From Verrucomicrobiota bacterium (GTDB lineage Bacteria; Verrucomicrobiota; Verrucomicrobiia; Opitutales; Opitutaceae), in contig JACRQG010000007.1 of the NCBI GenBank assembly GCA_016222805.1, positions 496,001-560,000 of the forward strand: a stretch of 64,000 nt of DNA, given 5' to 3'. The notes beneath the pieces were generated by a model that was not told the DNA's origin, searched no databases, and saw only the letters and a list, made by a program, of their open reading frames with translations. Each line of letters begins with the position of its first letter. The first letter of the stretch is position 1. Both the position numbers and the translations under genes were made by a program. Shown piece after piece: positions 1-64,000 of this stretch.

Positions 1-1
1 G

Positions 2-1255
2 CTGCTCAACGCGAGCGGGTTCCAGGTCGCCCTGGGTCTGGTGCTCGTGACCATTTTCACCCTCAACCTCCGTCCGGCCCTGCGATGGGCGGTGGGTCTC
101 GTCGCGGTCTGCCTGACCTATGGCCACTACCCGCTAAACCGTATCCGCGAGGGTCGGGCCGAAGTCGCCGCTCGTCGAGTCGGCCCCAAGGACGCCAATT
201 CCGCCCTCTTCCGCGACATCGCCCAGGTCATCCGCGCCTCCCAGCCCGAGGGCGAGATCGTCCTGCTCACCAGCCCGAACAGTTCGACCGGGGTGGGCTA
301 TTACGGCCGATTCAAGACCCTGGGCACGCTGTACTGGGAGAACAACGACGGTCTGAAGGCGGCGGCGGCGCTGCTTTCCGCCAGGTCCGAGGCGGAGGCC
401 GCCGAGTTGATCCGCGCCCACAAGGTGACCCACATCGCGATGATCTCCGAGGAGAACTTCGTGGAGCCCTACTTCCGGCTCTTCCGGCCGGACGCCAAGG
501 CTGAGGAGTTCAAGAAGTGCTTCGGGCACCAGCTCTTGTTTGACCGGGTCATTCCTCCCTGGCTGCAGATGATTCCGTACAATCCCCCGGAGGACCTGAA
601 GGCGCTCAATGTCAGCGCGCTCCTTTTCAAGGTCGCCTTCAACCAGACTCCGGCCGATGCGCTTTACCATATCGCCCTCGCCAAGGTCGCCATGGGTTCC
701 CTTCCGGAGGCGGAGCGCGATTTCGACACTTTGATCAAAGGCTCTCCGGATTCGTACCAGCCCTATTTGCGGAAAGGGGAGCTCCTCCTGCTGCGGCGCG
801 AATTCGCCGCCGCCACCGATTTCACCCTTCACGGCATTCGACTGGCCCCGCCGGAAACCCGGCTGAACATGTACGCTAATGCCGGGAGCACGCTTTTCCG
901 GAGCAAGCAGCATGCCCAGGCGGTGCGGGTCTATGAGACCGCGCTCGCTGAAACCGCCAACGCCCAGATCGCCGCTTTTCTCGCTTATGTCCTCGCCACT
1001 TCTTCCGACGACAACGTCCGAAACGGCGCCCGGGCGCTGGCGCTGGCGGAGCAAGCGCTGAAGGTCGACCCCAATTCACCCACCGCGTTGAATTCCTGTG
1101 CCGCTGCACTCGCGGAGAACGGCCGCTTCCCCGAGGCGGCGGCGATGGCGGAGCGGGCCGCTACTGTCGCCCGGGCGGCGAATGACGCTGGCGCTTTGCG
1201 GGTGTCCGAAACCCGGGTGGCCGCGTTCCGCGCGGGCCAAAAGCTCCGCGAATAG
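2..1255 (+). CDS. C-terminal part of a membrane TPR protein (5' end outside window)
   Basis: The reading frame is already open at the left edge, so the gene starts upstream. A GTG at 41 is only an internal valine as far as can be judged. The visible part begins with two hydrophobic stretches (about nt 15-130), followed by a soluble domain (nt 180-620) containing THIAMISEENF. After that come about five TPR-like helical pairs (nt 650-1230), for example AKVAMGSLPEAERDFDTLI and AEQALKVDPNSPTALNSCAA. Membrane proteins with a GT-C glycosyltransferase-like N-terminus often carry such a TPR tail, and the next gene is GT-C-like, but the catalytic half is not visible here. It could therefore also be a different polytopic TPR protein. 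The gene ends in TAG and is convergent with the next gene. Confidence 0.7.
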   Translation: MLNASGFQVALGLVLVTIFTLNLRPALRWAVGLVAVCLTYGHYPLNRIREGRAEVAARRVGPKDANSALFRDIAQVIRASQPEGEIVLLTSPNSSTGVGYYGRFKTLGTLYWENNDGLKAAAALLSARSEAEAAELIRAHKVTHIAMISEENFVEPYFRLFRPDAKAEEFKKCFGHQLLFDRVIPPWLQMIPYNPPEDLKALNVSALLFKVAFNQTPADALYHIALAKVAMGSLPEAERDFDTLIKGSPDSYQPYLRKGELLLLRREFAAATDFTLHGIRLAPPETRLNMYANAGSTLFRSKQHAQAVRVYETALAETANAQIAAFLAYVLATSSDDNVRNGARALALAEQALKVDPNSPTALNSCAAALAENGRFPEAAAMAERAATVARAANDAGALRVSETRVAAFRAGQKLRE

Positions 1256-1275
1256 GGGACGTGGGCGGGAAGAGT

Positions 1276-1293
1276 CCGGCCGCCTACGGCCGG
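1276..1293. terminator. Convergent hairpin between the TPR gene and the GT-C gene
   Basis: Seven-base inverted repeat CCGGCCG / CGGCCGG with a CCTA loop. It overlaps the stop codon of the minus-strand gene and lies just after the stop of the plus-strand gene. There is no clear T-tract on either side, so it is only a probable bidirectional transcription stop. Confidence 0.35.
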
Positions 1294-3140
1294 GCCTTCC
1301 GCTGGTAAATCTCGAGCCCCATCGAACCCGGGGCGAAGGGATCTCCCCCTGCCTGGGCTACCTTCTCGCAGTTTGCCACCACCCAATCGACAATGGCCTT
1401 TCCGGTCGCCGGATCGGCTCCGTAACGCGCAAACCCCAGTTCCTCCAGATTCGGCCGGGAGACGAGCACGACCGTATCGGGTGGCCGGGCGGCAAGTTCA
1501 GTCGCCACATCGGCTCCATTCAACCGGAGGGTGGCCGGCAGAAGGTCGGCGATGCGCAGGGGGTGGCGCCGACGCGTCCAAAAGTTGAGGGAGAGGCCCT
1601 CTGGCACAACCAGCAGCGTCGAGTTGGCCGGTGTGTTGGCCGAGATGAACTGCCGAGCCTGCTCCCACCATTGCGGCAGGGGGTAGTCCGCCGGCCCATA
1701 ACTCAGGATGCGATCCGCGCCTTCGCCGATCGAGGTCTGCTTGGCCTGGTAGAAGCGGCGCGACCTCTCCACCAACTGTGCTGCGCCGCCCCCGATGAAG
1801 ATGACGACTGCGGCCAACATCCCGACGCGGACGATGCGGTCGGTCGCGGCGCAGGTCACCCCTCCACAAGTTACCCAGGCGCACAGCGCGGTACCGGCCA
1901 GCATCGCCTGGAAGAACCCGTAGTGGCTCACGGTCGGATCGAACGCCATGCGCGCGAGCATTGCGCCTCCGGCAAGGAAGAGGAGCAGTTGGTTCCACTG
2001 GCGCTGGTTCGGTTGCCCGCTTTGCCGGCGGGTTGCGCGCATCTGCCAGACCAGGATTCCGAGGGCGGTTGCCAGCAACGCAGGGAACGCCGAGGCGCAG
2101 AACAGCCAGTTGACCTGAGAAGTGCTCCACCACGCTCCGACCGCGAGAGTCCCCGCGAGAATTCCTCTGACTCCGCGGTTGCCGATTGCCGCCACACCCC
2201 GTCCGGTCAGGAAAACCAGGAGTAACACCACGAGCACCATCACTCCGTTGCGACCGACGAACTGCAGGTTGAAGGCGAGGTTGTCCGCTCCGAGGAAGCG
2301 CAGCACGTGGGCGCTCTGTGAGTAGTCTGCGAGAAGCAACGGGGCGACCAAGGCATTCATCGCCAGCTTTAGCGCTTCCCGCGGAGGAAGGGCGGTGCAA
2401 GCCGCAGCCGTGGCGAGCGCCATGACCGCGGCAAACCCGAGGACCTGAGCCCCCGCGGCACGCCACCAGTGGATCGAGCGACTTGCCTGCAATTGGGTCC
2501 GGATAAGCCATGCCAATCCCAGCACCCCGGCCGTCAGCACGTACTCGCTCTTGGTAAGGCTGCACAGCCCCACCCAGACGCCGCATACGAGGGCGTCCTG
2601 CCCCGGAGCGACTGTAGGCGGTCCCTTTCCGAGCCACACAAGAAACCCGAGGAGTAGCACCATGCCATGGGTCGCCTCGTGCGAGTAAGGCAGGGCGTAA
2701 GTGTAGTTGTTGATGCCCGCGTAATGGGCGAACCCGAAAACCGCGACGGCGAACAAGGTGGCGATGGTGGCTGACAGGAAACCGAACCCTCGCCGGAGAA
2801 CAGTATGCAGGTTCAGGCACAGGAGGGTGAACAGGGCGAGGTTGGCCACGACCAGCGTTCGGGTAGATGCGCCAAACAAGGCGAACAGCCCGGCGTTCAG
2901 GTATACGGACAGGGGTCCATAGGGATGGAGATAGTCTCGTCCCAGATGTTCACCGGCCAAGACGCGCCACGGAAGGTACAGCTCGCGACCGAAGTCGATT
3001 TGGGGGTCGTTCCACCGCAACCACGTCTCCCACCCAAGCCAGGCCCCCAGTCCGGCGACCGCCACCACGCTCGCAATACGTGCGGCTGTGGGCCAGTATG
3101 CCTTACCTGTCATCAGTTTAAGGGAGATGGAGTTGCGCAT
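1284..3140 (-). CDS. Polytopic membrane protein, GT-C / PMT-like (ArnT-type) glycosyltransferase candidate
   Basis: A 618-residue protein with an N-terminal membrane segment (about residues 22-42) and some ten further hydrophobic segments. The first periplasmic loop carries the acidic pattern DFGRELYLPWRVLAGEHLGR followed by a DYLHPYGPLSVYLNAG-type stretch. This closely resembles the catalytic first loop of GT-C family glycosyltransferases, in which an acidic residue in 'DFG..L..P' activates the acceptor and a polyprenyl-phosphate sugar is the donor. It therefore probably transfers a sugar at the outer face of the inner membrane. Acceptor and sugar cannot be told. No Shine-Dalgarno sequence precedes the ATG, and a later ATG at residue 10 is possible. 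It is transcribed away from the surface-protein gene and is convergent with the TPR gene on its left. Confidence 0.65.
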   Translation of the reverse strand: MRNSISLKLMTGKAYWPTAARIASVVAVAGLGAWLGWETWLRWNDPQIDFGRELYLPWRVLAGEHLGRDYLHPYGPLSVYLNAGLFALFGASTRTLVVANLALFTLLCLNLHTVLRRGFGFLSATIATLFAVAVFGFAHYAGINNYTYALPYSHEATHGMVLLLGFLVWLGKGPPTVAPGQDALVCGVWVGLCSLTKSEYVLTAGVLGLAWLIRTQLQASRSIHWWRAAGAQVLGFAAVMALATAAACTALPPREALKLAMNALVAPLLLADYSQSAHVLRFLGADNLAFNLQFVGRNGVMVLVVLLLVFLTGRGVAAIGNRGVRGILAGTLAVGAWWSTSQVNWLFCASAFPALLATALGILVWQMRATRRQSGQPNQRQWNQLLLFLAGGAMLARMAFDPTVSHYGFFQAMLAGTALCAWVTCGGVTCAATDRIVRVGMLAAVVIFIGGGAAQLVERSRRFYQAKQTSIGEGADRILSYGPADYPLPQWWEQARQFISANTPANSTLLVVPEGLSLNFWTRRRHPLRIADLLPATLRLNGADVATELAARPPDTVVLVSRPNLEELGFARYGADPATGKAIVDWVVANCEKVAQAGGDPFAPGSMGLEIYQRKARP

Positions 3141-3547
3141 GAACCAACGATGCTGGCAGCAGCCGTTCGGGCGGTGGAGGACCGTCTCGGACCTTTGCCG
3201 CTTACGTCCCTGTCATGCCCGAAGGATGCCCGGTGCCAACCTGACAGACGATTCAGGAGGAGTCCGGATATCAGAGATGATCCCGGATTCCGCCATTTCG
3301 ACTTGGTTTCGTCTGCTCTGACCAGTGCCGCCGCAGACGAATGAGACAGCACCTGATATGACCGCCACGTTGAAGTCGACCTCCTCCATGAGCCTGAACG
3401 CGGCGGTCGGGTCGACGCCCTCGGCTTCAACCAAATCGTCAGAGAACAAACCGAAAGGGACCCCTGCTCGCCCAAAGCCCGGCCATTAAGAATGCGATAG
3501 CAAACCTCCCGGTCATCTGTACCGGAGCGGGAACTCCCCGAAACCGT

Positions 3548-3563
3548 TGGGGATGTATCCCCA
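3548..3563. promoter_or_regulatory. Palindrome TGGGGAT-GT-ATCCCCA upstream of the surface-protein gene
   Basis: Perfect seven-base inverted repeat with a two-base centre, about 97 bp before the ATG of the 1767-residue protein. Its size and symmetry fit a binding site for a dimeric regulator. It is immediately followed by a second inverted repeat at 3564-3581. Confidence 0.35.
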
Positions 3564-3581
3564 GAAATTGACCGAAATTTC
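3564..3581. promoter_or_regulatory. Inverted repeat GAAATT-N6-AATTTC
   Basis: Six-base arms separated by GACCGA, directly abutting the preceding palindrome. It is AT-rich in an otherwise GC-rich setting. Whether it is an operator, part of a promoter or an RNA hairpin in the leader cannot be decided by eye. Confidence 0.3.
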
Positions 3582-3659
3582 TCTTGCCAGTCCAACTTCC
3601 CAAACGTTCAGCTACGGGCTGTTAGGCGTAATCTAGTCACAAACTGCTTATCCATACCT

Positions 3660-6600
3660 ATGAAACTAGCATCCCGAAATCGGCTATCACTTCGCAAGTT
3701 GTTCACTGCGATGATGGCCGTCGGACCCCTCGCGGTCCTTCCGAGTCCGGTGTGGGCCGTGCTGCCCACGTCGAGCTCGTTCACAGTGACGAATGGAACG
3801 GCGACGCTGTCGCCCTCAGGCAATACTGTGAACATCAATTTCAGCGACAAGACGATCCTGACGTGGGGCACCACGACGGGTACCGTGGCGGCGCCGCATC
3901 GCGGCATCGCTGATGGCACGAGCATCACGAACTTCATCGTCGATGCGGGTGACACCTGGAACTTCGCCAGCGCTGGCTCCATCCTCAACAAGGTCGTTGC
4001 CGGTAACAACGCGACGAATGCCGGCCTCGCTGCCGGTCCCGCGGCTGCCGGTATCATCAACGGCCAGCTCCTCGGTTCGAACGCCAAGGTGTATGTGCTC
4101 GGCAATGGCGGCATCGTCGTTGGTAACGGCGCCCAGCTCAACACCCAGAGCCTCATCCTCAGCACGCTGACGGAAGGCTCCGATGGCACGTTCATCACCC
4201 TCGGCGACCTCCTCTATAATGGCGCCTCCACGGGTGCGATTACCATCGGCACCATCACCTCGGGCGGCAACCTCCGCGCGACGGCCGGCACGGTCTCCAT
4301 GGCCGGCGGCACCATCGCGGGCGATCTCGTCCTGAAGTCCATCACTTCCGGTTCCGCGATTGCGATGGCCACGGGTGCTGCGACCACGGTCGGCGGCAAC
4401 CTGAGCATCACCACCACGGACGGCGCGGTCACCCAGGGCGCGAACGCCCTCACGGTCGGCGCCCTCACCACCGGCACGCAGGATGTCATCCTCAGCACCG
4501 GCACGGCCTCGGCTTCGCTCAACAACGTCGGCAACGACTTCGAGCGCGTCCTCGCCACCACGAGTGGCACCGGCTCCGTGACCATCCGTGACGCCAACAT
4601 CGTCACCCTCGGAACCTCCTCCATTGGCGGCGACCTCGACGTCAAGGTCGGCGGCAAGACCAACACCACGGGCATCGCGACTGACGGTGCGGTGACGGTC
4701 GGCGGTAGCGTCTGGCTGGATACCGCCACCTCCTCCAACAGCGCGATCAGCTTCGCCAACAACTCCGCCGTCGGCACTGCCGGCACGGGCGGCTACCTGA
4801 CCGCGCAGACCGCGGGCGGCAACCTCACGGTCAACGTCGTGGGCAACCTGACCCTCGGCAACGTGACGACCAACGCCACCGCCTCCCAGTTGGTGAGCGC
4901 TGTGAATACCAATGGCGCTGCCTGGACGGCTCCGACTGTTACTGGTTCCACGGTTACCGCTGGTGCCGTGACCGCCGTGACCGTTGGTGGCGCGGGCCTG
5001 AACTCCCCGATCTATACGGGTAATCTGTCCCTGACCATCTCCTCCCCGGTTGCTTCCGTGACCTCTCCGGCTCTCGCCGCTGGCGCGCTGCCCTTGGGCG
5101 CGGTTGCGGTTCCGGTCGCGACGCAGGGTAGCGGCTACGGCGCGGTCCCGACGGTGACGATCGTCGGTGGCGGCGGCACGGGTGCCACGGCTACGGCCAC
5201 CCTCACCGGTGACCAAGTGACGGGCATCACGATCACGGCTGGCGGTTCGGGTTACACGACCCTGCCGACCATCATTATTGATCCGCCGGTCGCCGGCGCG
5301 GCCCAGGCTCAGGCGCGCATCGTGCGCGACGGCACCACCGGGCTGCTCAGCACCGTGGAAATCACCAATGCGGGTGTTGGCTACGGCACCCTCACCACGG
5401 CGATGATCGGACTCCCCGCCATCAGCACGGCGAACAATTTCTCCGCGCAGGGCAACATCTCCGTGACCGCCTCGGGCGCGATCAGCACCGCGGCCTCGGG
5501 TCTCTCGGTGAATAGCGCCAACGGCATCCGCTCCAGCGCGAACGTTGCGACGATGAACGCCACGGCCGTCACGGTCGGCGCGCCCATCACGGTCACCGGC
5601 AACAACGGTGTGTCCATCCGCTCCAACGCGGGCGACATTACGGTCGGCGGCGTCATCACTGCCAACCGCATCACCGCCAATGCGACGGGCAACATCACGG
5701 GCAATGCGACGGGCAACATCACGACCAACGGTCGGGTGCAGGATACCTCCAGCCTCCTCGCTACCGGCAGCATCACGCTCGACAACACCGCCTATAACTT
5801 GGGCACCGGCAATGCGACCGTTGGTCAGCAGCTCACGATCAACGCGACCAACGCTTCGATCCGTTCCAACAACGGCATCACCCTGTTCACCTCCAATGTG
5901 ACGGGTAACCTCTCGCTCCGGGCCGAGCCCGTGGCGGGTGGCGGCACGCGCGCGATCTTCGTCGGTCGCAACAACGGTGCGGATGCCGGCTCCGGCATCA
6001 TCGTCGGTGGCAACCTGAACCTGACCACCGGTGGCACGGGTGGCATCACCCAGAACCCCGACACCAAGGTCGAGGTCTTTGGCGCGCTGAACCTCCAGAC
6101 GGGCTGGAACAACAAGGACACCACGCCGGCCAATGCCTACCTCGCCGGTGGCGCCATCGTCCTCGACGCCGCCAGCGTCCCGGGTGCCCTCACTCCGTCG
6201 GTCCGCTTCGGCACCATCAATGCTCACACGGGTCTGGCAACCAACCCGGTCTCGGTCAGCGAAAGCACCACGCTCAACCTGGGCAACATCACCGCCTCGG
6301 GTCTCACCGCGGTCAGCACCGCCGGCAGCATCGTTGACTCGGGCGTTCTCACGCTCGGCGCCACGGGTGCCAGCTTCACGGTGAGCGGCACGAACAATGT
6401 CGTGCTCGACACCGCGACGAACGTGGTTCCGGTCATCAGCGTTTCGGGCGGCAAGGACAACTCCTTCACGGCCCTCAACGCCAACGCCAAGCTCGAGTCG
6501 ACCAACAACTCGACCGGCACGACGACGATCGGCACCAACAGCGGCTTCGCCGTCTCGATCGGCAACGTGGTCACCACTGGTGACCTGGTGGTCAACTCCG

Positions 6601-8963
6601 GCCAGTACATCGACGTCGTTGGCAACGCCAACATCACCGGCAACCTGAGCCTCACGGCCACGGGCAACGTCCCGACCGCGGGCGCCCTGGGTAACCTCTA
6701 CGCCCCGGCGGTGACGATCAGCAACACGACCGGCCGTCTGACTGCGATTACGCTGTCGAATTCCAACGCCCTCACCTACGCCACGGCCCCGACCGTCACC
6801 GTCACCGGTGGCTCGCTCTCGCCTGGCTCTGGTTCCGGCACCCTCGCCACGGGCACGATCGTTGCCAATGCCGCCGGTATCATCACGGGCGTCACGGTGG
6901 GCGTCGGTGGCGCCGGCTACACGGTGGCCCCGACGGTCACCCTTCCGGCGGTTCTCGCCGGTGGCACGGCTGGTAGCGTTACGGCTACGGTCGCGGGCGG
7001 CGTGGTCACTGGCTTCACCGTCACGAACGGTGGCGTTGGCTATGTCAACGGCGCGGCGGTCACCCTCACCGGTGGTCTCAGTGCGACGACTCCCGCTACT
7101 GGGGTGGCCAATCTCGGCGCGGGCGGTGTGATCGCGAACATCACGGTCACCAACAACGCGACCAACGGCGGAACCCTGCCGTATGTTTCGGGCAATCCGA
7201 TCACTGTCGACGTCACTGGCCCGACCACCACCGCCATCGCTCAGTCCGCCGGTACCCTCAAGGTCGGCGGCACCACGACCGTCAATCTGTCGGGCAGCGC
7301 GGGTAACGCGAACCTGTATCGTCAGAACGACTTCTCGAATGTCGTGATCAACAGCACGACCGGTGGCGTTCTCGTCAACGACGTGAACACCCTGACGGTG
7401 TCCGGCGTCACGCCGAACAACCTGACGGTGACCACTGGTTCCGCTGGTGGTGGCGCCGCCAATGCGGCGACGGCCCCGGTGGTGGAAGCCAATCCGTGGA
7501 ACCTCGTTCTGGGCAACCTGAACGTCGGTTCGCTCAACGCGACGGCCAGCAATGCGGGTGGCGGTAACTCCGGCACCATCACGCAGGCCAGCGGCAGCAG
7601 CATCCACAGCTTCGGCTCGACGTTCTTCACCACGACCAACGCGGCGATCACCATTGGCAACAATGGGAACAACTTCGGCCGCATCGGCGTGAACACGAAC
7701 GCTGGCGCCAGCATCGGTATCACGATTGTGGAAGATGGCACGATGAAGATCGGCAACATCTCCGCCCGTGGCACGACCAACCTCACCAGCCGCTTCGGTG
7801 GCATCATCGAGGACCCGGCCGCTGACGTCGTGATCTCGAACAACGGTACGCTGAATGCCACTGCCGCCAACGGCAGCATCCTCATCGGCAACACCACGCA
7901 CACCGCCGGAACGACCACGGCCAACGTCGTGACGTTCAACGCCTCGGCCCCGACGGGTCAGGTCGCGGTGACGAGCAACAACTCGACCACCCTCGGCAAC
8001 ATCGCGGCGAACTCGCTGACGGTGGAAGTCAACGGTGGCAACGGCAACATCACGCAGAGCGGTTGGGTGCGGACGTTCGGCAGCGCGAGCTTCTCGGCGT
8101 CCCGCAACATCACGCTCGGCAACGAGACCAACAACTTCGGCCGTCTCTTCCTGGCGACCTCGAACACCAGTTCGAACATCGCCGTCACGGAAAGCGGCAC
8201 GTTGAACCTCGGCCGCGTGACCATGCCCGCCGCCAGCACCGGCAACTTCACCGCGACCTCGGTCAACGGTGACGTGATCGACACCGGCTTGGGTGGCGTT
8301 CGTCCGGGCGGCACCATCGCCTCGCCTGGTACTGGCCTCGTGACCCTTGCGGCCGCGAAGGGCAATGTGGTCCTCGATGACCCGACCACCGACTTCCCGA
8401 CCACGGGCGGTGTGGTGTTCAGCGCCAACAACGTCACGCTGTCCCCGCTGGGTGGCGCGGCGCTGTACCTCGGCTCGGCTAGTGGCACGGCCACGGCGAC
8501 GGGTAACCTCACGGTGACCTCCGCCACCGGCTCCATCTACAATGCGGGCCCGGTGAATGTGACCGGTGACGCCTTCTTCCAATCCGGAAGTGGCGACATC
8601 CTCATGACCAACGCGTCGAATAACTTCGGCACGGTCAAGTTCGCGGGCCGCATCGTGAGCATCACGGAAGCCGGCCACATGAGCCTGGTCACCGGTTCGT
8701 CCGCCACGGGCGCCGCGACCTTCACGACGGCTGGTGGTGACATCACCATCGTCAATCGTGGTGGCACGGTCAGCCTCGCTTCGACGGGCCTGTTCAACGC
8801 TTCCGGCAACATCACGCTGCCGAAGCTGATCCAGGTCTCGGACACGCTGACGGTGAGCGCCGCCGGCACGAAGGATCTTAGCGCGCTGAGCATCTCCGGT
8901 GACCTTGGCAACAAGGCTCCGCAGAACTTCGGCACGGGCACCTACCTGCCCCCGCTGCCTTGA
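3660..8963 (+). CDS. Giant FhaB/TpsA-like beta-helix surface protein
   Basis: A 1767-residue protein. Residues 1-33 form a Sec signal peptide ending VWA. Residues 34-170 resemble the two-partner-secretion (filamentous haemagglutinin) N-domain: a tryptophan/aspartate-rich stretch, SILNKVVAGNN, then VYVLGNGGIVVGNGAQLN where FhaB proteins have the NPNG..FG pattern. The rest is a Gly/Thr/Asn-rich beta-strand repeat, with NxF-type repeats beginning near nt 4533, 7328, 7670, 8131 and 8622. It contains no cysteine. Two stretches (about residues 420-585 and 1010-1195) are a different repeat with GxGYxxxPTVT signatures. There is no C-terminal autotransporter barrel or sorting motif; the chain ends LPPLP. 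A secreted adhesin or surface-layer fibre is inferred. No TpsB/FhaC-type translocator is encoded in the window. The ATG has no Shine-Dalgarno sequence. Confidence 0.75.
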   Translation: MKLASRNRLSLRKLFTAMMAVGPLAVLPSPVWAVLPTSSSFTVTNGTATLSPSGNTVNINFSDKTILTWGTTTGTVAAPHRGIADGTSITNFIVDAGDTWNFASAGSILNKVVAGNNATNAGLAAGPAAAGIINGQLLGSNAKVYVLGNGGIVVGNGAQLNTQSLILSTLTEGSDGTFITLGDLLYNGASTGAITIGTITSGGNLRATAGTVSMAGGTIAGDLVLKSITSGSAIAMATGAATTVGGNLSITTTDGAVTQGANALTVGALTTGTQDVILSTGTASASLNNVGNDFERVLATTSGTGSVTIRDANIVTLGTSSIGGDLDVKVGGKTNTTGIATDGAVTVGGSVWLDTATSSNSAISFANNSAVGTAGTGGYLTAQTAGGNLTVNVVGNLTLGNVTTNATASQLVSAVNTNGAAWTAPTVTGSTVTAGAVTAVTVGGAGLNSPIYTGNLSLTISSPVASVTSPALAAGALPLGAVAVPVATQGSGYGAVPTVTIVGGGGTGATATATLTGDQVTGITITAGGSGYTTLPTIIIDPPVAGAAQAQARIVRDGTTGLLSTVEITNAGVGYGTLTTAMIGLPAISTANNFSAQGNISVTASGAISTAASGLSVNSANGIRSSANVATMNATAVTVGAPITVTGNNGVSIRSNAGDITVGGVITANRITANATGNITGNATGNITTNGRVQDTSSLLATGSITLDNTAYNLGTGNATVGQQLTINATNASIRSNNGITLFTSNVTGNLSLRAEPVAGGGTRAIFVGRNNGADAGSGIIVGGNLNLTTGGTGGITQNPDTKVEVFGALNLQTGWNNKDTTPANAYLAGGAIVLDAASVPGALTPSVRFGTINAHTGLATNPVSVSESTTLNLGNITASGLTAVSTAGSIVDSGVLTLGATGASFTVSGTNNVVLDTATNVVPVISVSGGKDNSFTALNANAKLESTNNSTGTTTIGTNSGFAVSIGNVVTTGDLVVNSGQYIDVVGNANITGNLSLTATGNVPTAGALGNLYAPAVTISNTTGRLTAITLSNSNALTYATAPTVTVTGGSLSPGSGSGTLATGTIVANAAGIITGVTVGVGGAGYTVAPTVTLPAVLAGGTAGSVTATVAGGVVTGFTVTNGGVGYVNGAAVTLTGGLSATTPATGVANLGAGGVIANITVTNNATNGGTLPYVSGNPITVDVTGPTTTAIAQSAGTLKVGGTTTVNLSGSAGNANLYRQNDFSNVVINSTTGGVLVNDVNTLTVSGVTPNNLTVTTGSAGGGAANAATAPVVEANPWNLVLGNLNVGSLNATASNAGGGNSGTITQASGSSIHSFGSTFFTTTNAAITIGNNGNNFGRIGVNTNAGASIGITIVEDGTMKIGNISARGTTNLTSRFGGIIEDPAADVVISNNGTLNATAANGSILIGNTTHTAGTTTANVVTFNASAPTGQVAVTSNNSTTLGNIAANSLTVEVNGGNGNITQSGWVRTFGSASFSASRNITLGNETNNFGRLFLATSNTSSNIAVTESGTLNLGRVTMPAASTGNFTATSVNGDVIDTGLGGVRPGGTIASPGTGLVTLAAAKGNVVLDDPTTDFPTTGGVVFSANNVTLSPLGGAALYLGSASGTATATGNLTVTSATGSIYNAGPVNVTGDAFFQSGSGDILMTNASNNFGTVKFAGRIVSITEAGHMSLVTGSSATGAATFTTAGGDITIVNRGGTVSLASTGLFNASGNITLPKLIQVSDTLTVSAAGTKDLSALSISGDLGNKAPQNFGTGTYLPPLP
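4920..5415 (+). repeat. Inserted GxGYxxxPTV cassette A inside the surface-protein gene
   Basis: About 165 codons encoding repeats such as GSGYGAVPTVTIVGGGGTG and GGSGYTTLPTIIIDP, unlike the flanking beta-helix repeats. Third-position use shifts visibly: GCT, GTT, ACT and GGT are frequent here, while the flanks use almost only C- or G-ending codons. This suggests the block was acquired separately. Confidence 0.5.
5679..5723 (+). repeat. 24-nt tandem duplication in the surface-protein gene
   Basis: A 24-base unit encoding NATGNITG occurs twice in tandem; the second copy matches for its first 21 bases. It looks like a recent replication-slippage event inside the beta-helix region. Confidence 0.75.
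6690..7245 (+). repeat. Inserted GxGYxxxPTV cassette B inside the surface-protein gene
   Basis: A second block of about 185 codons of the same type as cassette A, with GGAGYTVAPTVTLP, GGVGYVNGAAVTLTGG and the alternating G.VTGxTV pattern. Again there are more T-ending codons than in the flanks. The two blocks are related in pattern but not identical. Confidence 0.5.
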
Positions 8964-8985
8964 TAGTTGACTGATATTACGCCGC

Positions 8986-9023
8986 AAAGGGCGACCGGGC
9001 AACCGGTCGCCCTTTTTCTTTTT
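8986..9023 (+). terminator. Strong Rho-independent terminator of the surface-protein gene
   Basis: Perfect 13-bp stem (8986-8998 with 9003-9015), closed by a GCAA tetraloop of the GNRA type and followed by a T-rich tract to about 9023. It begins 23 bp after the stop codon, so the giant gene is very probably transcribed as a single unit. Confidence 0.9.
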
Positions 9024-9122
9024 CCCGGTCCAGCGCGGCCTTCGCTGGTCCAGCTGAGCGGTGTGAAGCTCCGTGGCCGCAAAAAGGTGCCTAGCCTAGG
9101 GGAGAAACGGACAGTGTTAAGA

Positions 9123-9139
9123 CACTGCGCTGCGCAGTG
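9123..9139. repeat. Palindrome CACTGCGC-T-GCGCAGTG
   Basis: Perfect eight-base inverted repeat with a one-base centre in the 3' intergenic stretch between the surface-protein gene and the convergent TMTC-like gene. No second copy was noticed in the window. The role is unknown; a 3'-end structure for the minus-strand gene is possible but there is no T-tract. Confidence 0.35.
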
Positions 9140-9200
9140 CTCGCGCGTGCCATCGGCCGCCGGGGTCACCGTCCCCGGCTACAAGTGAAGAGAAGAGCAA

Positions 9201-11165
9201 TCAGGGCTGCGTTCCGCGCTGCTGCTTCAGTTGGGCCAGTCGTTCGCGTGCAGCGGTGAATTGCGGGGCGATCCTTAGCACTTCTTCATAACATCTCTCC
9301 GCCTCCGCTGCTCTGCCTGCCGCAACCCACGCACCCGCCAGGTTGAACCACGCGGCTGCGGAACGTGGGTCCGACCGTAGGACGGTTTCATATTCCGCAA
9401 TGGCGCGGGGAAGGCCCTGCGGAAGGTGGCGAAGGGCGTTGCCGAGGTTTAGCCGTGCTTCAGACAAGCCGGGGGCTTCGCGCAGGACCTCCTCGAGCAG
9501 CCGGACCGCTTCAGCGGCCCGCGGTGGGATTTGCGAGAGAATCGCTCCCAGCGCCTGGCGAAAATCGAGCCGATCGGGCCGAAGTGCCACCGCACGCTCG
9601 AGGTGCCGGGAGCCTTCTTCCGCCCGGCCAGCGCGGAAAAGAAGTACGCCAAGTCGGGCATGGGCGAGCGCATGCGTGGGACGAAGTGCCACGGAGGCTT
9701 CATAGTGCGCGGCGACCTCCGCTGCAGTGGAAGGATCGGCTTCGAGGGCGGCCGCCAGTTGGTAATGGGATTCGGCATCGCCGGGGTTTAAGCGCAGCGC
9801 TTCCCGAAGGTGGGTTAGCGCCTCAGGACGTCGTCCGGGGACGTCGAGCAGGCAGAGCCCGAGGGAGCCTCGGGCTCGTGCGTTCCACGGTGTCTGGGCA
9901 ACCGTCACTCGCCACAGTCGTTCAGCGGAGCGGAAATCCCCGTTGCGTTGGAAGGTCAACACGCCACAGGCGCCGAGGACCGCTCCCAGCAGCCATGGGG
10001 CGGGTCGGCCCATCCATCGCCCGAGACCAATCCCAGCGATGGCACACAGGGGCGCCAGCGCGAGGTACAAGCGGTTCTCGGCAATCGGTTGCCCCCAAAT
10101 GGGAATGACCGACGTGGTCGGGGCGAGGAGCAACAGGAAGAGCGTGGGAGCACTGGCGAGACGAGGGAGAGATCGCCACAGCAGCACGGCAGACCCGCCC
10201 AGCAGCAGCAGGGCAACGGCTCCCCGCCACAAGGGGAACTGCGCCAGAGCAGAGGGGGTGACTCCGCGATCGAAGATGAGCGGGTGCGGCCACAGGGCCA
10301 AGGAGGCATATTCGCCCCAGGCCCGAAGCTGCCCAAAGGCATAGACAGGGGAGAAGCCGGGTTGGCCGGGCACCGCCAGCCGGCCACTCAGGTTTGTCGC
10401 GACGGCGCTCGCCGCCAGGGCGACGAGGCAGCAGGAGAGCGCGACCCAGCCTGCCCGGTACTCGCGCCACAGGGAAGACACCGATGGCGCACGAAACGCA
10501 CGGAGGAGAACCAGCCCAGCAATCGGCAGCGTGACCGCCACCTCCTTTACCATAACTGCGGCGATCGCCGCTGCACCGCTCGTGAGGAGCCAGCGGCGCG
10601 AGGGACGCTCATCCCAACCGCGGACGAACGCGTAGAGGCTGCCGAGGTAGAACAGCCCCATGAGTGATTCCGCCCGCTGGGAGACATAGGTGATGCAGGC
10701 GGTGTGCACCGGGTGCAGACCCCAAAGCAAAGCCGCGAAGATCACCCAGGTGGGCCGGAGGGACCCGCCAGCGCCGGCCAGCGCGGGGCGTAACAACCGA
10801 TGGAGCAGGGCGGCCAGCAGGAGCACATTGGTGAAGTGAATCACCAGGTTCGTGAGGCGGAATACGCGAGGTTGGGGGCCACCCGCGAGGGCGTAGTCGA
10901 GGGCGAACGACAGGTTCAGCAGCGGGCGTCCGGCGGAGAAGGCGCTCGGCGGCGGTTGCAGCACGGCGGAGAGGTTCCTCAGATCGCGCAGCGAGGGGTT
11001 GTCGACGAGTGTGGCCTGATCATCGAGCACGAAGGGGGCATCGAGGGCGCGCCCGTAGGCCAGCGCCAGCAACAGGCCCGTGGTAAGCGCGAGCAGGAGG
11101 GCCGAACTCCACCGGAAGCCGGAAGGGGGAAGGCCAGAAGAAAAGGCAGGTGGCGCGGGCGCCAT
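9201..11165 (-). CDS. TMTC-like polytopic membrane protein with C-terminal TPR repeats
   Basis: A 654-residue protein from the ATG at 11165; a GTG at 11276 would add 37 residues that look non-conserved. The N-terminal half has about ten membrane segments and the pattern PFVLDDQATLVDNPSLRDL followed by GRPLLNLSFALDYALAG and RLTNLVIHFTNVLLLAALL. This is the signature order of TMTC-type (GT-C-like) proteins. The C-terminal third holds about six TPR units, such as RARGSLGLCLLDVPGRRPEA, ALAHARLGVLLFRAGRAEEG and AAWFNLAGAWVAAGRAAEAE. Eukaryotic TMTC proteins are O-mannosyltransferases; the bacterial members are uncharacterised, so sugar transfer is an inference. It sits divergently beside the O-polysaccharide ABC exporter, which supports an envelope-glycan role. 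Confidence 0.7.
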   Translation of the reverse strand: MAPAPPAFSSGLPPSGFRWSSALLLALTTGLLLALAYGRALDAPFVLDDQATLVDNPSLRDLRNLSAVLQPPPSAFSAGRPLLNLSFALDYALAGGPQPRVFRLTNLVIHFTNVLLLAALLHRLLRPALAGAGGSLRPTWVIFAALLWGLHPVHTACITYVSQRAESLMGLFYLGSLYAFVRGWDERPSRRWLLTSGAAAIAAVMVKEVAVTLPIAGLVLLRAFRAPSVSSLWREYRAGWVALSCCLVALAASAVATNLSGRLAVPGQPGFSPVYAFGQLRAWGEYASLALWPHPLIFDRGVTPSALAQFPLWRGAVALLLLGGSAVLLWRSLPRLASAPTLFLLLLAPTTSVIPIWGQPIAENRLYLALAPLCAIAGIGLGRWMGRPAPWLLGAVLGACGVLTFQRNGDFRSAERLWRVTVAQTPWNARARGSLGLCLLDVPGRRPEALTHLREALRLNPGDAESHYQLAAALEADPSTAAEVAAHYEASVALRPTHALAHARLGVLLFRAGRAEEGSRHLERAVALRPDRLDFRQALGAILSQIPPRAAEAVRLLEEVLREAPGLSEARLNLGNALRHLPQGLPRAIAEYETVLRSDPRSAAAWFNLAGAWVAAGRAAEAERCYEEVLRIAPQFTAARERLAQLKQQRGTQP

Positions 11166-11456
11166 GAAAAGTGACCGGGCGACGGGAGCTACCTCCGCGG
11201 TCAGTCCGGTGGGAGGCGCGAGGAGCGGAAGGCAATCCAGGCCCGGGAGCAATGCCGCGTTTGGTCGTCGTGCCACGTGTGCCTGAGGGAGCGGGCGCCA
11301 CGACCTGAGACCGTCCTTCCGGGTTACGAGGTGGAGGAAGGCACGTCCTTGCGTTCAGCCGCGTCTCGAATGACTGCGTCGGACTTGCACCGCGAGAACG
11401 GGCAACCAAGGCTCTCGTGCCAGTGCCGCGCCATGTGCCGGAACTGCTACATCCCG
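11166..11456. other. 291-bp divergent intergenic region
   Basis: This lies between the start of the TMTC-like gene (minus) and that of wzt (plus). Both genes could be extended into it with alternative starts (GTG at 11276; frame open from 11277), but the added residues look unrelated to either family. No tRNA, repeat or confident promoter was seen. Confidence 0.4.
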
Positions 11457-12788
11457 ATGGTTTCCGCCTCTCCGATTTCCCTTCAGCCCGAACGCGCCAT
11501 TCGCGCGGCCCCGGCGATCACCGTCGAAGGGCTGGCGAAGGATTATACCCGCTCGTGCAGCCTGGGACGTTGGTTGCTGCGGGGCATGGGCTGGAATCCA
11601 GGCGGGCCGGAGTCCGCAGGGGATCGAGTGGCGGCCCTCGCGGACGTGGATTTTTCGGTGGCTCGCGGCGAGGCCTTCGGGGTAATCGGCCGGAACGGTG
11701 CGGGCAAGAGCACCCTTCTGCAGATCATCGCGGGGACTCTGGCGGCGACGCGCGGACGCTGCCAGGTCCATGGACGAGTGACGGCGCTGCTGGAATTGGG
11801 GTCGGGCTTCAATCCGGATTTCACCGGCCGGGAGAACATCTACCTTGCCGGTTCCATCCTCGGACTGGGCCGTGAAGTGATGGAGGCGCGGTTCGACGAG
11901 ATCGCGCGCTTTGCCGACATTGGGGACTTCATCGAGCACCCAGTGCGCACCTATTCGACCGGCATGATGATGCGGGTGGCCTTTGCGGTGGCCATCGCGG
12001 TGGATCCGGACGTCCTGATCATCGACGAGGCGTTGAGCGTGGGAGACATCCTCTTCCAGCAGAAATGCAGCCGGCGGCTGCGCGAATTGCTCGACCGAGG
12101 GGTGACGCTCCTCGTGGTCACCCACGATCTTTCCTTCGTCCTGAACACCTGCCGGAGGGCGATGTGGCTGGATCGGGGCCGGGTGCGTTACCTCGGGGAG
12201 GCCGGCGCGTGTGTGCGGGAGTATGTGGCGGCGATGGCGGCCATCACCGGAAATGCGCCAACGCCCACCGACGAACTGACGGCGCTGCCGGAGCAGGCCC
12301 TGCCGGCCGCACCGGAACTGGCGTTGGCGGACAAGGAAAGGCTTGGCGATGGCGGCGTGCGGGTGGCACGGGCTTGGCTGTTGCACGGGGATGGCGGAGC
12401 GGGAGCCGCATTTCGCGCCGGTGACTGGGCCTCGGTGGTGATGCTCGTGCAGGCCCACCGGCCCGCCAAAGGAGTCAGTGGGGGATGTGAACTCCGCAAC
12501 CGGCATGGTCAGGTGATCTTCGCGACCGGCTTGAGGGTCGCACAGCGCCTGATTGCGGAATTGCCCGAGGGCGGCATGAGCCTGATCACGCTTCGCTTTC
12601 GCCTCGAACTGCAGGAGGGACAATACACCCTGGACCTGGGTTGCGGTGCTGGGTCGGACGAGGACAATACCTGGGATCGCGTTCTCACAGCCGCGGTGGT
12701 CGAGGTGACCAATCCCCCGGATCAGGAAATCATCCATGGCCTCGTTCGACTTCCCTACGAGGTAACCGTGGCCCGGCCGAAGCGGTGA
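11457..12788 (+). CDS. wzt: O-polysaccharide ABC exporter ATPase, Wzt-like, with C-terminal glycan-binding domain
   Basis: A 443-residue protein from the ATG at 11457; upstream codons in frame do not resemble the family. It is the ATPase of an ABC-2 polysaccharide exporter. Walker A is GRNGAGKST (residues 78-86), the signature YSTGMMMRVA (166-175), Walker B VLIIDE (186-191) and the switch His is H223 in VTHD. The tail of roughly 140 residues after about 300 matches the position of the Wzt C-terminal beta-sandwich. In O9a-type systems that domain recognises the finished, capped O-polysaccharide before export. The partner permease is the next gene but lies on the opposite strand, so the two must be expressed from separate promoters. 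Confidence 0.88.
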   Translation: MVSASPISLQPERAIRAAPAITVEGLAKDYTRSCSLGRWLLRGMGWNPGGPESAGDRVAALADVDFSVARGEAFGVIGRNGAGKSTLLQIIAGTLAATRGRCQVHGRVTALLELGSGFNPDFTGRENIYLAGSILGLGREVMEARFDEIARFADIGDFIEHPVRTYSTGMMMRVAFAVAIAVDPDVLIIDEALSVGDILFQQKCSRRLRELLDRGVTLLVVTHDLSFVLNTCRRAMWLDRGRVRYLGEAGACVREYVAAMAAITGNAPTPTDELTALPEQALPAAPELALADKERLGDGGVRVARAWLLHGDGGAGAAFRAGDWASVVMLVQAHRPAKGVSGGCELRNRHGQVIFATGLRVAQRLIAELPEGGMSLITLRFRLELQEGQYTLDLGCGAGSDEDNTWDRVLTAAVVEVTNPPDQEIIHGLVRLPYEVTVARPKR

Positions 12789-12798
12789 GGCGAGACGC

Positions 12799-12824
12799 CG
12801 GCGGCGGCCGGTGAACCGCCGCCG
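12799..12824. terminator. GC-rich hairpin between convergent wzt and wzm
   Basis: Nine-bp stem (12799-12807 with 12816-12824) around an eight-base loop, in the 80-bp gap between the two convergent stops. There is no T-tract. It is a likely but unproven bidirectional terminator. Confidence 0.35.
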
Positions 12825-12868
12825 CGCCGCGGGCAACTGCCCTCGTTGACCCGCCGCGCGGAGCTCGT

Positions 12869-13735
12869 TCAAATCACCTCGGCGAAGGATTTCCGCAGGA
12901 GGGCGAAAAGCACGGCGCCGGCAGCGAAGACGACAAGGCCGACGACGTAGAGGTGCACGAGGACGTCGACCGGCATCGGCTGGTGCCAGAGCACGACCCG
13001 CCGGGCGAGGTCGATCAACTGCAGCAGGGGATTGTGCAGGAGGAGATCGAGCGCCGCCTGGACGAGCGGGGGTTTGCCGTTGAGGGCCTCGAGGATTTTC
13101 GCCGGAGGGTACATGACCGCCGAGGCGAAGAGCAGGGCGGTGGAGAGAAACGCGGTCACCTGGCCGATGTCGCGAACGAAGACCCCCAGGGCAGACAGGC
13201 CCCAGGCGACACCGAGAGAGAGCAAAAGGAGCGGAAGAATCAGCACTGGCAGCCAGAGAACGCTCAGGGTCAGGCCTTCGGTGCCAAACGCCGCGCCCAG
13301 GAGCACAAGACCCAGGGAGACCAGCAGGTGAAACGCCGTGGCCCCCATGTGCGCCACGGGCAGCGCTTCGAGAGGGAACACAACCTTCTTCACAAAGTTG
13401 GGATTGGTCACAATGACCCCGGGGGCCCAGGCGAGGGTTTCCGAAAAAGCGTGGAAGAGCGCGAGCCCCATGAAGAGAGCGAGGGAGAAATCGAAGCGGG
13501 TTTCGCCGGGCAGTACGTTGAAACGCTGATCGTAGATCACGCCAAACACGATGAAGTACAGGGCGAGCATCGAGAGCGGGTTCAGGAGCGCCCAGAAAGC
13601 GCCGAGCCGGCTGCCGCGATGGCGGAGTTCAATGTTGCGGCGGGTGAACTGCCAGATGAGTTCGCGGCGCGACAGCAGCCCGAGCACCATCCTGGTCGGA
13701 TCGAGCACGAGCGCGGTGAACAGCGGTTTGGTCAT
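12869..13735 (-). CDS. wzm: O-polysaccharide ABC exporter permease, Wzm-like
   Basis: A 288-residue ABC-2 type permease with six hydrophobic segments and the family pattern RNIELRHRGSRLGAFWALLN near the N-terminus. There is also VKKVVFPLEALPVAH in the middle, matching the 'KV.FPLE.LP' coupling-helix region of Wzm/TagG proteins. With Wzt it would move undecaprenyl-diphosphate-linked polysaccharide to the periplasmic face. It lies upstream of the GH130-like/aminotransferase gene group in map order but is transcribed in the same direction, 62 bp after that group, so it may be the last gene of that minus-strand unit. The convergent arrangement with wzt is unusual. Confidence 0.88.
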   Translation of the reverse strand: MTKPLFTALVLDPTRMVLGLLSRRELIWQFTRRNIELRHRGSRLGAFWALLNPLSMLALYFIVFGVIYDQRFNVLPGETRFDFSLALFMGLALFHAFSETLAWAPGVIVTNPNFVKKVVFPLEALPVAHMGATAFHLLVSLGLVLLGAAFGTEGLTLSVLWLPVLILPLLLLSLGVAWGLSALGVFVRDIGQVTAFLSTALLFASAVMYPPAKILEALNGKPPLVQAALDLLLHNPLLQLIDLARRVVLWHQPMPVDVLVHLYVVGLVVFAAGAVLFALLRKSFAEVI

Positions 13736-13797
13736 GGAGAATTCGCAAATCTACCCGACCGGGCGAGGCACCGTCAATGAGCGCCGACAGCGCCGCC

Positions 13798-14769
13798 TCA
13801 GGCCGATCGCGGCCGCAGGGTGGCTTCCACCTCGGCGGCGGAGACGCGTGAAACGGCGCACCCTTCGTCGTTGATGCCATGGCTGATCCACCAGTCGCTC
13901 CCGACGCGGACCGCCCCGCAGGGATAAATCACCTCGTCGACGGCCGGATTGAGCCGGGGAAAAGTGCGCGAGCGTCGGAACGGCAGACCGAGATCAAGCC
14001 CGCGCACGGGTTCCGCGGTCGGACGGAAGTCCGGTCCCGGTCCGAAGCAATAGGCGTTGGCGACATAGCAGTAGCCGTTGGGGCCGTCGTGGACCGAGTG
14101 GCAGAAGGACCAGAAGCGTCCGTCGTGCCAGACCGGAGGCGCTCCCCCCCTCAGTCCCCCGTGGCAGGCCGGATACGCGGACAGGCTCCAATCGGTTCGG
14201 GCAATCTCCCGGCATCGGAGATCGCCCTCGCCGTCGAGGCTCAGCGCGAGGATGCGATGAGGCACGGCGGAGTAGACGACCCGAAGATCGTTTCCCTCCG
14301 TGAACAGGGTCCAGTTTTTCTCCAGCGGCTGCCGGGCTCCGTCGAGCACCAGTTCCCGGGGAGGGCCGGCGGGCGCCCACGTCACCGGGTCGAACTCCTG
14401 GAGAAACTGGTAATTGCGGGGCTCATGCCAGCCGGAGTTCCAGTAGACGAAGCAGCGCTGGTTCCAGGTGTACAGGCGCGGATCCGCGAGCCAGGTGCGG
14501 GCGACTTCAGGATAGGGTGAGCTGGCCGGAAAGCGCACGTGGTCGGAGAACGGATACACCGATCCTTCCACCGGCCGGAGGAGGGAATCCAGCCGGCAGA
14601 AGGCCAGCCGGCGCCGACCGTCGGCGAGCACCACGCGGTAGGCCAGCAGCCAACTGTCGCCCGTGGCGAGCAGGGCCGGGTTGAAGGTTCGGACCGGACC
14701 GTCGGCCGCAAGGGCGCGCCAGGCGGCCGGCAGGAGGTCCGCGGGGGCAAAGACGTGGCACTCGCTCAC
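13798..14769 (-). CDS. Five-bladed beta-propeller protein, GH130-like
   Basis: A 323-residue protein if started at the GTG at 14769, which overlaps the preceding stop as GTGA and implies translational coupling; an ATG at 14814 is also possible. Repeated propeller blades are visible: [52 protein letters not shown] followed by AVPHRIL, and [20 protein letters not shown]. This order and the 'EKNW.PF...L.VY...PH' block resemble GH130 mannoside phosphorylases/hydrolases. Many GH130-like proteins beside glycosyltransferases have no known activity, so phosphorolysis or hydrolysis of a glycan is only a possibility. No signal peptide is visible, so it probably acts in the cytoplasm. It sits in the glycan gene group. 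Confidence 0.6.
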
Positions 14770-15887
14770 GACGGGGCGGAAGGGGCCTGAAAGAAATCGC
14801 GCACCTGGGCGCATACGTAGTCAATCTGCGCCACGCTATGGTGCGGCCCGATCGGCAGGCTCAGGACTTCGGAGGCCAGGCGCTCCGCCAAGGGGAAATC
14901 GCCCCGCTTTCCGCCGGCGGACGCGTAGGCCGGCGTGAGGTGAGGGGGCGTCGGATAATGAACCTGTGTGCCCACTCCGTGGGCGGCGAGATGGGCCTGC
15001 AGTGCCTCCCGCCGCGCCGTGCGGACCACGAAGAGGTGCCAGACCGGGTGAGCCCAGTCGGGTACGTGGGGCAGCACGAGGTCGCCGACTCCCTTCAGCC
15101 CGCCGAAATAACGACAGGCGAGATCAGCGCGACGGGCGTTCCAGGCGGCCAGATGTGGCAGCTTGGTGCGGAGAAACGCCGCCTGGAGTTCGCTGAGGCG
15201 GGAGTTCATCCCGGCGTACTCATGCTGATAACGGATCTTGGAACCGTAGTTCCGGAGGTGGCGGATCCGATCAGCCAGCGCCGCATCGTTGGTCGTGACG
15301 GCGCCGGCGTCCGCGAGGGCGCCGAGGTTCTTGCTGGGATAAAAGCTCACGCCCGCGGCGCCGCCCAGGGAGCCGGCGGGCCGACCCCGATAAAGCGCGC
15401 CGTGGGACTGCGCGGCGTCCTCCAGGACAAACAGGCCGTGCCGGCGGGCGACGGCCTGGATCGCGTCCATGTCGGCGGTTTGCCCGTAGAGGTGAATCGG
15501 CAGGATCACACGCGTCCGCGGCGTGAGAGCGGCCTCCAGCCGGTCGGGGTCGAGATTGTAGGTGCGGGGATCCGGCTCGCAGGGGACGGGCCGGGCGCCG
15601 ACGTGCGTGACCGCCAGCCACGTGGCGATGTAGCCGTTGGAGGGCACGATGACCTCGTCGCCCGGACCGACGCCCAGAGCCATCAGCACGAGTTGCATGG
15701 CCTCGAGTCCGTTGGCCACCCCGACGCAATGCGCCGCCCCCACGCTTGCCGCGTATTCGCCCTCAAACGCCTCGAGTTCCGGGCCGAGCAACACGCGGCC
15801 TGAAGCCATCACGCGATGGTACGCGGCGTCGAGCTCGGCGCGCAGTTCGTCGTAGGCGGGTTTGAGGTCGAGGATCGGGACGTGCAT
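14766..15887 (-). CDS. DegT/DnrJ/EryC1 family sugar aminotransferase (FdtB/QdtB-like)
   Basis: A 373-residue PLP enzyme from the ATG at 15887; a TTG at 15902 adds five residues. Family landmarks are the N-terminal [48 protein letters not shown] and the PLP-lysine K186 in [17 protein letters not shown]. The 'PFLDL' start and '[12 protein letters not shown]' style are typical of enzymes that aminate nucleotide-linked 3-keto-6-deoxyhexoses, making dTDP-3-amino-3,6-dideoxyhexose. The matching ketoisomerase (FdtA) and dTDP-hexose dehydratase are not in the window. The product would feed the O-polysaccharide built and exported by the neighbouring genes. Confidence 0.85.
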
Positions 15888-15966
15888 GGGCCGGGTCTGC
15901 AAGTGGTCCGGGCAGCAAAAGGGCAGGGGGGTGCGGCCGCGAGGAGGAACCGGCCGGCCGACGGTT

Positions 15967-17394
15967 TCAGGTGAACTTCAGCTTGCGGGCGGCGAAAAGG
16001 ACCATCTGCAGGAGGAGCCAGCCGTGGCGCCAGCGCTGGATGTTGGTCGTGCCATAGGTGCGTTCGCGGTAGCGGATGGGCACGTCGGCGATCTTGAGGT
16101 TGAGGCGGGCGGCGCCGAACAGGAGGTCGAAGTCGCCGAAAGGATCGAAGTCGCCGAAGTAGGCCCGATTCGCGGCGATGCGATCGTAGTGTGCGCGGGT
16201 CAGCACCTTCGTTCCGCAGAGCGTGTCCTTCACCGGCTGGCCCATCAACCAGGTGAAGATGAGCCCGAAAGCCTTGTTGGCGCAGAGATTCAGGAACTGC
16301 ATTGCCTTTTCCTCCATCGGATAGACCAGGCGCACGCCATTGGCGAAATCGGCGCGGCCGCTCGCGATCACGGCGTAGAACTTCGGCAGTTCCTCCGGTG
16401 GCATCGTGAGGTCGGCATCGAGGATCATCAGGATGTCGCCAGTAGCGGCGGCGAAGCCGGCGCGGACCGCATCACCCTTGCCGCGTCCCGTCTGCTGAAG
16501 GCATTGAATCTTCCGGTCGGGATGGGCGGCGGCGACCCGTTGAATTTCAGCCCACGTGTGGTCGCGCGAGTGGCCCTCCACGAAGATGAGTTCGACGCCC
16601 GCCCCCATGTCGGGGGTGCGCGCGACGGCGGCCGGGATGTTGCCGGCTTCGTTGCGGGCCGGAATCACGACAGAGACGGTCATCGGCGGTCTTGGTCCTC
16701 CGGCCCGGCGAGCCACGACGAAGACGGTGAGACAGAACCACTGCAGCAGCGGGGCGAGCCAGCGGTTGAGGATCCGATCGATCCCCAGCGCCGGGAAGGG
16801 CACGAGGATGTGTCCCTGGCGGGTGACCGCCTGCCAGCCTGCCAGGGCCAGGAGATTCAACACGTCGGAGGAGGCGAGCCAGCTGTTCTGCGGCTGGGGC
16901 GCCTTCCATCCGAGGATTCGCGCCAAGGACAGCAGCGGGCGCCAAAGAGTGTTCTGAAAGTTGACGAGCAGGCGCGTGTCGGCGTGCGAGACGGCATGCA
17001 GTCGCTCAAACAGGCGCTGGACGTCGGCGGCCAGATTCAGGGTGTCGGAGACGATGATGACGTCGAACGGACCGCCCAGCCCGGCCGCGGAGAGTTGCTC
17101 GCCAGCCTCGACGGCGAAACGGGCGTCCGGCAGGCGTGCGCGGGCGGCGGCGATTTGGGTGGGGGAAAGATCAATGCCGGCCCTGTGAGACGCGCGCAGG
17201 TGCGCGAGCAATTCGCCGGAACCACAGCCGATTTCGAGCACCCGCGCCTCCGCCGGAATCAGAAGGTTGTAGTAGTGTGCAAGGATGGTGCGGTAGGCCC
17301 GGGCGCCGGCCAGCGATTCCGTGGGGGCCCGGTCGTAGAACTCGCGGACGCGATCGAGGTGTTCGCGGGCGAGGTGGGAGAGTTCGGGCGCCAT
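15967..17394 (-). CDS. Fusion of a SAM-dependent methyltransferase and a GT2 family glycosyltransferase
   Basis: A 475-residue protein with two domains. Residues 1-200 are a class I methyltransferase (VLEIGCGSG at 52-60, then [10 protein letters not shown] and [10 protein letters not shown]). Residues 239-475 are a GT-A fold GT2 enzyme ([15 protein letters not shown] at 240-254, catalytic DAD at 326-328). There is a dolichyl-phosphate-mannose-synthase-like C-terminus with [31 protein letters not shown] and [12 protein letters not shown] hydrophobic linker (about 200-228) lies between. GtrB/DPM-like enzymes charge a polyprenyl phosphate with a sugar that GT-C enzymes then use. The window carries GT-C candidates at both sides of this region. 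The methyltransferase substrate is unknown. The end of the gene is uninterrupted, so this is a real fusion and not a frameshift. Confidence 0.8.
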
Positions 17395-17517
17395 GGTGAT
17401 CGGAAGGGCAGGGGATGCAGATCAGGGTGGCGCGGCAGTGGCGGTTGGCTCAAGACTTATGGGTTGCAATCGCCCTCGAAATCCCGCGCTTTGACCCTTC
17501 GATATTCGCGCTTCACC

Positions 17518-18924
17518 ATGGTCTTGTGTCGCCACCCTTCCACCCGCGCCCTTCGGCGACTCGGTGCCCTGTGGGTGTTCGTCGCGGTGGTGGCCCGACT
17601 GGCGGCGCAGGCGGATCAGGTGCCGGGAACCCTGCCGGAGGACGTGCTGCCCGGGCTTCGGTCAATCCTGGAGATCGCCTTACAGCGTTCGCCGCAGTTG
17701 CTGTCGGCGGAGTTCGAACGTACGCTGGCGGAGGCGCGGGTTGACGGGGCGAATGCGCCCCGTCTGCCCAGCGTCGGGGGCAACCTGAACTACGCCAACA
17801 ACCAGACGGCAATCTCGAGCAATACCGACTCGCAGACCCGGGACAACGGCCTGTTCTACAACATCGGCGTGACGCAGGCGCTTTTCCACTGGCGCGCGCT
17901 CAAGAACCAGAGCGATTCCGCACGCATCAACGCCCTGATCGCGCGCAAGAGCCTGGATCTCGCGGCGCGCGAACTCGCGGTCCTGATGCGCCGCATGTAC
18001 CTCGCGCTGATCGTGGAGAAGACCCGGCTGGCGGCGGCCAGCGAGTCGCTTCGGTTGATGCGGGCCGACCTCGCGGTGACGGAGGAGAAGAAGGCCAAGG
18101 GCACCGTGTCGTCCGCGGCGGTCGAAGGGGACAAGCTTCGCATCCGCGAAGTGCAGCTCGACTGCGACCGGCTGGCGGCGGAATTCGAGGCCAACCTGCG
18201 GCGTTTTGCCCGCCTGGCCGGGGTGCCGGGACTCAAGGCGGAAGACGTGCCGGACACCCTGCCGGCGTTGCCATTTTCCCCAGATCTGGCCGCCGCCCTG
18301 TCCGCCGCGGTGTTGCGGGACGGAGCCAAGAGCACGCTGGAGTACGAAATCAACGAACTGCGGGTTCGCGATTCGCTGCTGCGCCACGCCATCGAGAAGG
18401 TGCGGCTCTATCCCAAGTTCTATGCCAACGCCGGCTACAGCCTGGAGAACTCGACCAACGTCAATAGTGGGGTCGTGAACCAGCAGGGGATCCAGCGCCG
18501 GACGGTCAGTGTCTACGCGCAGTGGTCGATCTTCGACGGTTTCGCGACCCGCGGGGTGCTGAAGGAGGCGATTGCGACGCGGCGGATGCAGGAGCGACGC
18601 CTGGCGATCGACACCGAGTCGGTTCTGCAGAACGTCCAGATCCTGGAGCGAACCCTGCGGTTGGATGCGGAACAGCAGGCGCTCGCGGAGATCCGGGAGA
18701 GCCTGGCCATCGAGGGCACACGGATTGTGGGGCGCGAGGTCGAATTCGGAAATGTCCCCAAGGCCGACCTCGACCGGGCCAGGGCCCAGGTGCTGCATGC
18801 GCGGATCAAGACCCACGAGGCCCGGGCCACCTTGTACGGCCGCTGGAGCGAGTTTGTCGCCGTGACCGGCGCCGATCCCACCCTCCGCCAACTCTCTTCC
18901 CGTCATGCTCGTGAAAAACCCTAG
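17518..18924 (+). CDS. TolC-like outer-membrane efflux protein
   Basis: A 468-residue protein from the ATG at 17518 (the frame is open far upstream but reads through antisense DNA). An N-terminal signal peptide (about 1-32, ending RLAAQA) precedes two similar halves of long amphipathic helices and beta segments. Examples are LEIALQRSPQLLSAEFERTL and FYNIGVTQALFHWRALKNQ in the first half, and VYAQWSIFDGFATRGVLKEA in the second, as in TolC/OEP family channels. It is the outer-membrane duct of the four-gene export system that follows, and its 3' end overlaps the adaptor gene by 20 bp. The cargo cannot be deduced. The position directly divergent from a glycan gene group may hint at an envelope substrate. 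Confidence 0.85.
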   Translation: MVLCRHPSTRALRRLGALWVFVAVVARLAAQADQVPGTLPEDVLPGLRSILEIALQRSPQLLSAEFERTLAEARVDGANAPRLPSVGGNLNYANNQTAISSNTDSQTRDNGLFYNIGVTQALFHWRALKNQSDSARINALIARKSLDLAARELAVLMRRMYLALIVEKTRLAAASESLRLMRADLAVTEEKKAKGTVSSAAVEGDKLRIREVQLDCDRLAAEFEANLRRFARLAGVPGLKAEDVPDTLPALPFSPDLAAALSAAVLRDGAKSTLEYEINELRVRDSLLRHAIEKVRLYPKFYANAGYSLENSTNVNSGVVNQQGIQRRTVSVYAQWSIFDGFATRGVLKEAIATRRMQERRLAIDTESVLQNVQILERTLRLDAEQQALAEIRESLAIEGTRIVGREVEFGNVPKADLDRARAQVLHARIKTHEARATLYGRWSEFVAVTGADPTLRQLSSRHAREKP

Positions 18925-20041
18925 CGGCCGGATCCTCCTCAAGCTTGGCGTGGTCATCCTCGTGCTGGCCGGCGCCGGCGTGGCCTGGCTGTACAGCAAC
19001 CGCGACGTCGCCCGCGTCAAAGCCGTGAACCGCGACACCGCCATCGATGCCGTGACCGGCAGCGTGATTGTGAATGCCGACGGCGGCTTCCGCGAACTCA
19101 AGAGCGAGGCGGCCGGCAAGGTGAAGATCGCCAACATCAAACCGAGCAGTCATTTCAAGAAGGGCGATGTCCTGGTGCAGCTGGACACCACCGAGCTCGA
19201 TCGCCAGATCGCGGAGACGAAGCGCAAGTACGAGACGGACAAGGAGCGCGCGCGGATCCAGATGGAGAACAGTCCCGAGCGCAAGGTGGCGGAGGATCGG
19301 CTGAAGACGGCGAAGCGGATGTTCGAACTCGGCAACGTGTCGGAGGAGGACGTGAAGAGCCTCGAGCGGGCGCTGGCGGAGATCGATCGGCGGTTGAAGC
19401 TCACGGAGTTCAACGACCAGAACGCGGAGAAGGATTTCAAGGTCGTGATGGAGGGACTTGAATTGCAGCGGGAGAAGATGCAGGTGGTCGCCCCGTTTGA
19501 CGGCACGGTGCACAACGACGGGGCGCTGACGTGGGAAGGGGCGCTCATCAATGCCGGTCAGCCGGTGGCGCTGGTCTTCTCGCGCCGGCGCGTGGTGGCG
19601 GCCAAAATCAGTGAGGAGAACTTCGGCCGGGTGCGGGTTGGGCAGCCCGCCCGCATCCGCCTCCTCACCTATGGCGGCCAGAACTTCGATGCCAAGGTGG
19701 CGGAACTCCTGCCGGCGGCGGACGACGCGCAGCGCTTTACCGTGCATCTTGATGTGCAGGCCGAGCCCGATCAGCTGCGCCCATTGAGCACCGGCGAAGT
19801 CACCATCACCGTCGACTCGGTGCCGGATCAGATCATGATCCTGCGGCGATCGGTTTTCGACTCCAACAAGGTGTGGGTGGTTAAGGATGGCCGCGTGGAG
19901 CGCCGGACGCTCGAAGCCGGCTATGTCTCGTTGAACAACGTGCAGGTTCGCAAGGGATTGGCGGTCGGCGAACTCGTCATTGTGGATCGCGTCGAGGAGT
20001 TCCGGGAGGGGCAGCGCGTCCGGACCGAGGTGGTGTTCTGA
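18905..20041 (+). CDS. HlyD/MacA-type periplasmic adaptor (membrane fusion protein)
   Basis: A 378-residue protein with one N-terminal membrane anchor (about residues 12-30). It has a split biotinyl-lipoyl domain (SEAAGKVKIANIKPSSHFKKGDVL and VVAPFDGTVHND), a long coiled-coil hairpin (about 90-185, rich in Glu, Lys and Arg heptads), a beta-barrel and a C-terminal membrane-proximal domain. It bridges the inner-membrane ABC permease and the TolC-like channel. It overlaps the TolC-like gene by 20 bp and is 27 bp before the permease gene, so co-expression is likely. Confidence 0.85.
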   Translation: MLVKNPSGRILLKLGVVILVLAGAGVAWLYSNRDVARVKAVNRDTAIDAVTGSVIVNADGGFRELKSEAAGKVKIANIKPSSHFKKGDVLVQLDTTELDRQIAETKRKYETDKERARIQMENSPERKVAEDRLKTAKRMFELGNVSEEDVKSLERALAEIDRRLKLTEFNDQNAEKDFKVVMEGLELQREKMQVVAPFDGTVHNDGALTWEGALINAGQPVALVFSRRRVVAAKISEENFGRVRVGQPARIRLLTYGGQNFDAKVAELLPAADDAQRFTVHLDVQAEPDQLRPLSTGEVTITVDSVPDQIMILRRSVFDSNKVWVVKDGRVERRTLEAGYVSLNNVQVRKGLAVGELVIVDRVEEFREGQRVRTEVVF

Positions 20042-20068
20042 AGTCCGGCCGGAAGGGGTGCCGCCCAG

Positions 20069-21310
20069 ATGTCGCCGAACCTTCGCATCGCGTACCGCTT
20101 CCTCACGGCGAAGAAGCGGGCCATGTTCATGAGCCTGTCCTGCACCGTCCTCGGCGTGGGGCTCTTCATCGTGACCCAGGCGACGACGAGCGGGTTCGAG
20201 CAGTTCTTCACCAAGACGATCCTCGGCATCAACGGGGCGATCCGGATCGAGGACAAGATCCAGGACACCATGCGCAGCATGGCCGCAGCCGGAGGCGGGG
20301 ATTCGCACTTTTCGCGACGCGACGGCGTGAAGTACATCGAAGGAGTCGAGGAACCCCAGGCGCTGATGGAGGCGGTGCGGACGTTTTCCAACGTGCGCGG
20401 AGTCTCCGCCGTGGTGCGGGGCAACGTGCAGATCACGAGTGCCTTCAAGACGGAGGACGCGCAGGTGTTCGGGGTCCGGCTCGAGGATCACATCCGGGTG
20501 TCGGATCTTGCCGAGCAGATCACGAGCGGGGAGCTGGAGGACTACCGGCAGTCGCCCAACGGGGCGCTGGTGGGGCGGGTGCTGGCGGACCGGCTGCAGC
20601 TGGCCGTGGGCGACTCCTTTGTCGTGGCGACGCGCGGGGCGTCGCGCCGCGTCCATGTCTCGGCGATCTTCGAGACCGGCTACCGCGAGGTCGACAAGAC
20701 CAACGTCTATCTTCACCTGGCCGAGGTGAGGTCGCTCCTCAAGCGTCCGTCCGGGGCAACGTACCTCCAAATCAGCCTCTTCGACCCCGGACGTGCCCCG
20801 GAGGATGCGTTCCGGATGGAGCAGGTGTTGCGTCACAGCGTGAAACCGTGGCAGGAGCGGGAGAAGACCTGGCTGGCGGTCTTCCGTGCGCTGCGGATCT
20901 CGACCGGGATCACGGTGACCGTCTTTACCCTCATCGCCAGCCTGGCCATGTTCAACACCCTCGCGATGATCGTGCTCGAGAAGACCAAGGACATCGCGAT
21001 CCTGCGTTCGATGGGATATGAACGCCGCGACATCACCCAGGTGTTCCTGTGGCAGGCGGGCATCGTCCTGGCGATCGGCGCCGTGATTGGCGCGATCTTC
21101 GGCGCGGCGGTGACCTGGCTGGTGGGACAGGTGCCCCTGCCGATCAATGGGATCTTCAAGACCGATCACTTCATCGTCACTTGGGAATTGAACCACTACC
21201 TCGCCGCGATTGCGACGGCGGTGGTGATGGTGATGGTCGCGAGCCTGATCCCCGCCCGCCGGGCGGCCCGGCTGGAGCCGGGTGACATCGTACGGGGGAC
21301 GGCGCAGTAG
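20069..21310 (+). CDS. ABC transporter permease, FtsX/MacB-LolCE type
   Basis: A 413-residue protein with one N-terminal membrane helix (FMSLSCTVLGVGLFIVTQ), a periplasmic domain of about 220 residues, and three C-terminal helices. The permease motif includes LAMFNTLAMIVLEKTKDIAILRSMG, in which 'EK..DIAILRSMG' is the hallmark coupling region shared by LolC/E, MacB and FtsX. The architecture matches mechanotransmission transporters that do not move substrate through the membrane itself but drive periplasmic events. The ATPase is a separate downstream gene, unlike fused MacB. Confidence 0.85.
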   Translation: MSPNLRIAYRFLTAKKRAMFMSLSCTVLGVGLFIVTQATTSGFEQFFTKTILGINGAIRIEDKIQDTMRSMAAAGGGDSHFSRRDGVKYIEGVEEPQALMEAVRTFSNVRGVSAVVRGNVQITSAFKTEDAQVFGVRLEDHIRVSDLAEQITSGELEDYRQSPNGALVGRVLADRLQLAVGDSFVVATRGASRRVHVSAIFETGYREVDKTNVYLHLAEVRSLLKRPSGATYLQISLFDPGRAPEDAFRMEQVLRHSVKPWQEREKTWLAVFRALRISTGITVTVFTLIASLAMFNTLAMIVLEKTKDIAILRSMGYERRDITQVFLWQAGIVLAIGAVIGAIFGAAVTWLVGQVPLPINGIFKTDHFIVTWELNHYLAAIATAVVMVMVASLIPARRAARLEPGDIVRGTAQ

Positions 21311-21357
21311 GCGCACGTCCGAAAGAGCCGCACCACGAACCACCGTTGCCAATCACG

Positions 21358-22077
21358 ATGTCCGCTCTCCCGCCCTCACCTGGTGCTGCCGGTCCGGCCG
21401 GAACCACCCTGGCCCTGCGGTGCCGCAACCTGCACCGGCACCTCGGGCAGGGGGAGGGGCGGGTGCATGTCCTGAAGGGAGTGTCCTTCGAGGCCGAGCG
21501 CGGGCAGGTCTACGCGATCGTCGGGCCGTCGGGCTGCGGCAAGAGCACCTTGCTCTACCTGCTGGGGCTCCTGGACCGTCCGGACGACGGCGAGATCGAG
21601 ATCAACGGGCGCGTGATGTCGAACCACGACGACTGGGCGCGCACTGCCGCGCGCGGCGAGCACATCGGCTTCGTGTTCCAGTTTCACTTCCTGATGCTGG
21701 AGTTCACGGCGCTGGAAAACGTCCTGATGCCGATGCGCAAACTTGGGCGGTTGTCCCCCGAGGCAATGAAGGCGCGCGCCGCCTCGCTGCTGGAGGCGGT
21801 CGGGTTGGGGGAGAAGACCCACCGACTGGCCACGCAGCTTTCCGGCGGGGAGCAGCAGCGCGTGGCGATCGCGCGTGCGCTTGCCAACCAGCCGACGATC
21901 CTCCTTGCGGACGAGCCGACCGGCAATCTCGACGTCAAGAACTCGAATCTCGTGTTTGAACTGCTGACGCGGCTCGCGAAGGAACAAGGGCAGGCGGTGG
22001 TTCTCGTGACGCACAACCCGGAAATTGCCCAGCGGTGTGACGTAATCCGGCGGATGCGGGACGGCGTCTTTGTCTAG
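21358..22077 (+). CDS. ABC transporter ATPase, LolD/MacB type
   Basis: A 239-residue protein from the ATG at 21358; a TTG at 21346 adds four residues. Complete nucleotide-binding domain: Walker A GPSGCGKSTL, Q-loop GFVFQFHFLM, signature LSGGEQQRVAIARAL, Walker B ILLADEPTGNLD and switch VTHNPE. The 'DEPTGNLD' and 'FVFQ.H.L...T..ENV..P' style is that of the LolD/FtsE/MacB family. It is the motor for the preceding permease and the last gene of the four-gene export operon. Confidence 0.9.
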   Translation: MSALPPSPGAAGPAGTTLALRCRNLHRHLGQGEGRVHVLKGVSFEAERGQVYAIVGPSGCGKSTLLYLLGLLDRPDDGEIEINGRVMSNHDDWARTAARGEHIGFVFQFHFLMLEFTALENVLMPMRKLGRLSPEAMKARAASLLEAVGLGEKTHRLATQLSGGEQQRVAIARALANQPTILLADEPTGNLDVKNSNLVFELLTRLAKEQGQAVVLVTHNPEIAQRCDVIRRMRDGVFV

Positions 22078-22487
22078 GCCGGCCTCCTTCGCGCCGGCCG
22101 CGGCGGCCCAGCCTGATAAGCACCAGCAGTATCGGTGTGCGGGATTTCTAATTCTGCAGCGGGGTGGAAATGGTGCCGAAAATTTGGTTTACAAGCGAAA
22201 GACCGCTCCCTTCTTTCGAACGCGGTTTTTGTTTTCTCCCTCCCACTACCCGTGACGTCCCACTCATCGCGAAAGCATTTCTTTGGCAAATTGCTCGGGT
22301 TTTTTGCGATCGCAGGTGGGGGCGCCAGGGTGCTGGCGGTGCCGGAGCGCCGCGAAACAGGTCGGGCAGACGTGGGGCGGGAGGGGATGACCCCGCAGCG
22401 CGGGATCAAGGTGCAGGTTGAGGCCCGCGCGGTGTCGCGGCGTCCGGACACGGTCTGAGGCGAGTCGAGCAGGAGCATTTTTCGCAC
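22078..22487 (+). other. 410-bp leader region of the respiratory operon, no gene seen
   Basis: This lies between the ABC ATPase gene and actA. Short open frames here have no family resemblance. It contains one probable terminator for the upstream export operon (annotated) and a ten-base palindrome TGCGATCGCA at 22305-22314. The promoter of the act operon must lie within, but no convincing -35/-10 pair could be chosen. Confidence 0.6.
22198..22234 (+). terminator. Possible terminator of the ABC export operon
   Basis: Nine-bp stem AAAGACCGC / GCGGTTTTT (one G-U pair) with a 15-base loop, merging into a T-rich tract (TTTTTGTTTT). It lies 120 bp after the ATPase stop. The loop is long, so the call is moderate. 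Confidence 0.4.
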
Positions 22488-23147
22488 ATGTCGAAACTTT
22501 TCCCGAAGTCGGCGAACAAGCTGCCCCTCCAGATCATTGTGTATCTGGCGGTGGTCGCGGGTATCGCCACGGCGGGCGTCACGTACTACATGACGCCGAA
22601 GTACTCGCGGGTCGGGTATGCCCCGGTGCAGCCGGTCCCGTTCAGCCACGCGAAGCACGTCCAGGAGGTCGGGCTCGATTGCCGCTACTGTCACTCCAAC
22701 GTCGACAAGTCGGGGCACTCGAACGTGCCGACGTCGCAGACGTGCATGAATTGCCATAGCATCATCAAGACGACCAGCCCCCTGCTGGCCCCGGTGCGGG
22801 AGAGCTTCGCTTCCGGCTCCCCGGTGCCGTGGGTCTGGATTCACCAGACGCCGGATTATGCTTATTTCAATCACGCGGCCCACGTGAACCGCGGGGTCTC
22901 CTGCGTGGAGTGCCACGGCAAGGTCAACGAGATGGACACGGTCCAGCACACCCAGCCGCTCAGCATGGCTTTCTGTCTCGAGTGCCATCGCGACCCGGGA
23001 TCGCGGCTGCGCCACCCGAAGGATGTCTTCAACCTCGACTCCCAGCGTCTGGCGGATCAGGGCGAGGCGGGTCGGAAGGCGGCGGCCGCCTTCACGCATG
23101 ACTGGAAACTAATGCCGCCGCAGAGTTGCTCGGGGTGCCACCGATGA
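22488..23147 (+). CDS. actA: Alternative complex III subunit A, pentaheme cytochrome c
   Basis: A 219-residue protein with one N-terminal membrane anchor (about 13-33) and five CxxCH motifs: CRYCH (65-69), CMNCH (86-90), CVECH (139-143), CLECH (163-167) and CSGCH (214-218). This matches ActA of alternative complex III, which replaces the bc1 complex by oxidising menaquinol and passing electrons through multiheme cytochromes on the periplasmic side. The stop overlaps the actB start as ATGA, so the two are translationally coupled. It is the first gene of a ten-gene operon that runs to 33542. Confidence 0.93.
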   Translation: MSKLFPKSANKLPLQIIVYLAVVAGIATAGVTYYMTPKYSRVGYAPVQPVPFSHAKHVQEVGLDCRYCHSNVDKSGHSNVPTSQTCMNCHSIIKTTSPLLAPVRESFASGSPVPWVWIHQTPDYAYFNHAAHVNRGVSCVECHGKVNEMDTVQHTQPLSMAFCLECHRDPGSRLRHPKDVFNLDSQRLADQGEAGRKAAAAFTHDWKLMPPQSCSGCHR

Positions 23148-26100
23148 AACGCAAATTTGAACATCCTGCTCCTGCCGACAGCGAGCTGACCACCGGTCCG
23201 AAATACTGGCGCAGCCTCGGCGAGCTGGCGGGCACGCCCGGTTTCCGGGCACAGCTTGAGCGCGAGTTCCCCGAGGGAGCCTCCGAGCTCGATGGCGTCG
23301 ATCGGCGCCATTTCATGAAGATCATGGCGGCGTCGTTCGCGTTGGGCGGCGTCGGGTTGGCGGGTTGCCGCCGGCCGGAGAAGTTCATCCTCCCTTACGG
23401 GAAGTCGGTCGAAGGCGTGATTCCGGGGTTGCCCTCGTATTATGCGACGGCGATGCCGTTGCGGCGCTCCGCCATCCCGCTCTTGGCCGAGACCCATCAG
23501 GGGCGTCCGACCAAGCTCGAGGGCAATCCTTCCTTCAAGCTCCACGACGGCTCCGCCTCGCTGCTGGCGCAGGCGTCGATTCTCGACCTCTACGACCCTG
23601 ACCGCGCCAAGGCCCACACGCGGGCCGGGGCGGTGTTGAGCAACGAGCAGGTCGGGGCCTTCCTCGGGACGGTAGCGCAGAAGTACGCGGCGACGCAGGG
23701 GGCCGGGCTGGCCTTTCTGGCGGAGGAATCTTCGTCTCCGACGCGTGCCCGGCTGGTGCGGGAATTGCGGGCCAAGCTTCCCCGTTCCCTCTGGGCCGAA
23801 TACGAGCCGATCGTGGATGAACCCCCGGTCTCCGCCGCGCAGGCAGCGTTTGGGGTCGCGGTTCGCCCGTTGTATCACTTTGCCAAGGCGCGTCGCATTC
23901 TCTCGCTCGATGCGGATTTCCTGCAGGGCGAATCCGGCAATCTCTACCACGCCCGCGGGTTTTCCCAGGGCCGAAAGGTAACCAAGCCGAGCGATCCGAT
24001 GAACCGCCTCTACGTGGCGGAGAGCGGCCTTTCGCTCACCGGCACGATGGCGGACCATCGCCTGCGCGTGCCGACGCACCACATGCTGGCGTTGGCCGCG
24101 CGCGTCGTGGCGGCGGCCTACCCGCAGGCCGAGGCTTCGCTGGCGCCCTATTATCAGGGGCTCAAGGTTGACGCCAAGTGGGTGGAGGCCTGTGTGGCCG
24201 ATCTCCTGGCGCACCGGGGCGCCGCCTTGGTGGTCGCAGGTTCGCACCTGCCGCCTGAGGTGCATGCGCTGGTCCATGGCCTGAATACGCTGCTGGAGGC
24301 CACCGGCCAGACGGTCACCTACGTTCCGGCGGAGTCCACCGCGGGCCGTTCGACTCTCGCGGGATTGGCCAACGCCATCCGCGGCGGCTCCGTCAAGACC
24401 CTGGTCATTCTGGGCGGCAATCCCGCCTATAATGCGCCGGCGGACCTCGACTGGGCTGCTTTGCAGAAGTCGGTGGAGGAGGTCATCCGCTTGGGATACT
24501 ATGCCGACGAGACGAGCGCGGTGAACCCGGCCACTACCACTCACCTCGCCGCGGCTCACTATCTCGAATCCTGGGGTGATGCCCGGGCGATCGACGGCAC
24601 CATCGTGCCGGTGCAGCCGATGATTCTCCCGCTCTTCGGGGGCCTGACGGAAATCGAAGTCTTGGCCCGGCTGGCTGGCCAGACGCCGGTGGACCCGTAC
24701 GCCTTGGTGTCCGCGACCATCACCGGGCTGGCCGGGGCCGGCGCCAACACCGAAAAGACGATGGCGCGCTTCCTTCACGATGGCCTGCTCGAGGGCTCGG
24801 CCTACCGTCCCGTGGCCGTGCGCTTCGACCAGGCGGGGGTCGAGCGGCTTTTCTCCACTCCGGCGCCGTTGCCGGCGTTCAGTGCCTCCAACCTGGAGGT
24901 GCGGTTCGTGGCCGACCACAAGGTCGACGACGGTCGCTTTGCGAACAACGGCTGGCTGCAGGAATGCCCGGATCCGATCACGCGCATTGCCTGGGACAAC
25001 GCCATTTTGGTCAGCCCCAAGCTGGGCAAGGAACTCGGCATCGAGCCCAAGGGTTCGTTGCTCCAGGTGGCGCGCAAGGAGACGGCCGAGTTCACGATCG
25101 GCAAGGAGAACGCCCACGTCTTTGAGCTCGCCATCGGCGGGCGGAGGATCCGCGGCCCGGTGCACATCCAGCCCGGCCTGGCCAACTATACCGTGGTGGT
25201 GGCGCTCGGCTATGGCCGGACGAACTCCGGACGGGTGGGGACGGGGGCCGGCTGCAACGCGTATCCCTTGCGCACCAGCACGTCGCTGCATGCGGCGGCG
25301 GGCGGCAAGCTCACTTCCACCGGCGAGCGCGCGCTGCTCGCCAACACCCAGGAACACTGGTCGATGGAGGGGCGCGACATCATTCGCGAGGCCAACTACG
25401 AAGGCACCTCCAGCTACCAGGAAAACCCCGGCTACGTGAAGACCATCGGCATGGAGTCGCATTCGCCCTCCATCCTCGGGGAGTACGGCGAAAAGATGTC
25501 GCCGCAGGAACGCGCCACCCAGATTCCGCGGGGCAACTCGCTCTACCAGACGCCGACCTTCGACGGGCACCACCAGTGGGGCATGTCGATCGATCTCAAC
25601 ACCTGCATCGGGTGCAACGCGTGCGTGGTCGCCTGCCAGGCGGAGAACAACATCCCGATCGTCGGCAAGCAGCAGGTGCTGCGCGGACGCGAGATGCACT
25701 GGATCCGGATCGATCGCTACTATTCCAGCGGCACGATCGACGCCGAGGCCTTTGGCGGCGCGGGCAACCAGGAGATTCCGGAGGAGCCGCAGATTTCGCT
25801 GCAGCCGATGACGTGTGTGCACTGTGAACTCGCCCCGTGCGAGACCGTGTGCCCCGTCAACGCCACCGTGCATGATTCGGAGGGAATCAACACGATGGCC
25901 TACAATCGCTGCATCGGCACCCGCTATTGCGCGAACAACTGTCCGTACAAGGTCAGGCGCTTCAACTTCTTCGATTGGAACCAGCGTTCGCTCGACAGCC
26001 TCTACCTCGGGCCGGTCTCCGCCTACGGCATGCCGGAGTTGCTGCAGATGGCGAAGAATCCGGAGGTCACCGTGCGCATGCGCGGCGTGATGGAGAAGTG

Positions 26101-26560
26101 CACCTACTGCGTGCAGCGGATCCAGAATGCCAAGATTCAGCACAAGGTGAAGATGGCGCAGGCCGGACGACCGGGCGACGTGATGGTGCCGGATCGTGCC
26201 TTCCAGGTCGCCTGCGAGCAGACCTGCCCGGTGGACGCCATCGTCTTCGGCAACCTCCTCGAGGCGAACAGCGCCGTGAACCAGGCCAAGGCCCGCGAGC
26301 AGGATTACGCCGTGCTGGGGTACCTCAACGTGCGTCCGCGCACGACCTACTCCGGCAAGCTCCGCAATCCCAATCCCAAGATGCCCGACTACCAGCCGCT
26401 GCCGTTCAGCCGCGTGGAGTATGCCCGGAAGAACGAGCCGGCGGCGCATGGCTCCGGCCATGACGATCACGGCTCCCACGGCCACGACAAGAAGGCGGAA
26501 AAGAAGGCCCCCTCCCACGGGTCGCGCTCGTCCGCGCCCACAACCGGAGGGCTCAGCTAA
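23144..26560 (+). CDS. actB: Alternative complex III subunit B, molybdopterin-oxidoreductase-like fused to an iron-sulfur domain
   Basis: A 1138-residue protein from the ATG at 23144, in the coupled ATGA. The N-terminus has [17 protein letters not shown] and LAGC, a Tat-type motif with twin Arg 54-55 and a lipobox-like Cys75. A long domain related to molybdopterin oxidoreductases follows; in known ActB it binds no molybdenum cofactor. The C-terminal third is a four-cluster ferredoxin domain: [48 protein letters not shown], and a split CTYCVQRI / [10 protein letters not shown]. The last 40 residues form a His/Asp/Gly-rich tail ([14 protein letters not shown]). ActB sits on the periplasmic face and relays electrons between the quinol site and ActA/ActE. 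Confidence 0.93.
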
Positions 26561-27987
26561 TGGCGCACGCCGAACATTCCGCCGCCGCGCATCCGCTCCT
26601 GCAGGAGGTCAAGCCTGCGGTGCTGCCGCGCGCGGTGTTGGTCGAACACAACCGCAGCTTCTCCTGGATCACCGAGAAGATCTGCGGGATCATCGAGGGC
26701 AAGACCCCCGCCTGGTGGTGGGTCTGCTTCATTCTGGCGTGCTTTGTCGCGTCGTTCACGGTTGGCGGCATCACCTACCTCGTCGCGACCGGCGTCGGCG
26801 TGTGGGGACATGCCAACCCGGTCAACTGGGCGTGGGACATCGTCAACTTCGTCTTCTGGATCGGCATCGGCCACGCCGGCACGCTGATCTCGGCGATTCT
26901 GTGCCTGCTGCGCCAGAAGTGGCGCACGTCGATCAACCGGGCCGCCGAGGCCATGACGATCTTCGCGGTCGTCTGCGCGGCGATCTTCCCGGTCTTTCAC
27001 GTCGGTCGCGTGTGGTTCGCCTGGTACCTCTTCCCCATCCCGAACTCCAATGCGATCTGGCAGAACTTCCGGTCGCCGCTCGAGTGGGACGTGTTCGCCG
27101 TGTCGACCTACGGCACCGTCTCGGTCTGCTTCTGGTACGTCGGCCTGATTCCGGACTTGGCGGTCCTGCGTGACCGGTTCTTCGCTGCCGGCAACAAGGT
27201 GCGGGCCTTCCTCTACGGCCTGTTTGCCATGGGTTGGCGCGGCTCGAACCGCCACTGGAGCAACTACGAGATGGCCTACCTGATCCTGGCCGGCATCTCG
27301 ACGCCCCTCGTGCTCTCGGTGCACACCATCGTGTCGTTCGACTTCGCGGTGTCGCTCCTGCCGGGCTGGCATACGACCATCTTCCCGCCGTACTTCGTCG
27401 CCGGCGCCATCTTCTCCGGCTTCGGCATGGTGCTCACGCTCATGCTGCCGCTGCGGGCGATCTACAAGCTCGAGGACCTGATCACGCAGTACCACATCGA
27501 CTGCATGTGCAAGATCACCCTCGCGACGGGCACCATCGTGGGCTACGCCTACGGCATGGAGTTCTTCATCGCGTGGTACGGGGCCAACCCGTACGAGGGC
27601 TTCGCCTTCGTCAACCGCGCGTTCGGCCACTACGCCTGGGCCTACTGGTGGATGATCGGGTGCAACGTCATCACCCCGCAGTTCTTCTGGTTCAAGTGGG
27701 TCCGCCAGAACACCACCCTGGTCTGGGTGCTCTCGATCTTCGTCAACGTCGGCATGTGGTTCGAGCGGTTCGTCATCATCGTGACGTCCCTCGCCCGCGA
27801 CTTCCTGCCGTCGAGCTGGGGCTACTACTCCCCGAGCATCGTCGAGATCTTCACCTTCTTCGGGACGTTCGGCGTATTTTCGGTCCTCTTCCTCCTCTTC
27901 ATCCGCTTCCTCCCGGTCATGCCCATGGCCGAGTTGAAGGCGGTCACTCCCCAGGCCGACGTCCACGGTGGCCACGAGAAACACTGA
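26560..27987 (+). CDS. actC: Alternative complex III subunit C, NrfD/PsrC-type quinol-binding membrane protein
   Basis: A 475-residue polytopic protein (about ten membrane helices) of the NrfD/PsrC family. Landmarks are [20 protein letters not shown] at the N-terminus, the helix pair around [20 protein letters not shown], and [20 protein letters not shown]. It is one of the two related membrane subunits thought to hold the quinol oxidation site and possibly a proton path. The start overlaps the actB stop (TAATG). It is complete in length. Confidence 0.93.
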
Positions 27988-27993
27988 TTCGTC

Positions 27994-28533
27994 ATGCCGA
28001 CGTCCGCTTCAACCTACGGCCTGATCGCCACCTTCGAGACCGCCCCCGCGCTCTACCACGCGGCGGAGGCGGTGCGCGATGCGGGCTACCGCAATTGGGA
28101 CTGCATCACGCCCTTCCCGGTGCACGGCCTCGACAAGGCGATGGGGCTGCGGCGCTCGATTGTGCCGCGCATCTCGCTGGCCGGCGGCATCACCGGCTTC
28201 ATCACCGGCATGTCGATGATCTGGTGGACCGGCGCCGTCGACTACCAGTTGGTGGTGGGTGGCAAGCCGCTGTTCAGCCCGATGTTCGCCTTCCCGGTGA
28301 GTTACGAGCTGACGATTCTGTTCACCGCCTTCGCAACCATCATCGGCATGTTCGTCGTCAACGGCCTGCCGATGCACTACCATCCCGTGCTCAAGTACGA
28401 TCACATCCGCCGCGGGATGGACGACACGTTTTTCATCGTCATCGAAGCGCGGGACCCGCGCTTCAACCTCGCGAACACCCGCGCGCTGCTCGAGAAGGTC
28501 GGAGGAAAGGCGATCGCGGAACTGGAAGCCTGA
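27994..28533 (+). CDS. actD: Alternative complex III subunit D (DUF3341)
   Basis: A 179-residue protein with an N-terminal soluble part (YGLIATFETAPALYHAAEAV, VHGLDKAMGLRRS), two membrane helices (about 60-82 and 98-122) and the conserved MHYHPVLKYDHIRRGMDDTF region. This is the DUF3341 layout of ActD, a structural subunit of the complex. It follows actC by 6 bp. Confidence 0.92.
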   Translation: MPTSASTYGLIATFETAPALYHAAEAVRDAGYRNWDCITPFPVHGLDKAMGLRRSIVPRISLAGGITGFITGMSMIWWTGAVDYQLVVGGKPLFSPMFAFPVSYELTILFTAFATIIGMFVVNGLPMHYHPVLKYDHIRRGMDDTFFIVIEARDPRFNLANTRALLEKVGGKAIAELEA

Positions 28534-28536
28534 GCC

Positions 28537-29175
28537 ATGAGGAACGTCTACCTCGTCACCCTTTTCGTGGTCGCGCTCGTGGTCTCCATCCTCGGGTTCC
28601 GTGGCGCCACCTTCACCAAGCCACCGATCGACTTGTTCCCGGATTGGGCTTTCCCCGGCATGGAGGTCCAGCCGAAGCACCGTCCGCAGGCGGCGAGCAA
28701 GTTCTTCGCCGATGGCCGTTCGGATCGCCCGCCGCCGCCGCACACCGTCGCGCGCGGGATGCTCCGCGATGACGACCACCTGCACTTCGGCAAGACGGCC
28801 AGCGGTGCCTTTGCCACCGCTCTGCCGGCGAGCCTCACGGTCGACCGCAAGTTCCTCGAGCGCGGACAGGACCGCTACCAGATCTACTGCGCCCCGTGCC
28901 ATGGCGCCCTCGGCGATGGCAACGGAATCACGAAGCGCTACGGCATGGGCGCCACGCCGTCCTATCACGACCCCCGCCTCCGGGCGCTCGCGGACGGAGA
29001 GATCTTCAACACCATCACGGCCGGCAAGAACACGATGATGCCCTACGCGGACAAGATCACCCCCGAGGATCGGTGGGCGGTCGTCGCCTATGTGCGGGCG
29101 CTGCAGCGGGCCCAGCAGGGCACCGTTGCCGATGTCACGGACACCGCCGCCAAGAAAGCCCTCGGCCTGCCATGA
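28537..29175 (+). CDS. actE: Alternative complex III subunit E, monoheme cytochrome c
   Basis: A 212-residue protein with an N-terminal hydrophobic segment (residues 4-21) and one heme motif CAPCH (118-122). The axial methionine is probably M167 or M168 in GKNTMMPYA. The 'YQIYCAPCHG..GDGNG' context is that of ActE, the cytochrome that hands electrons to the terminal acceptor. The stop overlaps the next start as ATGA. Confidence 0.92.
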   Translation: MRNVYLVTLFVVALVVSILGFRGATFTKPPIDLFPDWAFPGMEVQPKHRPQAASKFFADGRSDRPPPPHTVARGMLRDDDHLHFGKTASGAFATALPASLTVDRKFLERGQDRYQIYCAPCHGALGDGNGITKRYGMGATPSYHDPRLRALADGEIFNTITAGKNTMMPYADKITPEDRWAVVAYVRALQRAQQGTVADVTDTAAKKALGLP

Positions 29176-30455
29176 GTTCCCACGCTGCCACTGCCCCGGC
29201 GGAGATGCCGGCCGCCTCCTCCTCTCCCTCCCAACTGGCGGGCAAGGCGCTCACGATTGGCCTGGTCGGCCTGGCCGTGACTGCTGCCGGCCTGCTCGTG
29301 CCGCACAACGCCCGTGCGGTCGCGTTGTCGTATCTGGTGGGCATCACCTACTGGACGGCCATCGCGATCGGCATGCTGATGCTGATCCTGATTCATCACA
29401 TCTTTGATGCGTCGTGGTCGACCGTCATCCGGCGCCAGTTCGAGCACGGGATCTCGGCCTTCAAATGGCTGGGCCTGCTGTTCCTCCCCCTGGTGCTCGC
29501 CTCGTTCCTGTACCAGCGGGACCTCATCTGGCCGTGGCTCGACCTCGGGCATGAGATGCACGGCGGGCACACGGTCGGACACGACCCGCTGTACCTGAAG
29601 AAATCCGCCTTCCTCAATCCAGGCATGTTCATCGGCATGACCGCGGGTTTCTTCCTCATTTGGATGGGCTTGGCCGCCCGCCTGCGGAAGGCATCGTTCA
29701 CGCAGGACGCGGATGGCGACGTGGCCTGGACCTTCCGCAACCGCGTGACGGCCGCCGCGGGACTTCCGCTCGGCGCGCTGTCGCTCACCTTCGCCGCCAT
29801 CTACTGGGTGAAGTCGCTCGAGTACCACTGGTTTTCCACGATGTATGGCGTGTGGTTCTTCGCCAATTGCGTGCGCGGAGCCCTCTCGATCGGGGTGATC
29901 ATCATGGTCTGGCTCTGGCACCGCGGTGACTACAAGGGCATCCTGAACAACAACCACTTTCACAGCATCGGCATGCTGATGCTGGCCTTCACGGTCTTCT
30001 GGGCGTACGTGACGTTCTCGCAGTACTTCCTCATCTGGAATGCCAACGTTCCCGAAGAGACCTTCTGGTACAACCTCCGCGAGATCAATCACGACGGCGG
30101 GCCGAACCAATGGAAGTGGATCGGGATCATCGGCATCCTTTTCGGACACTTCTTCATCCCCTTTTTCTTCCTGCTCTCCTACCGGTACAAGATCACGAAG
30201 CATATCATTCGCCGCATCGCGATTTGGATTCTCGCCGTGATCCTGCTCGACATGTGCTACAACATCATGCCGGCGCTGAAGGACTCCCACGGCAACGCCC
30301 AGCCGCTGTTGTCGCTCAACCTCGTCTGGATCCTCTCGTCGGTGGTCGGGGTGGGCGGCGTCTGTGTCTGGTCCTACCTGCGCAGCTTCCCGACGGCGAA
30401 GCTGATTCCCATCCGGGATCCCCGCATTGGCGAGAGCCTCACCCACCATGAGTGA
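29172..30455 (+). CDS. actF: Alternative complex III subunit F, second NrfD-like membrane protein
   Basis: A 427-residue polytopic protein from the ATG at 29172 (the frame is open upstream, but this start is coupled to actE by ATGA). About ten membrane helices are visible, with landmarks YWTAIAIGMLMLILIHHIFD, YWVKSLEYHWFSTMYGVWFF and AFTVFWAYVTFSQYFLIWNA. These match ActF, the second quinone-type membrane subunit that arose by duplication of ActC. It overlaps the next gene by 8 bp. Confidence 0.92.
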   Translation: MSSHAATAPAEMPAASSSPSQLAGKALTIGLVGLAVTAAGLLVPHNARAVALSYLVGITYWTAIAIGMLMLILIHHIFDASWSTVIRRQFEHGISAFKWLGLLFLPLVLASFLYQRDLIWPWLDLGHEMHGGHTVGHDPLYLKKSAFLNPGMFIGMTAGFFLIWMGLAARLRKASFTQDADGDVAWTFRNRVTAAAGLPLGALSLTFAAIYWVKSLEYHWFSTMYGVWFFANCVRGALSIGVIIMVWLWHRGDYKGILNNNHFHSIGMLMLAFTVFWAYVTFSQYFLIWNANVPEETFWYNLREINHDGGPNQWKWIGIIGILFGHFFIPFFFLLSYRYKITKHIIRRIAIWILAVILLDMCYNIMPALKDSHGNAQPLLSLNLVWILSSVVGVGGVCVWSYLRSFPTAKLIPIRDPRIGESLTHHE

Positions 30456-30780
30456 TTCCCACGTCACGCCGGCCCGGCCGGTTTCCCTCTTCACGATCGG
30501 ACTGCTCCTGGTGGTCTTCGCCGCGTTCCTGGTGGTCGTGCGTTATCTCTACACCCCGGCGGCGGAGGCGCCGTACAACGCCGCCGCGGAAAACCTCCCG
30601 AAGGACATGGAGTGGCGCGCCACCGCGGAACTTCGCCGGAAGGCCCTGGCCGAGCTCCGCGCCAAGGAAACGAAGCAGGCGGCCTCCTATGCCTGGATCG
30701 ATCAGAAGGCGGGCGTGGTCCAGTTGCCCCTCGACCGGGCGATGGACCTGACCGTGCAACATTACCAGGCGAAGAAATGA
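30448..30780 (+). CDS. Small single-span membrane protein of the act operon, function unknown
   Basis: A 110-residue protein starting at the ATG at 30448, which overlaps the actF stop. There is one membrane helix (about 13-36, LFTIGLLLVVFAAFLVVVRY), then an Ala/Glu/Lys-rich region and the C-terminal segment SYAWIDQKAGVVQLPLDRAM. From memory, short proteins ending in 'W.D...G.V.IPIDRAM' occur next to cytochrome oxidase/SCO genes in several phyla, but no activity is known to me. It is likely an accessory or assembly subunit of the act/Cco-like complex, on context only. Confidence 0.7.
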   Translation: MSDSHVTPARPVSLFTIGLLLVVFAAFLVVVRYLYTPAAEAPYNAAAENLPKDMEWRATAELRRKALAELRAKETKQAASYAWIDQKAGVVQLPLDRAMDLTVQHYQAKK

Positions 30781-30805
30781 GCGTCTGCGCGACCCCTTGA
30801 CTGCG

Positions 30806-32236
30806 ATGACCAATCAATCGACGAACGCCGGAGCGGCTGAAGTCACCGCGATCGATACTCACGCTCGCTGGCCGCTGCTTTATCTCATCGGCGCCGGCCT
30901 CGTGTGGCTGATCGTGAGCGGGGTCTTGTCCCTGATCGCGGCGATCCAATTGCACAGCCCTGCTTACCTCGCCGAATGCGCGTGGTTCACCCATGGCCGC
31001 GTCGAGGCGATGCGGGAAACCGCTTTCATCTACGGCTGGGCCGCCAACGCGGGACTGGCGATTGGCACCTGGCTGCTGGGGCGGCTCGGAGGCTATCCCC
31101 TGCGGGGCCTCAACTGGTTTGTCGTGGGCGGCGTCTTCTGGAATCTCGCCGTGGCTGCCGGGCTGATCGGAATCGCGGCCGGCGAAATGACCTCGTTCGC
31201 GGTGCTCCAATTGCCGCGCGCCGTGCAACCGCTCCTCGTCCTTTCCTACGCCGCCACCGCCATCTCGGGAGTTCTGGCGTGGTCCGGCCGCAAGCGGGCC
31301 GGCACCTTTGCCTCGCAGTGGTACGCCGTGGCGGCGCTGTTCCTCTTCCCGTGGTTCCTGACCGCGACGCAGGTGGTGCTCCTGTGGACTCCGGTGCGTG
31401 GTGTCGTGCAGGCGGTCGCCGCGGCCTGGTACGCCGAGGGGGTCTTCGCCCTCTGGCTGGCTCCGCTGGCCCTGGCGGGTGCGTACTACGTCGTTCCCAA
31501 GGTCTCCGGCCGGACGCTGCCGAGTTACGAGGCGGCGCCCGTGGCGTTCTGGACTTTGATCGTGGTGGGAACCTGGACCGCCGGACGCCACCTGGTGGGT
31601 GGCCCGGTGCCCGCCTGGCTGCCCACGATGGGAGTGGTCGGGACCAGCCTGTTGCTCTTCCACTTCCTCGTGTTGGCCTTCAACTTCAAGATCGCCCTGA
31701 CGCCGGCAGGTACGGCGATGAACTTCCTCCGCTTTGGACTCCTGGCGTATTTGCTCTACGGCGTCTTTACCACCATCGCCTCGTTTCGGGGGGTCGCGGC
31801 GCATGCGCAGTTCACCTTCGTGACGGTGGCGCTCGAGCAGTTGGGTTTCTACGGAGCCGTCTCGATGCTGTTCTTTGGCACTCTCTACTACATGGTCCCG
31901 CGGCTTACAGGACGGGATTGGGCGCTTCCCGGCTTGGCCTCCGCCCACTTTGTCACGGCGTCCACCGGGTTGGTGCTGGCGTTGGTGGCCCTGGCGGTTG
32001 CGGGCGAGACCCAGGGCAACCTCCTGCTCGAGGCCAAGGCGACCTACGCCGAGATCTTCCAGCAGGTCAGTGTGCCGCTGATGATTCACACGGCGGCCCA
32101 GTTCCTCCTGATCGCGGCGAACCTGCTCCTACTCGTCAACTTCGCGATGTCGGCCTGGGCCTGTGGTGAGAAGGCCTGCGCCTCCGCGGCCGGCCTGCTC
32201 CGCTCGTCCTCCTCGATGGAGGCTTCCGCGTCATGA
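30806..32236 (+). CDS. CcoN-like membrane protein lacking nearly all heme/copper ligands
   Basis: A 476-residue protein from the ATG at 30806 with about twelve membrane segments. It is recognisable as a cbb3 oxidase subunit I relative by WY...VFALWLAP, AYYVVPKVSGRTLPSYEAAP, FWTLIVVGTWTAGRHL and GTLYYMVPRLTGRDW. Aligned by eye to CcoN, the low-spin heme His of 'GRLRPLHTNAVIF' is R70 and the CuB His of 'WYGHN' is E211. 'HH' of 'PHHLHY' is R261-H262. The heme His pair of 'GHVHSG' is L343 and Q345. Only H262 of six ligands remains. It cannot be a normal oxygen-reducing subunit unless the alignment is wrong. The length and reading frame are intact, so it is not a decayed gene. It overlaps the next gene by 4 bp. 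Confidence 0.75.
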   Translation: MTNQSTNAGAAEVTAIDTHARWPLLYLIGAGLVWLIVSGVLSLIAAIQLHSPAYLAECAWFTHGRVEAMRETAFIYGWAANAGLAIGTWLLGRLGGYPLRGLNWFVVGGVFWNLAVAAGLIGIAAGEMTSFAVLQLPRAVQPLLVLSYAATAISGVLAWSGRKRAGTFASQWYAVAALFLFPWFLTATQVVLLWTPVRGVVQAVAAAWYAEGVFALWLAPLALAGAYYVVPKVSGRTLPSYEAAPVAFWTLIVVGTWTAGRHLVGGPVPAWLPTMGVVGTSLLLFHFLVLAFNFKIALTPAGTAMNFLRFGLLAYLLYGVFTTIASFRGVAAHAQFTFVTVALEQLGFYGAVSMLFFGTLYYMVPRLTGRDWALPGLASAHFVTASTGLVLALVALAVAGETQGNLLLEAKATYAEIFQQVSVPLMIHTAAQFLLIAANLLLLVNFAMSAWACGEKACASAAGLLRSSSSMEASAS

Positions 32237-32886
32237 AAAACGGCCCGCTCTTTCTCGTCGGTCTCTTCCTTTCCGTGCTGATCGCCTGGTCCGGCATCGT
32301 GCTCGGGTCCCACGCCCAACTCGGGCGGCAGACGCCGTTCTTCGATGAAGGTGACGGCGTAGCCTATCCGGCCCGGCAAATGGGGCTCGCGGCGCGGGGG
32401 CAGCTGGTTTACGCCGATCTCGGTTGTGCCTCCTGCCATACGCAGCAGGTGCGCCGGCCTGGTTTCGGCAACGACCAGGGCCGCGGATGGGGAGAGCGGC
32501 AGAGTGTCGCCCGCGACTATCTTTTCCAGACCCGCCCACAGTTGGGTGCTTCCCGATTCGGGCCGGATTTGACCAACCTCGGAGGCCGTAAGCCCCAACC
32601 GCCCACCGAGGAGGCGCTCTATCGCTTCCTGTACGAAGGGTCACCGACCCATCCGCCGTACGCGTTTCTCTTCGAGAACCTCCCCATCGCGGGTGAGGTA
32701 TCGTCCCTGGCGCTCAAGCTCAGCGGCACCAGCGCTCCCGCTTCCGGCCGGCAGATTGTCCCCGGCGAACGGGCGCGGACCCTCGTGGCTTATCTGCGCA
32801 ACTTGAACACTGTTTACGATTATCCGGAGTCCCGCCCGCTGCCGGTGGAGCAGAAGGCTCCCGCGAAGGAGGAGGCGAAGAAATGA
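32233..32886 (+). CDS. CcoO-like monoheme cytochrome c with unusual axial ligand
   Basis: A 217-residue protein with one N-terminal helix (about 5-25), heme motif CASCH (65-69) and the CcoO/FixO-type follow-up HTQQVRRPGFGNDQGRGWGE, then GASRFGPDLTNLGGR. In CcoO the axial methionine sits in 'S.MP.Y.FL'; here the corresponding block is SPTHPPYAFLF, with H140 in place of Met. The last methionine of the protein is M50, before the heme motif, so Met cannot be the distal ligand. It overlaps both neighbours by 4 bp (ATGA), which indicates tightly coupled synthesis with the CcoN-like and CcoP-like proteins. Confidence 0.8.
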   Translation: MKNGPLFLVGLFLSVLIAWSGIVLGSHAQLGRQTPFFDEGDGVAYPARQMGLAARGQLVYADLGCASCHTQQVRRPGFGNDQGRGWGERQSVARDYLFQTRPQLGASRFGPDLTNLGGRKPQPPTEEALYRFLYEGSPTHPPYAFLFENLPIAGEVSSLALKLSGTSAPASGRQIVPGERARTLVAYLRNLNTVYDYPESRPLPVEQKAPAKEEAKK

Positions 32887-33542
32887 GCGCACCCACCGGT
32901 TCCGACCCCCGCGTTGAACAGGCGCCCGTGACGGACGAGGCCCTGCTCGACAGCCACGACAAGCTGCTTGGCCGCCAGCCGGATGATAAGGCGCATTACC
33001 GCCTGCTGCCGCTCAACCTCCTGTTCCTGTTCAGCGGCCTGATCTTTTTCGCCGGCACCTACCTCGGGCGCTATGCCGGACATTTTCACCCGTCGGTTTT
33101 CAACGAGCACGGCCAGCCACCCAAGGCCGGCGCGGCCGTGGCAGTTGCCGTTGATCCGCTGGTGCTGGGCAAGAACGTCTATGGCCAGGTCTGTGCCGCG
33201 TGCCACCAGCCCAATGGGCAGGGATTGCCTCCGGCCTTTCCTCCCCTCGCCGGCTCGGAATGGGTGGCAGGCTCCGAAGAGCGCCTGATCCGGATCCTGC
33301 TCCACGGACTCCAGGGCCCGATCAAGGTCAAAGGCACCGAATTCAACGGTGCGATGCCGCCGGTGGGGCCGGGTTCGGGTTTCAACCTCAACCCCGAGAA
33401 GGTTGCGGCGGTCCTCACGTTTGTGCGCAAGGAATGGGGCGGCATCGCCACGCCGGTCGCCGCGGCCAAGGTGGCGGAAATTCGGGCCAAGGACGGAACC
33501 CGTCCTCCGCTCACCGTCGCGGACCTCGAGAAGATTCCGTGA
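32883..33542 (+). CDS. Membrane-anchored monoheme cytochrome c (CcoP/caa3-like)
   Basis: A 219-residue protein with a cytoplasmic N-terminus of about 40 residues (DSHDKLLGRQPDD), one membrane helix (about 43-61) and a periplasmic class I cytochrome c domain with CAACH (104-108) and axial M158 in GAMPPVG. The tail reads VAAVLTFVRKEWGG, as in cytochromes attached to oxidases. It is shorter than diheme CcoP (one heme only). It is the last gene of the act operon and would be the natural electron outlet of the complex, toward a soluble carrier or an oxidase encoded elsewhere. Confidence 0.8.
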   Translation: MSAPTGSDPRVEQAPVTDEALLDSHDKLLGRQPDDKAHYRLLPLNLLFLFSGLIFFAGTYLGRYAGHFHPSVFNEHGQPPKAGAAVAVAVDPLVLGKNVYGQVCAACHQPNGQGLPPAFPPLAGSEWVAGSEERLIRILLHGLQGPIKVKGTEFNGAMPPVGPGSGFNLNPEKVAAVLTFVRKEWGGIATPVAAAKVAEIRAKDGTRPPLTVADLEKIP

Positions 33543-33571
33543 CGGATCGCGTCGCGACGCGTTGAGTCCTC

Positions 33572-33594
33572 GCGCCCACGTGATCCGTGGGCGC
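33572..33594. terminator. Hairpin at the end of the respiratory operon, convergent with hldD
   Basis: Perfect nine-bp stem GCGCCCACG / CGTGGGCGC with a five-base loop, 30 bp after the last cytochrome stop and in the 119-bp gap before the convergent hldD stop. No T-tract follows on either strand. Confidence 0.4.
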
Positions 33595-33661
33595 CAACGC
33601 TCTCGCCCGCGGCCACGGGCCGTTGCCGGGCCCCGAATTCGGCTCCCGTCGGCCAGACGGC

Positions 33662-34666
33662 TCAATCCCCGAGGCGTCGCCCGGTCATGAGGTAGTTCCG
33701 CACGTAGTCGCCGACGGCTTCGGCCAGGGGTGTCATCGGGCGGGAATACCCGCTCTCGCGCAATTTCCCGACGTCGGCCCTCGTGAAGTACTGGTACTTT
33801 CCCCGGAGCACATCCGGCATGTCGATGAACTCGATGGCGGGTTCGCGACCCAACGCAGCGAAGATGGCGGTGGTGAGCGCCAGCCAGGTACTGGCCTCGC
33901 CGCTTCCGAGATTGAACAGGCCGCCCGCGCCTTGCCCCTGGGGATGCTCGGCAAAGTGGAGTGTCATCTCCACGGCGTCCTTCACGTAGAGGAAGTCCCG
34001 CTTCTGCTCCCCGTCCCGAAAGTCGGGCCGATGACTGCGGAACAGCTGCACCCGGCCGGTGGTGAGGATCTGCTGATACGCCTTGTGGACGAGGGAGCGC
34101 ATGTCCCCCTTGTGATCCTCATTCGGGCCGAAGACGTTGAAGTACTTCACCCCGACGATCTGACCGAGCCACCCCCGGCGCTGGGCGTAGAGATCAAAAA
34201 GGTGTTTGGAATACCCATACATGTTCAGCGGGCGCAGCCGGTGCAGATTCGCGTCGCGATCGTCCATGCCCTGGGTTCCGTCTCCGTAGGTGGCCGCCGA
34301 CGACGCGTAGATGAAACGCGCGCCTTGGGCCAGCGACCAGCCGGCCAGTTCCTTGGTGACCTCGTAGTTGTTGTCCGCCAGGTAGGACGCGTCGCGCTCC
34401 GTCGTGGCCGAGCACGCGCCGAGGTGGAAGACGGCGGAAAACCGGCCGAACGCGTCGGCCTTTTCCCGCACGGTGGCACGGAACGCGGGCGCTTCGAGGT
34501 AATCCGCAAAGCGGAGTGGCGTCAGGTTGCGCCACTTTTCATCAGAGCCGAGCAGATCGGTCACGACGATGTTCTCATGGCCGCGGCGATTCAAAGCCCA
34601 TACCAGGGCACTGCCGATGAAACCGGCGCCGCCGGTGACCAGGATCCTGCCTTGGAGGGAACTCAT
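33662..34666 (-). CDS. hldD: ADP-L-glycero-D-manno-heptose 6-epimerase
   Basis: A 334-residue protein from the ATG at 34666; an ATG at 34687 that overlaps the proC stop would add seven residues. It converts ADP-D-glycero- to ADP-L-glycero-D-manno-heptose for the LPS inner core. Landmarks are the NAD-binding ILVTGGAGFIGSALV, GACSATTERDASYLADNNYE, the catalytic YGYSKHLFD (YxxxK-type) and VKYFNVFGPNEDHKGDMRS, which is specific for HldD. It supports a heptose-containing LPS. It is the last gene of a six-gene minus-strand operon. Confidence 0.93.
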   Translation of the reverse strand: MSSLQGRILVTGGAGFIGSALVWALNRRGHENIVVTDLLGSDEKWRNLTPLRFADYLEAPAFRATVREKADAFGRFSAVFHLGACSATTERDASYLADNNYEVTKELAGWSLAQGARFIYASSAATYGDGTQGMDDRDANLHRLRPLNMYGYSKHLFDLYAQRRGWLGQIVGVKYFNVFGPNEDHKGDMRSLVHKAYQQILTTGRVQLFRSHRPDFRDGEQKRDFLYVKDAVEMTLHFAEHPQGQGAGGLFNLGSGEASTWLALTTAIFAALGREPAIEFIDMPDVLRGKYQYFTRADVGKLRESGYSRPMTPLAEAVGDYVRNYLMTGRRLGD

Positions 34667-34686
34667 GGGCGGATGGAACGGGGCCA

Positions 34687-35493
34687 TCAGCTGTCGCGGG
34701 ACAACTCCCGCGAACGTTCGGTTGCGGCGACCACGGTCTCGCGCATCAGGTCGCGGAATCCCCGGGCTGCCATGCGCTGGAGTCCGGCGTAGGTTGTGCC
34801 GTTCGGTGAGGTGACTTGGTCGCGCAGGATTTCCGGCTCCGTGCCCGTCCGGGCCAGCAGTTGGGCCGAGCCGACGACGGTCTCGAGCGCCAGCCTCCAC
34901 GCGGTGTCGCGCGCCAGTCCAGCGGCGACCCCGGCGTCGCGCAGCGCGGCCGCGAACTCGAACACATAGGCGGGTCCGCTGCCGCTGAGCCCGGTGACGG
35001 CATCCAGCTGCGGCTCGTCCAGTTCGACCACCTTGCCGAGGGCGCCGAGGATCCCGGAGATGATCACCCGATCCTCCGCCGTCAGCGGGGCTGCCGCGCA
35101 CCAGGCGGTGATGCCCGCCCCGATTTGGCCGGGGGTGTTGGGCATGGCGCGGACAAGATTGCGGGCGCGGGGAAACGACCGGGCCAGCCGCTCCAGGCGC
35201 TTGCCCGCGAGAATCGACAGCACGAGCCGGCTGGCCGTGAGTTCGGCGAGGCGCGCATCGAGGCCCGCGAGTTGCTGGGGCTTGCAGGCGAGCACGATCG
35301 CGTCGGCACCGGCGACCAGGTCTTCGAGGGTGGTGGCGGCCCGGATACCGGTTCGGGACGCCAGGGTCCGGGCGGTGTCGTCACCGCCGTCGGTGCACGC
35401 CAGATCGGCGGGCTGGCAAACCTGACGGGCGAGGAGCCCGTCGACAATCGCGGAGGCCATGCGCCCCGCGCCGAGAAACGCGATCTTGGACAT
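34687..35493 (-). CDS. proC: Pyrroline-5-carboxylate reductase
   Basis: A 268-residue protein catalysing the last step of proline synthesis (NAD(P)H-dependent reduction of 1-pyrroline-5-carboxylate). Rossmann start IAFLGAGRMASAIVDGLL, then AMPNTPGQIGAGI and the C-terminal signature ALRDAGVAAGL...TVVGSAQLL with SPNGTTYAGLQRM. Normal length. It follows the receiver-kinase gene by 21 bp and runs into hldD. Confidence 0.93.
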   Translation of the reverse strand: MSKIAFLGAGRMASAIVDGLLARQVCQPADLACTDGGDDTARTLASRTGIRAATTLEDLVAGADAIVLACKPQQLAGLDARLAELTASRLVLSILAGKRLERLARSFPRARNLVRAMPNTPGQIGAGITAWCAAAPLTAEDRVIISGILGALGKVVELDEPQLDAVTGLSGSGPAYVFEFAAALRDAGVAAGLARDTAWRLALETVVGSAQLLARTGTEPEILRDQVTSPNGTTYAGLQRMAARGFRDLMRETVVAATERSRELSRDS

Positions 35494-35514
35494 GAAAAAA
35501 GACGGGCGGCCCGG

Positions 35515-36645
35515 TCAGGCGTCGCCGCCCTTGCGGCTCTTGCGATCCACCGGATGCACCAGGAAGGCCGTGGCTCCTCCGCCCGGGGTGTCTCCCATGG
35601 TCACCTCGCCGCCGAGGTTGCGAAGGGCGTGGCGGGCGACGGTGAGGCCCATGCCGACGCCCACGGTGTTCTTCGTGCTGACGAAGGGTTCGAACATCTT
35701 GTCGCGAATTTCCGGGTCGAGCCCGCGGCCGTGGTCCGTCACGCGAATCTCGAGGAACTTGCCCTCCCCGGTCTTTTCGAACGTGCGGGTCTGGAGTGCG
35801 ATGGGTCGGGGATCGGTCGGCTGGTTATCGTAGGATTCCCAGGCGTTGATCAGGACCTTCGCGAGAACCTCCTCCACGATTTCGAAGTTGGTGTCGATCA
35901 TCAGTTCACCCAGCGGGTTGTCGATCGTGACCGGGCTGGTGAGCCCATAATCCTCGTGGAACCGGGCGATGCCTCCCTCGAGGAGCCGTTGCACGCTGGC
36001 CTTGATCAGCGGCGGGCGGGATTTCACCACCAGTGTACTCAGTTGCTTGATGATGGAGACGATTCGCTGCACGGCATCCTCGACGTGCTGCGCGTTCTTC
36101 TTCACCTGCTCGGGCTTGTCGTAGTAGGCCTTGACGAGATCGAGGTAGCCGATGACGACACCGAGGAGGTTGTTGAGATTGTGGGCGATGCCCTGGGTGA
36201 CGGCGCCAATGGTGGCGGCCTTGCGTGACTCCTCGAGCCGCCGCGTAAGATCCACGACCTGGCGGTTGATGGCGACGAACCGGAGCTGCGTCTGCACGCG
36301 CGCCATCGTTTCGTCGAGGTCGATCGGCTTGGTGATGTAGTCGACCGCGCCGACCGCGAGGCCCTCCAGCTTGCTCTCCTTGTTTGTCCGGGCGGTGATG
36401 AAGATAACGGGGATGCCCCGGGTGGCCTCCACCGACTGGAGGCGCTGGCAGACCTCGATGCCGTCCATGTCCGGCATCATCACGTCGAGCAGGATGAGGT
36501 CCGGTTGTTCGTGCCCCACCTGTTCGAGCGCTTCGAGGCCGTTGTGCGCGGTGCTGACCCGCAAGCCTTCGCGCTCCAGCTTGCGCTTCAACAACTGGAC
36601 GTTGATGGGTTGGTCATCGACGACCAGGATCAGGGGGGCGGCCAT
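35515..36645 (-). CDS. Receiver domain-histidine kinase hybrid (receiver first)
   Basis: A 376-residue soluble protein. Residues 1-125 are a response-regulator receiver (D10/D11, phospho-acceptor D54 in LLDVMMPDMDG, K106 in TKPID). A short coiled linker leads to a kinase module: H-box GIAHNLNNLLGVVIGY with H155, N-box region LINAWES, then VTDHGRGLD and GVGMGLTVARHALRNLGG. The H-box lacks the usual E after His. Such receiver-kinase proteins are usually driven by an upstream kinase rather than sensing a ligand themselves. There is no membrane segment. It sits in a metabolic operon between folD and proC, which gives no clue to its signal. Confidence 0.88.
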   Translation of the reverse strand: MAAPLILVVDDQPINVQLLKRKLEREGLRVSTAHNGLEALEQVGHEQPDLILLDVMMPDMDGIEVCQRLQSVEATRGIPVIFITARTNKESKLEGLAVGAVDYITKPIDLDETMARVQTQLRFVAINRQVVDLTRRLEESRKAATIGAVTQGIAHNLNNLLGVVIGYLDLVKAYYDKPEQVKKNAQHVEDAVQRIVSIIKQLSTLVVKSRPPLIKASVQRLLEGGIARFHEDYGLTSPVTIDNPLGELMIDTNFEIVEEVLAKVLINAWESYDNQPTDPRPIALQTRTFEKTGEGKFLEIRVTDHGRGLDPEIRDKMFEPFVSTKNTVGVGMGLTVARHALRNLGGEVTMGDTPGGGATAFLVHPVDRKSRKGGDA

Positions 36646-36681
36646 TGAGGGAGGGAAGCGGTTTGCAGGAGCCCGTGCAAG

Positions 36682-37557
36682 CTACGCGACGGGCCGCTGG
36701 CGGCGAGCCTTGATGGTATTGCGCATCAGCATCGCGACCGTCATCGGGCCCACTCCGCCCGGTACCGGCGTAATCCGGCTGCAGAGCGGGGCGACCGTGT
36801 CGAACGCGACATCGCCCACGAGGCGGTAGCCCGTCTTGCGCGTCGCATCAGCCACCCGATTGATGCCGACGTCGATCACCACAGCCCCCGGCTTGACCAT
36901 GTCGGCGGTGACGAATTCGGGCCGGCCGATGGCGGCGATGAGCACGTCGGCCTGGCGGGTGAGGGCCGCCAGGTTGGTCGTGGCCGAGTGGCAGATGGTG
37001 ACGGTGCCGTTCGCTCCGGCGCGCTTCTGCAGTGCCAGGAGCGCGACCGGCTTTCCGACGATGAGCGACCGGCCCAGCACGACGACATGCCGGCCTTTGA
37101 GATCCACGCCACTGCGTGCGAGCAGTTCCATGATCCCGGCCGGCGTGCATGCCACGAAGCCGGTGTCATCCTCCTGGGCGACCTTGCCGAGGTTGAGGGT
37201 ATTGAACCCGTCGACATCCTTCTCCGGGGCGACGCGTCGGAAGACGGCGACCTCGTCGATGTGCTTTGGGAGGGGAGACTGGACGAGGATGCCGTCCACG
37301 TCCGGGTCCGCATTGAGTTGATCGATCAGGGCGAACAACTCCGCTTGGGAAATGGTCACCGGCGGCAGGATCACCCGGCTGGTCACTCCGATCTCGGCCG
37401 CGGTCTTCTCCTTCTTCCGGACGTAGGACACCGACGCCGGATCCTCCCCTACACGGACGAGGGCGAGGCATGGCTTGCGGCCGGGAAGGGCTGCGACTTC
37501 GGCCCGGAGTTCGGCGATGAGCGTGGAGGCGATCTGGTTTCCGTCGATCAGCTGCAT
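36682..37557 (-). CDS. folD: Bifunctional methylene-THF dehydrogenase/cyclohydrolase
   Basis: A 291-residue protein for the interconversion of 5,10-methylene-, methenyl- and 10-formyl-tetrahydrofolate. Landmarks are [15 protein letters not shown] with the catalytic lysine, [30 protein letters not shown] and the C-terminal [16 protein letters not shown]. Complete length for the family. It is part of the minus-strand operon, 29 bp after the SH3 gene. Confidence 0.95.
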
Positions 37558-37586
37558 GGTGCGGGCGCGGGAAGCGGGGCGGACAA

Positions 37587-38420
37587 TTACTTGAGCTGCA
37601 GGGTCTCCACCTGGATCACGAATTCGCGGCCGTCGGGAGTGCCCTGGGCCGTGCCAAAGACGACCACATTGAGGTTGAGGTATTTCTCGATCTGGTCGGT
37701 CTGCAGCAGCTTCGAGATGTCGAGGTAGGCGTAGCGACGACCGGCGTCGTCATTCAGTGCATAATCGTAGGGGCGGCGGGGCGTGAAGGGGCGGCGCGTG
37801 GAAACGAAGCGGCCCGCGAATTGCCGAGGCAACGTGCTGCTGCCGCCGTCCCCGAGATTGACCATGGCGACGGGTTGCCCGGTGTTGGCGGCGCCATACA
37901 CGCCGGGCGCGACTGGCGGCGGGGTCACCGGGGCGGCTGGGACCGGCTTCGGGGCCGCGGGTGCCGGCGTGGTGGCGATGGGGGGCAGGTGACCGGCCGT
38001 GCCCCCGAGATGGACATAACCGGTGAGCTTCCGTTCGAGGCGAATCTGCGTCCACCGGCCGTGGATGCCGGTGATGGACGTCTTGTCCGTCGCTTCCGCG
38101 AGCGTAAGCACCCCGGCATCGGATTTCGGGGCGAGGCGGATGGGCGCACCGGGTTTGACGTCGAGGCTCTTGGCCAGGTCCTTGTTCTCCACGTAGCCCT
38201 CGAACGGGCCGGGCAACTCGATCGCCATCCAGCCCGCTGGGGTGGAGGCAATGGAGCCGGGAGCGGCGACTGGCTCGGTGCCGGCCTTGAGGTAGGTGAT
38301 CGCCGGGGAGGACGCGTCGGGCTTGGTGTGTACCGCCGTGGTGGCGGTCAGGGGAGCGGCACTGGCGCAGCAAGGCCACCACGCCAGCAGGCTGACGATG
38401 CGTGCGAGATTAGTCTTCAT
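37587..38420 (-). CDS. Exported SH3-domain protein with proline-rich linker, function unknown
   Basis: A 277-residue protein with a signal peptide (1-21, ending CASA) and a first SH3-like domain (about 25-85: [39 protein letters not shown]). A second related segment follows (about 90-145: [37 protein letters not shown]), then an Ala/Pro-rich linker (146-175). The C-terminal domain has [20 protein letters not shown]. Bacterial SH3 domains often bind cell-wall peptides, so an envelope role is inferred. It overlaps the pseudouridine synthase gene by 11 bp. Confidence 0.75.
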
Positions 38421-39225
38421 CGACGGAAGTTTGGGAAGTGGAGGAGGCGGGAACCGAGTAGGCCTCGTAGGCGGCGTGCGGTGTCCGCGGATTGTGAAAC
38501 AGCGACTCGATGTCCTTGCTAGAAAGAACCCGTCCGGCCCGCAACGGGATTCCCTTCAGCGCGAGCGATCCGATCTGGTAACGGCGCAGGCGCTTCACGT
38601 CGAAGCCCAGCGCGGTGAAGAGCTGGCGGATTTCGCGCTTCTTCCCATGATGCAGGTGCACATCCAGGTGTTCACCCACGCCGCCGGCGTCCGGATTGAT
38701 CAGGGCCGCCCGTTCCACCTTCAGACGTTCGCCCTCGATGACGACACCCCGCACCAGTTGGGGCAGGCGCGTGGCCGGAAAGGCCGTCTTCAGCACGACG
38801 TGGTAGCGTTTCACCACGAGGTTGGAAGGGTGCATCAGGCGGTGGGCGAGCGCTCCGTCGGTCGTGAGCAGCACGAGCCCCTCACTGTCGAGGTCGAGGC
38901 GTCCGGCGCAGAAGAAACGGAGATGCCGGAACTCCCGTGGTAGGAGTTCGAAGACCGTCGCAGCATGATGCGGGTCGTCGTTGGAACATACGAGGCCGCG
39001 CGGTTTGTGGACCGCCACCGTAATCTTCGGCTGCGCGCGACTGCGCACCGGCTTGCCACTCACGGTCACCTTGTCCACCCCGGGCACGACGGGCTGGCCG
39101 GTCGTTGCCATCCGCCCATTAACCCACACTTCGCCACGCGCGATCAGGGTCTCTGCCGCCCGGCGCGAACACACCCCGGCCTCGGCGAGGTATTTTTGCA
39201 GGCGGAGGGAATCGGCGGAAGCCAT
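38410..39225 (-). CDS. rRNA pseudouridine synthase, RsuA/RluB family
   Basis: A 271-residue protein from the ATG at 39225; a TTG at 39243 would add six residues. It has an N-terminal S4 RNA-binding domain (LRLQKYLAEAGVCSRRAAET), then KPRGLVCSND. The catalytic aspartate is in AGRLDLDSEGLVLLTTDG, followed by HHGKKREIRQLFTALGF. The S4 plus short catalytic domain layout fits RluB/RsuA, which modify 23S or 16S rRNA; which site cannot be told by eye. It is the first gene of the six-gene minus-strand operon, divergent from fabG. Confidence 0.88.
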   Translation of the reverse strand: MASADSLRLQKYLAEAGVCSRRAAETLIARGEVWVNGRMATTGQPVVPGVDKVTVSGKPVRSRAQPKITVAVHKPRGLVCSNDDPHHAATVFELLPREFRHLRFFCAGRLDLDSEGLVLLTTDGALAHRLMHPSNLVVKRYHVVLKTAFPATRLPQLVRGVVIEGERLKVERAALINPDAGGVGEHLDVHLHHGKKREIRQLFTALGFDVKRLRRYQIGSLALKGIPLRAGRVLSSKDIESLFHNPRTPHAAYEAYSVPASSTSQTSVDED

Positions 39226-39287
39226 GGGGCTACTGGGCGGCAATTCCCGCAGCGCTGCAAGCCTGCGTGCGCCGGCGGGCGGGCTCG

Positions 39288-39305
39288 GCTGACCGAACCG
39301 TCAGC
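39288..39305. promoter_or_regulatory. Inverted repeat GCTGAC-N6-GTCAGC upstream of fabG
   Basis: Six-base arms and a six-base centre in the 145-bp divergent region between the pseudouridine synthase gene and fabG. It has the size of a dimeric regulator site. A second, longer inverted repeat follows at 39305-39345 (CGTCCGGT / ACCGGACG, 25-base loop), which could form a leader hairpin. Confidence 0.3.
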
Positions 39306-39370
39306 GTCCGGTCCCGAAGCGCTCCCTTGCCCTTGCCACCGGACGTGTTCTGGTGTTGGTCCATTCCTTC

Positions 39371-40120
39371 ATGCTCACCTACCACCAACGAACCGCCCTC
39401 GTGACCGGAGCTGGCCGTGGCATCGGCAAGGCCATCGCCGAGACGCTGGCGCGCCAGGGAGTCACCGTCATTTGCGTCTCAAAATCAGCTGAATCGTGCG
39501 GCGCCACGGCGGCGGCGATCACGGCCGCCGGGGGCAAGGCCCGGGCGCTGGCCGTGGATGTCGCGGATGGTGCCGCGATTGCGCGGGCGGCGGAGGAACT
39601 GCTCAAGGAGTTTCCGACCATCGACATCCTGGTGAACAATGCCGGCATCACCCGGGATGGCTTGCTCTTCCGCATGACCGAAGCCGACTGGAACGAGGTG
39701 ATCGCCACCAACCTGACCAGCTGCTTTCACTGGACCAAGCTGCTGGCCCGACCCATGACCCGGGCGCGATGGGGACGCATCGTCAACATCACCTCGGTGA
39801 GCGGAGTGATGGGCAATGCGGGGCAGGCCAACTACAGCGCGGCCAAGGCCGGCATGATCGGGCTGACCAAGACCCTGGCGCGGGAGTTTGCCTCGCGCAA
39901 TGTGACCGTGAACGCGGTGGCCCCGGGCTTCATCAAGACGGACATGACGACCCAGTTCGTCAACAACCCCGAGGCTTCGGCCAAGATTCTGGAGGTTGTG
40001 CCGCTCAAGCGTTTCGGTGAATCGGGCGATGTCGCGGCGCTCACGGCGTTCCTTTGCGCCGAGGAGGCCGGCTACATCACCGGTCAAGTTTTTAACGTTG
40101 ACGGTGGAATGGCGATGTGA
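39371..40120 (+). CDS. fabG: 3-oxoacyl-ACP reductase
   Basis: A 249-residue short-chain dehydrogenase from the ATG at 39371. Cofactor site [17 protein letters not shown] in [17 protein letters not shown], catalytic S in [16 protein letters not shown] and [13 protein letters not shown] with the Y-x-x-x-K pair. The C-terminus is [23 protein letters not shown]. 'ITRD.L..RM' and the ending are diagnostic of FabG of type II fatty acid synthesis. acpP follows 40 bp downstream. Confidence 0.93.
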
Positions 40121-40160
40121 AGCCTCCGCTTCACCGTCTTTCGCTTCACATTTTCGCACA

Positions 40161-40424
40161 ATGGCCGACCCAAAAACCATCGAACAGCGCGTCAAAGAAA
40201 TCATCGTGAATCAGCTCAATGTGAATGAAGAGCAGATCACGCCGACGGCGTCCTTTCTCGACGATCTGGGCGCGGATTCGCTCGACACGGTGGAGCTGAT
40301 CATGGCGTTCGAAGAGGAGTTCAAGGACGAGATCAAGGGTGAGATTCCGGAGTCGGATGCGGAGAAACTCCAAACCGTTGGCCAGGTGATCGAGTACATT
40401 AAGGCCAAGGCGGGTCAGGCCTGA
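40161..40424 (+). CDS. acpP: Acyl carrier protein
   Basis: An 87-residue acidic protein with the phosphopantetheine serine S40 in [18 protein letters not shown]. It is the carrier of growing acyl chains in fatty-acid synthesis. An unusually strong terminator follows directly, before fabF. Confidence 0.96.
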
Positions 40425-40449
40425 GCGCAGGTACCAGCTGAAAATTTCC

Positions 40450-40503
40450 GGCGTTCTGCCGATTTTCCCCACGGAAAATTCTGGCAGAACGCCTTTTTGT
40501 TTT
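40450..40503 (+). terminator. Rho-independent terminator after acpP
   Basis: Outer 11-bp stem GGCGTTCTGCC / GGCAGAACGCC (40450-40460 with 40483-40493), plus an inner 7-bp stem ATTTTCC / GGAAAAT and a four-base loop, followed by TTTTTGTTTT. It lies only 26 bp after acpP and 29 bp before fabF. Confidence 0.9.
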
Positions 40504-40531
40504 CTGGACTGAGCAGTTTCCGCGAGCAGCC

Positions 40532-41782
40532 ATGGAATCGAAAATGTCATCGCAACGGGTGGTGATCACTGGATTGGGTGCCGTTGCGTCGTTGGGACAT
40601 GACGTCGGGGCGTTCTGGGCGGGTTTGCTCGCGGGACGTTCGGGCGTGCGGCGGGTGACGCTGTTCGACCCGTCCCACTATGCCTGCCAGATCGGTGCGG
40701 AGGTACGCGACTGGGACGCGGCGCACCACATGGATCCCAAGGAGGCGCGGCGGAACGATCGATACACGCATTTCGGTTTCGTCGCCGCCAAACAGGCATT
40801 TGCCGATGCCGGCCTCGACATGGCTCGGGAGGATCCGGACCGGGTCGGCGTGATCATCGGTTCCGGCATCGGGGGCATGTACACGTACGAGTCGCAGCTC
40901 AAGGTTCTGGCGGAGCGGGGTCCGCGCAAAGTCTCACCGTTCACCATCCCGTCCCTGATCGGCAACATGTGCTCGGGGTTGTTCGCGATCGAAATCGGGG
41001 CGCGGGGCCCGAACTTTGGCATCGTGTCGGCCTGTGCGACCGGCACGCATGCGCTGGGGGAGGCCGCCCACGCGATCCGCCGGGGCGAGGCCGATGTGAT
41101 GATTGCCGGGGGCAGCGAGGCGGCCATCACGCCATTTGCCTACGCGAGCTTCTGCGCGATGAAGGCGATGAGCACGCGCAACGCGGAGCCCGAGCGGGCC
41201 AGCCGCCCGTTCGACAGCCAGCGCGACGGTTTTGTGATGGGGGAGGGCGCCGGGGTCCTCGTGCTGGAATCGCTCGAGCATGCGCGGGCGCGGGGCGCCC
41301 GCATCTACTGCGAACTGGCCGGCTACGCGGCCACCTGCGACGCGTTCCACATCACCCAGCCCGATCCCGAAGGCAAGGGACTGTCGATGGCGATGAAGCG
41401 GGCGCTGGCCAACGCGGCTGTCCGTCCGGAGGACATCGACTACATCAATGCCCACGGGACTTCGACGCCCTACAACGACCGCTTCGAGACCCTGGCCATC
41501 AAGAAGGTCTTTGGCGATCACGCGCGGCGGCTCGCCATCAGTTCCACCAAGTCCATGACCGGCCATCTGCTCGGCGCGGCGGGCGGCATCGAGTCCGTCA
41601 TCTGCGTTAAGACCCTCCAGAACCAGGTCATCGCTCCGACGATCAACCTCGAGGAGCGGGATCCCGACTGCGACCTCGACTATGTGCCCAATGTCGCACG
41701 CCCGGCGCGAATCTCGGCGGTGTTGAGCAACAATCTCGGGTTCGGCGGCCAGAACGCCGCGGTGGTGTTCCGGGCCATCTAG
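40532..41782 (+). CDS. fabF: 3-oxoacyl-ACP synthase II
   Basis: A 416-residue condensing enzyme. The N-terminal RVVITGLGAVASLGHDV, catalytic C168 in SACATGTHALGEAAHAI, first catalytic His in NAHGTSTPYND and second in SSTKSMTGHLLGAAGGIE form a complete Cys-His-His set. It elongates acyl-ACP with malonyl-ACP. ATG 40532 or ATG 40544 could be the start. It is separated from acpP by a strong terminator, so it probably has its own promoter or depends on read-through. Confidence 0.95.
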   Translation: MESKMSSQRVVITGLGAVASLGHDVGAFWAGLLAGRSGVRRVTLFDPSHYACQIGAEVRDWDAAHHMDPKEARRNDRYTHFGFVAAKQAFADAGLDMAREDPDRVGVIIGSGIGGMYTYESQLKVLAERGPRKVSPFTIPSLIGNMCSGLFAIEIGARGPNFGIVSACATGTHALGEAAHAIRRGEADVMIAGGSEAAITPFAYASFCAMKAMSTRNAEPERASRPFDSQRDGFVMGEGAGVLVLESLEHARARGARIYCELAGYAATCDAFHITQPDPEGKGLSMAMKRALANAAVRPEDIDYINAHGTSTPYNDRFETLAIKKVFGDHARRLAISSTKSMTGHLLGAAGGIESVICVKTLQNQVIAPTINLEERDPDCDLDYVPNVARPARISAVLSNNLGFGGQNAAVVFRAI

Positions 41783-41806
41783 TCCGCCGCGACCGCGGGG
41801 CGGACT
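41781..41806. terminator. Hairpin between convergent fabF and sensor kinase
   Basis: Eight-bp stem AGTCCGCC / GGCGGACT with a ten-base GC-rich loop that overlaps the fabF stop codon. There is no T-tract. Probable convergent terminator. Confidence 0.35.
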
Positions 41807-41825
41807 CCCGCGCGCGCGTGAGTCC

Positions 41826-43625
41826 TCAGTCGGCCGGCGACCGGATCCACCGCGCAAGACACGTGCGCAGTTCCTCCTGCCGGACCGGCTTCGGGATGAA
41901 ATCGTCCATGCCGGCCGCCAGACAGGCCGCCCGGTCGCTCGGAGCCACGTTCGCGGTGAGCGCGAGGATGGGAAGGTGCCGCCCCGCCAGGCGGGAGCGG
42001 ATGCAACGGGTGGCCTCGAATCCGTCCATCCCGGGCATCTGGCAGTCCATCAGCACGGCGAGCCACGGGCCGCGATCCACGGCCTCGATGGCAGCGCGTC
42101 CGTCTTCCACCACCACAGACTCGAAGCCGAGTTTCTCCAGCAGGAGGCAGATGACCCGCTGGTTGACCCGGTCGTCCTCGACCACCAGGAGCTTTCCGGG
42201 AACCTTGGGCGGCAGGTTGGCCGGTGCCGGGCTGGCGGAGTTCGCCGGGGGAGTCGCCCGGGGGAGCGTGATTTCAAAGCTGAACGTCGACCCCTTGCCC
42301 GGAGAACTGTCGACCGCGATGACGCCGCCGAGCTGGTTGACGATCTGCTGGGAGATGGCGAGGCCGAGCCCGGTGCCGCCGAAACGGCGGGTCGTCGAAC
42401 TGTCCCCCTGGGAGAAGACCTGGAAGAGCTGCGACCGCGTGGTCTCGTCCATGCCAATACCAGTGTCGTGGACGGCGATGCGCACACGGACAGCGTCCGA
42501 AGTCTGCTGCACAAGTTCGACGACCATGCGCACGGAGCCCGACTCGGTGAACTTGATGGCGTTGCCGGCGAGGTTAAGGAGCACTTGGCGCAGGCGGAAA
42601 CTGTCGCCGCAAACCGCTGGCAGAGGGGCGGGCGGGAGTTCGACAACCAGGGCAAGGTGTTTCTCTTCGGCGCGCGGACGCAGAAGCGCCGCCACATCCG
42701 CCACCGGGGCGCCCAATTGAAAGGGGACCGACTCGAAGACCATCCGGCCACTCTCGATCTTGGAGAAATCAAGAATGTCGTTGAGCAGGCGCATGAGGGC
42801 GTCGGCCGAATGGGTAGCGATGTCGACTTGGGAGCGCTGGTCAGCCCGCAGGGGCGAGAGGGCGAGCACCTGCAACATGCCGAGAATGCCGTTCATCGGC
42901 GTGCGGATCTCGTGGCTGATTGTAGCCAGGAAGTCGCTTTTGGCCTGGCTGGCGGCCTCCGCCTGCTCCTTCGCCTGGCTCAGGGTTGCCACCAGGGACT
43001 CGTTTTCGAACAGCAGCCGCCAGAGTTGACGCAAGTCCTGATGGTGCAGCCGGGCGGTGTTCAGCAGAAACAGCGCGTAGGTGACCACCATCAGGGCCAG
43101 CATCCAGCCGCCGGGCTCCCCCAGGCTTGCGATTCTGGCGGTGAGGGGGCCAAGGGTCGCGAGAAGATAGAGGCGAAAGCAGAGGGGAACGGAAGCGAGC
43201 GAACGGGCGGCTCCGGCATTGAGTCCGGCGAGAATCATCACGAGCAAGAGTCGTGGTGTCAGGTCAGGACCCTGAAAGTAGAACCAACCGGCGCTGCCCC
43301 AGAGTGCGGCCGCCACAAACAGGGTCAGGACGAAGAACCGCCGCCAACGGGGCAGGTCCTCCAGAGGCGGCGCCAGCCGGCTGAAAGCGATGAGCAGGCC
43401 CGTCCGCACCGCGGTGACGGCAATCAAGGCTCCCAGCCAAGCGAAGTGCAGTCGCGTCGGGTGCGAGGCATAGGTTCCCGCCACAAGCACCACTCCGAGG
43501 ACGAGATTCGAAAGCAGACCGAAACCAGAGGCGCGGTACAGCAGCCGGGTCAGCTCCGCTTCAATCTTCCGTTCGGTCTCCGGGCTGCGGGAAGGCGTGG
43601 GTTCGGGTCCGGGGCCGGGACTCAT
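41826..43625 (-). CDS. Membrane hybrid sensor histidine kinase with C-terminal receiver
   Basis: A 599-residue protein from the ATG at 43625; a GTG at 43673 would add 16 residues. The N-terminal sensor consists of about six membrane helices (residues 35-190) with almost no periplasmic domain. A short coiled coil leads to HisKA (H238 in [16 protein letters not shown]), HATPase_c ([31 protein letters not shown]) and a receiver ([12 protein letters not shown], phospho-acceptor D527, K579). The layout resembles BarA/ArcB-type hybrids without the HPt domain, so a separate phosphotransfer protein or regulator must exist elsewhere. No partner regulator is adjacent. The signal is probably sensed within the membrane. 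Confidence 0.88.
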
Positions 43626-43699
43626 ATCAGGGAGAATAACCGGGGCAGGTGGTGGTCGCGAAGGAAAAACCACGGCGTTGTGCCAGGCCGGAAAACGGG

Positions 43700-43732
43700 C
43701 GAAGAAAAAGCCCGCGGGGTTGAGCCGCGGGC
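43700..43732 (-). terminator. Rho-independent terminator of rpmB
   Basis: On the minus strand, an eight-bp stem GCCCGCGG / CCGCGGGC with a seven-base loop (43710-43732) is followed by CTTTTTCTTC. It lies about 30 bp after the rpmB stop. Confidence 0.8.
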
Positions 43733-43763
43733 ATGAAAAGAGGGAGGGAAAACCGAACAGGAA

Positions 43764-43994
43764 TCAGACTTTTTCGACCAAGCCGGCCTTGATGGCCTTC
43801 ACCGAAACCCACACACGCTTCGTCCCGCCATTGGCGGTCCGAATCCGGATCCGTTGCAGGTTGGGACGGAACTTGCGCTTGGTGATGCTGGTTACGTGCG
43901 TGCCGATGCCACCGCTCTTCTTCGACTGACCCTTGCGATTGATGATTGAGCCTTTGACGGGACGGCGTCCGGTGACTGCGCAGATTCTGGACAT
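43764..43994 (-). CDS. rpmB: 50S ribosomal protein L28
   Basis: A 76-residue basic protein from the ATG at 43994 (the frame is open upstream, but L28 starts at MSRICAVTGRRP). Landmarks are RICAVTGRRPVKG, GGIGTHVTSITKRKFRPNLQ and VWVSVKAIKAGLVEKV. Complete. It is followed by its own terminator and preceded by the MidA-like gene on the same strand, with 116 bp between. Confidence 0.95.
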   Translation of the reverse strand: MSRICAVTGRRPVKGSIINRKGQSKKSGGIGTHVTSITKRKFRPNLQRIRIRTANGGTKRVWVSVKAIKAGLVEKV

Positions 43995-44110
43995 GGTGGT
44001 TTCGAGTTGGTTAAAGGGTCGCGAGTAAAGGGCGGCAGGAGGGCGAAGCAAGGGGATTCTTGCCAATCGTCCGCCGGCGGCGGCCCGCTTGGAATCAGGG
44101 TCTGGCGACA

Positions 44111-45088
44111 TCAGCGGCGCGCCGAGAGCACCTGGAACTTCTGGCCCATCTGCGACGGGTGCAGGAGTTGAAACAGGCCGAGCTTTCGCGCACTCAGGCG
44201 TCCCGCTTCGGCGTTGGCCGCCGCCTCCAGGTAGCCACCGGCGTGCCTGATGAAGAACGACTCCTGAAACTCCAAGCGGAGGTCTTCGAAACCGTGCCCC
44301 TGCAGGGCAGCCTCCAGCCAGTCCCAGCAGATGTGGCAGGTCAGGTCCTGCTCGCCCGGGCGGGCAAGGAGGTCCGGGGTCTGCCGGTGGCGGTGGTAGG
44401 CCCGTACCGTTCCCCCCGGCGAGTGCTCCCGCAATTCCGCTTCGGTCTTGCCGTAGTCGATGGCGACAAAGAGCCCCTGCCAGGGTTGGGCGGCGATGGC
44501 AGCAGCGAGCCGCGCGGCGGCGATTGGACGATCAAAGCGGTAACCCTCGCTGCCGGGTTCCGCGATGTCCGACGCCCAGTGGACTTCCTCCAGGCGATCC
44601 CCCAGCAGCCGGACGCCGATCTCGTGCCAGCGTCCCTGGGAAAACACCGTGCGCCGGCAAGGCTGGGCATCAAACAGCTCGTTCGAAAACACAACACACG
44701 GCCCGGAGAGTTCGAGGGGGTCGGCCAACCGAACGGCGCGCACCGCACCGAACGGGTGTGCGACCCCATCGAGCACGCACTGGCCCGGTTCGGCTCCGAT
44801 CTCGACAAACGTATGGGTGCGGGGATCGCGTCCGGCCAGCCGCGAGACGCAGGCGGCCGCCACCATCTCCCCGAAGCCGGGGCCGGTGTGGGCGGCGGTG
44901 AAGAAATCGGTGCCGGGCGTCCGGCCCACCCGCACCCGGGGGCGGCGGTAGTAGCCCGCCACCGGATCGAACAGCGCCAACTCCATGAAACGCTCGAAGG
45001 AGACGGTGTCGCCGGGCGCGGCCGCGGCCCGAAAGGCGGCGAGAAACTCCGGGGCCACCGGGTCGGACGAGGCGGATGAGGTGCCCAT
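44111..45088 (-). CDS. MidA/NDUFAF7-family SAM-dependent methyltransferase
   Basis: A 325-residue protein with the MidA (DUF185) pattern: FMELALFDPVAGYYRRP, GTDFFTAAHTGPGFGEMVA, FVEIGAEPGQ, FSNELFDAQPCRR, AIDYGKTEAELREHSPGGTV and DLTCHICWDWLEAAL. In mitochondria NDUFAF7 dimethylates an arginine of complex I subunit NDUFS2; bacterial members are poorly characterised. A role in assembly of NADH dehydrogenase is possible but not shown. It is divergent from the protease gene with only 34 bp between starts. Confidence 0.82.
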   Translation of the reverse strand: MGTSSASSDPVAPEFLAAFRAAAAPGDTVSFERFMELALFDPVAGYYRRPRVRVGRTPGTDFFTAAHTGPGFGEMVAAACVSRLAGRDPRTHTFVEIGAEPGQCVLDGVAHPFGAVRAVRLADPLELSGPCVVFSNELFDAQPCRRTVFSQGRWHEIGVRLLGDRLEEVHWASDIAEPGSEGYRFDRPIAAARLAAAIAAQPWQGLFVAIDYGKTEAELREHSPGGTVRAYHRHRQTPDLLARPGEQDLTCHICWDWLEAALQGHGFEDLRLEFQESFFIRHAGGYLEAAANAEAGRLSARKLGLFQLLHPSQMGQKFQVLSARR

Positions 45089-45122
45089 TTACAAACGCAT
45101 GCGGATGCCCACAGTGGCGCGC

Positions 45123-46409
45123 ATGTTCAAACGCATTCTCATCCTCGCCGCCGGCGCCCTGCTGGGCGTGGCGCTGACCGCGGCCGTTCCGCGGCTGGTC
45201 GCGGGATGGAGCTTCTGGCCCAACCGGGATCTGTCACGATCGGCCGGATACGTGCGCGACGTGATGCGGCTGGTGAACGAGCACTATGTCGACGAGAAGG
45301 CGGTGGCCTACGACCAGCTCGCCCGCCAGGCCCTGCACGGGATGATCGAGTCGCTGGATCCGCATTCCGAATTCCTGGAAAAGAAGGTCCACGAGGAGTT
45401 CGAGGAGGACTTGACCGGCGAGTTCGGGGGCGTGGGCATCCAGGTGGAGACGCGGCAGAATCGGGTGGTGGTGATCGCCCCCCTGGCCGGCACTCCGGGG
45501 GAGAGGGCGGGCATCCAGCGGGGCGACGAGATCGTGAGCATCGACGGGCAACAGGTGGATGCGGCCGTGAATCTCGACGGCATCGTGTCCCGCCTGCGGG
45601 GCAAACCGGGCACCAAGGTGGCCGTCGGGCTCTTTCGCCCCCGCACACAGACGACCCTGCAGCTCACGCTCATGCGCGAGGTGATCCGGATCGAGAGCGT
45701 CCGGGGCGTGCGGGTGCTCGACGACGGGGTGGGCTACGTGCAGCTGACGGAGTTTTCCGAGCACACGGCGGCCCAGTTCCGGCGCGGTCTCGATCGGCTG
45801 CTCTCCGAGGGTGTCCACAGTCTCGTGCTGGACCTGCGCAACAATCCAGGTGGGCTGTTGGAGGCGGCGGTCGAGGTGGCGGAGCCGTTCTTCCGCAAGA
45901 CCGAGTTGATTGTTTACACCCAGGGGCGGAAGCCCGGCGACCGGGAGGACTTCCGGGCGGAGGCCGACGGTCCGCCGATCGCCCTGCCGCTGGTCGTCCT
46001 GATCAACGCCGGTAGTGCCAGTGCTGCGGAGATTGTGACCGGCGCGCTGAAGGACGCCGGGCGCGCCATCGTCGTGGGGGAGCGGTCGTTCGGCAAGGGA
46101 TCGGTGCAATCGGTATTCAAGCTCCAGAACGGGGAAGGGCTCCGGCTGACCACGGCGCGGTATTACACTCCGAGCGGGGCTTCGATCCACGAACGGGGCA
46201 TCGCACCTCATGTCGAGGTGGTGATGACCCCGGAGGAAGATACGAAGCTCGCACGGCAGCGGGCGCGTGCCGACATCACGGATCCAGCCGAGTTCAAGGC
46301 GCGGTTCGGATTCGATCCGATTGCGGACCGGCAACTGGAAACGGCGCTGGCGATGCTGCGCGGGGTCCGGCGTTTTGGCGTCCGCCCGGTGGCGGGCGCC
46401 GCGCAATAG
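45123..46409 (+). CDS. Carboxy-terminal processing protease, S41 family
   Basis: A 428-residue protein from the ATG at 45123 (MFKRILILAAG; in-frame ATGs at 45099 and 45105 are possible). It has an N-terminal membrane anchor or signal (4-27) and the leader YVDEKAVAYDQLARQALHGM followed by MIESLDPHSEF. A PDZ domain (about 95-170, FGGVGIQVE, PGERAGIQRGDEIVSIDG) precedes the S41 catalytic core with nucleophile Ser in INAGSASAAEIVTG and general-base Lys in SFGKGSVQSV. CtpA/Prc proteases trim or degrade periplasmic proteins. tsaD follows in the same direction, 79 bp downstream. Confidence 0.92.
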   Translation: MFKRILILAAGALLGVALTAAVPRLVAGWSFWPNRDLSRSAGYVRDVMRLVNEHYVDEKAVAYDQLARQALHGMIESLDPHSEFLEKKVHEEFEEDLTGEFGGVGIQVETRQNRVVVIAPLAGTPGERAGIQRGDEIVSIDGQQVDAAVNLDGIVSRLRGKPGTKVAVGLFRPRTQTTLQLTLMREVIRIESVRGVRVLDDGVGYVQLTEFSEHTAAQFRRGLDRLLSEGVHSLVLDLRNNPGGLLEAAVEVAEPFFRKTELIVYTQGRKPGDREDFRAEADGPPIALPLVVLINAGSASAAEIVTGALKDAGRAIVVGERSFGKGSVQSVFKLQNGEGLRLTTARYYTPSGASIHERGIAPHVEVVMTPEEDTKLARQRARADITDPAEFKARFGFDPIADRQLETALAMLRGVRRFGVRPVAGAAQ

Positions 46410-46474
46410 GGAGGCGAGGGCGCTTGAATCCACGCGACACCAGTGTCCATCCGCCGCGCCTGGATGGTCCCCGG

Positions 46475-46480
46475 GGAGGA
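46475..46480 (+). promoter_or_regulatory. Shine-Dalgarno sequence that fixes the tsaD start
   Basis: GGAGGA eight bases before the GTG at 46489. It is one of the few strong ribosome sites in the window and decides in favour of the GTG over upstream in-frame codons. Confidence 0.75.
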
Positions 46481-46488
46481 CCTGCCGC

Positions 46489-47526
46489 GTGATTCTGGCC
46501 CTCGAAAGTTCCTGCGACGAGACGGCGGTGGCCCTGTTTGCCCCGGAGCGCGGGCTGGCGGGCGAGTGGGTCCACAGCCAGATCGCCCTGCACGGGCGGC
46601 ATGGCGGCGTGGTGCCGGATCTGGCCACGCGCGAGCACTTGCGCAACTTTCCGCGGCTCCTCGAGGAGGCGCGGCGCACCGTCGGTTTCGATTCGGTCAC
46701 GGAGGTGGCCGTCACGCACGGTCCCGGCCTCGCGGCGTGCCTCGCGATTGGAGTGGCGTCGGCGCAGGCGCTCGCCTTGGCGTTGCAGGTGCCGGTGCGG
46801 GGCGTAAACCACCTGCGCGGCCATGTCTGGTCGCCGTTCCTGCCGCTGCATGCCGAAGACCCGGCCGGCTTCGCCCGACGGTGCGAAGGTCTCCTGCCGC
46901 ACCTGGGACTGATTGTGTCGGGGGGCAACACCCTGCTTTTCCGGCTCGACGAGCGACGGCGGGTCGAAGTGCTGGCGAGCACGCGGGACGACGCAGCCGG
47001 GGAGGCGCTCGACAAGGGGGCGAAGCTGCTCGGCCTCGATTATCCCGGCGGGCCCGTGGTCGAGCGACTCGCGCGGGAGGGACGGGCGAATGCCTTTGAT
47101 TTCCCGCGCAGCCTCGGGCGTCGCGGGGAGCTCGATTTCAGCTTCTCCGGCCTGAAGACGAGCCTGCGCTATCTCATCGAGAAGATGCCGGCCGAGACCG
47201 TGGTCGCGCGGCGGGCGGACCTGTGTGCGAGCTACCAGCAGGCGGTGATTGATGCACTGGCGGGGAAGACCCGCGCGGCCCTGCAGCAGGGGAGCGGAAC
47301 CTACCGCAGCCTCGGACTTTCGGGCGGGGTGGCTAACAATCGCAACCTCCGGGCGGCCCTGGAAGCGGAGGCTCGGCGGGAGCGGATTCCCTTCCTGGCG
47401 GCTGAAGCGCGCCATACCGGCGACAACGCCGGAATGATTGCCTTTGCCGCCTGGGCGGACCCGGAGGCGGGCGGGCCGGCGACCGGAGGTCGACTGCGGA
47501 TTGAGCCGGGAGCGCCGCTGGCGTGA
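46489..47526 (+). CDS. tsaD: tRNA N6-adenosine threonylcarbamoyltransferase
   Basis: A 345-residue protein starting at a GTG with a good Shine-Dalgarno sequence; the protein then begins with VILALESSCDETAVALF as the family does. The metal-binding HxxxH is in VNHLRGHVWS. Further landmarks are LIVSGGNTLLF, GEALDKGAKLLGLDYPGG, DFSFSGLKT and LSGGVANNRNLR. It transfers the threonylcarbamoyl group to A37 of ANN-decoding tRNAs together with TsaB/E (not in this window). The C-terminus is near-convergent with rpoN (15 bp). Confidence 0.95.
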   Translation: MILALESSCDETAVALFAPERGLAGEWVHSQIALHGRHGGVVPDLATREHLRNFPRLLEEARRTVGFDSVTEVAVTHGPGLAACLAIGVASAQALALALQVPVRGVNHLRGHVWSPFLPLHAEDPAGFARRCEGLLPHLGLIVSGGNTLLFRLDERRRVEVLASTRDDAAGEALDKGAKLLGLDYPGGPVVERLAREGRANAFDFPRSLGRRGELDFSFSGLKTSLRYLIEKMPAETVVARRADLCASYQQAVIDALAGKTRAALQQGSGTYRSLGLSGGVANNRNLRAALEAEARRERIPFLAAEARHTGDNAGMIAFAAWADPEAGGPATGGRLRIEPGAPLA

Positions 47527-47541
47527 CGGCGCGCGGCGCGC

Positions 47542-49056
47542 CTACTTGTAATCGCGACGCAGGTTGCTCGGCAGCAGGCCGAGTTCCTCGCGGTACTTGG
47601 CCACGGTGCGTCGCGCGATGGTGATGCCGCGGTCGTGCAGCTTGGCGACGAGTTCCTGATCGCTGAGCGGACTGGACTTGTCCTCGAGATTGATCAGGTC
47701 CGCGATCATCTCCTTCACGCTGGTGTTGGAGACCGCGGCGCCGCTTTCCGCCTGGTAGCCGGGGGTGAAGAAGTACTTGAATTCGAAGACGCCGTGGGGC
47801 GTGCGAATGTACTTGTTGGCAATCGCGCGGCTGACCGTCGTCTCGTGCACGCCGACGACCTCCGCCACCTGGGTCATCGTGAGGGGCTTGAGCGACGAGA
47901 CGCCATTCTCGAAGAACTCCCGCTGGGCGTTCAGAATCTCCCGGGTGATGCGCTCGATGGTCCGCTGGCGCTGCTCAATCGAATCGATGAGGAACTTGCC
48001 CGAACGAATGCGTTCCCGCAGGTAGTCGCGTTCGTTCTTGGTCAGGGTGCCGCGGGCAATCATCTCACGGTAGGTGGAGGAGATGCGCAGCCGCGGGATG
48101 TAGTCGTTGTTGAGGTGAATCTTCCACTCGTCGCCGTCGCGCTCGACGGTCACGTCGGGCACCACCACGCGGTTGTTGTCCTCGGCGAAGCGCCGGCCCG
48201 GAGCGGGGTCGAGCTTGCCGATCTCCTCGATGGCGGACTGGATCGCGTCGGGGTCGGCGCCGAGTTTGCGCGCGAGCTCGGGAATGCGGCGCCGCGTCAG
48301 CAGTTCGAAATGATCGCGCAGGATGCGGGCGGCCAGCGAGGTGCCGCGGCCCTTGGCCACGAGTTGGCCCAGGAGGCAGTCCGGCAGATCCTTCGCGCCG
48401 ATTCCCGCGGGGTCGAACGTGCGGAGCAGTTGGTAGGCCTCCTGGACCGCGGCGAGCGGCAGCCCGATTTGCAGCGCGATGTCGGCGGGGCTCTGCGTTA
48501 GAAACCCCCGATCGTCGAGGCTGCCGACGAGGTGCTTCATCGCGGTGACGGCTTCCGGACTGAGGTCGGCCAGCTCCGCCTGCTGCATCAGGTGCTCCTG
48601 GAGGGAGGTTTCACTGACGAGCGAGTCGAAGAAATGCTGACGGCGCTCCGCGTCCTCGGAGGTGTAGGGTTGGGCGCCGCCCACCTGTGCCATGTGATCG
48701 CGCCAGTCCTCGTCGAGCTTGCCCAGGATCTCGAACTCACGGTCCTTGGAAAAATCCATCTCGTCGCGGCGGGCCTCGGGTTCGCCGGGCTCCGGCGGGG
48801 AGGACTCGGGGTTGGCGCCCGTCTCGGCGCCCCCGGCGTCTGACGCGGCCTCCTCACCCTCCGGTTTCTCGAGACTGAGGCCGTCCATCGGCAGCTCCTC
48901 GAGGGTCGGGTTGGACTGCAGTTCCTCCTGGATCACGGAGCGGAGATCCAGCGCGGCGACCTGCAGGATCTTCAGCGAATGCCGCAGCTGCGGGGCCAGA
49001 ACCAGGGACTGGGTCTGGCGCTGGCGCAGTTCGTGACTAAATCCGGGCCCGCTCAT
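47542..49056 (-). CDS. rpoN: RNA polymerase sigma-54 factor
   Basis: A 504-residue protein with all three regions. Region I is glutamine/leucine-rich (QRQTQSLVLAPQLRHSLKIL). Region II is acidic (about 65-115, rich in Glu, Asp and Pro). The core-binding and DNA-binding domains follow, with the helix-turn-helix MTQVAEVVGVHETTVSRAIA and the C-terminal RpoN box ARRTVAKYREEL. Sigma-54 directs promoters of the -24/-12 class that need AAA+ activators, none of which is in the window. The Ser/Thr kinase gene lies 26 bp upstream on the same strand. Confidence 0.95.
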   Translation of the reverse strand: MSGPGFSHELRQRQTQSLVLAPQLRHSLKILQVAALDLRSVIQEELQSNPTLEELPMDGLSLEKPEGEEAASDAGGAETGANPESSPPEPGEPEARRDEMDFSKDREFEILGKLDEDWRDHMAQVGGAQPYTSEDAERRQHFFDSLVSETSLQEHLMQQAELADLSPEAVTAMKHLVGSLDDRGFLTQSPADIALQIGLPLAAVQEAYQLLRTFDPAGIGAKDLPDCLLGQLVAKGRGTSLAARILRDHFELLTRRRIPELARKLGADPDAIQSAIEEIGKLDPAPGRRFAEDNNRVVVPDVTVERDGDEWKIHLNNDYIPRLRISSTYREMIARGTLTKNERDYLRERIRSGKFLIDSIEQRQRTIERITREILNAQREFFENGVSSLKPLTMTQVAEVVGVHETTVSRAIANKYIRTPHGVFEFKYFFTPGYQAESGAAVSNTSVKEMIADLINLEDKSSPLSDQELVAKLHDRGITIARRTVAKYREELGLLPSNLRRDYK

Positions 49057-49082
49057 GCTGATGAATCGAGAAGGGGTTCATC

Positions 49083-50057
49083 TCAGATGGGGGGGCGGGA
49101 GGAAAGCGAGGGGATGACGGGATCGCGGACGCCGAACAGATTCTTCAGGTAAACGGCGAGCTTCTCGTTGGTGGGACCGTAACGATCGCTGTAAAGGTAA
49201 AGCTCGAGGTCGGTCAGCATCTCCAGGGCGGATTGGTAGCGCTTGTCGCGGTCGCGCATCAGGGCGCGCTGGATGATGGCTTCGAGCTTGGGATCGATGT
49301 CGGGGCGCAGCTTGCCGAACTGCGGGATCGGCAGGGTCAGGATGTTGCGGCGCGACTGCGAGCGGTCGGCGGAACGGAAGATGTTCTTTCCGAGCAAGAG
49401 CTCCGTCAGCACGATCCCAAGGGGAAACAGGTCGGCCCGCGCGTCGGTGATCGCATAGCTGGCCTGCTCCGGCGAGAGGTACTCGTCCTTGCCGGCGATC
49501 ACCTTGCCCTCCTCGTTGTACATCAGATCCAGGGCCTTCGCGATGCCGAAGTCGGTCAGCTTCACGTCGCCCTCGTAGGCAATGAGCACGTTCTTCGGGC
49601 CGATGTCGCGGTGGACGATGTTGAGGTGGCGGCCCTCGCGATCGCACTTGGCATGGGCGTAGGCGAGCCCGCGGGCGACCCGGGAGACGACGAAGGCCGC
49701 CATGTCGACCGGGATGGTCTTGCCGAGGCGGCGGTGCTGCTCGATGAACATCTCCAGGTTCACGCCCCGGACGAACTCCATCACCATGAAATACTGGCCG
49801 CCGACCTGCCCGAGGTGATAAGTCTGGACGATGTTGGTATGGATGAGATCGGCCACGAGCCGGGCCTCGCCGATGAAGTTGTTCTGAAACTCCTCGATCG
49901 CGGAGTACTCCTCGCGAATGAGCTTCACCGCGACTACCTTCCGGAAGTTGCCTGCGCCGAGCTGCAGGGCCTCGTAAACCACTCCCATGCCGCCCTCGGC
50001 CAGCTTGCGCGTCATTTCGTAATGCACCTCGTTGAATATGTGCTTAATTGACGCCAT
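49083..50057 (-). CDS. Hanks-type serine/threonine protein kinase, single domain
   Basis: A 324-residue soluble protein that is almost only a kinase domain. Gly-rich loop EGGMGVVYE (21-29), ATP-anchoring K45, helix C E64, catalytic loop [10 protein letters not shown] (149-158), DFG (169-171) and [19 protein letters not shown] in the activation segment. The catalytic-loop lysine of 'HRDLKP' is Gly153; D151 and N156 are kept, and such HRD[I/L][S/G]P variants occur in bacterial kinases believed to be active. There is no transmembrane helix or PASTA domain, so it is cytoplasmic. It is the first gene of a unit with rpoN, and regulation of sigma-54 output is an open possibility. Confidence 0.88.
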
Positions 50058-50137
50058 TAGCTCCGAAAGAAAGGAGGCGGCCGCTTGGCTGGCAAGAGCG
50101 CAAATCGGAAACGGCGCGAAATTTGCTGCACGACCGG

Positions 50138-50165
50138 TTGACAGGTCGCGACCCCGACCTAGGGT
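50138..50165 (+). promoter_or_regulatory. Candidate promoter with embedded palindrome before the IscA-type gene
   Basis: TTGACA (50138-50143), 16-base spacer, TAGGGT (50160-50165), only eight bases before the ATG, so transcripts would be nearly leaderless. The spacer holds a perfect ten-base palindrome GGTCGCGACC (50144-50153), well placed for a repressor. The -10 match is weak (3 of 6). Confidence 0.35.
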
Positions 50166-50173
50166 GCGCCGCC

Positions 50174-50491
50174 ATGATTACGCTCACGCCCCGTGCCGCC
50201 CGACAGGTCCGAGGAATGCAGGCGGAACTCGCCGCGCCGCAGAAACGCCTGCGCGTGCTGGTGGAATCGGGCGGCTGTTCCGGCTTCCAGTACGGCATGT
50301 CGTTTGACGAGCCGAAGACCGACGATGCCCAGTTCGAATGCGAAGGGGTGCCCGTGATCGTGGACCCGACCAGCCTGGCCTACCTGCAGGGTTCGGTGAT
50401 CGATTTCGACGACGGGCTGCACGGAAAGGGCTTCGAGATCCGGAACCCGAACGCCCAGAGCACCTGCGGGTGCGGCAAGTCGTTCAGCTGA
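50174..50491 (+). CDS. HesB/IscA/ErpA-type iron-sulfur carrier
   Basis: A 105-residue A-type carrier starting at the ATG at 50174. The three conserved cysteines are in [11 protein letters not shown] and in the C-terminal [10 protein letters not shown]. It hands [Fe-S] clusters to apoproteins. The match to IscA versus ErpA cannot be settled by eye. The operon contains no other isc or suf gene, so it is a stand-alone carrier. It is divergent from the kinase gene and convergent with ubiE. Confidence 0.9.
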
Positions 50492-50507
50492 ACCCCGCCG
50501 GGCCCGG

Positions 50508-51209
50508 CTACCGGCGCGCCTCGTGCAGGGCGACGATGCCGAGGGTGAGGGCGGTGGCGCGGACCTCATCGAAGCCCGCCGCGGCGATTTCCCGCGCCAG
50601 CGCGGCGCGGTCCGGAAACTCCCCGATCGTGTCGTTGAGGTAGACATACGCGGCGCGATCGCCTGTCACCATTCCGGCGATACGAGGCAGGAGCCAGCGG
50701 AGGTACGCGTAATAGACGGGACGGAACCAGGGGTAGGGTTGGGAGAACTCCAGGACGTACAGCCGCCCCCCGGGCCGCAGGACCCGGCGCATCTCCCGGA
50801 GTCCCCGGGGGCGGTCCGCCAGGTTGCGCAGCCCGAAGGCGATGGTCACGGCCTCTTGGCTCTCGTCCGGCAGCGGCAGGGCGAGGCCATCCCCGGGCAC
50901 GAAGCGGAGGTTGGCGAAGGCGCCGGTCCCGGCGGCGCGTTTCTTGGCCTCGGCCTGATCCAGCATCGGCTGGCAGAAGTCCATGCCCGTGATCGCAGTG
51001 TCGGGCGGGAGGGCCCGGCCGAGGGCGAAGGCCACGTCGCCGCTGCCGGTGGCGAGGTCCAGTACGTGGCGGGGTTGCTGGCGTCGGACCCTCGACACGA
51101 GACGCCGGCGCCACCAGCGATCCGCGCCGCCCGAGAGGATTGCGTTGGCGGCATCGTAGCGATGCGCAATGCGACCAAACATGGAATTGACGGCGGTCGG
51201 ATCCGGCAT
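50508..51209 (-). CDS. ubiE: Ubiquinone/menaquinone biosynthesis C-methyltransferase
   Basis: A 233-residue protein from the ATG at 51209 (MPDPTAVNSMFGRIAHRYDA; upstream codons in frame are not conserved). Landmarks are MFGRIAHRYDAANAILS, LDLATGSGDVAFALG, IAFGLRNLADRPRGLREM and RVLRPGGRLYVLEFSQP, as in UbiE/MenG. It makes menaquinone from demethylmenaquinone; menaquinol would be the fuel of the alternative complex III in this window. Confidence 0.9.
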   Translation of the reverse strand: MPDPTAVNSMFGRIAHRYDAANAILSGGADRWWRRRLVSRVRRQQPRHVLDLATGSGDVAFALGRALPPDTAITGMDFCQPMLDQAEAKKRAAGTGAFANLRFVPGDGLALPLPDESQEAVTIAFGLRNLADRPRGLREMRRVLRPGGRLYVLEFSQPYPWFRPVYYAYLRWLLPRIAGMVTGDRAAYVYLNDTIGEFPDRAALAREIAAAGFDEVRATALTLGIVALHEARR

Positions 51210-51264
51210 GATCGAGGCTCCGAGAGGGCCCAAATGGGCCGCAAACGCAAGCTGGTCATAAGGG

Positions 51265-51294
51265 TTGACGCAATTAGAAGAAGGCAAATACTTT
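51265..51294 (+). promoter_or_regulatory. Candidate sigma-70 promoter of the IHF/HU gene
   Basis: TTGACG (51265-51270), 18-base spacer, TACTTT (51289-51294), 40 bp before the ATG. The -35 is good and the -10 is moderate. The stretch is clearly AT-richer than its surroundings. Confidence 0.45.
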
Positions 51295-51334
51295 AAGCGG
51301 AATCTCAACCCATAGCCTCAGACAAAGGAACCCC

Positions 51335-51667
51335 ATGTCCAACCTGACCAAACGCGAGATCGTACTGGAGATATACCGGAAGTCGGGCTTTCCGCAGAAG
51401 CAGATCGTCGACACCGTGCAGCAGACGCTCGACATCATTCAGAAGGCACTGGCTGACGGACGTAATGTGGAATTGCGCAACTTTGGCGTGCTTGAGGTGC
51501 AAGTGCGCAAGCAGCGGATCGGGCGCAATCCCAACAAGCCCGAAGCGGAAGTCGTGATCCCGCAGCGCGCGGTGGTGAAGTTCAAGTCGGGCAAGATCCT
51601 GAAGCAGCAGTTGAAGAAGCTCGACCTGGCCCAGTTGCAGGCGCAGCCGCCGACCCCGCCCGCCTAG
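51335..51667 (+). CDS. IHF/HU-family DNA-bending protein
   Basis: A 110-residue protein with the HU/IHF fold: NLTKREIVLEIYRKSGFPQK, the dimer helices, then VELRNFGVLEVQVRKQRIGR and NPNKPEAEVVIP, in which the 'R..RNP' arm inserts its proline into the DNA minor groove. 'ELRNFG.FEVR' is closer to IHF than to HU. The C-terminal tail is longer and Gln/Pro-rich (LAQLQAQPPTPPA). It is a monocistronic gene with its own promoter candidate and terminator. Confidence 0.92.
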   Translation: MSNLTKREIVLEIYRKSGFPQKQIVDTVQQTLDIIQKALADGRNVELRNFGVLEVQVRKQRIGRNPNKPEAEVVIPQRAVVKFKSGKILKQQLKKLDLAQLQAQPPTPPA

Positions 51668-51689
51668 TTCGGGAGTTCGGTCTCTTTTC

Positions 51690-51744
51690 GCCGGAGGTGG
51701 GGAGCACGGGTCAGGTCCCGTAGCTCCCGACCTCCGGCTTTTTT
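51690..51744 (+). terminator. Rho-independent terminator of the IHF/HU gene
   Basis: Long stem built of GCCGGAGGT / ACCTCCGGC, GGGAGC / GCTCCC and ACGGG / CCCGT, with one mismatch and one bulge and a six-base loop, followed by TTTTTT. It begins 23 bp after the stop. Confidence 0.9.
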
Positions 51745-51783
51745 GTCGCCCTCGCGCGATCCGGTCCGCCACGATGATCGTCT

Positions 51784-53097
51784 ATGGCGACGTTTCAGAC
51801 CCTCCCCGGCTTCCGTGAGTTCTATCCCGAGGACCTGGCCCGGAGGAATCATGTGTTTCGCTCCTGGCGGCAGACGGCCAGCCGGTTCGGTTTTTCCGAG
51901 TATGACGCTCCCGTGCTTGAGCCCCTGGAACTCTACAAGGCCAAGTCGGGCGATGAAATCGAGGGGCAGCTGTTCAGCTTCACGGACAAGGGGGGGCGGG
52001 AAGTGGCATTGCGGCCGGAGATGACTCCGACGGTCTGTCGTTTGGTGGGAGCGCGGGCCAACGCCCTGAAGCGGCCCATCAAGTGGTTCAGCATCGCGGA
52101 GTTCTTCCGCTATGAACGCATGCAGAAGGGACGGGGGCGCTGTTTCTACCAGTTCAACGCCGATATTTTCGGTGAACCTGGCTGCGAAGCGGAGATCGAA
52201 CTCATTGCCCTCTTGGTGCAGTGCCTGTGTGCCTTCGGCCTGACGGAGCAGGACTTCTACGTCCGCCTGAGCGATCGGAATCTCTGGTTTTATTACCTGG
52301 AGTCGCTCGGCCTCGACGAACCGCGGGTCCGGGCGATGCTGAGCGCGGTGGACCGGCACGAGAAGTACGGGGACGCCGCCTTCGAACCGTACATCAAGGA
52401 GTTCGGCCCACTCGATGAAACCGTGAAGAGCCGGGTGCTGGGATTCCTCGGAGTAAAGTCGCTCGCGGCGCTGGAACAGGTGCTCGCCTCCCAACCGGAT
52501 TCCCGGCTGGCGGCGCGGCTCGCCGACTGGCGCCGCGTGTTGGAGGCCCTGGACGCGATGGGCCTGGCGGGCTACGTCGAGGTCGACCTCGGGGTGGTGC
52601 GGGGCCTCGCCTACTACACCGGCTTCGTGTTCGAGGCCTTTGACCGCAAGGGTGATCTGCGGGCGCTGGCCGGAGGCGGACGGTATGATGATCTGGTGCA
52701 GAAGCTCGGTGGTCCCGCGCTGCCGGCCGTGGGGTTCGCGATCGGCGACATGACCTTCTCGTTGCTCCTGGAGCAGCGCGGCTTGATGCCGAAGTACATC
52801 GATGCGCCCGACGTCTACTGTGTGATTGGCGGGGCAAATGAGCGGCGGGCCGCCTATCGTGAGATCCACGCCCTACGGGCGGCGGGCTTTCGCGTGGATT
52901 ATCCCTTGCGGGAGACGGCATTCGGCAAACAGTTCAAGGCGGCGGCGGAATCGGGGGCCAAGCTGGCGCTAATCTTCGGGTCGGACGAAGTGGCGCGCGG
53001 CGCGGCGAAGATCCGCGATTTGACCCAGCGCACCGAAACCGAGGTCCCGCGGGAGCAGGTGGTCGCCCACGTGCGGGACTTCTTCTCCGCCGGTTGA
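51784..53097 (+). CDS. hisS: Histidyl-tRNA synthetase
   Basis: A 437-residue class II aminoacyl-tRNA synthetase. Motif 1 region TLPGFREFYPEDLARRNHVF, motif 2 RYERMQKGRGRCFYQFNADI, histidine-specific LGVVRGLAYYTGFVFEAF, motif 3 region GGGRYDDLVQKLGGPALPAV with VGFAIGD, and a C-terminal anticodon-binding domain (about 335-437). Normal length. The stop overlaps the next start (TTGA). Confidence 0.93.
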   Translation: MATFQTLPGFREFYPEDLARRNHVFRSWRQTASRFGFSEYDAPVLEPLELYKAKSGDEIEGQLFSFTDKGGREVALRPEMTPTVCRLVGARANALKRPIKWFSIAEFFRYERMQKGRGRCFYQFNADIFGEPGCEAEIELIALLVQCLCAFGLTEQDFYVRLSDRNLWFYYLESLGLDEPRVRAMLSAVDRHEKYGDAAFEPYIKEFGPLDETVKSRVLGFLGVKSLAALEQVLASQPDSRLAARLADWRRVLEALDAMGLAGYVEVDLGVVRGLAYYTGFVFEAFDRKGDLRALAGGGRYDDLVQKLGGPALPAVGFAIGDMTFSLLLEQRGLMPKYIDAPDVYCVIGGANERRAAYREIHALRAAGFRVDYPLRETAFGKQFKAAAESGAKLALIFGSDEVARGAAKIRDLTQRTETEVPREQVVAHVRDFFSAG

Positions 53098-53486
53098 AGC
53101 CCGCCTCGCCGAGCCTGCGGTTCCGCGTGCGCGCGGGAAACTACGCGGTGTGCCGCGTGGCGCCGGACGATCCGGTCCCGGCCTGGGCGCGCGGGCGCTT
53201 CCTCAGCGTGACCCGGACGCGAGACGAGCTTTCCATCATCTGCGCGGCCCGGGCGGTGCCGGCGGCGGTGCAGGCCGCCCGCGGCTGGCGCCTGATCGAG
53301 TTGGTCGGACCGTTTTCGCTGACGGCGACGGGAGTCATGGCCGCCGTGGCCCGTCCGCTTGCGAGCGCGAGGATCAGCGTCCTGGCGATCGCGACCTACG
53401 ACACGGACTACTTCCTCGTGCCACGGGAGCGGCTGGAAGAAGCGCTGATGGTGCTGGCGCAGGCGGGCCATGTTCGCGTACGCTGA
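53094..53486 (+). CDS. ACT-domain protein
   Basis: A 130-residue protein starting at a TTG that overlaps the hisS stop. It shows two ACT-like halves: LRFRVRAGNYAVCRVAPDD, DELSIICAARAVP, then GWRLIELVGPFSLTATGVMA and SVLAIATYDTDYFLVP. The 'I..LATYDTDY.LV' block is typical of stand-alone aspartate-kinase-like ACT proteins, which bind amino acids. The ligand and partner are unknown. Coupling to hisS could suggest an amino-acid-responsive role, as inference only. Confidence 0.8.
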   Translation: MKPASPSLRFRVRAGNYAVCRVAPDDPVPAWARGRFLSVTRTRDELSIICAARAVPAAVQAARGWRLIELVGPFSLTATGVMAAVARPLASARISVLAIATYDTDYFLVPRERLEEALMVLAQAGHVRVR

Positions 53487-53503
53487 CCGGAAGGGCGAAA
53501 ACG

Positions 53504-54301
53504 ATGAACGCGACCGTGCTGCGCTGGCTGATCCTGGTGGCGGTCGGGTATGCGACTCTAGCCGCGCTGGCGCGGTTGCTCGCCAGCCGCGCGCTCTATC
53601 ACCCCGAGGTCGCCTCGCGAACCACGCCGCCGGAGGCCCGACGGCTGCGCGGGCCCGACGGCCACGACGTCGTGGTGCGGCACCTGCCGAATCCGGCGGC
53701 GCCCCTCACGCTGTGGTTCCTGCACGGCAATGCCGAGGACCTCGGCGACCTGGAACCGTTCCTGCGCCAGCTCCACGCGGCGGGCTTCGCCGTCTATGCG
53801 TATGACTATCCGGGATACGGGGGCAGCGGCGGCTCCCCGACGGAGGCGTCGATCTACGCGGCGGCACGGGTGGCGCGGACTCACTTGCGGCGGGAGCTGG
53901 GAGTGCCGCCCGAGCGGACGCTCCTGGTCGGCCGCTCGCTCGGGGGTGGACCGGCGGTGCAACTGGCGACCGAGGAACCGGTGGCCGGACTGGTGCTGCA
54001 GAGCACGTTTGCGAGTGTCTATCGGGTGCTGACGTGGTGGCGGTTGCTGCCGTTTGATTTGTTCGAGAACGAACGGAAGCTGCCGGCGGTGGGGTGTCCC
54101 GTCCTCGTGATCCATGGCCGGCAGGACGAGGTCATTCCTGTCCGCCATGGCGAGGCCCTGTTTGCGGCGGCGCGCGGTCCGAAGTTCTCGTGGTGGGTGC
54201 CCGACGCCGGACACAACGATCTTACCGAGCGAGCGGGGCCGCGCTACCTCAGCGAACTGCGGGCCTTTGCCGGCGCTTGTCGGTCCGGGCGGGCGCCGTG
54301 A
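53504..54301 (+). CDS. Membrane-anchored alpha/beta hydrolase
   Basis: A 265-residue protein from the ATG at 53504, preceded by a GGAAGGG ribosome site. One N-terminal helix (8-28) anchors it. The hydrolase core has WFLHGNAEDLGDL (oxyanion hole region), YDYPGYGGSGGSP, nucleophile Ser in LLVGRSLGGGP, Asp in IHGRQDEVIP and His in DAGHNDL. It resembles the BEM46/ABHD13-like family of unknown substrate. The 3' end overlaps the convergent cdd gene by 53 bp. Confidence 0.85.
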   Translation: MNATVLRWLILVAVGYATLAALARLLASRALYHPEVASRTTPPEARRLRGPDGHDVVVRHLPNPAAPLTLWFLHGNAEDLGDLEPFLRQLHAAGFAVYAYDYPGYGGSGGSPTEASIYAAARVARTHLRRELGVPPERTLLVGRSLGGGPAVQLATEEPVAGLVLQSTFASVYRVLTWWRLLPFDLFENERKLPAVGCPVLVIHGRQDEVIPVRHGEALFAAARGPKFSWWVPDAGHNDLTERAGPRYLSELRAFAGACRSGRAP

Positions 54302-54710
54302 GCAGGTCGGCCGGCCCGAAGGCCCCCGGCAGCAATCCCGGGAGTGTCTCCTCCTCTGTGCCCTCGGTGTCGCAGAGGCAGAGCACGACGGCTTCCGGTC
54401 CGAACTCGTTGATCACCTGCCGGCAGGCTCCGCAGGGCAACGTGGGATGCGGGGTCGGCGTGTACACCGCGACGGCGCGAACTTCACGCTCGCCCGCCGC
54501 GACCGCGGAAAAGATCGCCGTGCGCTCCGCGCAGTTGCAGAGGCCGTAGGAGGCGTTTTCCACGTTGCAGCCGGCAAAGATCTTCCCGGAACCCGTCAGC
54601 ACGGCGGCGCCAACCGGGAACTTGGAATACGGGGCATAGGCGGACCGCGCGGCGCGGCGGGCGGCCGCGGCCAGCCGGCGTCGCTGGGCGGGGGAGGGCG
54701 TCGGGGACAT
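54249..54710 (-). CDS. cdd: Cytidine deaminase
   Basis: A 153-residue homotetrameric-type enzyme with zinc ligands in CNVENASYGLCNCAERTAIF and PCGACRQVINEF and the catalytic Glu in CAERTA. N-terminal AYAPYSKFPVGAAVL binds the nucleoside. The tail ends about 15 residues past the usual LLPGAFGP(A/E)DL and lies inside the convergent hydrolase gene. It is the last gene of the tdh-kbl-cdd unit, one base after kbl. Confidence 0.93.
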   Translation of the reverse strand: MSPTPSPAQRRRLAAAARRAARSAYAPYSKFPVGAAVLTGSGKIFAGCNVENASYGLCNCAERTAIFSAVAAGEREVRAVAVYTPTPHPTLPCGACRQVINEFGPEAVVLCLCDTEGTEEETLPGLLPGAFGPADLLTAPARTDKRRQRPAVR

Positions 54711-54711
54711 G

Positions 54712-55923
54712 TCAGAGGGAGAGTTCCTGTTTCACGGCGGCGAAGGTGCGCAGGGCGAAGTCGAGATCGGCGCGGGAATGGGCGGCGCTCACCTGGGTCC
54801 GGATTCGGGCGCGACCGAGTGGAACCACCGGGTAGGAGAATCCGACGACGTAGACGCCCCGTTCCAGCATGCGCGCGGCGAATCGCTGCGCGAGGGCGGC
54901 GTCGCCCAGCATGACCGGCACGATGGGATGCGCACCGGGCTGCAGGGTGAGGCCGGCCCCGGTGAGGCCGGCGCGAAAGTGGCGGGTGTTTTCCTCGAGG
55001 CGGTCGCGCAGTTCGGTGGAGCGGGTCAACAGATCCAACGCGGCGAGGGAGGCCGCGGCGATGACCGGCGCCAGGGTATTGGAAAACAGGTACGGCCGCG
55101 AACGCTGCCGCAGCAAGGCGATCAACTCGCGCCGGCCGCTGACATAGCCTCCGCTGGCGCCGCCGAGCGCCTTGCCCAGCGTGCCGCTGATCAGGTCGAT
55201 CCGGCCGGTGACGCCGCAGTGCTCCGGCGTGCCGCGCCCGGTGCGGCCGACAAAGCCGACGGCATGGCTGTCGTCCACCATCACGATCGCCCCGTGTTGA
55301 TCCGCGAGGTCGCAGATCTCCCGCAGAGGAGCGATAAAGCCATCCATGGAAAACACCCCATCGGTGACGATGAGGGTGAAGCGCGCGCCGGCCGCCTGCG
55401 CTTCCTGCAGCCGGGCCGCGAGGTCGCCGAGGTCGCGGTTGCGATAGCGGAAGCGCCGCGCCTTGCTCAGCCGGATGCCATCGATGATCGAGGCGTGGTT
55501 CAGTTCGTCGCTGATGACCGCGTCCTCGGCGCCGAGCAGGGTTTCGAAGACGCCTCCGTTGGCGTCGAAGCACGAACCGTAAAGGAGGGTGTCCTCGGTG
55601 CCGAGGAAGGCGCTCAGCCGTTGTTCGAGTTCGCGGTGGATTTCCTGCGTGCCGCAGATGAAACGGACCGACGAGAGGCCGTAGCCCCACCGATCGAGCG
55701 CGGCGTGGGCGGCGGCGACGACGGCCGGGTGGTTGGCCAGCCCGAGGTAGTTGTTGGCGCAGAAGTTGAGCACCTCGCGACGTTCCGGGCCGGCGCCGTC
55801 CGGGGGCACGACGGCCACGCGCGCTCCCTGGGGCGAGGCGATCACCCGCTCGGACTTGGCCAGTCCGGCGGCCTCAATCTCGGCGAGCACCTGGCGGACG
55901 TGCGCCTGGTAGGCGGCGTTCAT
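54712..55923 (-). CDS. kbl: 2-amino-3-ketobutyrate CoA ligase (glycine C-acetyltransferase)
   Basis: A 403-residue PLP enzyme of the alpha-oxoamine synthase family. Landmarks are [51 protein letters not shown] and the PLP-lysine in [19 protein letters not shown]. It splits 2-amino-3-oxobutyrate with CoA into glycine and acetyl-CoA. Its start overlaps the tdh stop by 4 bp (ATGA), which matches the shared pathway. Confidence 0.94.
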
Positions 55924-56960
55924 GACTCGTCCCAGTTCAAGACGATCTTCCCGCTGCGGCCGGTGCGCATGAGTTCGAAGCCGTGCTGGAACTCCGTGTA
56001 CGGCAGCCGGTGGGTGATGACCGGGGTGATGTCGAGGCCGCTCTGGATCAGCGCCGTCATCTTGTACCAGGTCTCATACATCTCCCGGCCGTAGACGCCG
56101 CGGATCGTCAGCATGTTGAACACAACCTTGTTCCAATCGATGGCGGCCTTCTCTGGCATGATGCCGAGGATGGCGATGCGGCCTCCATGGCACATGTTGT
56201 CGATCATGTCGGCCAGCGCGCGGGGGCTGCCGGACATCTCGAGCCCGATGTCGAAGCCCTCCTTCATGCCGAGTTCCTTCTGAACTTCCGGGAGTTTCTC
56301 CCGCGAGACATCGACTACGCGGGTGGCGCCCATCCGCTTGGCCAGGGCGAGGCGGTCGGGGTTGATGTCCGTCACAACGACTTTGCGGGCCCCCACCTGG
56401 CGGGCGATCGCGGTGGCCATGCAGCCGATCGGACCGGCGCCGGTGATGAGCACATCCTCGCCGATCAGGTCGAACTGGAGGGCCGTGTGCACGGCATTGC
56501 CGAGGGGATCGAAGCACGAGAGCACGTCGAGCGGGATCTTCGTGTCGATCGCGACCGCGTTGGTGGCGGGAATGCAGAGATACTCCGCAAACGCTCCGTC
56601 GCGGTTCACGCCCACGCCCTTGGTGTCCTTGCAGAGGTGACGTCGGCCGGCGAGGCAGTTGCGGCACTGCCCGCACACGATGTGGCCCTCGCCGTCGACG
56701 ACGTCGCCCGGCTTGAAATGCTTCACGTTATCGCCGACCGCGGCGATGACGCCGACAAACTCGTGTCCGATGACCATTGGCGGCCGGATGGTCTTTTCCG
56801 CCCAGGCATCCCAGTTGTAGATGTGGACGTCCGTCCCGCAGATGGACGTCTTCCTGACCTTGATCAGGACGTCGTTGATGCCGGGTTCCGGCACGGGAAC
56901 CTCGACCAGTTCGAGTCCGGGCCCGGGGCGGACCTTGGCGATTGCGCGCATTTTCTTCAT
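55920..56960 (-). CDS. tdh: L-threonine 3-dehydrogenase
   Basis: A 346-residue zinc-dependent medium-chain dehydrogenase. Catalytic zinc Cys in [22 protein letters not shown], structural zinc [43 protein letters not shown], and NAD site GAGPIGCMA. It oxidises threonine to 2-amino-3-oxobutyrate, the substrate of Kbl, giving a complete threonine-to-glycine route. Confidence 0.95.
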
Positions 56961-57025
56961 GGCACGAACCTAGCCGGAGGGGAGGTGGTGTCGAGCGGGG
57001 GGCGTGTCACCTGCCGCTCGTTGCG

Positions 57026-57511
57026 TCATAAAAGGCTGGCGCCTTCCAGGGCGAGCAGCCGCGCCTTGGTGTCGACGCCGCCGGGACCGGAGTAACCGGT
57101 CAGCTTGCCGGAGGCCGCGACGATGCGATGACACGGGATGAGCAGAGGCCACGGGTTCGCGCCCAGGGCGGCGCCGACCGCGCGGCTGGCTGCCGGGGGC
57201 TGGCCGAGGGCTGCCGCGATGGCGCCGTAGGTCGCGGTGTGTCCGGCCTTCACCGCGAGCGTGGCGAGCAGGACCTCGCGCGTGAACTCCGGGATGCGAT
57301 CAAACGCATAGGGCAAATCGATGAAATCCTGCCAGTCGCCGGCGAGGTGACGATGCACCCGCTCCACCAGCGCGGAAATCCACGGAGGTGGTTCCTCCGT
57401 AGGCTCGTCGCGCGAGGGCCGGTTGCCGGGCAGTCCAAAGCCCGTGAGCTTGTCCCCTTCCCAGTACAGGGCGCAGGGCCCGATCTTGGTGTCAAAGGCC
57501 GTGGAGGGCAT
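57026..57511 (-). CDS. Methylated-DNA-protein cysteine methyltransferase
   Basis: A 161-residue protein from the ATG at 57511; an ATG at 57532 adds seven residues. The helix-turn-helix wing and active site are intact: GHTATYGAIAAALGQPPAAS, RAVGAALGANPWPLLIPCHR with the acceptor Cys in IPCHRIV, then GKLTGYSGPGG. It repairs O6-alkylguanine by irreversible transfer to its cysteine. It is divergent from dgt with 62 bp between starts. Confidence 0.9.
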   Translation of the reverse strand: MPSTAFDTKIGPCALYWEGDKLTGFGLPGNRPSRDEPTEEPPPWISALVERVHRHLAGDWQDFIDLPYAFDRIPEFTREVLLATLAVKAGHTATYGAIAAALGQPPAASRAVGAALGANPWPLLIPCHRIVAASGKLTGYSGPGGVDTKARLLALEGASLL

Positions 57512-57573
57512 GGGTGTACTTTTCCCCTTCACTTTCCGGCGCGCCCGCCTTCGTGTCGAAAGGATTTCCCGCC

Positions 57574-58842
57574 ATGTCCAACCGGTTCTACAATGCCTTT
57601 GACTACGAAACCTTCGAAGGCGGGCGCAAACGCGACTACCGGACGCCGTTCCAGATGGATCGCGACCGGATCATCCACGCGCATGCCTTTCGCAAGCTGC
57701 AGTCGAAGACGCAGGTGTTCCTGTCGGGGGAATACGATTTCTACCGCACGCGCCTGACGCATTCGATGGAAGTCGCGCAGATTGGACGATCGATCTGCGC
57801 CTACCTGCGCTCGCGGGGCGAACCGCTGGCCCCGGATTTCCTCATCGACAGCGATCTGGTCGAGGCGGTCTGCCTGGCGCACGATCTCGGTCATCCCCCC
57901 TTCGGGCATTCGGGCGAGCGCACACTGCAGGAGTTGATGGCGAAGTGGGGGGGCTTCGAGGGCAACGCACAGACGCTGCATCTGCTGACCGACACGATGT
58001 ACCAGAACGAGAGCGGGGTGCGCGGGATCATGCCGACGCGAGCGCTGCTCGACGGCGTGCTGAAGTACAAGAAGCTGTTTCGCGAGTTTTCGGCGCCGCC
58101 GCCGCGGCATTTCCTGTACGATCCCCAGGAGCGGCAGCGGACCTTCGTGCTGGGGTCAACGGCGATTCCGGCCGAGTTGCACGCGGGCGAGAGCCTCAAT
58201 GCCTTCAAGAGCGTCGAATGCCAGATCATGGACTGGGCCGACGACGCGGCGTATTCGCTGAACGACATTGTCGACGGCGTGAAGGCGGGCTTTCTGACCA
58301 TCGAACGCATCGAGCAGTGGGCGGCGGGCGAGCCGGTGGACGCGGAGCGGCAACGTTGGCTCGACCAGCTCTTCCAGGCGATCCGCGGCGACCGGCTGGA
58401 GAACGTCTTTGCGCAGCGCGTCGGGGCCTTCATCACCGCCTGCCGGCTGCGGGAGCGGCGCAACTTCATGTCGGCGCAGACGAATCGCTACCGGTTCGAA
58501 TTGGTGGTGGCGCCGGCGGCGGAGCGCGAGGCCGCGTTCTACAAAAAGATGGCCAACGATATCATCTTCGAGAGTCCCCAGCTGCAGCAGATGGAGCACA
58601 AGGCGCGGCGCGTGCTCTTCCAGCTCTGGGATTCCTGCTGGCGGAACTACGTGGACCGCGGCCCGCGGGTCATCAAGATTCTCCCTCCGCGCGTCGGCCG
58701 GCTCATCGAGGCCGAGGCGACGGAGGCCGGCAAGGCGCGGCAAATCTGCGACTGGCTGGCGGGCCTGACCGACGGGATGATTGTCCGCACCTACCAGCGA
58801 CTTTTTGATCCGCAGTTCGGCAGCATCCGCGACTTGAGCTGA
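57574..58842 (+). CDS. dgt: Deoxyguanosinetriphosphate triphosphohydrolase-like HD protein
   Basis: A 422-residue protein from the ATG at 57574, with AAAGGA upstream. HD-domain metal ligands are in RLTHSMEVAQIGRSI, VCLAHDLGHPPFGHSGE and the later MDWADDAAYSLND. The N-terminal RDYRTPFQMDRDRIIHAHAF and FRKLQSKTQVF are typical of the dNTPase family, which hydrolyses dGTP and related dNTPs to deoxynucleosides and triphosphate. An esterase gene follows after 3 bp. Confidence 0.92.
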   Translation: MSNRFYNAFDYETFEGGRKRDYRTPFQMDRDRIIHAHAFRKLQSKTQVFLSGEYDFYRTRLTHSMEVAQIGRSICAYLRSRGEPLAPDFLIDSDLVEAVCLAHDLGHPPFGHSGERTLQELMAKWGGFEGNAQTLHLLTDTMYQNESGVRGIMPTRALLDGVLKYKKLFREFSAPPPRHFLYDPQERQRTFVLGSTAIPAELHAGESLNAFKSVECQIMDWADDAAYSLNDIVDGVKAGFLTIERIEQWAAGEPVDAERQRWLDQLFQAIRGDRLENVFAQRVGAFITACRLRERRNFMSAQTNRYRFELVVAPAAEREAAFYKKMANDIIFESPQLQQMEHKARRVLFQLWDSCWRNYVDRGPRVIKILPPRVGRLIEAEATEAGKARQICDWLAGLTDGMIVRTYQRLFDPQFGSIRDLS

Positions 58843-58845
58843 GCC

Positions 58846-59943
58846 ATGAATACGATCCGTTTCGCCCTGGGTCTCGCGTTGATTCACTCCGGCGCCCTGG
58901 CCGCCCAACCGGCCGCGCTGGTTTCACCGGAGGTCGATCTGGAACGGCGGACGGTGGTCTTCCGGCTGCGCGCCCCGGCGGCGACGGACGTCAAGGTCCG
59001 CACCCAGTGGAACAAGCAGACGGTGCCACTGCGAAAGGGGGAAGGCGGAGTCTGGAGCCTGACGGCGTCCGAGGTGCCCGCCGGGGTGTGGGAGTACGGC
59101 TTCGTCATCGATGGCGTCAACGGGATCGATCCGGCCAATCCGGCGATCAAGCCCCAGCGCAATCCCAACACCAGCATCGTGCACCTGCCGGCGAATCCGC
59201 CGGCGCCCTGGGACTTCCAGGAGGTACCCCACGGCACCGTGCACCAGCACGAGTTCGCCGGCCGCGCCGCCGGCACCCTGCGGAGCCTCTTGATTTACAC
59301 GCCGGCCGGGTACGAAAAGGAAACGACGCGGCGCTACCCCCTGCTGGTGCTGCAGCACGGATCCGGGGACAATCACCGGACCTGGGTCGAGCACGGGAAG
59401 GCGCATTGGATCCTCGACCATGCCATCGCCGCGGGCCGCGCGGTCCCGATGATCGTGCTGATGCTCGACGGTCATCCGCGAGGGCAGGTTCCCCGCGAGG
59501 CCGCGGATCGGCGCGCGGCGTCGCTGGAGACGTTTCGACGGGAGCTGCTGGACGAAGCCCTGCCGTTGACGGAGTCCCTTTACCGGATCTCCCCGCGACG
59601 GGAGGACCGGGCCATCGCCGGATTGAGCATGGGCGGCTGGCAGTCGCTCAGCATCGGCCTCAACGCCCTGGATCGCTTCGCGTGGCTGGCCTCGTTCAGT
59701 GGCGCCGTCGATGAGAAGGAGATTGCCCCGGCGCTCGCGGACGCGGCCGGCACCAACGCTCGGGTGAAGCTGCTCTTGATTGCGTGCGGCAAGGACGATT
59801 TCCTCCTGAAGCGAAACCAGGACCTCGTGGCGAAACTGGGGGCCCAGGGGATCCGCCACGAATGGATCGAGACGGCCGGGGATCACTCCTGGCCGGTTTG
59901 GCGGGGCTATCTCGCGGACGTGCTGCCGCGGTTGTTCCGGTAG
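58846..59943 (+). CDS. Exported esterase, Fes/feruloyl-esterase-like, with N-terminal E-set domain
   Basis: A 365-residue protein with a signal peptide (1-20, ending ALAAQ) and an early-set/CBM48-like beta domain (about 25-115: VVFRLRAPAATDVKVRTQ, GVWSLTASEVPAGVWEYGF). A catalytic alpha/beta domain follows with LLVLQHGSGDNHRTWVEHG, nucleophile Ser in GLSMGGWQSL and His in ETAGDHSWPVW. This is the layout of CE1-like esterases that deacylate polysaccharides or siderophore-type esters. The natural substrate is not known. Only 3 bp separate it from dgt. Confidence 0.82.
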   Translation: MNTIRFALGLALIHSGALAAQPAALVSPEVDLERRTVVFRLRAPAATDVKVRTQWNKQTVPLRKGEGGVWSLTASEVPAGVWEYGFVIDGVNGIDPANPAIKPQRNPNTSIVHLPANPPAPWDFQEVPHGTVHQHEFAGRAAGTLRSLLIYTPAGYEKETTRRYPLLVLQHGSGDNHRTWVEHGKAHWILDHAIAAGRAVPMIVLMLDGHPRGQVPREAADRRAASLETFRRELLDEALPLTESLYRISPRREDRAIAGLSMGGWQSLSIGLNALDRFAWLASFSGAVDEKEIAPALADAAGTNARVKLLLIACGKDDFLLKRNQDLVAKLGAQGIRHEWIETAGDHSWPVWRGYLADVLPRLFR

Positions 59944-60123
59944 AGCGGGTTTCCCACGTTTCCAGCTGCAGCGGAGGGCTTCGCCACGGGTGGTCCCGGG
60001 GCGGCTCGACCTTCGCTTCCCCTTTGACGCGACGACGGCAGGACGAAAGTCATCTGGGCAAGGTTGATTTTTCGGGCGGCCGATTCAACGTCACCGCAAC
60101 CCCTTTCGTTGCGTCATTCGGCC

Positions 60124-62613
60124 GTGCCCCGTCCCACCGGTTCCCCATCTCCTTCGCGTCGCGTGCGCCGATCTCTGCTGGCCGGCGCCGGCACTGCGTC
60201 GCTGCTCGCGGTGGTCGGGCTGCAGGCCGCGGAGGCGGAGCCGCGGGCGGCCGAGAGCTTCCGGACCAGGGTGGAGCCGTTGCTCACGAAGTACTGCTAC
60301 GACTGCCACGGCGCGGGCATCCGCAAGGGCGGCGTGGCCCTGGATGAATTCACTTCGGCGGCCGATCTGCTCAGCCGGCACTCCCTGTGGTGGGCGGCGC
60401 TGAAGAACCTTCGGGCTGGTCTGATGCCCCCGCGCGAGGACGGCGTGGCGCCCCCTACGGAAGAGGAAATCCAGACCATTGCCCGCTGGATCAAGTACGA
60501 GGCGTTCGCGATCAATCCCGACGATCCGGACCCGGGACGGGTGTCCCCCCGCCGTCTGAATCGGATCGAATATCGCAACACCATCCGCGATCTGATGGGT
60601 TACGATTTCAACAGCGAGGTCGAGTTTCCGCCCGACGACAGCGGCAGCGGTTTCGACAACAATGGCGACGTGCTGACGCTTTCGCCGCTGCTGCTGGAGA
60701 AGTACCTGGCCGCGGCGGAGACCATCGTGGAGAAGGCGGTGCCCAAGGTTTCGCGGGAGATGCCGGAGCGGATCGCGAACGGGCGGGAGTTCCGGGCCGC
60801 GAACGGTCCGGGCAGCGGCGATCAGCTCAATGCCCGGCGGGCGGTGACGGTGGCCAGGACCTTCAACGTGGAGCACGAGGACCGCTACCGGGTGCTGATC
60901 GAGCTCGAGACGCGCGGCAGCTTCGATTTCGACTCCAGCCGTTGTCGTCTGGTCGGTCGCATCGATGGTGAGGAGAAGTTTGCGGAGGAAATTGCCTGGT
61001 CGGAGCGGCGCACCCTGCGCCACGAGTTCGAGGTGGCGTGGAGGCCGGGCAAGCACGTGGTGAGCTTTGAGGTGGTTCCCCGCAGCGAGGGCGGGGCGGG
61101 AGAGGCCGGGGCTGAGGCCGCGGCGGGCACGATCCGCCCGCAAAACGTCCCGGGCCCCACCAGCGTGACGATGAGGATCAATTCCGTGACCGTGCGCGGG
61201 CCGCTGAGCCCGGAGCACTGGTCGGTGCCGCAGAATCATGCGCGGTTCTTCCCGCGCGGGGCGGCCCCGGCGGATCCGGCAGCGCGCGATCGGTATGCCG
61301 CAGAACTCCTCGGGCAGTTTGCGACGCGGGCGTACCGCCGGCCCGTCGAACCGCGGCACGTGGAGCACCTCGTCGAGCTCGCGCGGCCGATCTACTCCAC
61401 CCCCGGGCGCACCTTCGAAGAGGGGATCGGGCGGGCGATGATGGCGGTGCTGGTGTCGCCGCGGTTCCTGTTCCGCCTCGAGCGTCCGGTGGCGGGGAGC
61501 GGCGGCGGGCGCTCCGTGCTGCTCGACGAGTACTCGCTGGCGTCGCGCCTGTCGTATTCCCTCTGGTCGACGATGCCCGACGACGAACTTCTCGGGCTGG
61601 CCCGGCGCGGCGACCTGCGACGCCATCTTCCGGCCCAGCTTCGGCGGATGCTGGCTGACTCGCGAGCGCAGGCGTTTGTCCGCAACTTCACCGGCCAGTG
61701 GCTGCAGGCGCGGGACGTGGAGTCCGTGCCAATCAATGTCCGGGCGGCACTCGGGCCTGGCGCCCCGCGCAACCGCGACGGCCGGGTCGAATTCGACGGT
61801 GCGTTCCGTCGGCTGATGCGGACCGAGACCGAGATGTACTTCGGGTTCGTCGTGCGCGAGGACCGGAGCCTGCTCGAACTGGTCGACTCCGACTATGCCT
61901 TTCTCAACGAGCGGCTGGCGGCGCACTACGGCGTGCCCGGCGTCACTGGAGACGCGGTTCGCCGGGTGCAGCTTCCTCCCGACAGTCCCCGGGGTGGACT
62001 CCTGACCCAGGGCACGGTGCTCGCGGTGACCTCCAATCCGACCCGCACTTCGCCCGTGAAACGGGGGTTGTTCATCCTCGACAACTTCCTCGGCACGCCG
62101 CCGCCTCCGGCGCCTCCCAATGTCCCGGATCTCGAGGAGTCGCGGAAGGAGTTCAAGGCCCGTGAACCGAAGCTCAGCGAGATCCTTGCCGTGCACCGCG
62201 CCAACAAGCTCTGCCATTCTTGTCACTCCCGGATGGATCCCCTGGGACTGGCCCTGGAGAATTTCAACGTCCTTGGCGGTTGGCGAGAGACCGACGCCCG
62301 GCAGCCGATCGACCCTTCCGGCCAACTTATCACCGGCGAGAAGTTCGCGGACATCCGGGAACTGAAGCGTGTGCTGGCACGGGATCGGGCCGCGGATATC
62401 TACCGGTGCCTCGCCGAGAAGGTCTTCACCTATGCGCTGGGTCGGTCGGTTGAACCCCAGGATGCCCATACGCTGGACGAGATCGTCGCGCGGCTGCTCC
62501 GGGAAGGCGGGCGGTTCTCGCTCCTGCTCGAGGGCGTTGTCACGTCGAGCGCTTTTCAAAAGCAGCGGGTCGCGCCTGTGCCGCCGGGCGCGGTCTCACT
62601 GGCCGCGCCGTGA
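60124..62613 (+). CDS. Planctomycete/verrucomicrobial-type diheme protein (DUF1587-DUF1592-DUF1588-DUF1585)
   Basis: An 829-residue protein from the GTG at 60124; a TTG at 60064 is possible. The signal peptide has Arg-rich RRVRRSLLAGAGTASLLAVV. A first heme motif CYDCH (58-62) is followed by RKGGVALDEF. Then come RLNRIEYRNTIRDLMGYDF with FPPDDSGSGFDNNGDVL (DUF1587 region), a beta-rich insert, SLASRLSYSLWSTMPDDEL (DUF1592 region) and AVTSNPTRTSPVKRGLFILD. A second heme motif sits in LCHSCHSRMDPLGLALENF (DUF1588), and the end is typical of DUF1585. These proteins are abundant in Planctomycetes and Verrucomicrobiota and are paired with DUF1552 proteins; their role is not established for me. Confidence 0.85.
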   Translation: MPRPTGSPSPSRRVRRSLLAGAGTASLLAVVGLQAAEAEPRAAESFRTRVEPLLTKYCYDCHGAGIRKGGVALDEFTSAADLLSRHSLWWAALKNLRAGLMPPREDGVAPPTEEEIQTIARWIKYEAFAINPDDPDPGRVSPRRLNRIEYRNTIRDLMGYDFNSEVEFPPDDSGSGFDNNGDVLTLSPLLLEKYLAAAETIVEKAVPKVSREMPERIANGREFRAANGPGSGDQLNARRAVTVARTFNVEHEDRYRVLIELETRGSFDFDSSRCRLVGRIDGEEKFAEEIAWSERRTLRHEFEVAWRPGKHVVSFEVVPRSEGGAGEAGAEAAAGTIRPQNVPGPTSVTMRINSVTVRGPLSPEHWSVPQNHARFFPRGAAPADPAARDRYAAELLGQFATRAYRRPVEPRHVEHLVELARPIYSTPGRTFEEGIGRAMMAVLVSPRFLFRLERPVAGSGGGRSVLLDEYSLASRLSYSLWSTMPDDELLGLARRGDLRRHLPAQLRRMLADSRAQAFVRNFTGQWLQARDVESVPINVRAALGPGAPRNRDGRVEFDGAFRRLMRTETEMYFGFVVREDRSLLELVDSDYAFLNERLAAHYGVPGVTGDAVRRVQLPPDSPRGGLLTQGTVLAVTSNPTRTSPVKRGLFILDNFLGTPPPPAPPNVPDLEESRKEFKAREPKLSEILAVHRANKLCHSCHSRMDPLGLALENFNVLGGWRETDARQPIDPSGQLITGEKFADIRELKRVLARDRAADIYRCLAEKVFTYALGRSVEPQDAHTLDEIVARLLREGGRFSLLLEGVVTSSAFQKQRVAPVPPGAVSLAAP

Positions 62614-62682
62614 CGGCTCCCCATACTTCCGCCTTGGCCGCCCGTCGCGCTTCCCGCTAGGATCCTCTCACCCACCCACCCC

Positions 62683-64000
62683 ATGAGCTCGCTCCCGTTT
62701 TCGCCGGCCGTTCCCGCCGCCCAGGTTCCGCCCGCCACCAGCCGCCGACAGTTCCTGCGGGGCGTCGGTGTCTGCCTCGGTCTGCCGGTGCTGGAGTCGG
62801 CTTTGGGTCCGGTGGCGCGAGCGGCCGCGACCGGGCCGGATTCGGCGGCGCCCCTGGCCGTCACGTCGACCGGGGCCCCGTTGCGCATGGCGTATGTCTA
62901 TTTCCCGAACGGCGCGCATCAGGACTACTGGTGGCCGACCGGCGAGGGCCGGGCCTTCACGCTGGGGCGGACGATGCAGCCGCTGGCGCCACTCCAGGGC
63001 TCCCTCCAGGTGCTGGGCGGCCTTGACCACAAGAACGCCACCGCGGGCAACGATGGGGCGGGAGACCACGCCCGGGCCAACGCCACCTTTCTCACCGGGG
63101 CGCGGGCGCGGAAGACCGACAGTACCGACATCCGCGTCGGGGTTTCGGTCGATCAGGTCGTGGCGCAGCGGATCGGATCCCGTACCCGCTTTCCCTCCCT
63201 CGAGTTGTCCTGCGATGCGGTGCGCAAGTCCGGGGGCTGCGATTCCGGCTACTCCTGCGCCTACCAGTACAACCTTTCGTGGTCCTCGGCCACGACGCCG
63301 ATGGCCCCCGAGGCCAATCCGCGCCTCGTATTCGAGCGCCTCTTCGGCAGTGGCAGCCCGGCGGAGCGGCAGCGGAACTACCGCCTGCGGCAGCAGACGC
63401 AGAAGTCGCTGCTGGATTTCGTTCTTGAGGACGCACGCGCACTGCAGCGCGAGCTGGGTGGCAGCGATCGCCGCAAACTCGACGAGTACCTGACCGGAGT
63501 GCGGGAGATCGAGCAGCGGATCGAGCGGTCCGAGCGGTTCGGCGACCTCCCGACTCCGGGGATGGAAGCGCCGTCGGGGATCCCCGGCAATTACGGCGAC
63601 CACATGGACCTGATGTACGACCTGCTGGCGACCGCCTTCGAGACGGATTCGACGCGGGTGGCGACGCTGCTGCTCGCTGGCGACGGCAGCAACCGCCCGT
63701 ATCCGCAAATCGGAATCCCGGAGGGCCATCATTATTGCTCCCATCACCGGAATGACCCCGACCTCATGGAAAAGGTGGCGAAGATCGATCGGTACTACCT
63801 GGAGCACTTTGCCCGGTTTCTGCAGCGTCTCGAGGAGAAGAAGGACGTCGACGGTCGATCCGTGCTGCACAATTCGATGATCGTGTACGGGTGCGGCAAC
63901 GCCGACGGCAACCGCCATACCCACCACAACCTGCCGGTGATCCTGGCGGGGGCCGGGGGCGGCACGCTCACCGCGGGCCGCTTCCAACGCTTTGGCGGGG
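62683..64000 (+). CDS. DUF1552 family protein, cut by the window end
   Basis: The first 439 residues from the ATG at 62683 (MSSLPFSP) are visible and the frame is still open at base 64000. There is an N-terminal Tat signal, TSRRQFLRGVGVCLGLPVLE. The DUF1552 pattern follows: RMAYVYFPNGAHQDYWWPT, LGGLDHKNATAGNDGAGDHA, ANATFLTGARARKT, SVDQVVAQRIG, FPSLELSCD, NYGDHMDLMYDLLATAFETD and GHHYCSHHRNDPDLMEK. It follows the DUF1592-type gene by 69 bp, the usual order for this pair. Both are predicted to be exported and probably act together. Confidence 0.88.
   Translation, partial: MSSLPFSPAVPAAQVPPATSRRQFLRGVGVCLGLPVLESALGPVARAAATGPDSAAPLAVTSTGAPLRMAYVYFPNGAHQDYWWPTGEGRAFTLGRTMQPLAPLQGSLQVLGGLDHKNATAGNDGAGDHARANATFLTGARARKTDSTDIRVGVSVDQVVAQRIGSRTRFPSLELSCDAVRKSGGCDSGYSCAYQYNLSWSSATTPMAPEANPRLVFERLFGSGSPAERQRNYRLRQQTQKSLLDFVLEDARALQRELGGSDRRKLDEYLTGVREIEQRIERSERFGDLPTPGMEAPSGIPGNYGDHMDLMYDLLATAFETDSTRVATLLLAGDGSNRPYPQIGIPEGHHYCSHHRNDPDLMEKVAKIDRYYLEHFARFLQRLEEKKDVDGRSVLHNSMIVYGCGNADGNRHTHHNLPVILAGAGGGTLTAGRFQRFGG

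Follow-up and report, generated by a model that had tools for sequence, protein, structure and literature searches.

C-type oxidases beside alternative complex III

Alternative complex III (ACIII) is physically joined to an oxidase in Flavobacterium johnsoniae, according to passages of PMC8498564 on this supercomplex, which provides a precedent for an oxidase fold attached to ACIII. In verrucomicrobial methanotrophs the neighbor of ACIII is described as a cbb3 oxidase: passages of PMC8498564 and PMC11102522 place such an oxidase beside ACIII, the cbb3 type appears in lists for these organisms (PMC10205796, PMC8170126), and PMC6688271 ties the cbb3 oxidase beside the ACIII genes of M. kamchatkense Kam1 to high oxygen affinity. 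For an active cbb3 oxidase, CcoS is described as essential in PMC7558416. In the openly licensed literature, we found no report of a ligand-less CcoN or of heme-copper pseudoenzymes.

Here we describe a gene that stands beside ACIII and encodes a CcoN-like protein from which most of the catalytic site has gone. It lies in a 64,000-nucleotide stretch of contig JACRQG010000007.1 from a Verrucomicrobiota bacterium (hereafter the window, to whose numbering coordinates refer unless another contig is given). The F. johnsoniae oxidase is presumably an active A-type enzyme, whereas the fold linked to ACIII here is C-type and lacks its ligands.

Operon organization

All genes of the module lie on the forward strand. 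It opens with actA (22488..23147), which encodes a multiheme cytochrome c with Pfam cytochrome c7/c3 matches and a QrcA-like match of 79.7 bits, followed by actB (23144..26560), encoding the large iron-sulfur subunit with 4Fe-4S dicluster domains; the position of both genes is kept in relatives. Then come actC (26560..27987), for an NrfD-like membrane subunit (PF03916, 79.1 bits), actD (27994..28533; PF11821, 214.9 bits), actE (28537..29175), for a monoheme cytochrome c (PF13442, 53.1 bits), and actF (29172..30455), a membrane subunit named by its position, since 29232-30452 has no Pfam match and the gene precedes ccoN in relatives. The complete actA-F set thus stands directly upstream of the degenerate ccoN (30806..32236), in conserved order. 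The latter is followed by a gene for a CcoO/FixO-like monoheme cytochrome c (32233..32886; PF02433, 34.4 bits), in which CxxCH is kept and H140 occupies the axial-Met position, and by a gene for a second monoheme cytochrome c (32883..33542; PF00034, 44.3 bits), a CcoP-like single domain with a likely membrane anchor that keeps both CxxCH and Met158. Four-base overlaps join these last three genes, and the downstream neighbor of the module is an epimerase-family gene on the opposite strand.

Between actF and ccoN lies a gene for a small protein with one likely helix (30448..30780), which has no Pfam match over 30451-30777 and carries the motif SYAWIDQxxGVVxLPxDRAM. It accompanies intact and degenerate copies of ccoN alike: where the flanking sequence leaves room for it, tblastn detects a relative in 28 of 46 intact loci and in 46 of 83 degenerate ones.

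Fold and ligand positions of the CcoN-like protein

The degenerate CcoN is confidently predicted to have a full-length CcoN fold: its model has 12 long helices, and 442 of its residues superpose on CcoN of the cbb3 oxidase 3MK7 at 1.9 A. In agreement with the landmarks named in the initial annotation, the YYxVPK and YYMVPR blocks are shared with 3MK7, as are the helix count and a CcoO-like cytochrome in the operon. The catalytic site, on the other hand, is largely missing. Alignments to four solved CcoN chains give an identical mapping in which R70, E211, R261, L343 and Q345 replace heme and CuB ligands, and H262 is the sole survivor of the six histidines, so that the five missing ligands originally read by eye are borne out. 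The active-site tyrosine (Tyr251 in 3MK7) is G255. Of Thr215, Ser240 and Tyr317, which we take to be the K-channel residues of CcoN, the first two are replaced by A219 and A244, whereas Y315 keeps the third. The protein scores 85.6 bits against the curated ccoN equivalog (TIGR00780), far under its cut-off of 583, and its identity amounts to 21-23% to solved CcoN chains. A further histidine, H286 (31661-31663), lies outside the canonical ligand positions but is present in every one of 31 aligned degenerate proteins of the Opitutaceae type.

Intact and degenerate copies in the same operon slot

With P0001 as the query protein, 83 of the order's 132 genomes yield relatives at E up to 1e-5, a limit loose enough to let canonical CcoN through as well; at E up to 1e-22, 103 of the phylum's 387 genomes do. 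We fetched 136 loci and counted 131, all from the class of the window's organism, after setting aside five intact ones around which no ACIII genes were found (L137, L166-L169). Outside the sample remain 17 of the 103 phylum-match genomes (G169, G196, G285, G341, G347, G358, G381, G409, G418, G421, G175, G208, G243, G332, G351, G403, G406) and, from the order search, fragments of G057 and G009 and a weak match of G076. All six histidines and the tyrosine are kept in 47 of the 131 orthologs, and the other 84 are degenerate, with two to six histidines lost; since the loci were collected by their similarity to a degenerate query, this split describes the sample and not the prevalence. Among these 84 copies, 23 keep none of the six histidines, 40 keep one, eight keep two, 12 keep three and one keeps four; the active-site tyrosine is absent in 83.

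A partly overlapping set, in which some contigs are probably from the same genomes and which is so not fully independent, comprises the best 80 of 538 relatives in named GTDB contigs, which come from Opitutaceae, Opitutae, Opitutus, Cephaloticoccus, Lacunisphaera, Didemnitutus or Verrucomicrobia MAGs. The canonical ligand set is absent from all 80 (one is gapped at position 70), and the gene is present in all, with a frame of more than 440 aa in 79. Together with the 84 degenerate orthologs, this rules out an error confined to a single genome.

Where enough flank is available, actF precedes the gene in all 46 intact and all 78 degenerate loci, and actB does so in 41 of 41 and 68 of 71, respectively; downstream, a ccoO-like match follows in 45 of 45 intact and 82 of 82 degenerate loci, and a cytC-like match is found in 42 of 45 and 82 of 82. 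This shared order of actA-F, ccoN, ccoO and cytochrome indicates one and the same operon gene in its intact and degenerate forms, and ligand loss together with actF linkage recurs across the degenerate loci, which upholds the earlier proposal of a non-catalytic membrane subunit linked to ActA-F. In L148, L173 and L174 (family f33, genus g89), which are the three degenerate exceptions for actB, actA-actD were not found within 10 kb upstream, and actE, actF, ccoN and the two cytochrome genes are retained, so that a link to a whole ACIII is less certain there.

The closest comparison is with the intact ACIII-linked C-type oxidase of Opitutales (L057, L080, L114), which is orthologous, occupies the same operon slot and shares 29-35% identity with the window protein, but has all ligands and a CcoS-like gene, neither of which the window locus has. 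The degenerate ccoN is a form of this ACIII-linked oxidase gene and not a separate new family. Of the suggestion that the locus represents a new kind of respiratory module, the maintained ACIII-linked subunit therefore stands, whereas its novelty as a family does not, since intact orthologs fill the same slot. One genome, G024, carries a degenerate ACIII-linked copy plus a separate intact copy (L137) with a CcoS-like gene and no ACIII genes found nearby.

Verrucomicrobial methanotrophs appear to be represented by family f30, in which pmoA was found in five of five tested genomes, as opposed to none of six other genomes tested. At the six histidine positions, L164 and L165 (G263) have Ser, Glu, Ser, His, Phe and Val, with Ser in place of the tyrosine, and L154 has Ala, Asp, Ala, His, Gln and Thr, with Ala in place of the tyrosine; in the five f30 genomes, no ccoN match exceeds 34 bits (cut-off 583). 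The gene has the same operon position beside ACIII as the one that appears in print as an oxidase, and here it lacks the ligands. Thus, what has been reported as a "cbb3 oxidase" next to ACIII in Methylacidiphilum appears to be a degenerate copy, the gene meant in those papers being identified by its position beside ACIII.

Parallel loss of the CcoS-like gene

Intact operons contain an additional small gene between actF and ccoN. Two such genes score 27.3 and 20.1 bits against Pfam FixS/CcoS, i.e., above and slightly below the cut-off of 23.1. A model built from nine intact loci finds this CcoS-like gene in all 46 intact loci that have room for it, including all 37 that played no part in model building, and in one of 81 degenerate loci that have room. 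The model has no match in the whole 64-kb window, and the junction where intact orthologous operons have the gene corresponds here to 30781..30805. Among independent pairs that differ in ligand state on the ActBC tree, CcoS differs in the same way in 9-10 of 10 (median p about 0.002). CcoS absence thus tracks ligand loss, the maturation factor having disappeared with the site that it serves. The sole degenerate copy with a CcoS-like gene upstream is L071 (family f9), which reads FFSNYHY at the seven positions and is possibly an intermediate.

Repeated loss of the ligands

CcoN trees were built without the seven ligand and tyrosine columns. The CcoN tree of 138 rows needs five changes of ligand state, all forced by well-supported branches. 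This first quick tree places 72 degenerate rows in one group; the group is broken up in a mixture-model tree of 46 of the 138 rows, chosen partly to omit the longest branches, which again needs five changes. None (0%) of 200 bootstrap trees of the 46-row set is compatible with one change, and one ancient loss, i.e., a single clade of all 24 degenerate rows in this set, is rejected (AU p 5.95e-9). Holding the 12 Opitutaceae rows together is borderline rejected on CcoN data (AU p 0.049), because f8 degenerate copies fall among those rows.

The ActB+ActC tree (112 rows) needs 13 changes, 10 of them forced. If losses alone are counted, it yields 18 groups, or 17 when f30, which is split by rooting, is counted once, with weak branches taken at face value. 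A clear recent loss is seen in G090 (two contigs, 100% complete), in which all seven positions differ despite a short ActBC branch (0.096). By these trees, the ligands were lost independently, with a minimum of five losses on the CcoN tree; the true number probably lies between 5 and 17, given the mutual attraction of relaxed sequences and the possible exchange of parts of the operon.

Other oxidases in the genomes

In 17 degenerate loci, which belong to four families, the module is followed on the same strand by a COX1 gene at a distance of 1.5-2.4 kb, and one intact locus likewise has a COX1 gene directly after the module, in a search that spanned about 4 kb. Genome-wide, 83 of the 84 genomes that carry a degenerate copy have a further COX1-family gene (matches that may include NO reductases), the exception being G037, a 91% complete draft. 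As 44 of 47 intact genomes also contain one, its presence does not distinguish intact from degenerate. Besides the intact copy itself, G010, G079 and the incomplete G005 have no COX1-family match, which fits a working oxidase there. The genome of the window encodes an aa3-like COX1 on a different contig from the ACIII operon. On contig C50 of this genome, outside the window, a weak COX1-family ORF (G000:C50:310706-311920, L005; 27.5 bits, under the cut-off) precedes a clear COX1 (C50:312870-314186, L003) by about 950 bases.

Possible functions of the degenerate subunit

Of 134 columns with at least 95% conservation over 31 intact genera, 41 are conserved to no more than 40% over 47 degenerate genera, among them the six histidines, the tyrosine, Thr215, Ser240 and ligand neighbors. 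The loss of ligands, tyrosine and part of the proton channel would make oxygen reduction impossible, and the non-catalytic nature of the subunit is well supported. The c-heme motifs, in turn, are kept: CxxCH is present in all 84 degenerate loci, both in the ccoO-like ORF and in the best cytC-like one. Among degenerate copies, 96% have Met158 of the second cytochrome and 64% the axial Met of the CcoO-like protein. The best cytC-like match is upstream of ccoN in four f29 loci, and in nine f2 loci (e.g., L126, L129) the CcoO-like and cytochrome c matches lie in one ORF, which suggests a fusion.

We consider it likely that the degenerate CcoN is a scaffold that docks c-type cytochromes at ACIII, from which electrons pass to another oxidase. 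Specifically, subunit I of a C-family heme-copper oxidase in an ancestral ACIII-oxidase module would have lost heme b, heme b3 and CuB along with its redox-active tyrosine and part of its proton channel, and would have been retained in the membrane, where it could hold the CcoO-like protein and the single-domain cytochrome c onto ACIII. Electrons would then flow from menaquinol through the hemes c of ACIII to those of the two cytochromes and would finally reach another oxidase, for which several relatives have a candidate in the same cluster. The COX1 genes downstream of the 17 degenerate loci and the further COX1-family genes in nearly all genomes with a degenerate copy would both suit such a hand-over. 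Both the relay role and the complex with ACIII are read from genes and alignments, as is the absence of the cofactors; of the functions offered in the initial annotation, docking or adaptor fits best. Weighing against a scaffold are the CcoS-like gene in L071, the partial sites described below, the faster evolution of degenerate copies and the retention of the axial Met in just 64% of CcoO-like proteins, as well as further COX1-family genes in most intact genomes too, the location of the window genome's aa3-like COX1 away from this operon and the L148, L173 and L174 loci, where actA-D were not found.

A different proposal is that residues other than the canonical ligands still hold one heme, or some other cofactor, which would make the subunit an electron carrier and not a bare scaffold. 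Family f31 retains both low-spin heme positions, and f2 retains His345 and mostly the CuB pair His257/258; with f5, these partial sites imply that one remaining heme is possible in some lineages, and the invariance of H286 also speaks for this proposal. However, the window protein keeps neither a low-spin nor a b3 ligand, each ligand position is a histidine in only 5 to 29 of the 84 degenerate copies, leaving the class without a common set, and CcoS was lost along with the ligands. We regard such a carrier as unlikely.

If the gene were instead a decaying oxidase pseudogene carried along by its operon, fast evolution and ligand positions that vary by genus would be expected, and degenerate copies do evolve faster than intact ones and do vary in this manner. 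Nevertheless, the frame covers the whole protein in each of the 84 degenerate copies, running to 467-581 aa when measured from the upstream stop, in keeping with the original description of a full-length, maintained gene. For same-genus pairs of at least 70% identity, dN/dS ranges from 0.047 to 0.287 in 23 degenerate pairs (non-independent, with dS up to 1.5; 17 of 40 pairs with dS above 1.5 or saturated were left out) and from 0.035 to 0.157 in eight intact pairs, the frames beginning at the upstream stop and including some non-coding codons. Both ranges lie far below 1, so that degenerate copies are relaxed, but clearly constrained. Structural residues, including many glycine, proline and tryptophan positions as well as Y227, Y228 and P231, are likewise retained in intact and degenerate copies, and the near-complete retention of full frames among the best 80 of 538 relatives speaks against decay too. 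Decay is accordingly very improbable as an explanation.

The 12-helix fold derives from a proton pump, and a proton-path or ion-translocating subunit added to ACIII had been among the first suggestions. It is now disfavored, to the point of being highly improbable: Ala219 and Ala244 stand at Thr215 and Ser240 in the window protein, and these two positions (K-channel residues, by our assumption) are kept in just 23% and 19% of degenerate genera, respectively. Finally, a working oxidase whose true ligands lie elsewhere and were misaligned at so low an identity to the solved chains is almost certainly wrong, as intact orthologs bridge the gap with the motifs GRxRxxHLN, WWFAHN, YNWAGVHHLIGGP and GHAHHG, all four solved chains give the same mapping, and CcoS loss follows the ligand call.

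Implications for ACIII assemblies

Returning to the scaffold, we lean toward the broader view that the heme-copper oxidase core was turned many times within one class into a heme-free bridge from ACIII to other oxidases, including the "high-affinity cbb3 oxidase" of the methanotrophs. Wherever the degenerate form is present, an inventory of high-affinity oxidases based on gene names would go wrong. An oxidase subunit that is repeatedly dead yet retained suggests a structural job beside ACIII that is separable from oxygen chemistry, and the intact, partly eroded and fully eroded copies form a natural series in which the needs of ACIII-oxidase assembly could be tested. If the scaffold role is true, ACIII assemblies would use a pseudo-oxidase as a wiring part.
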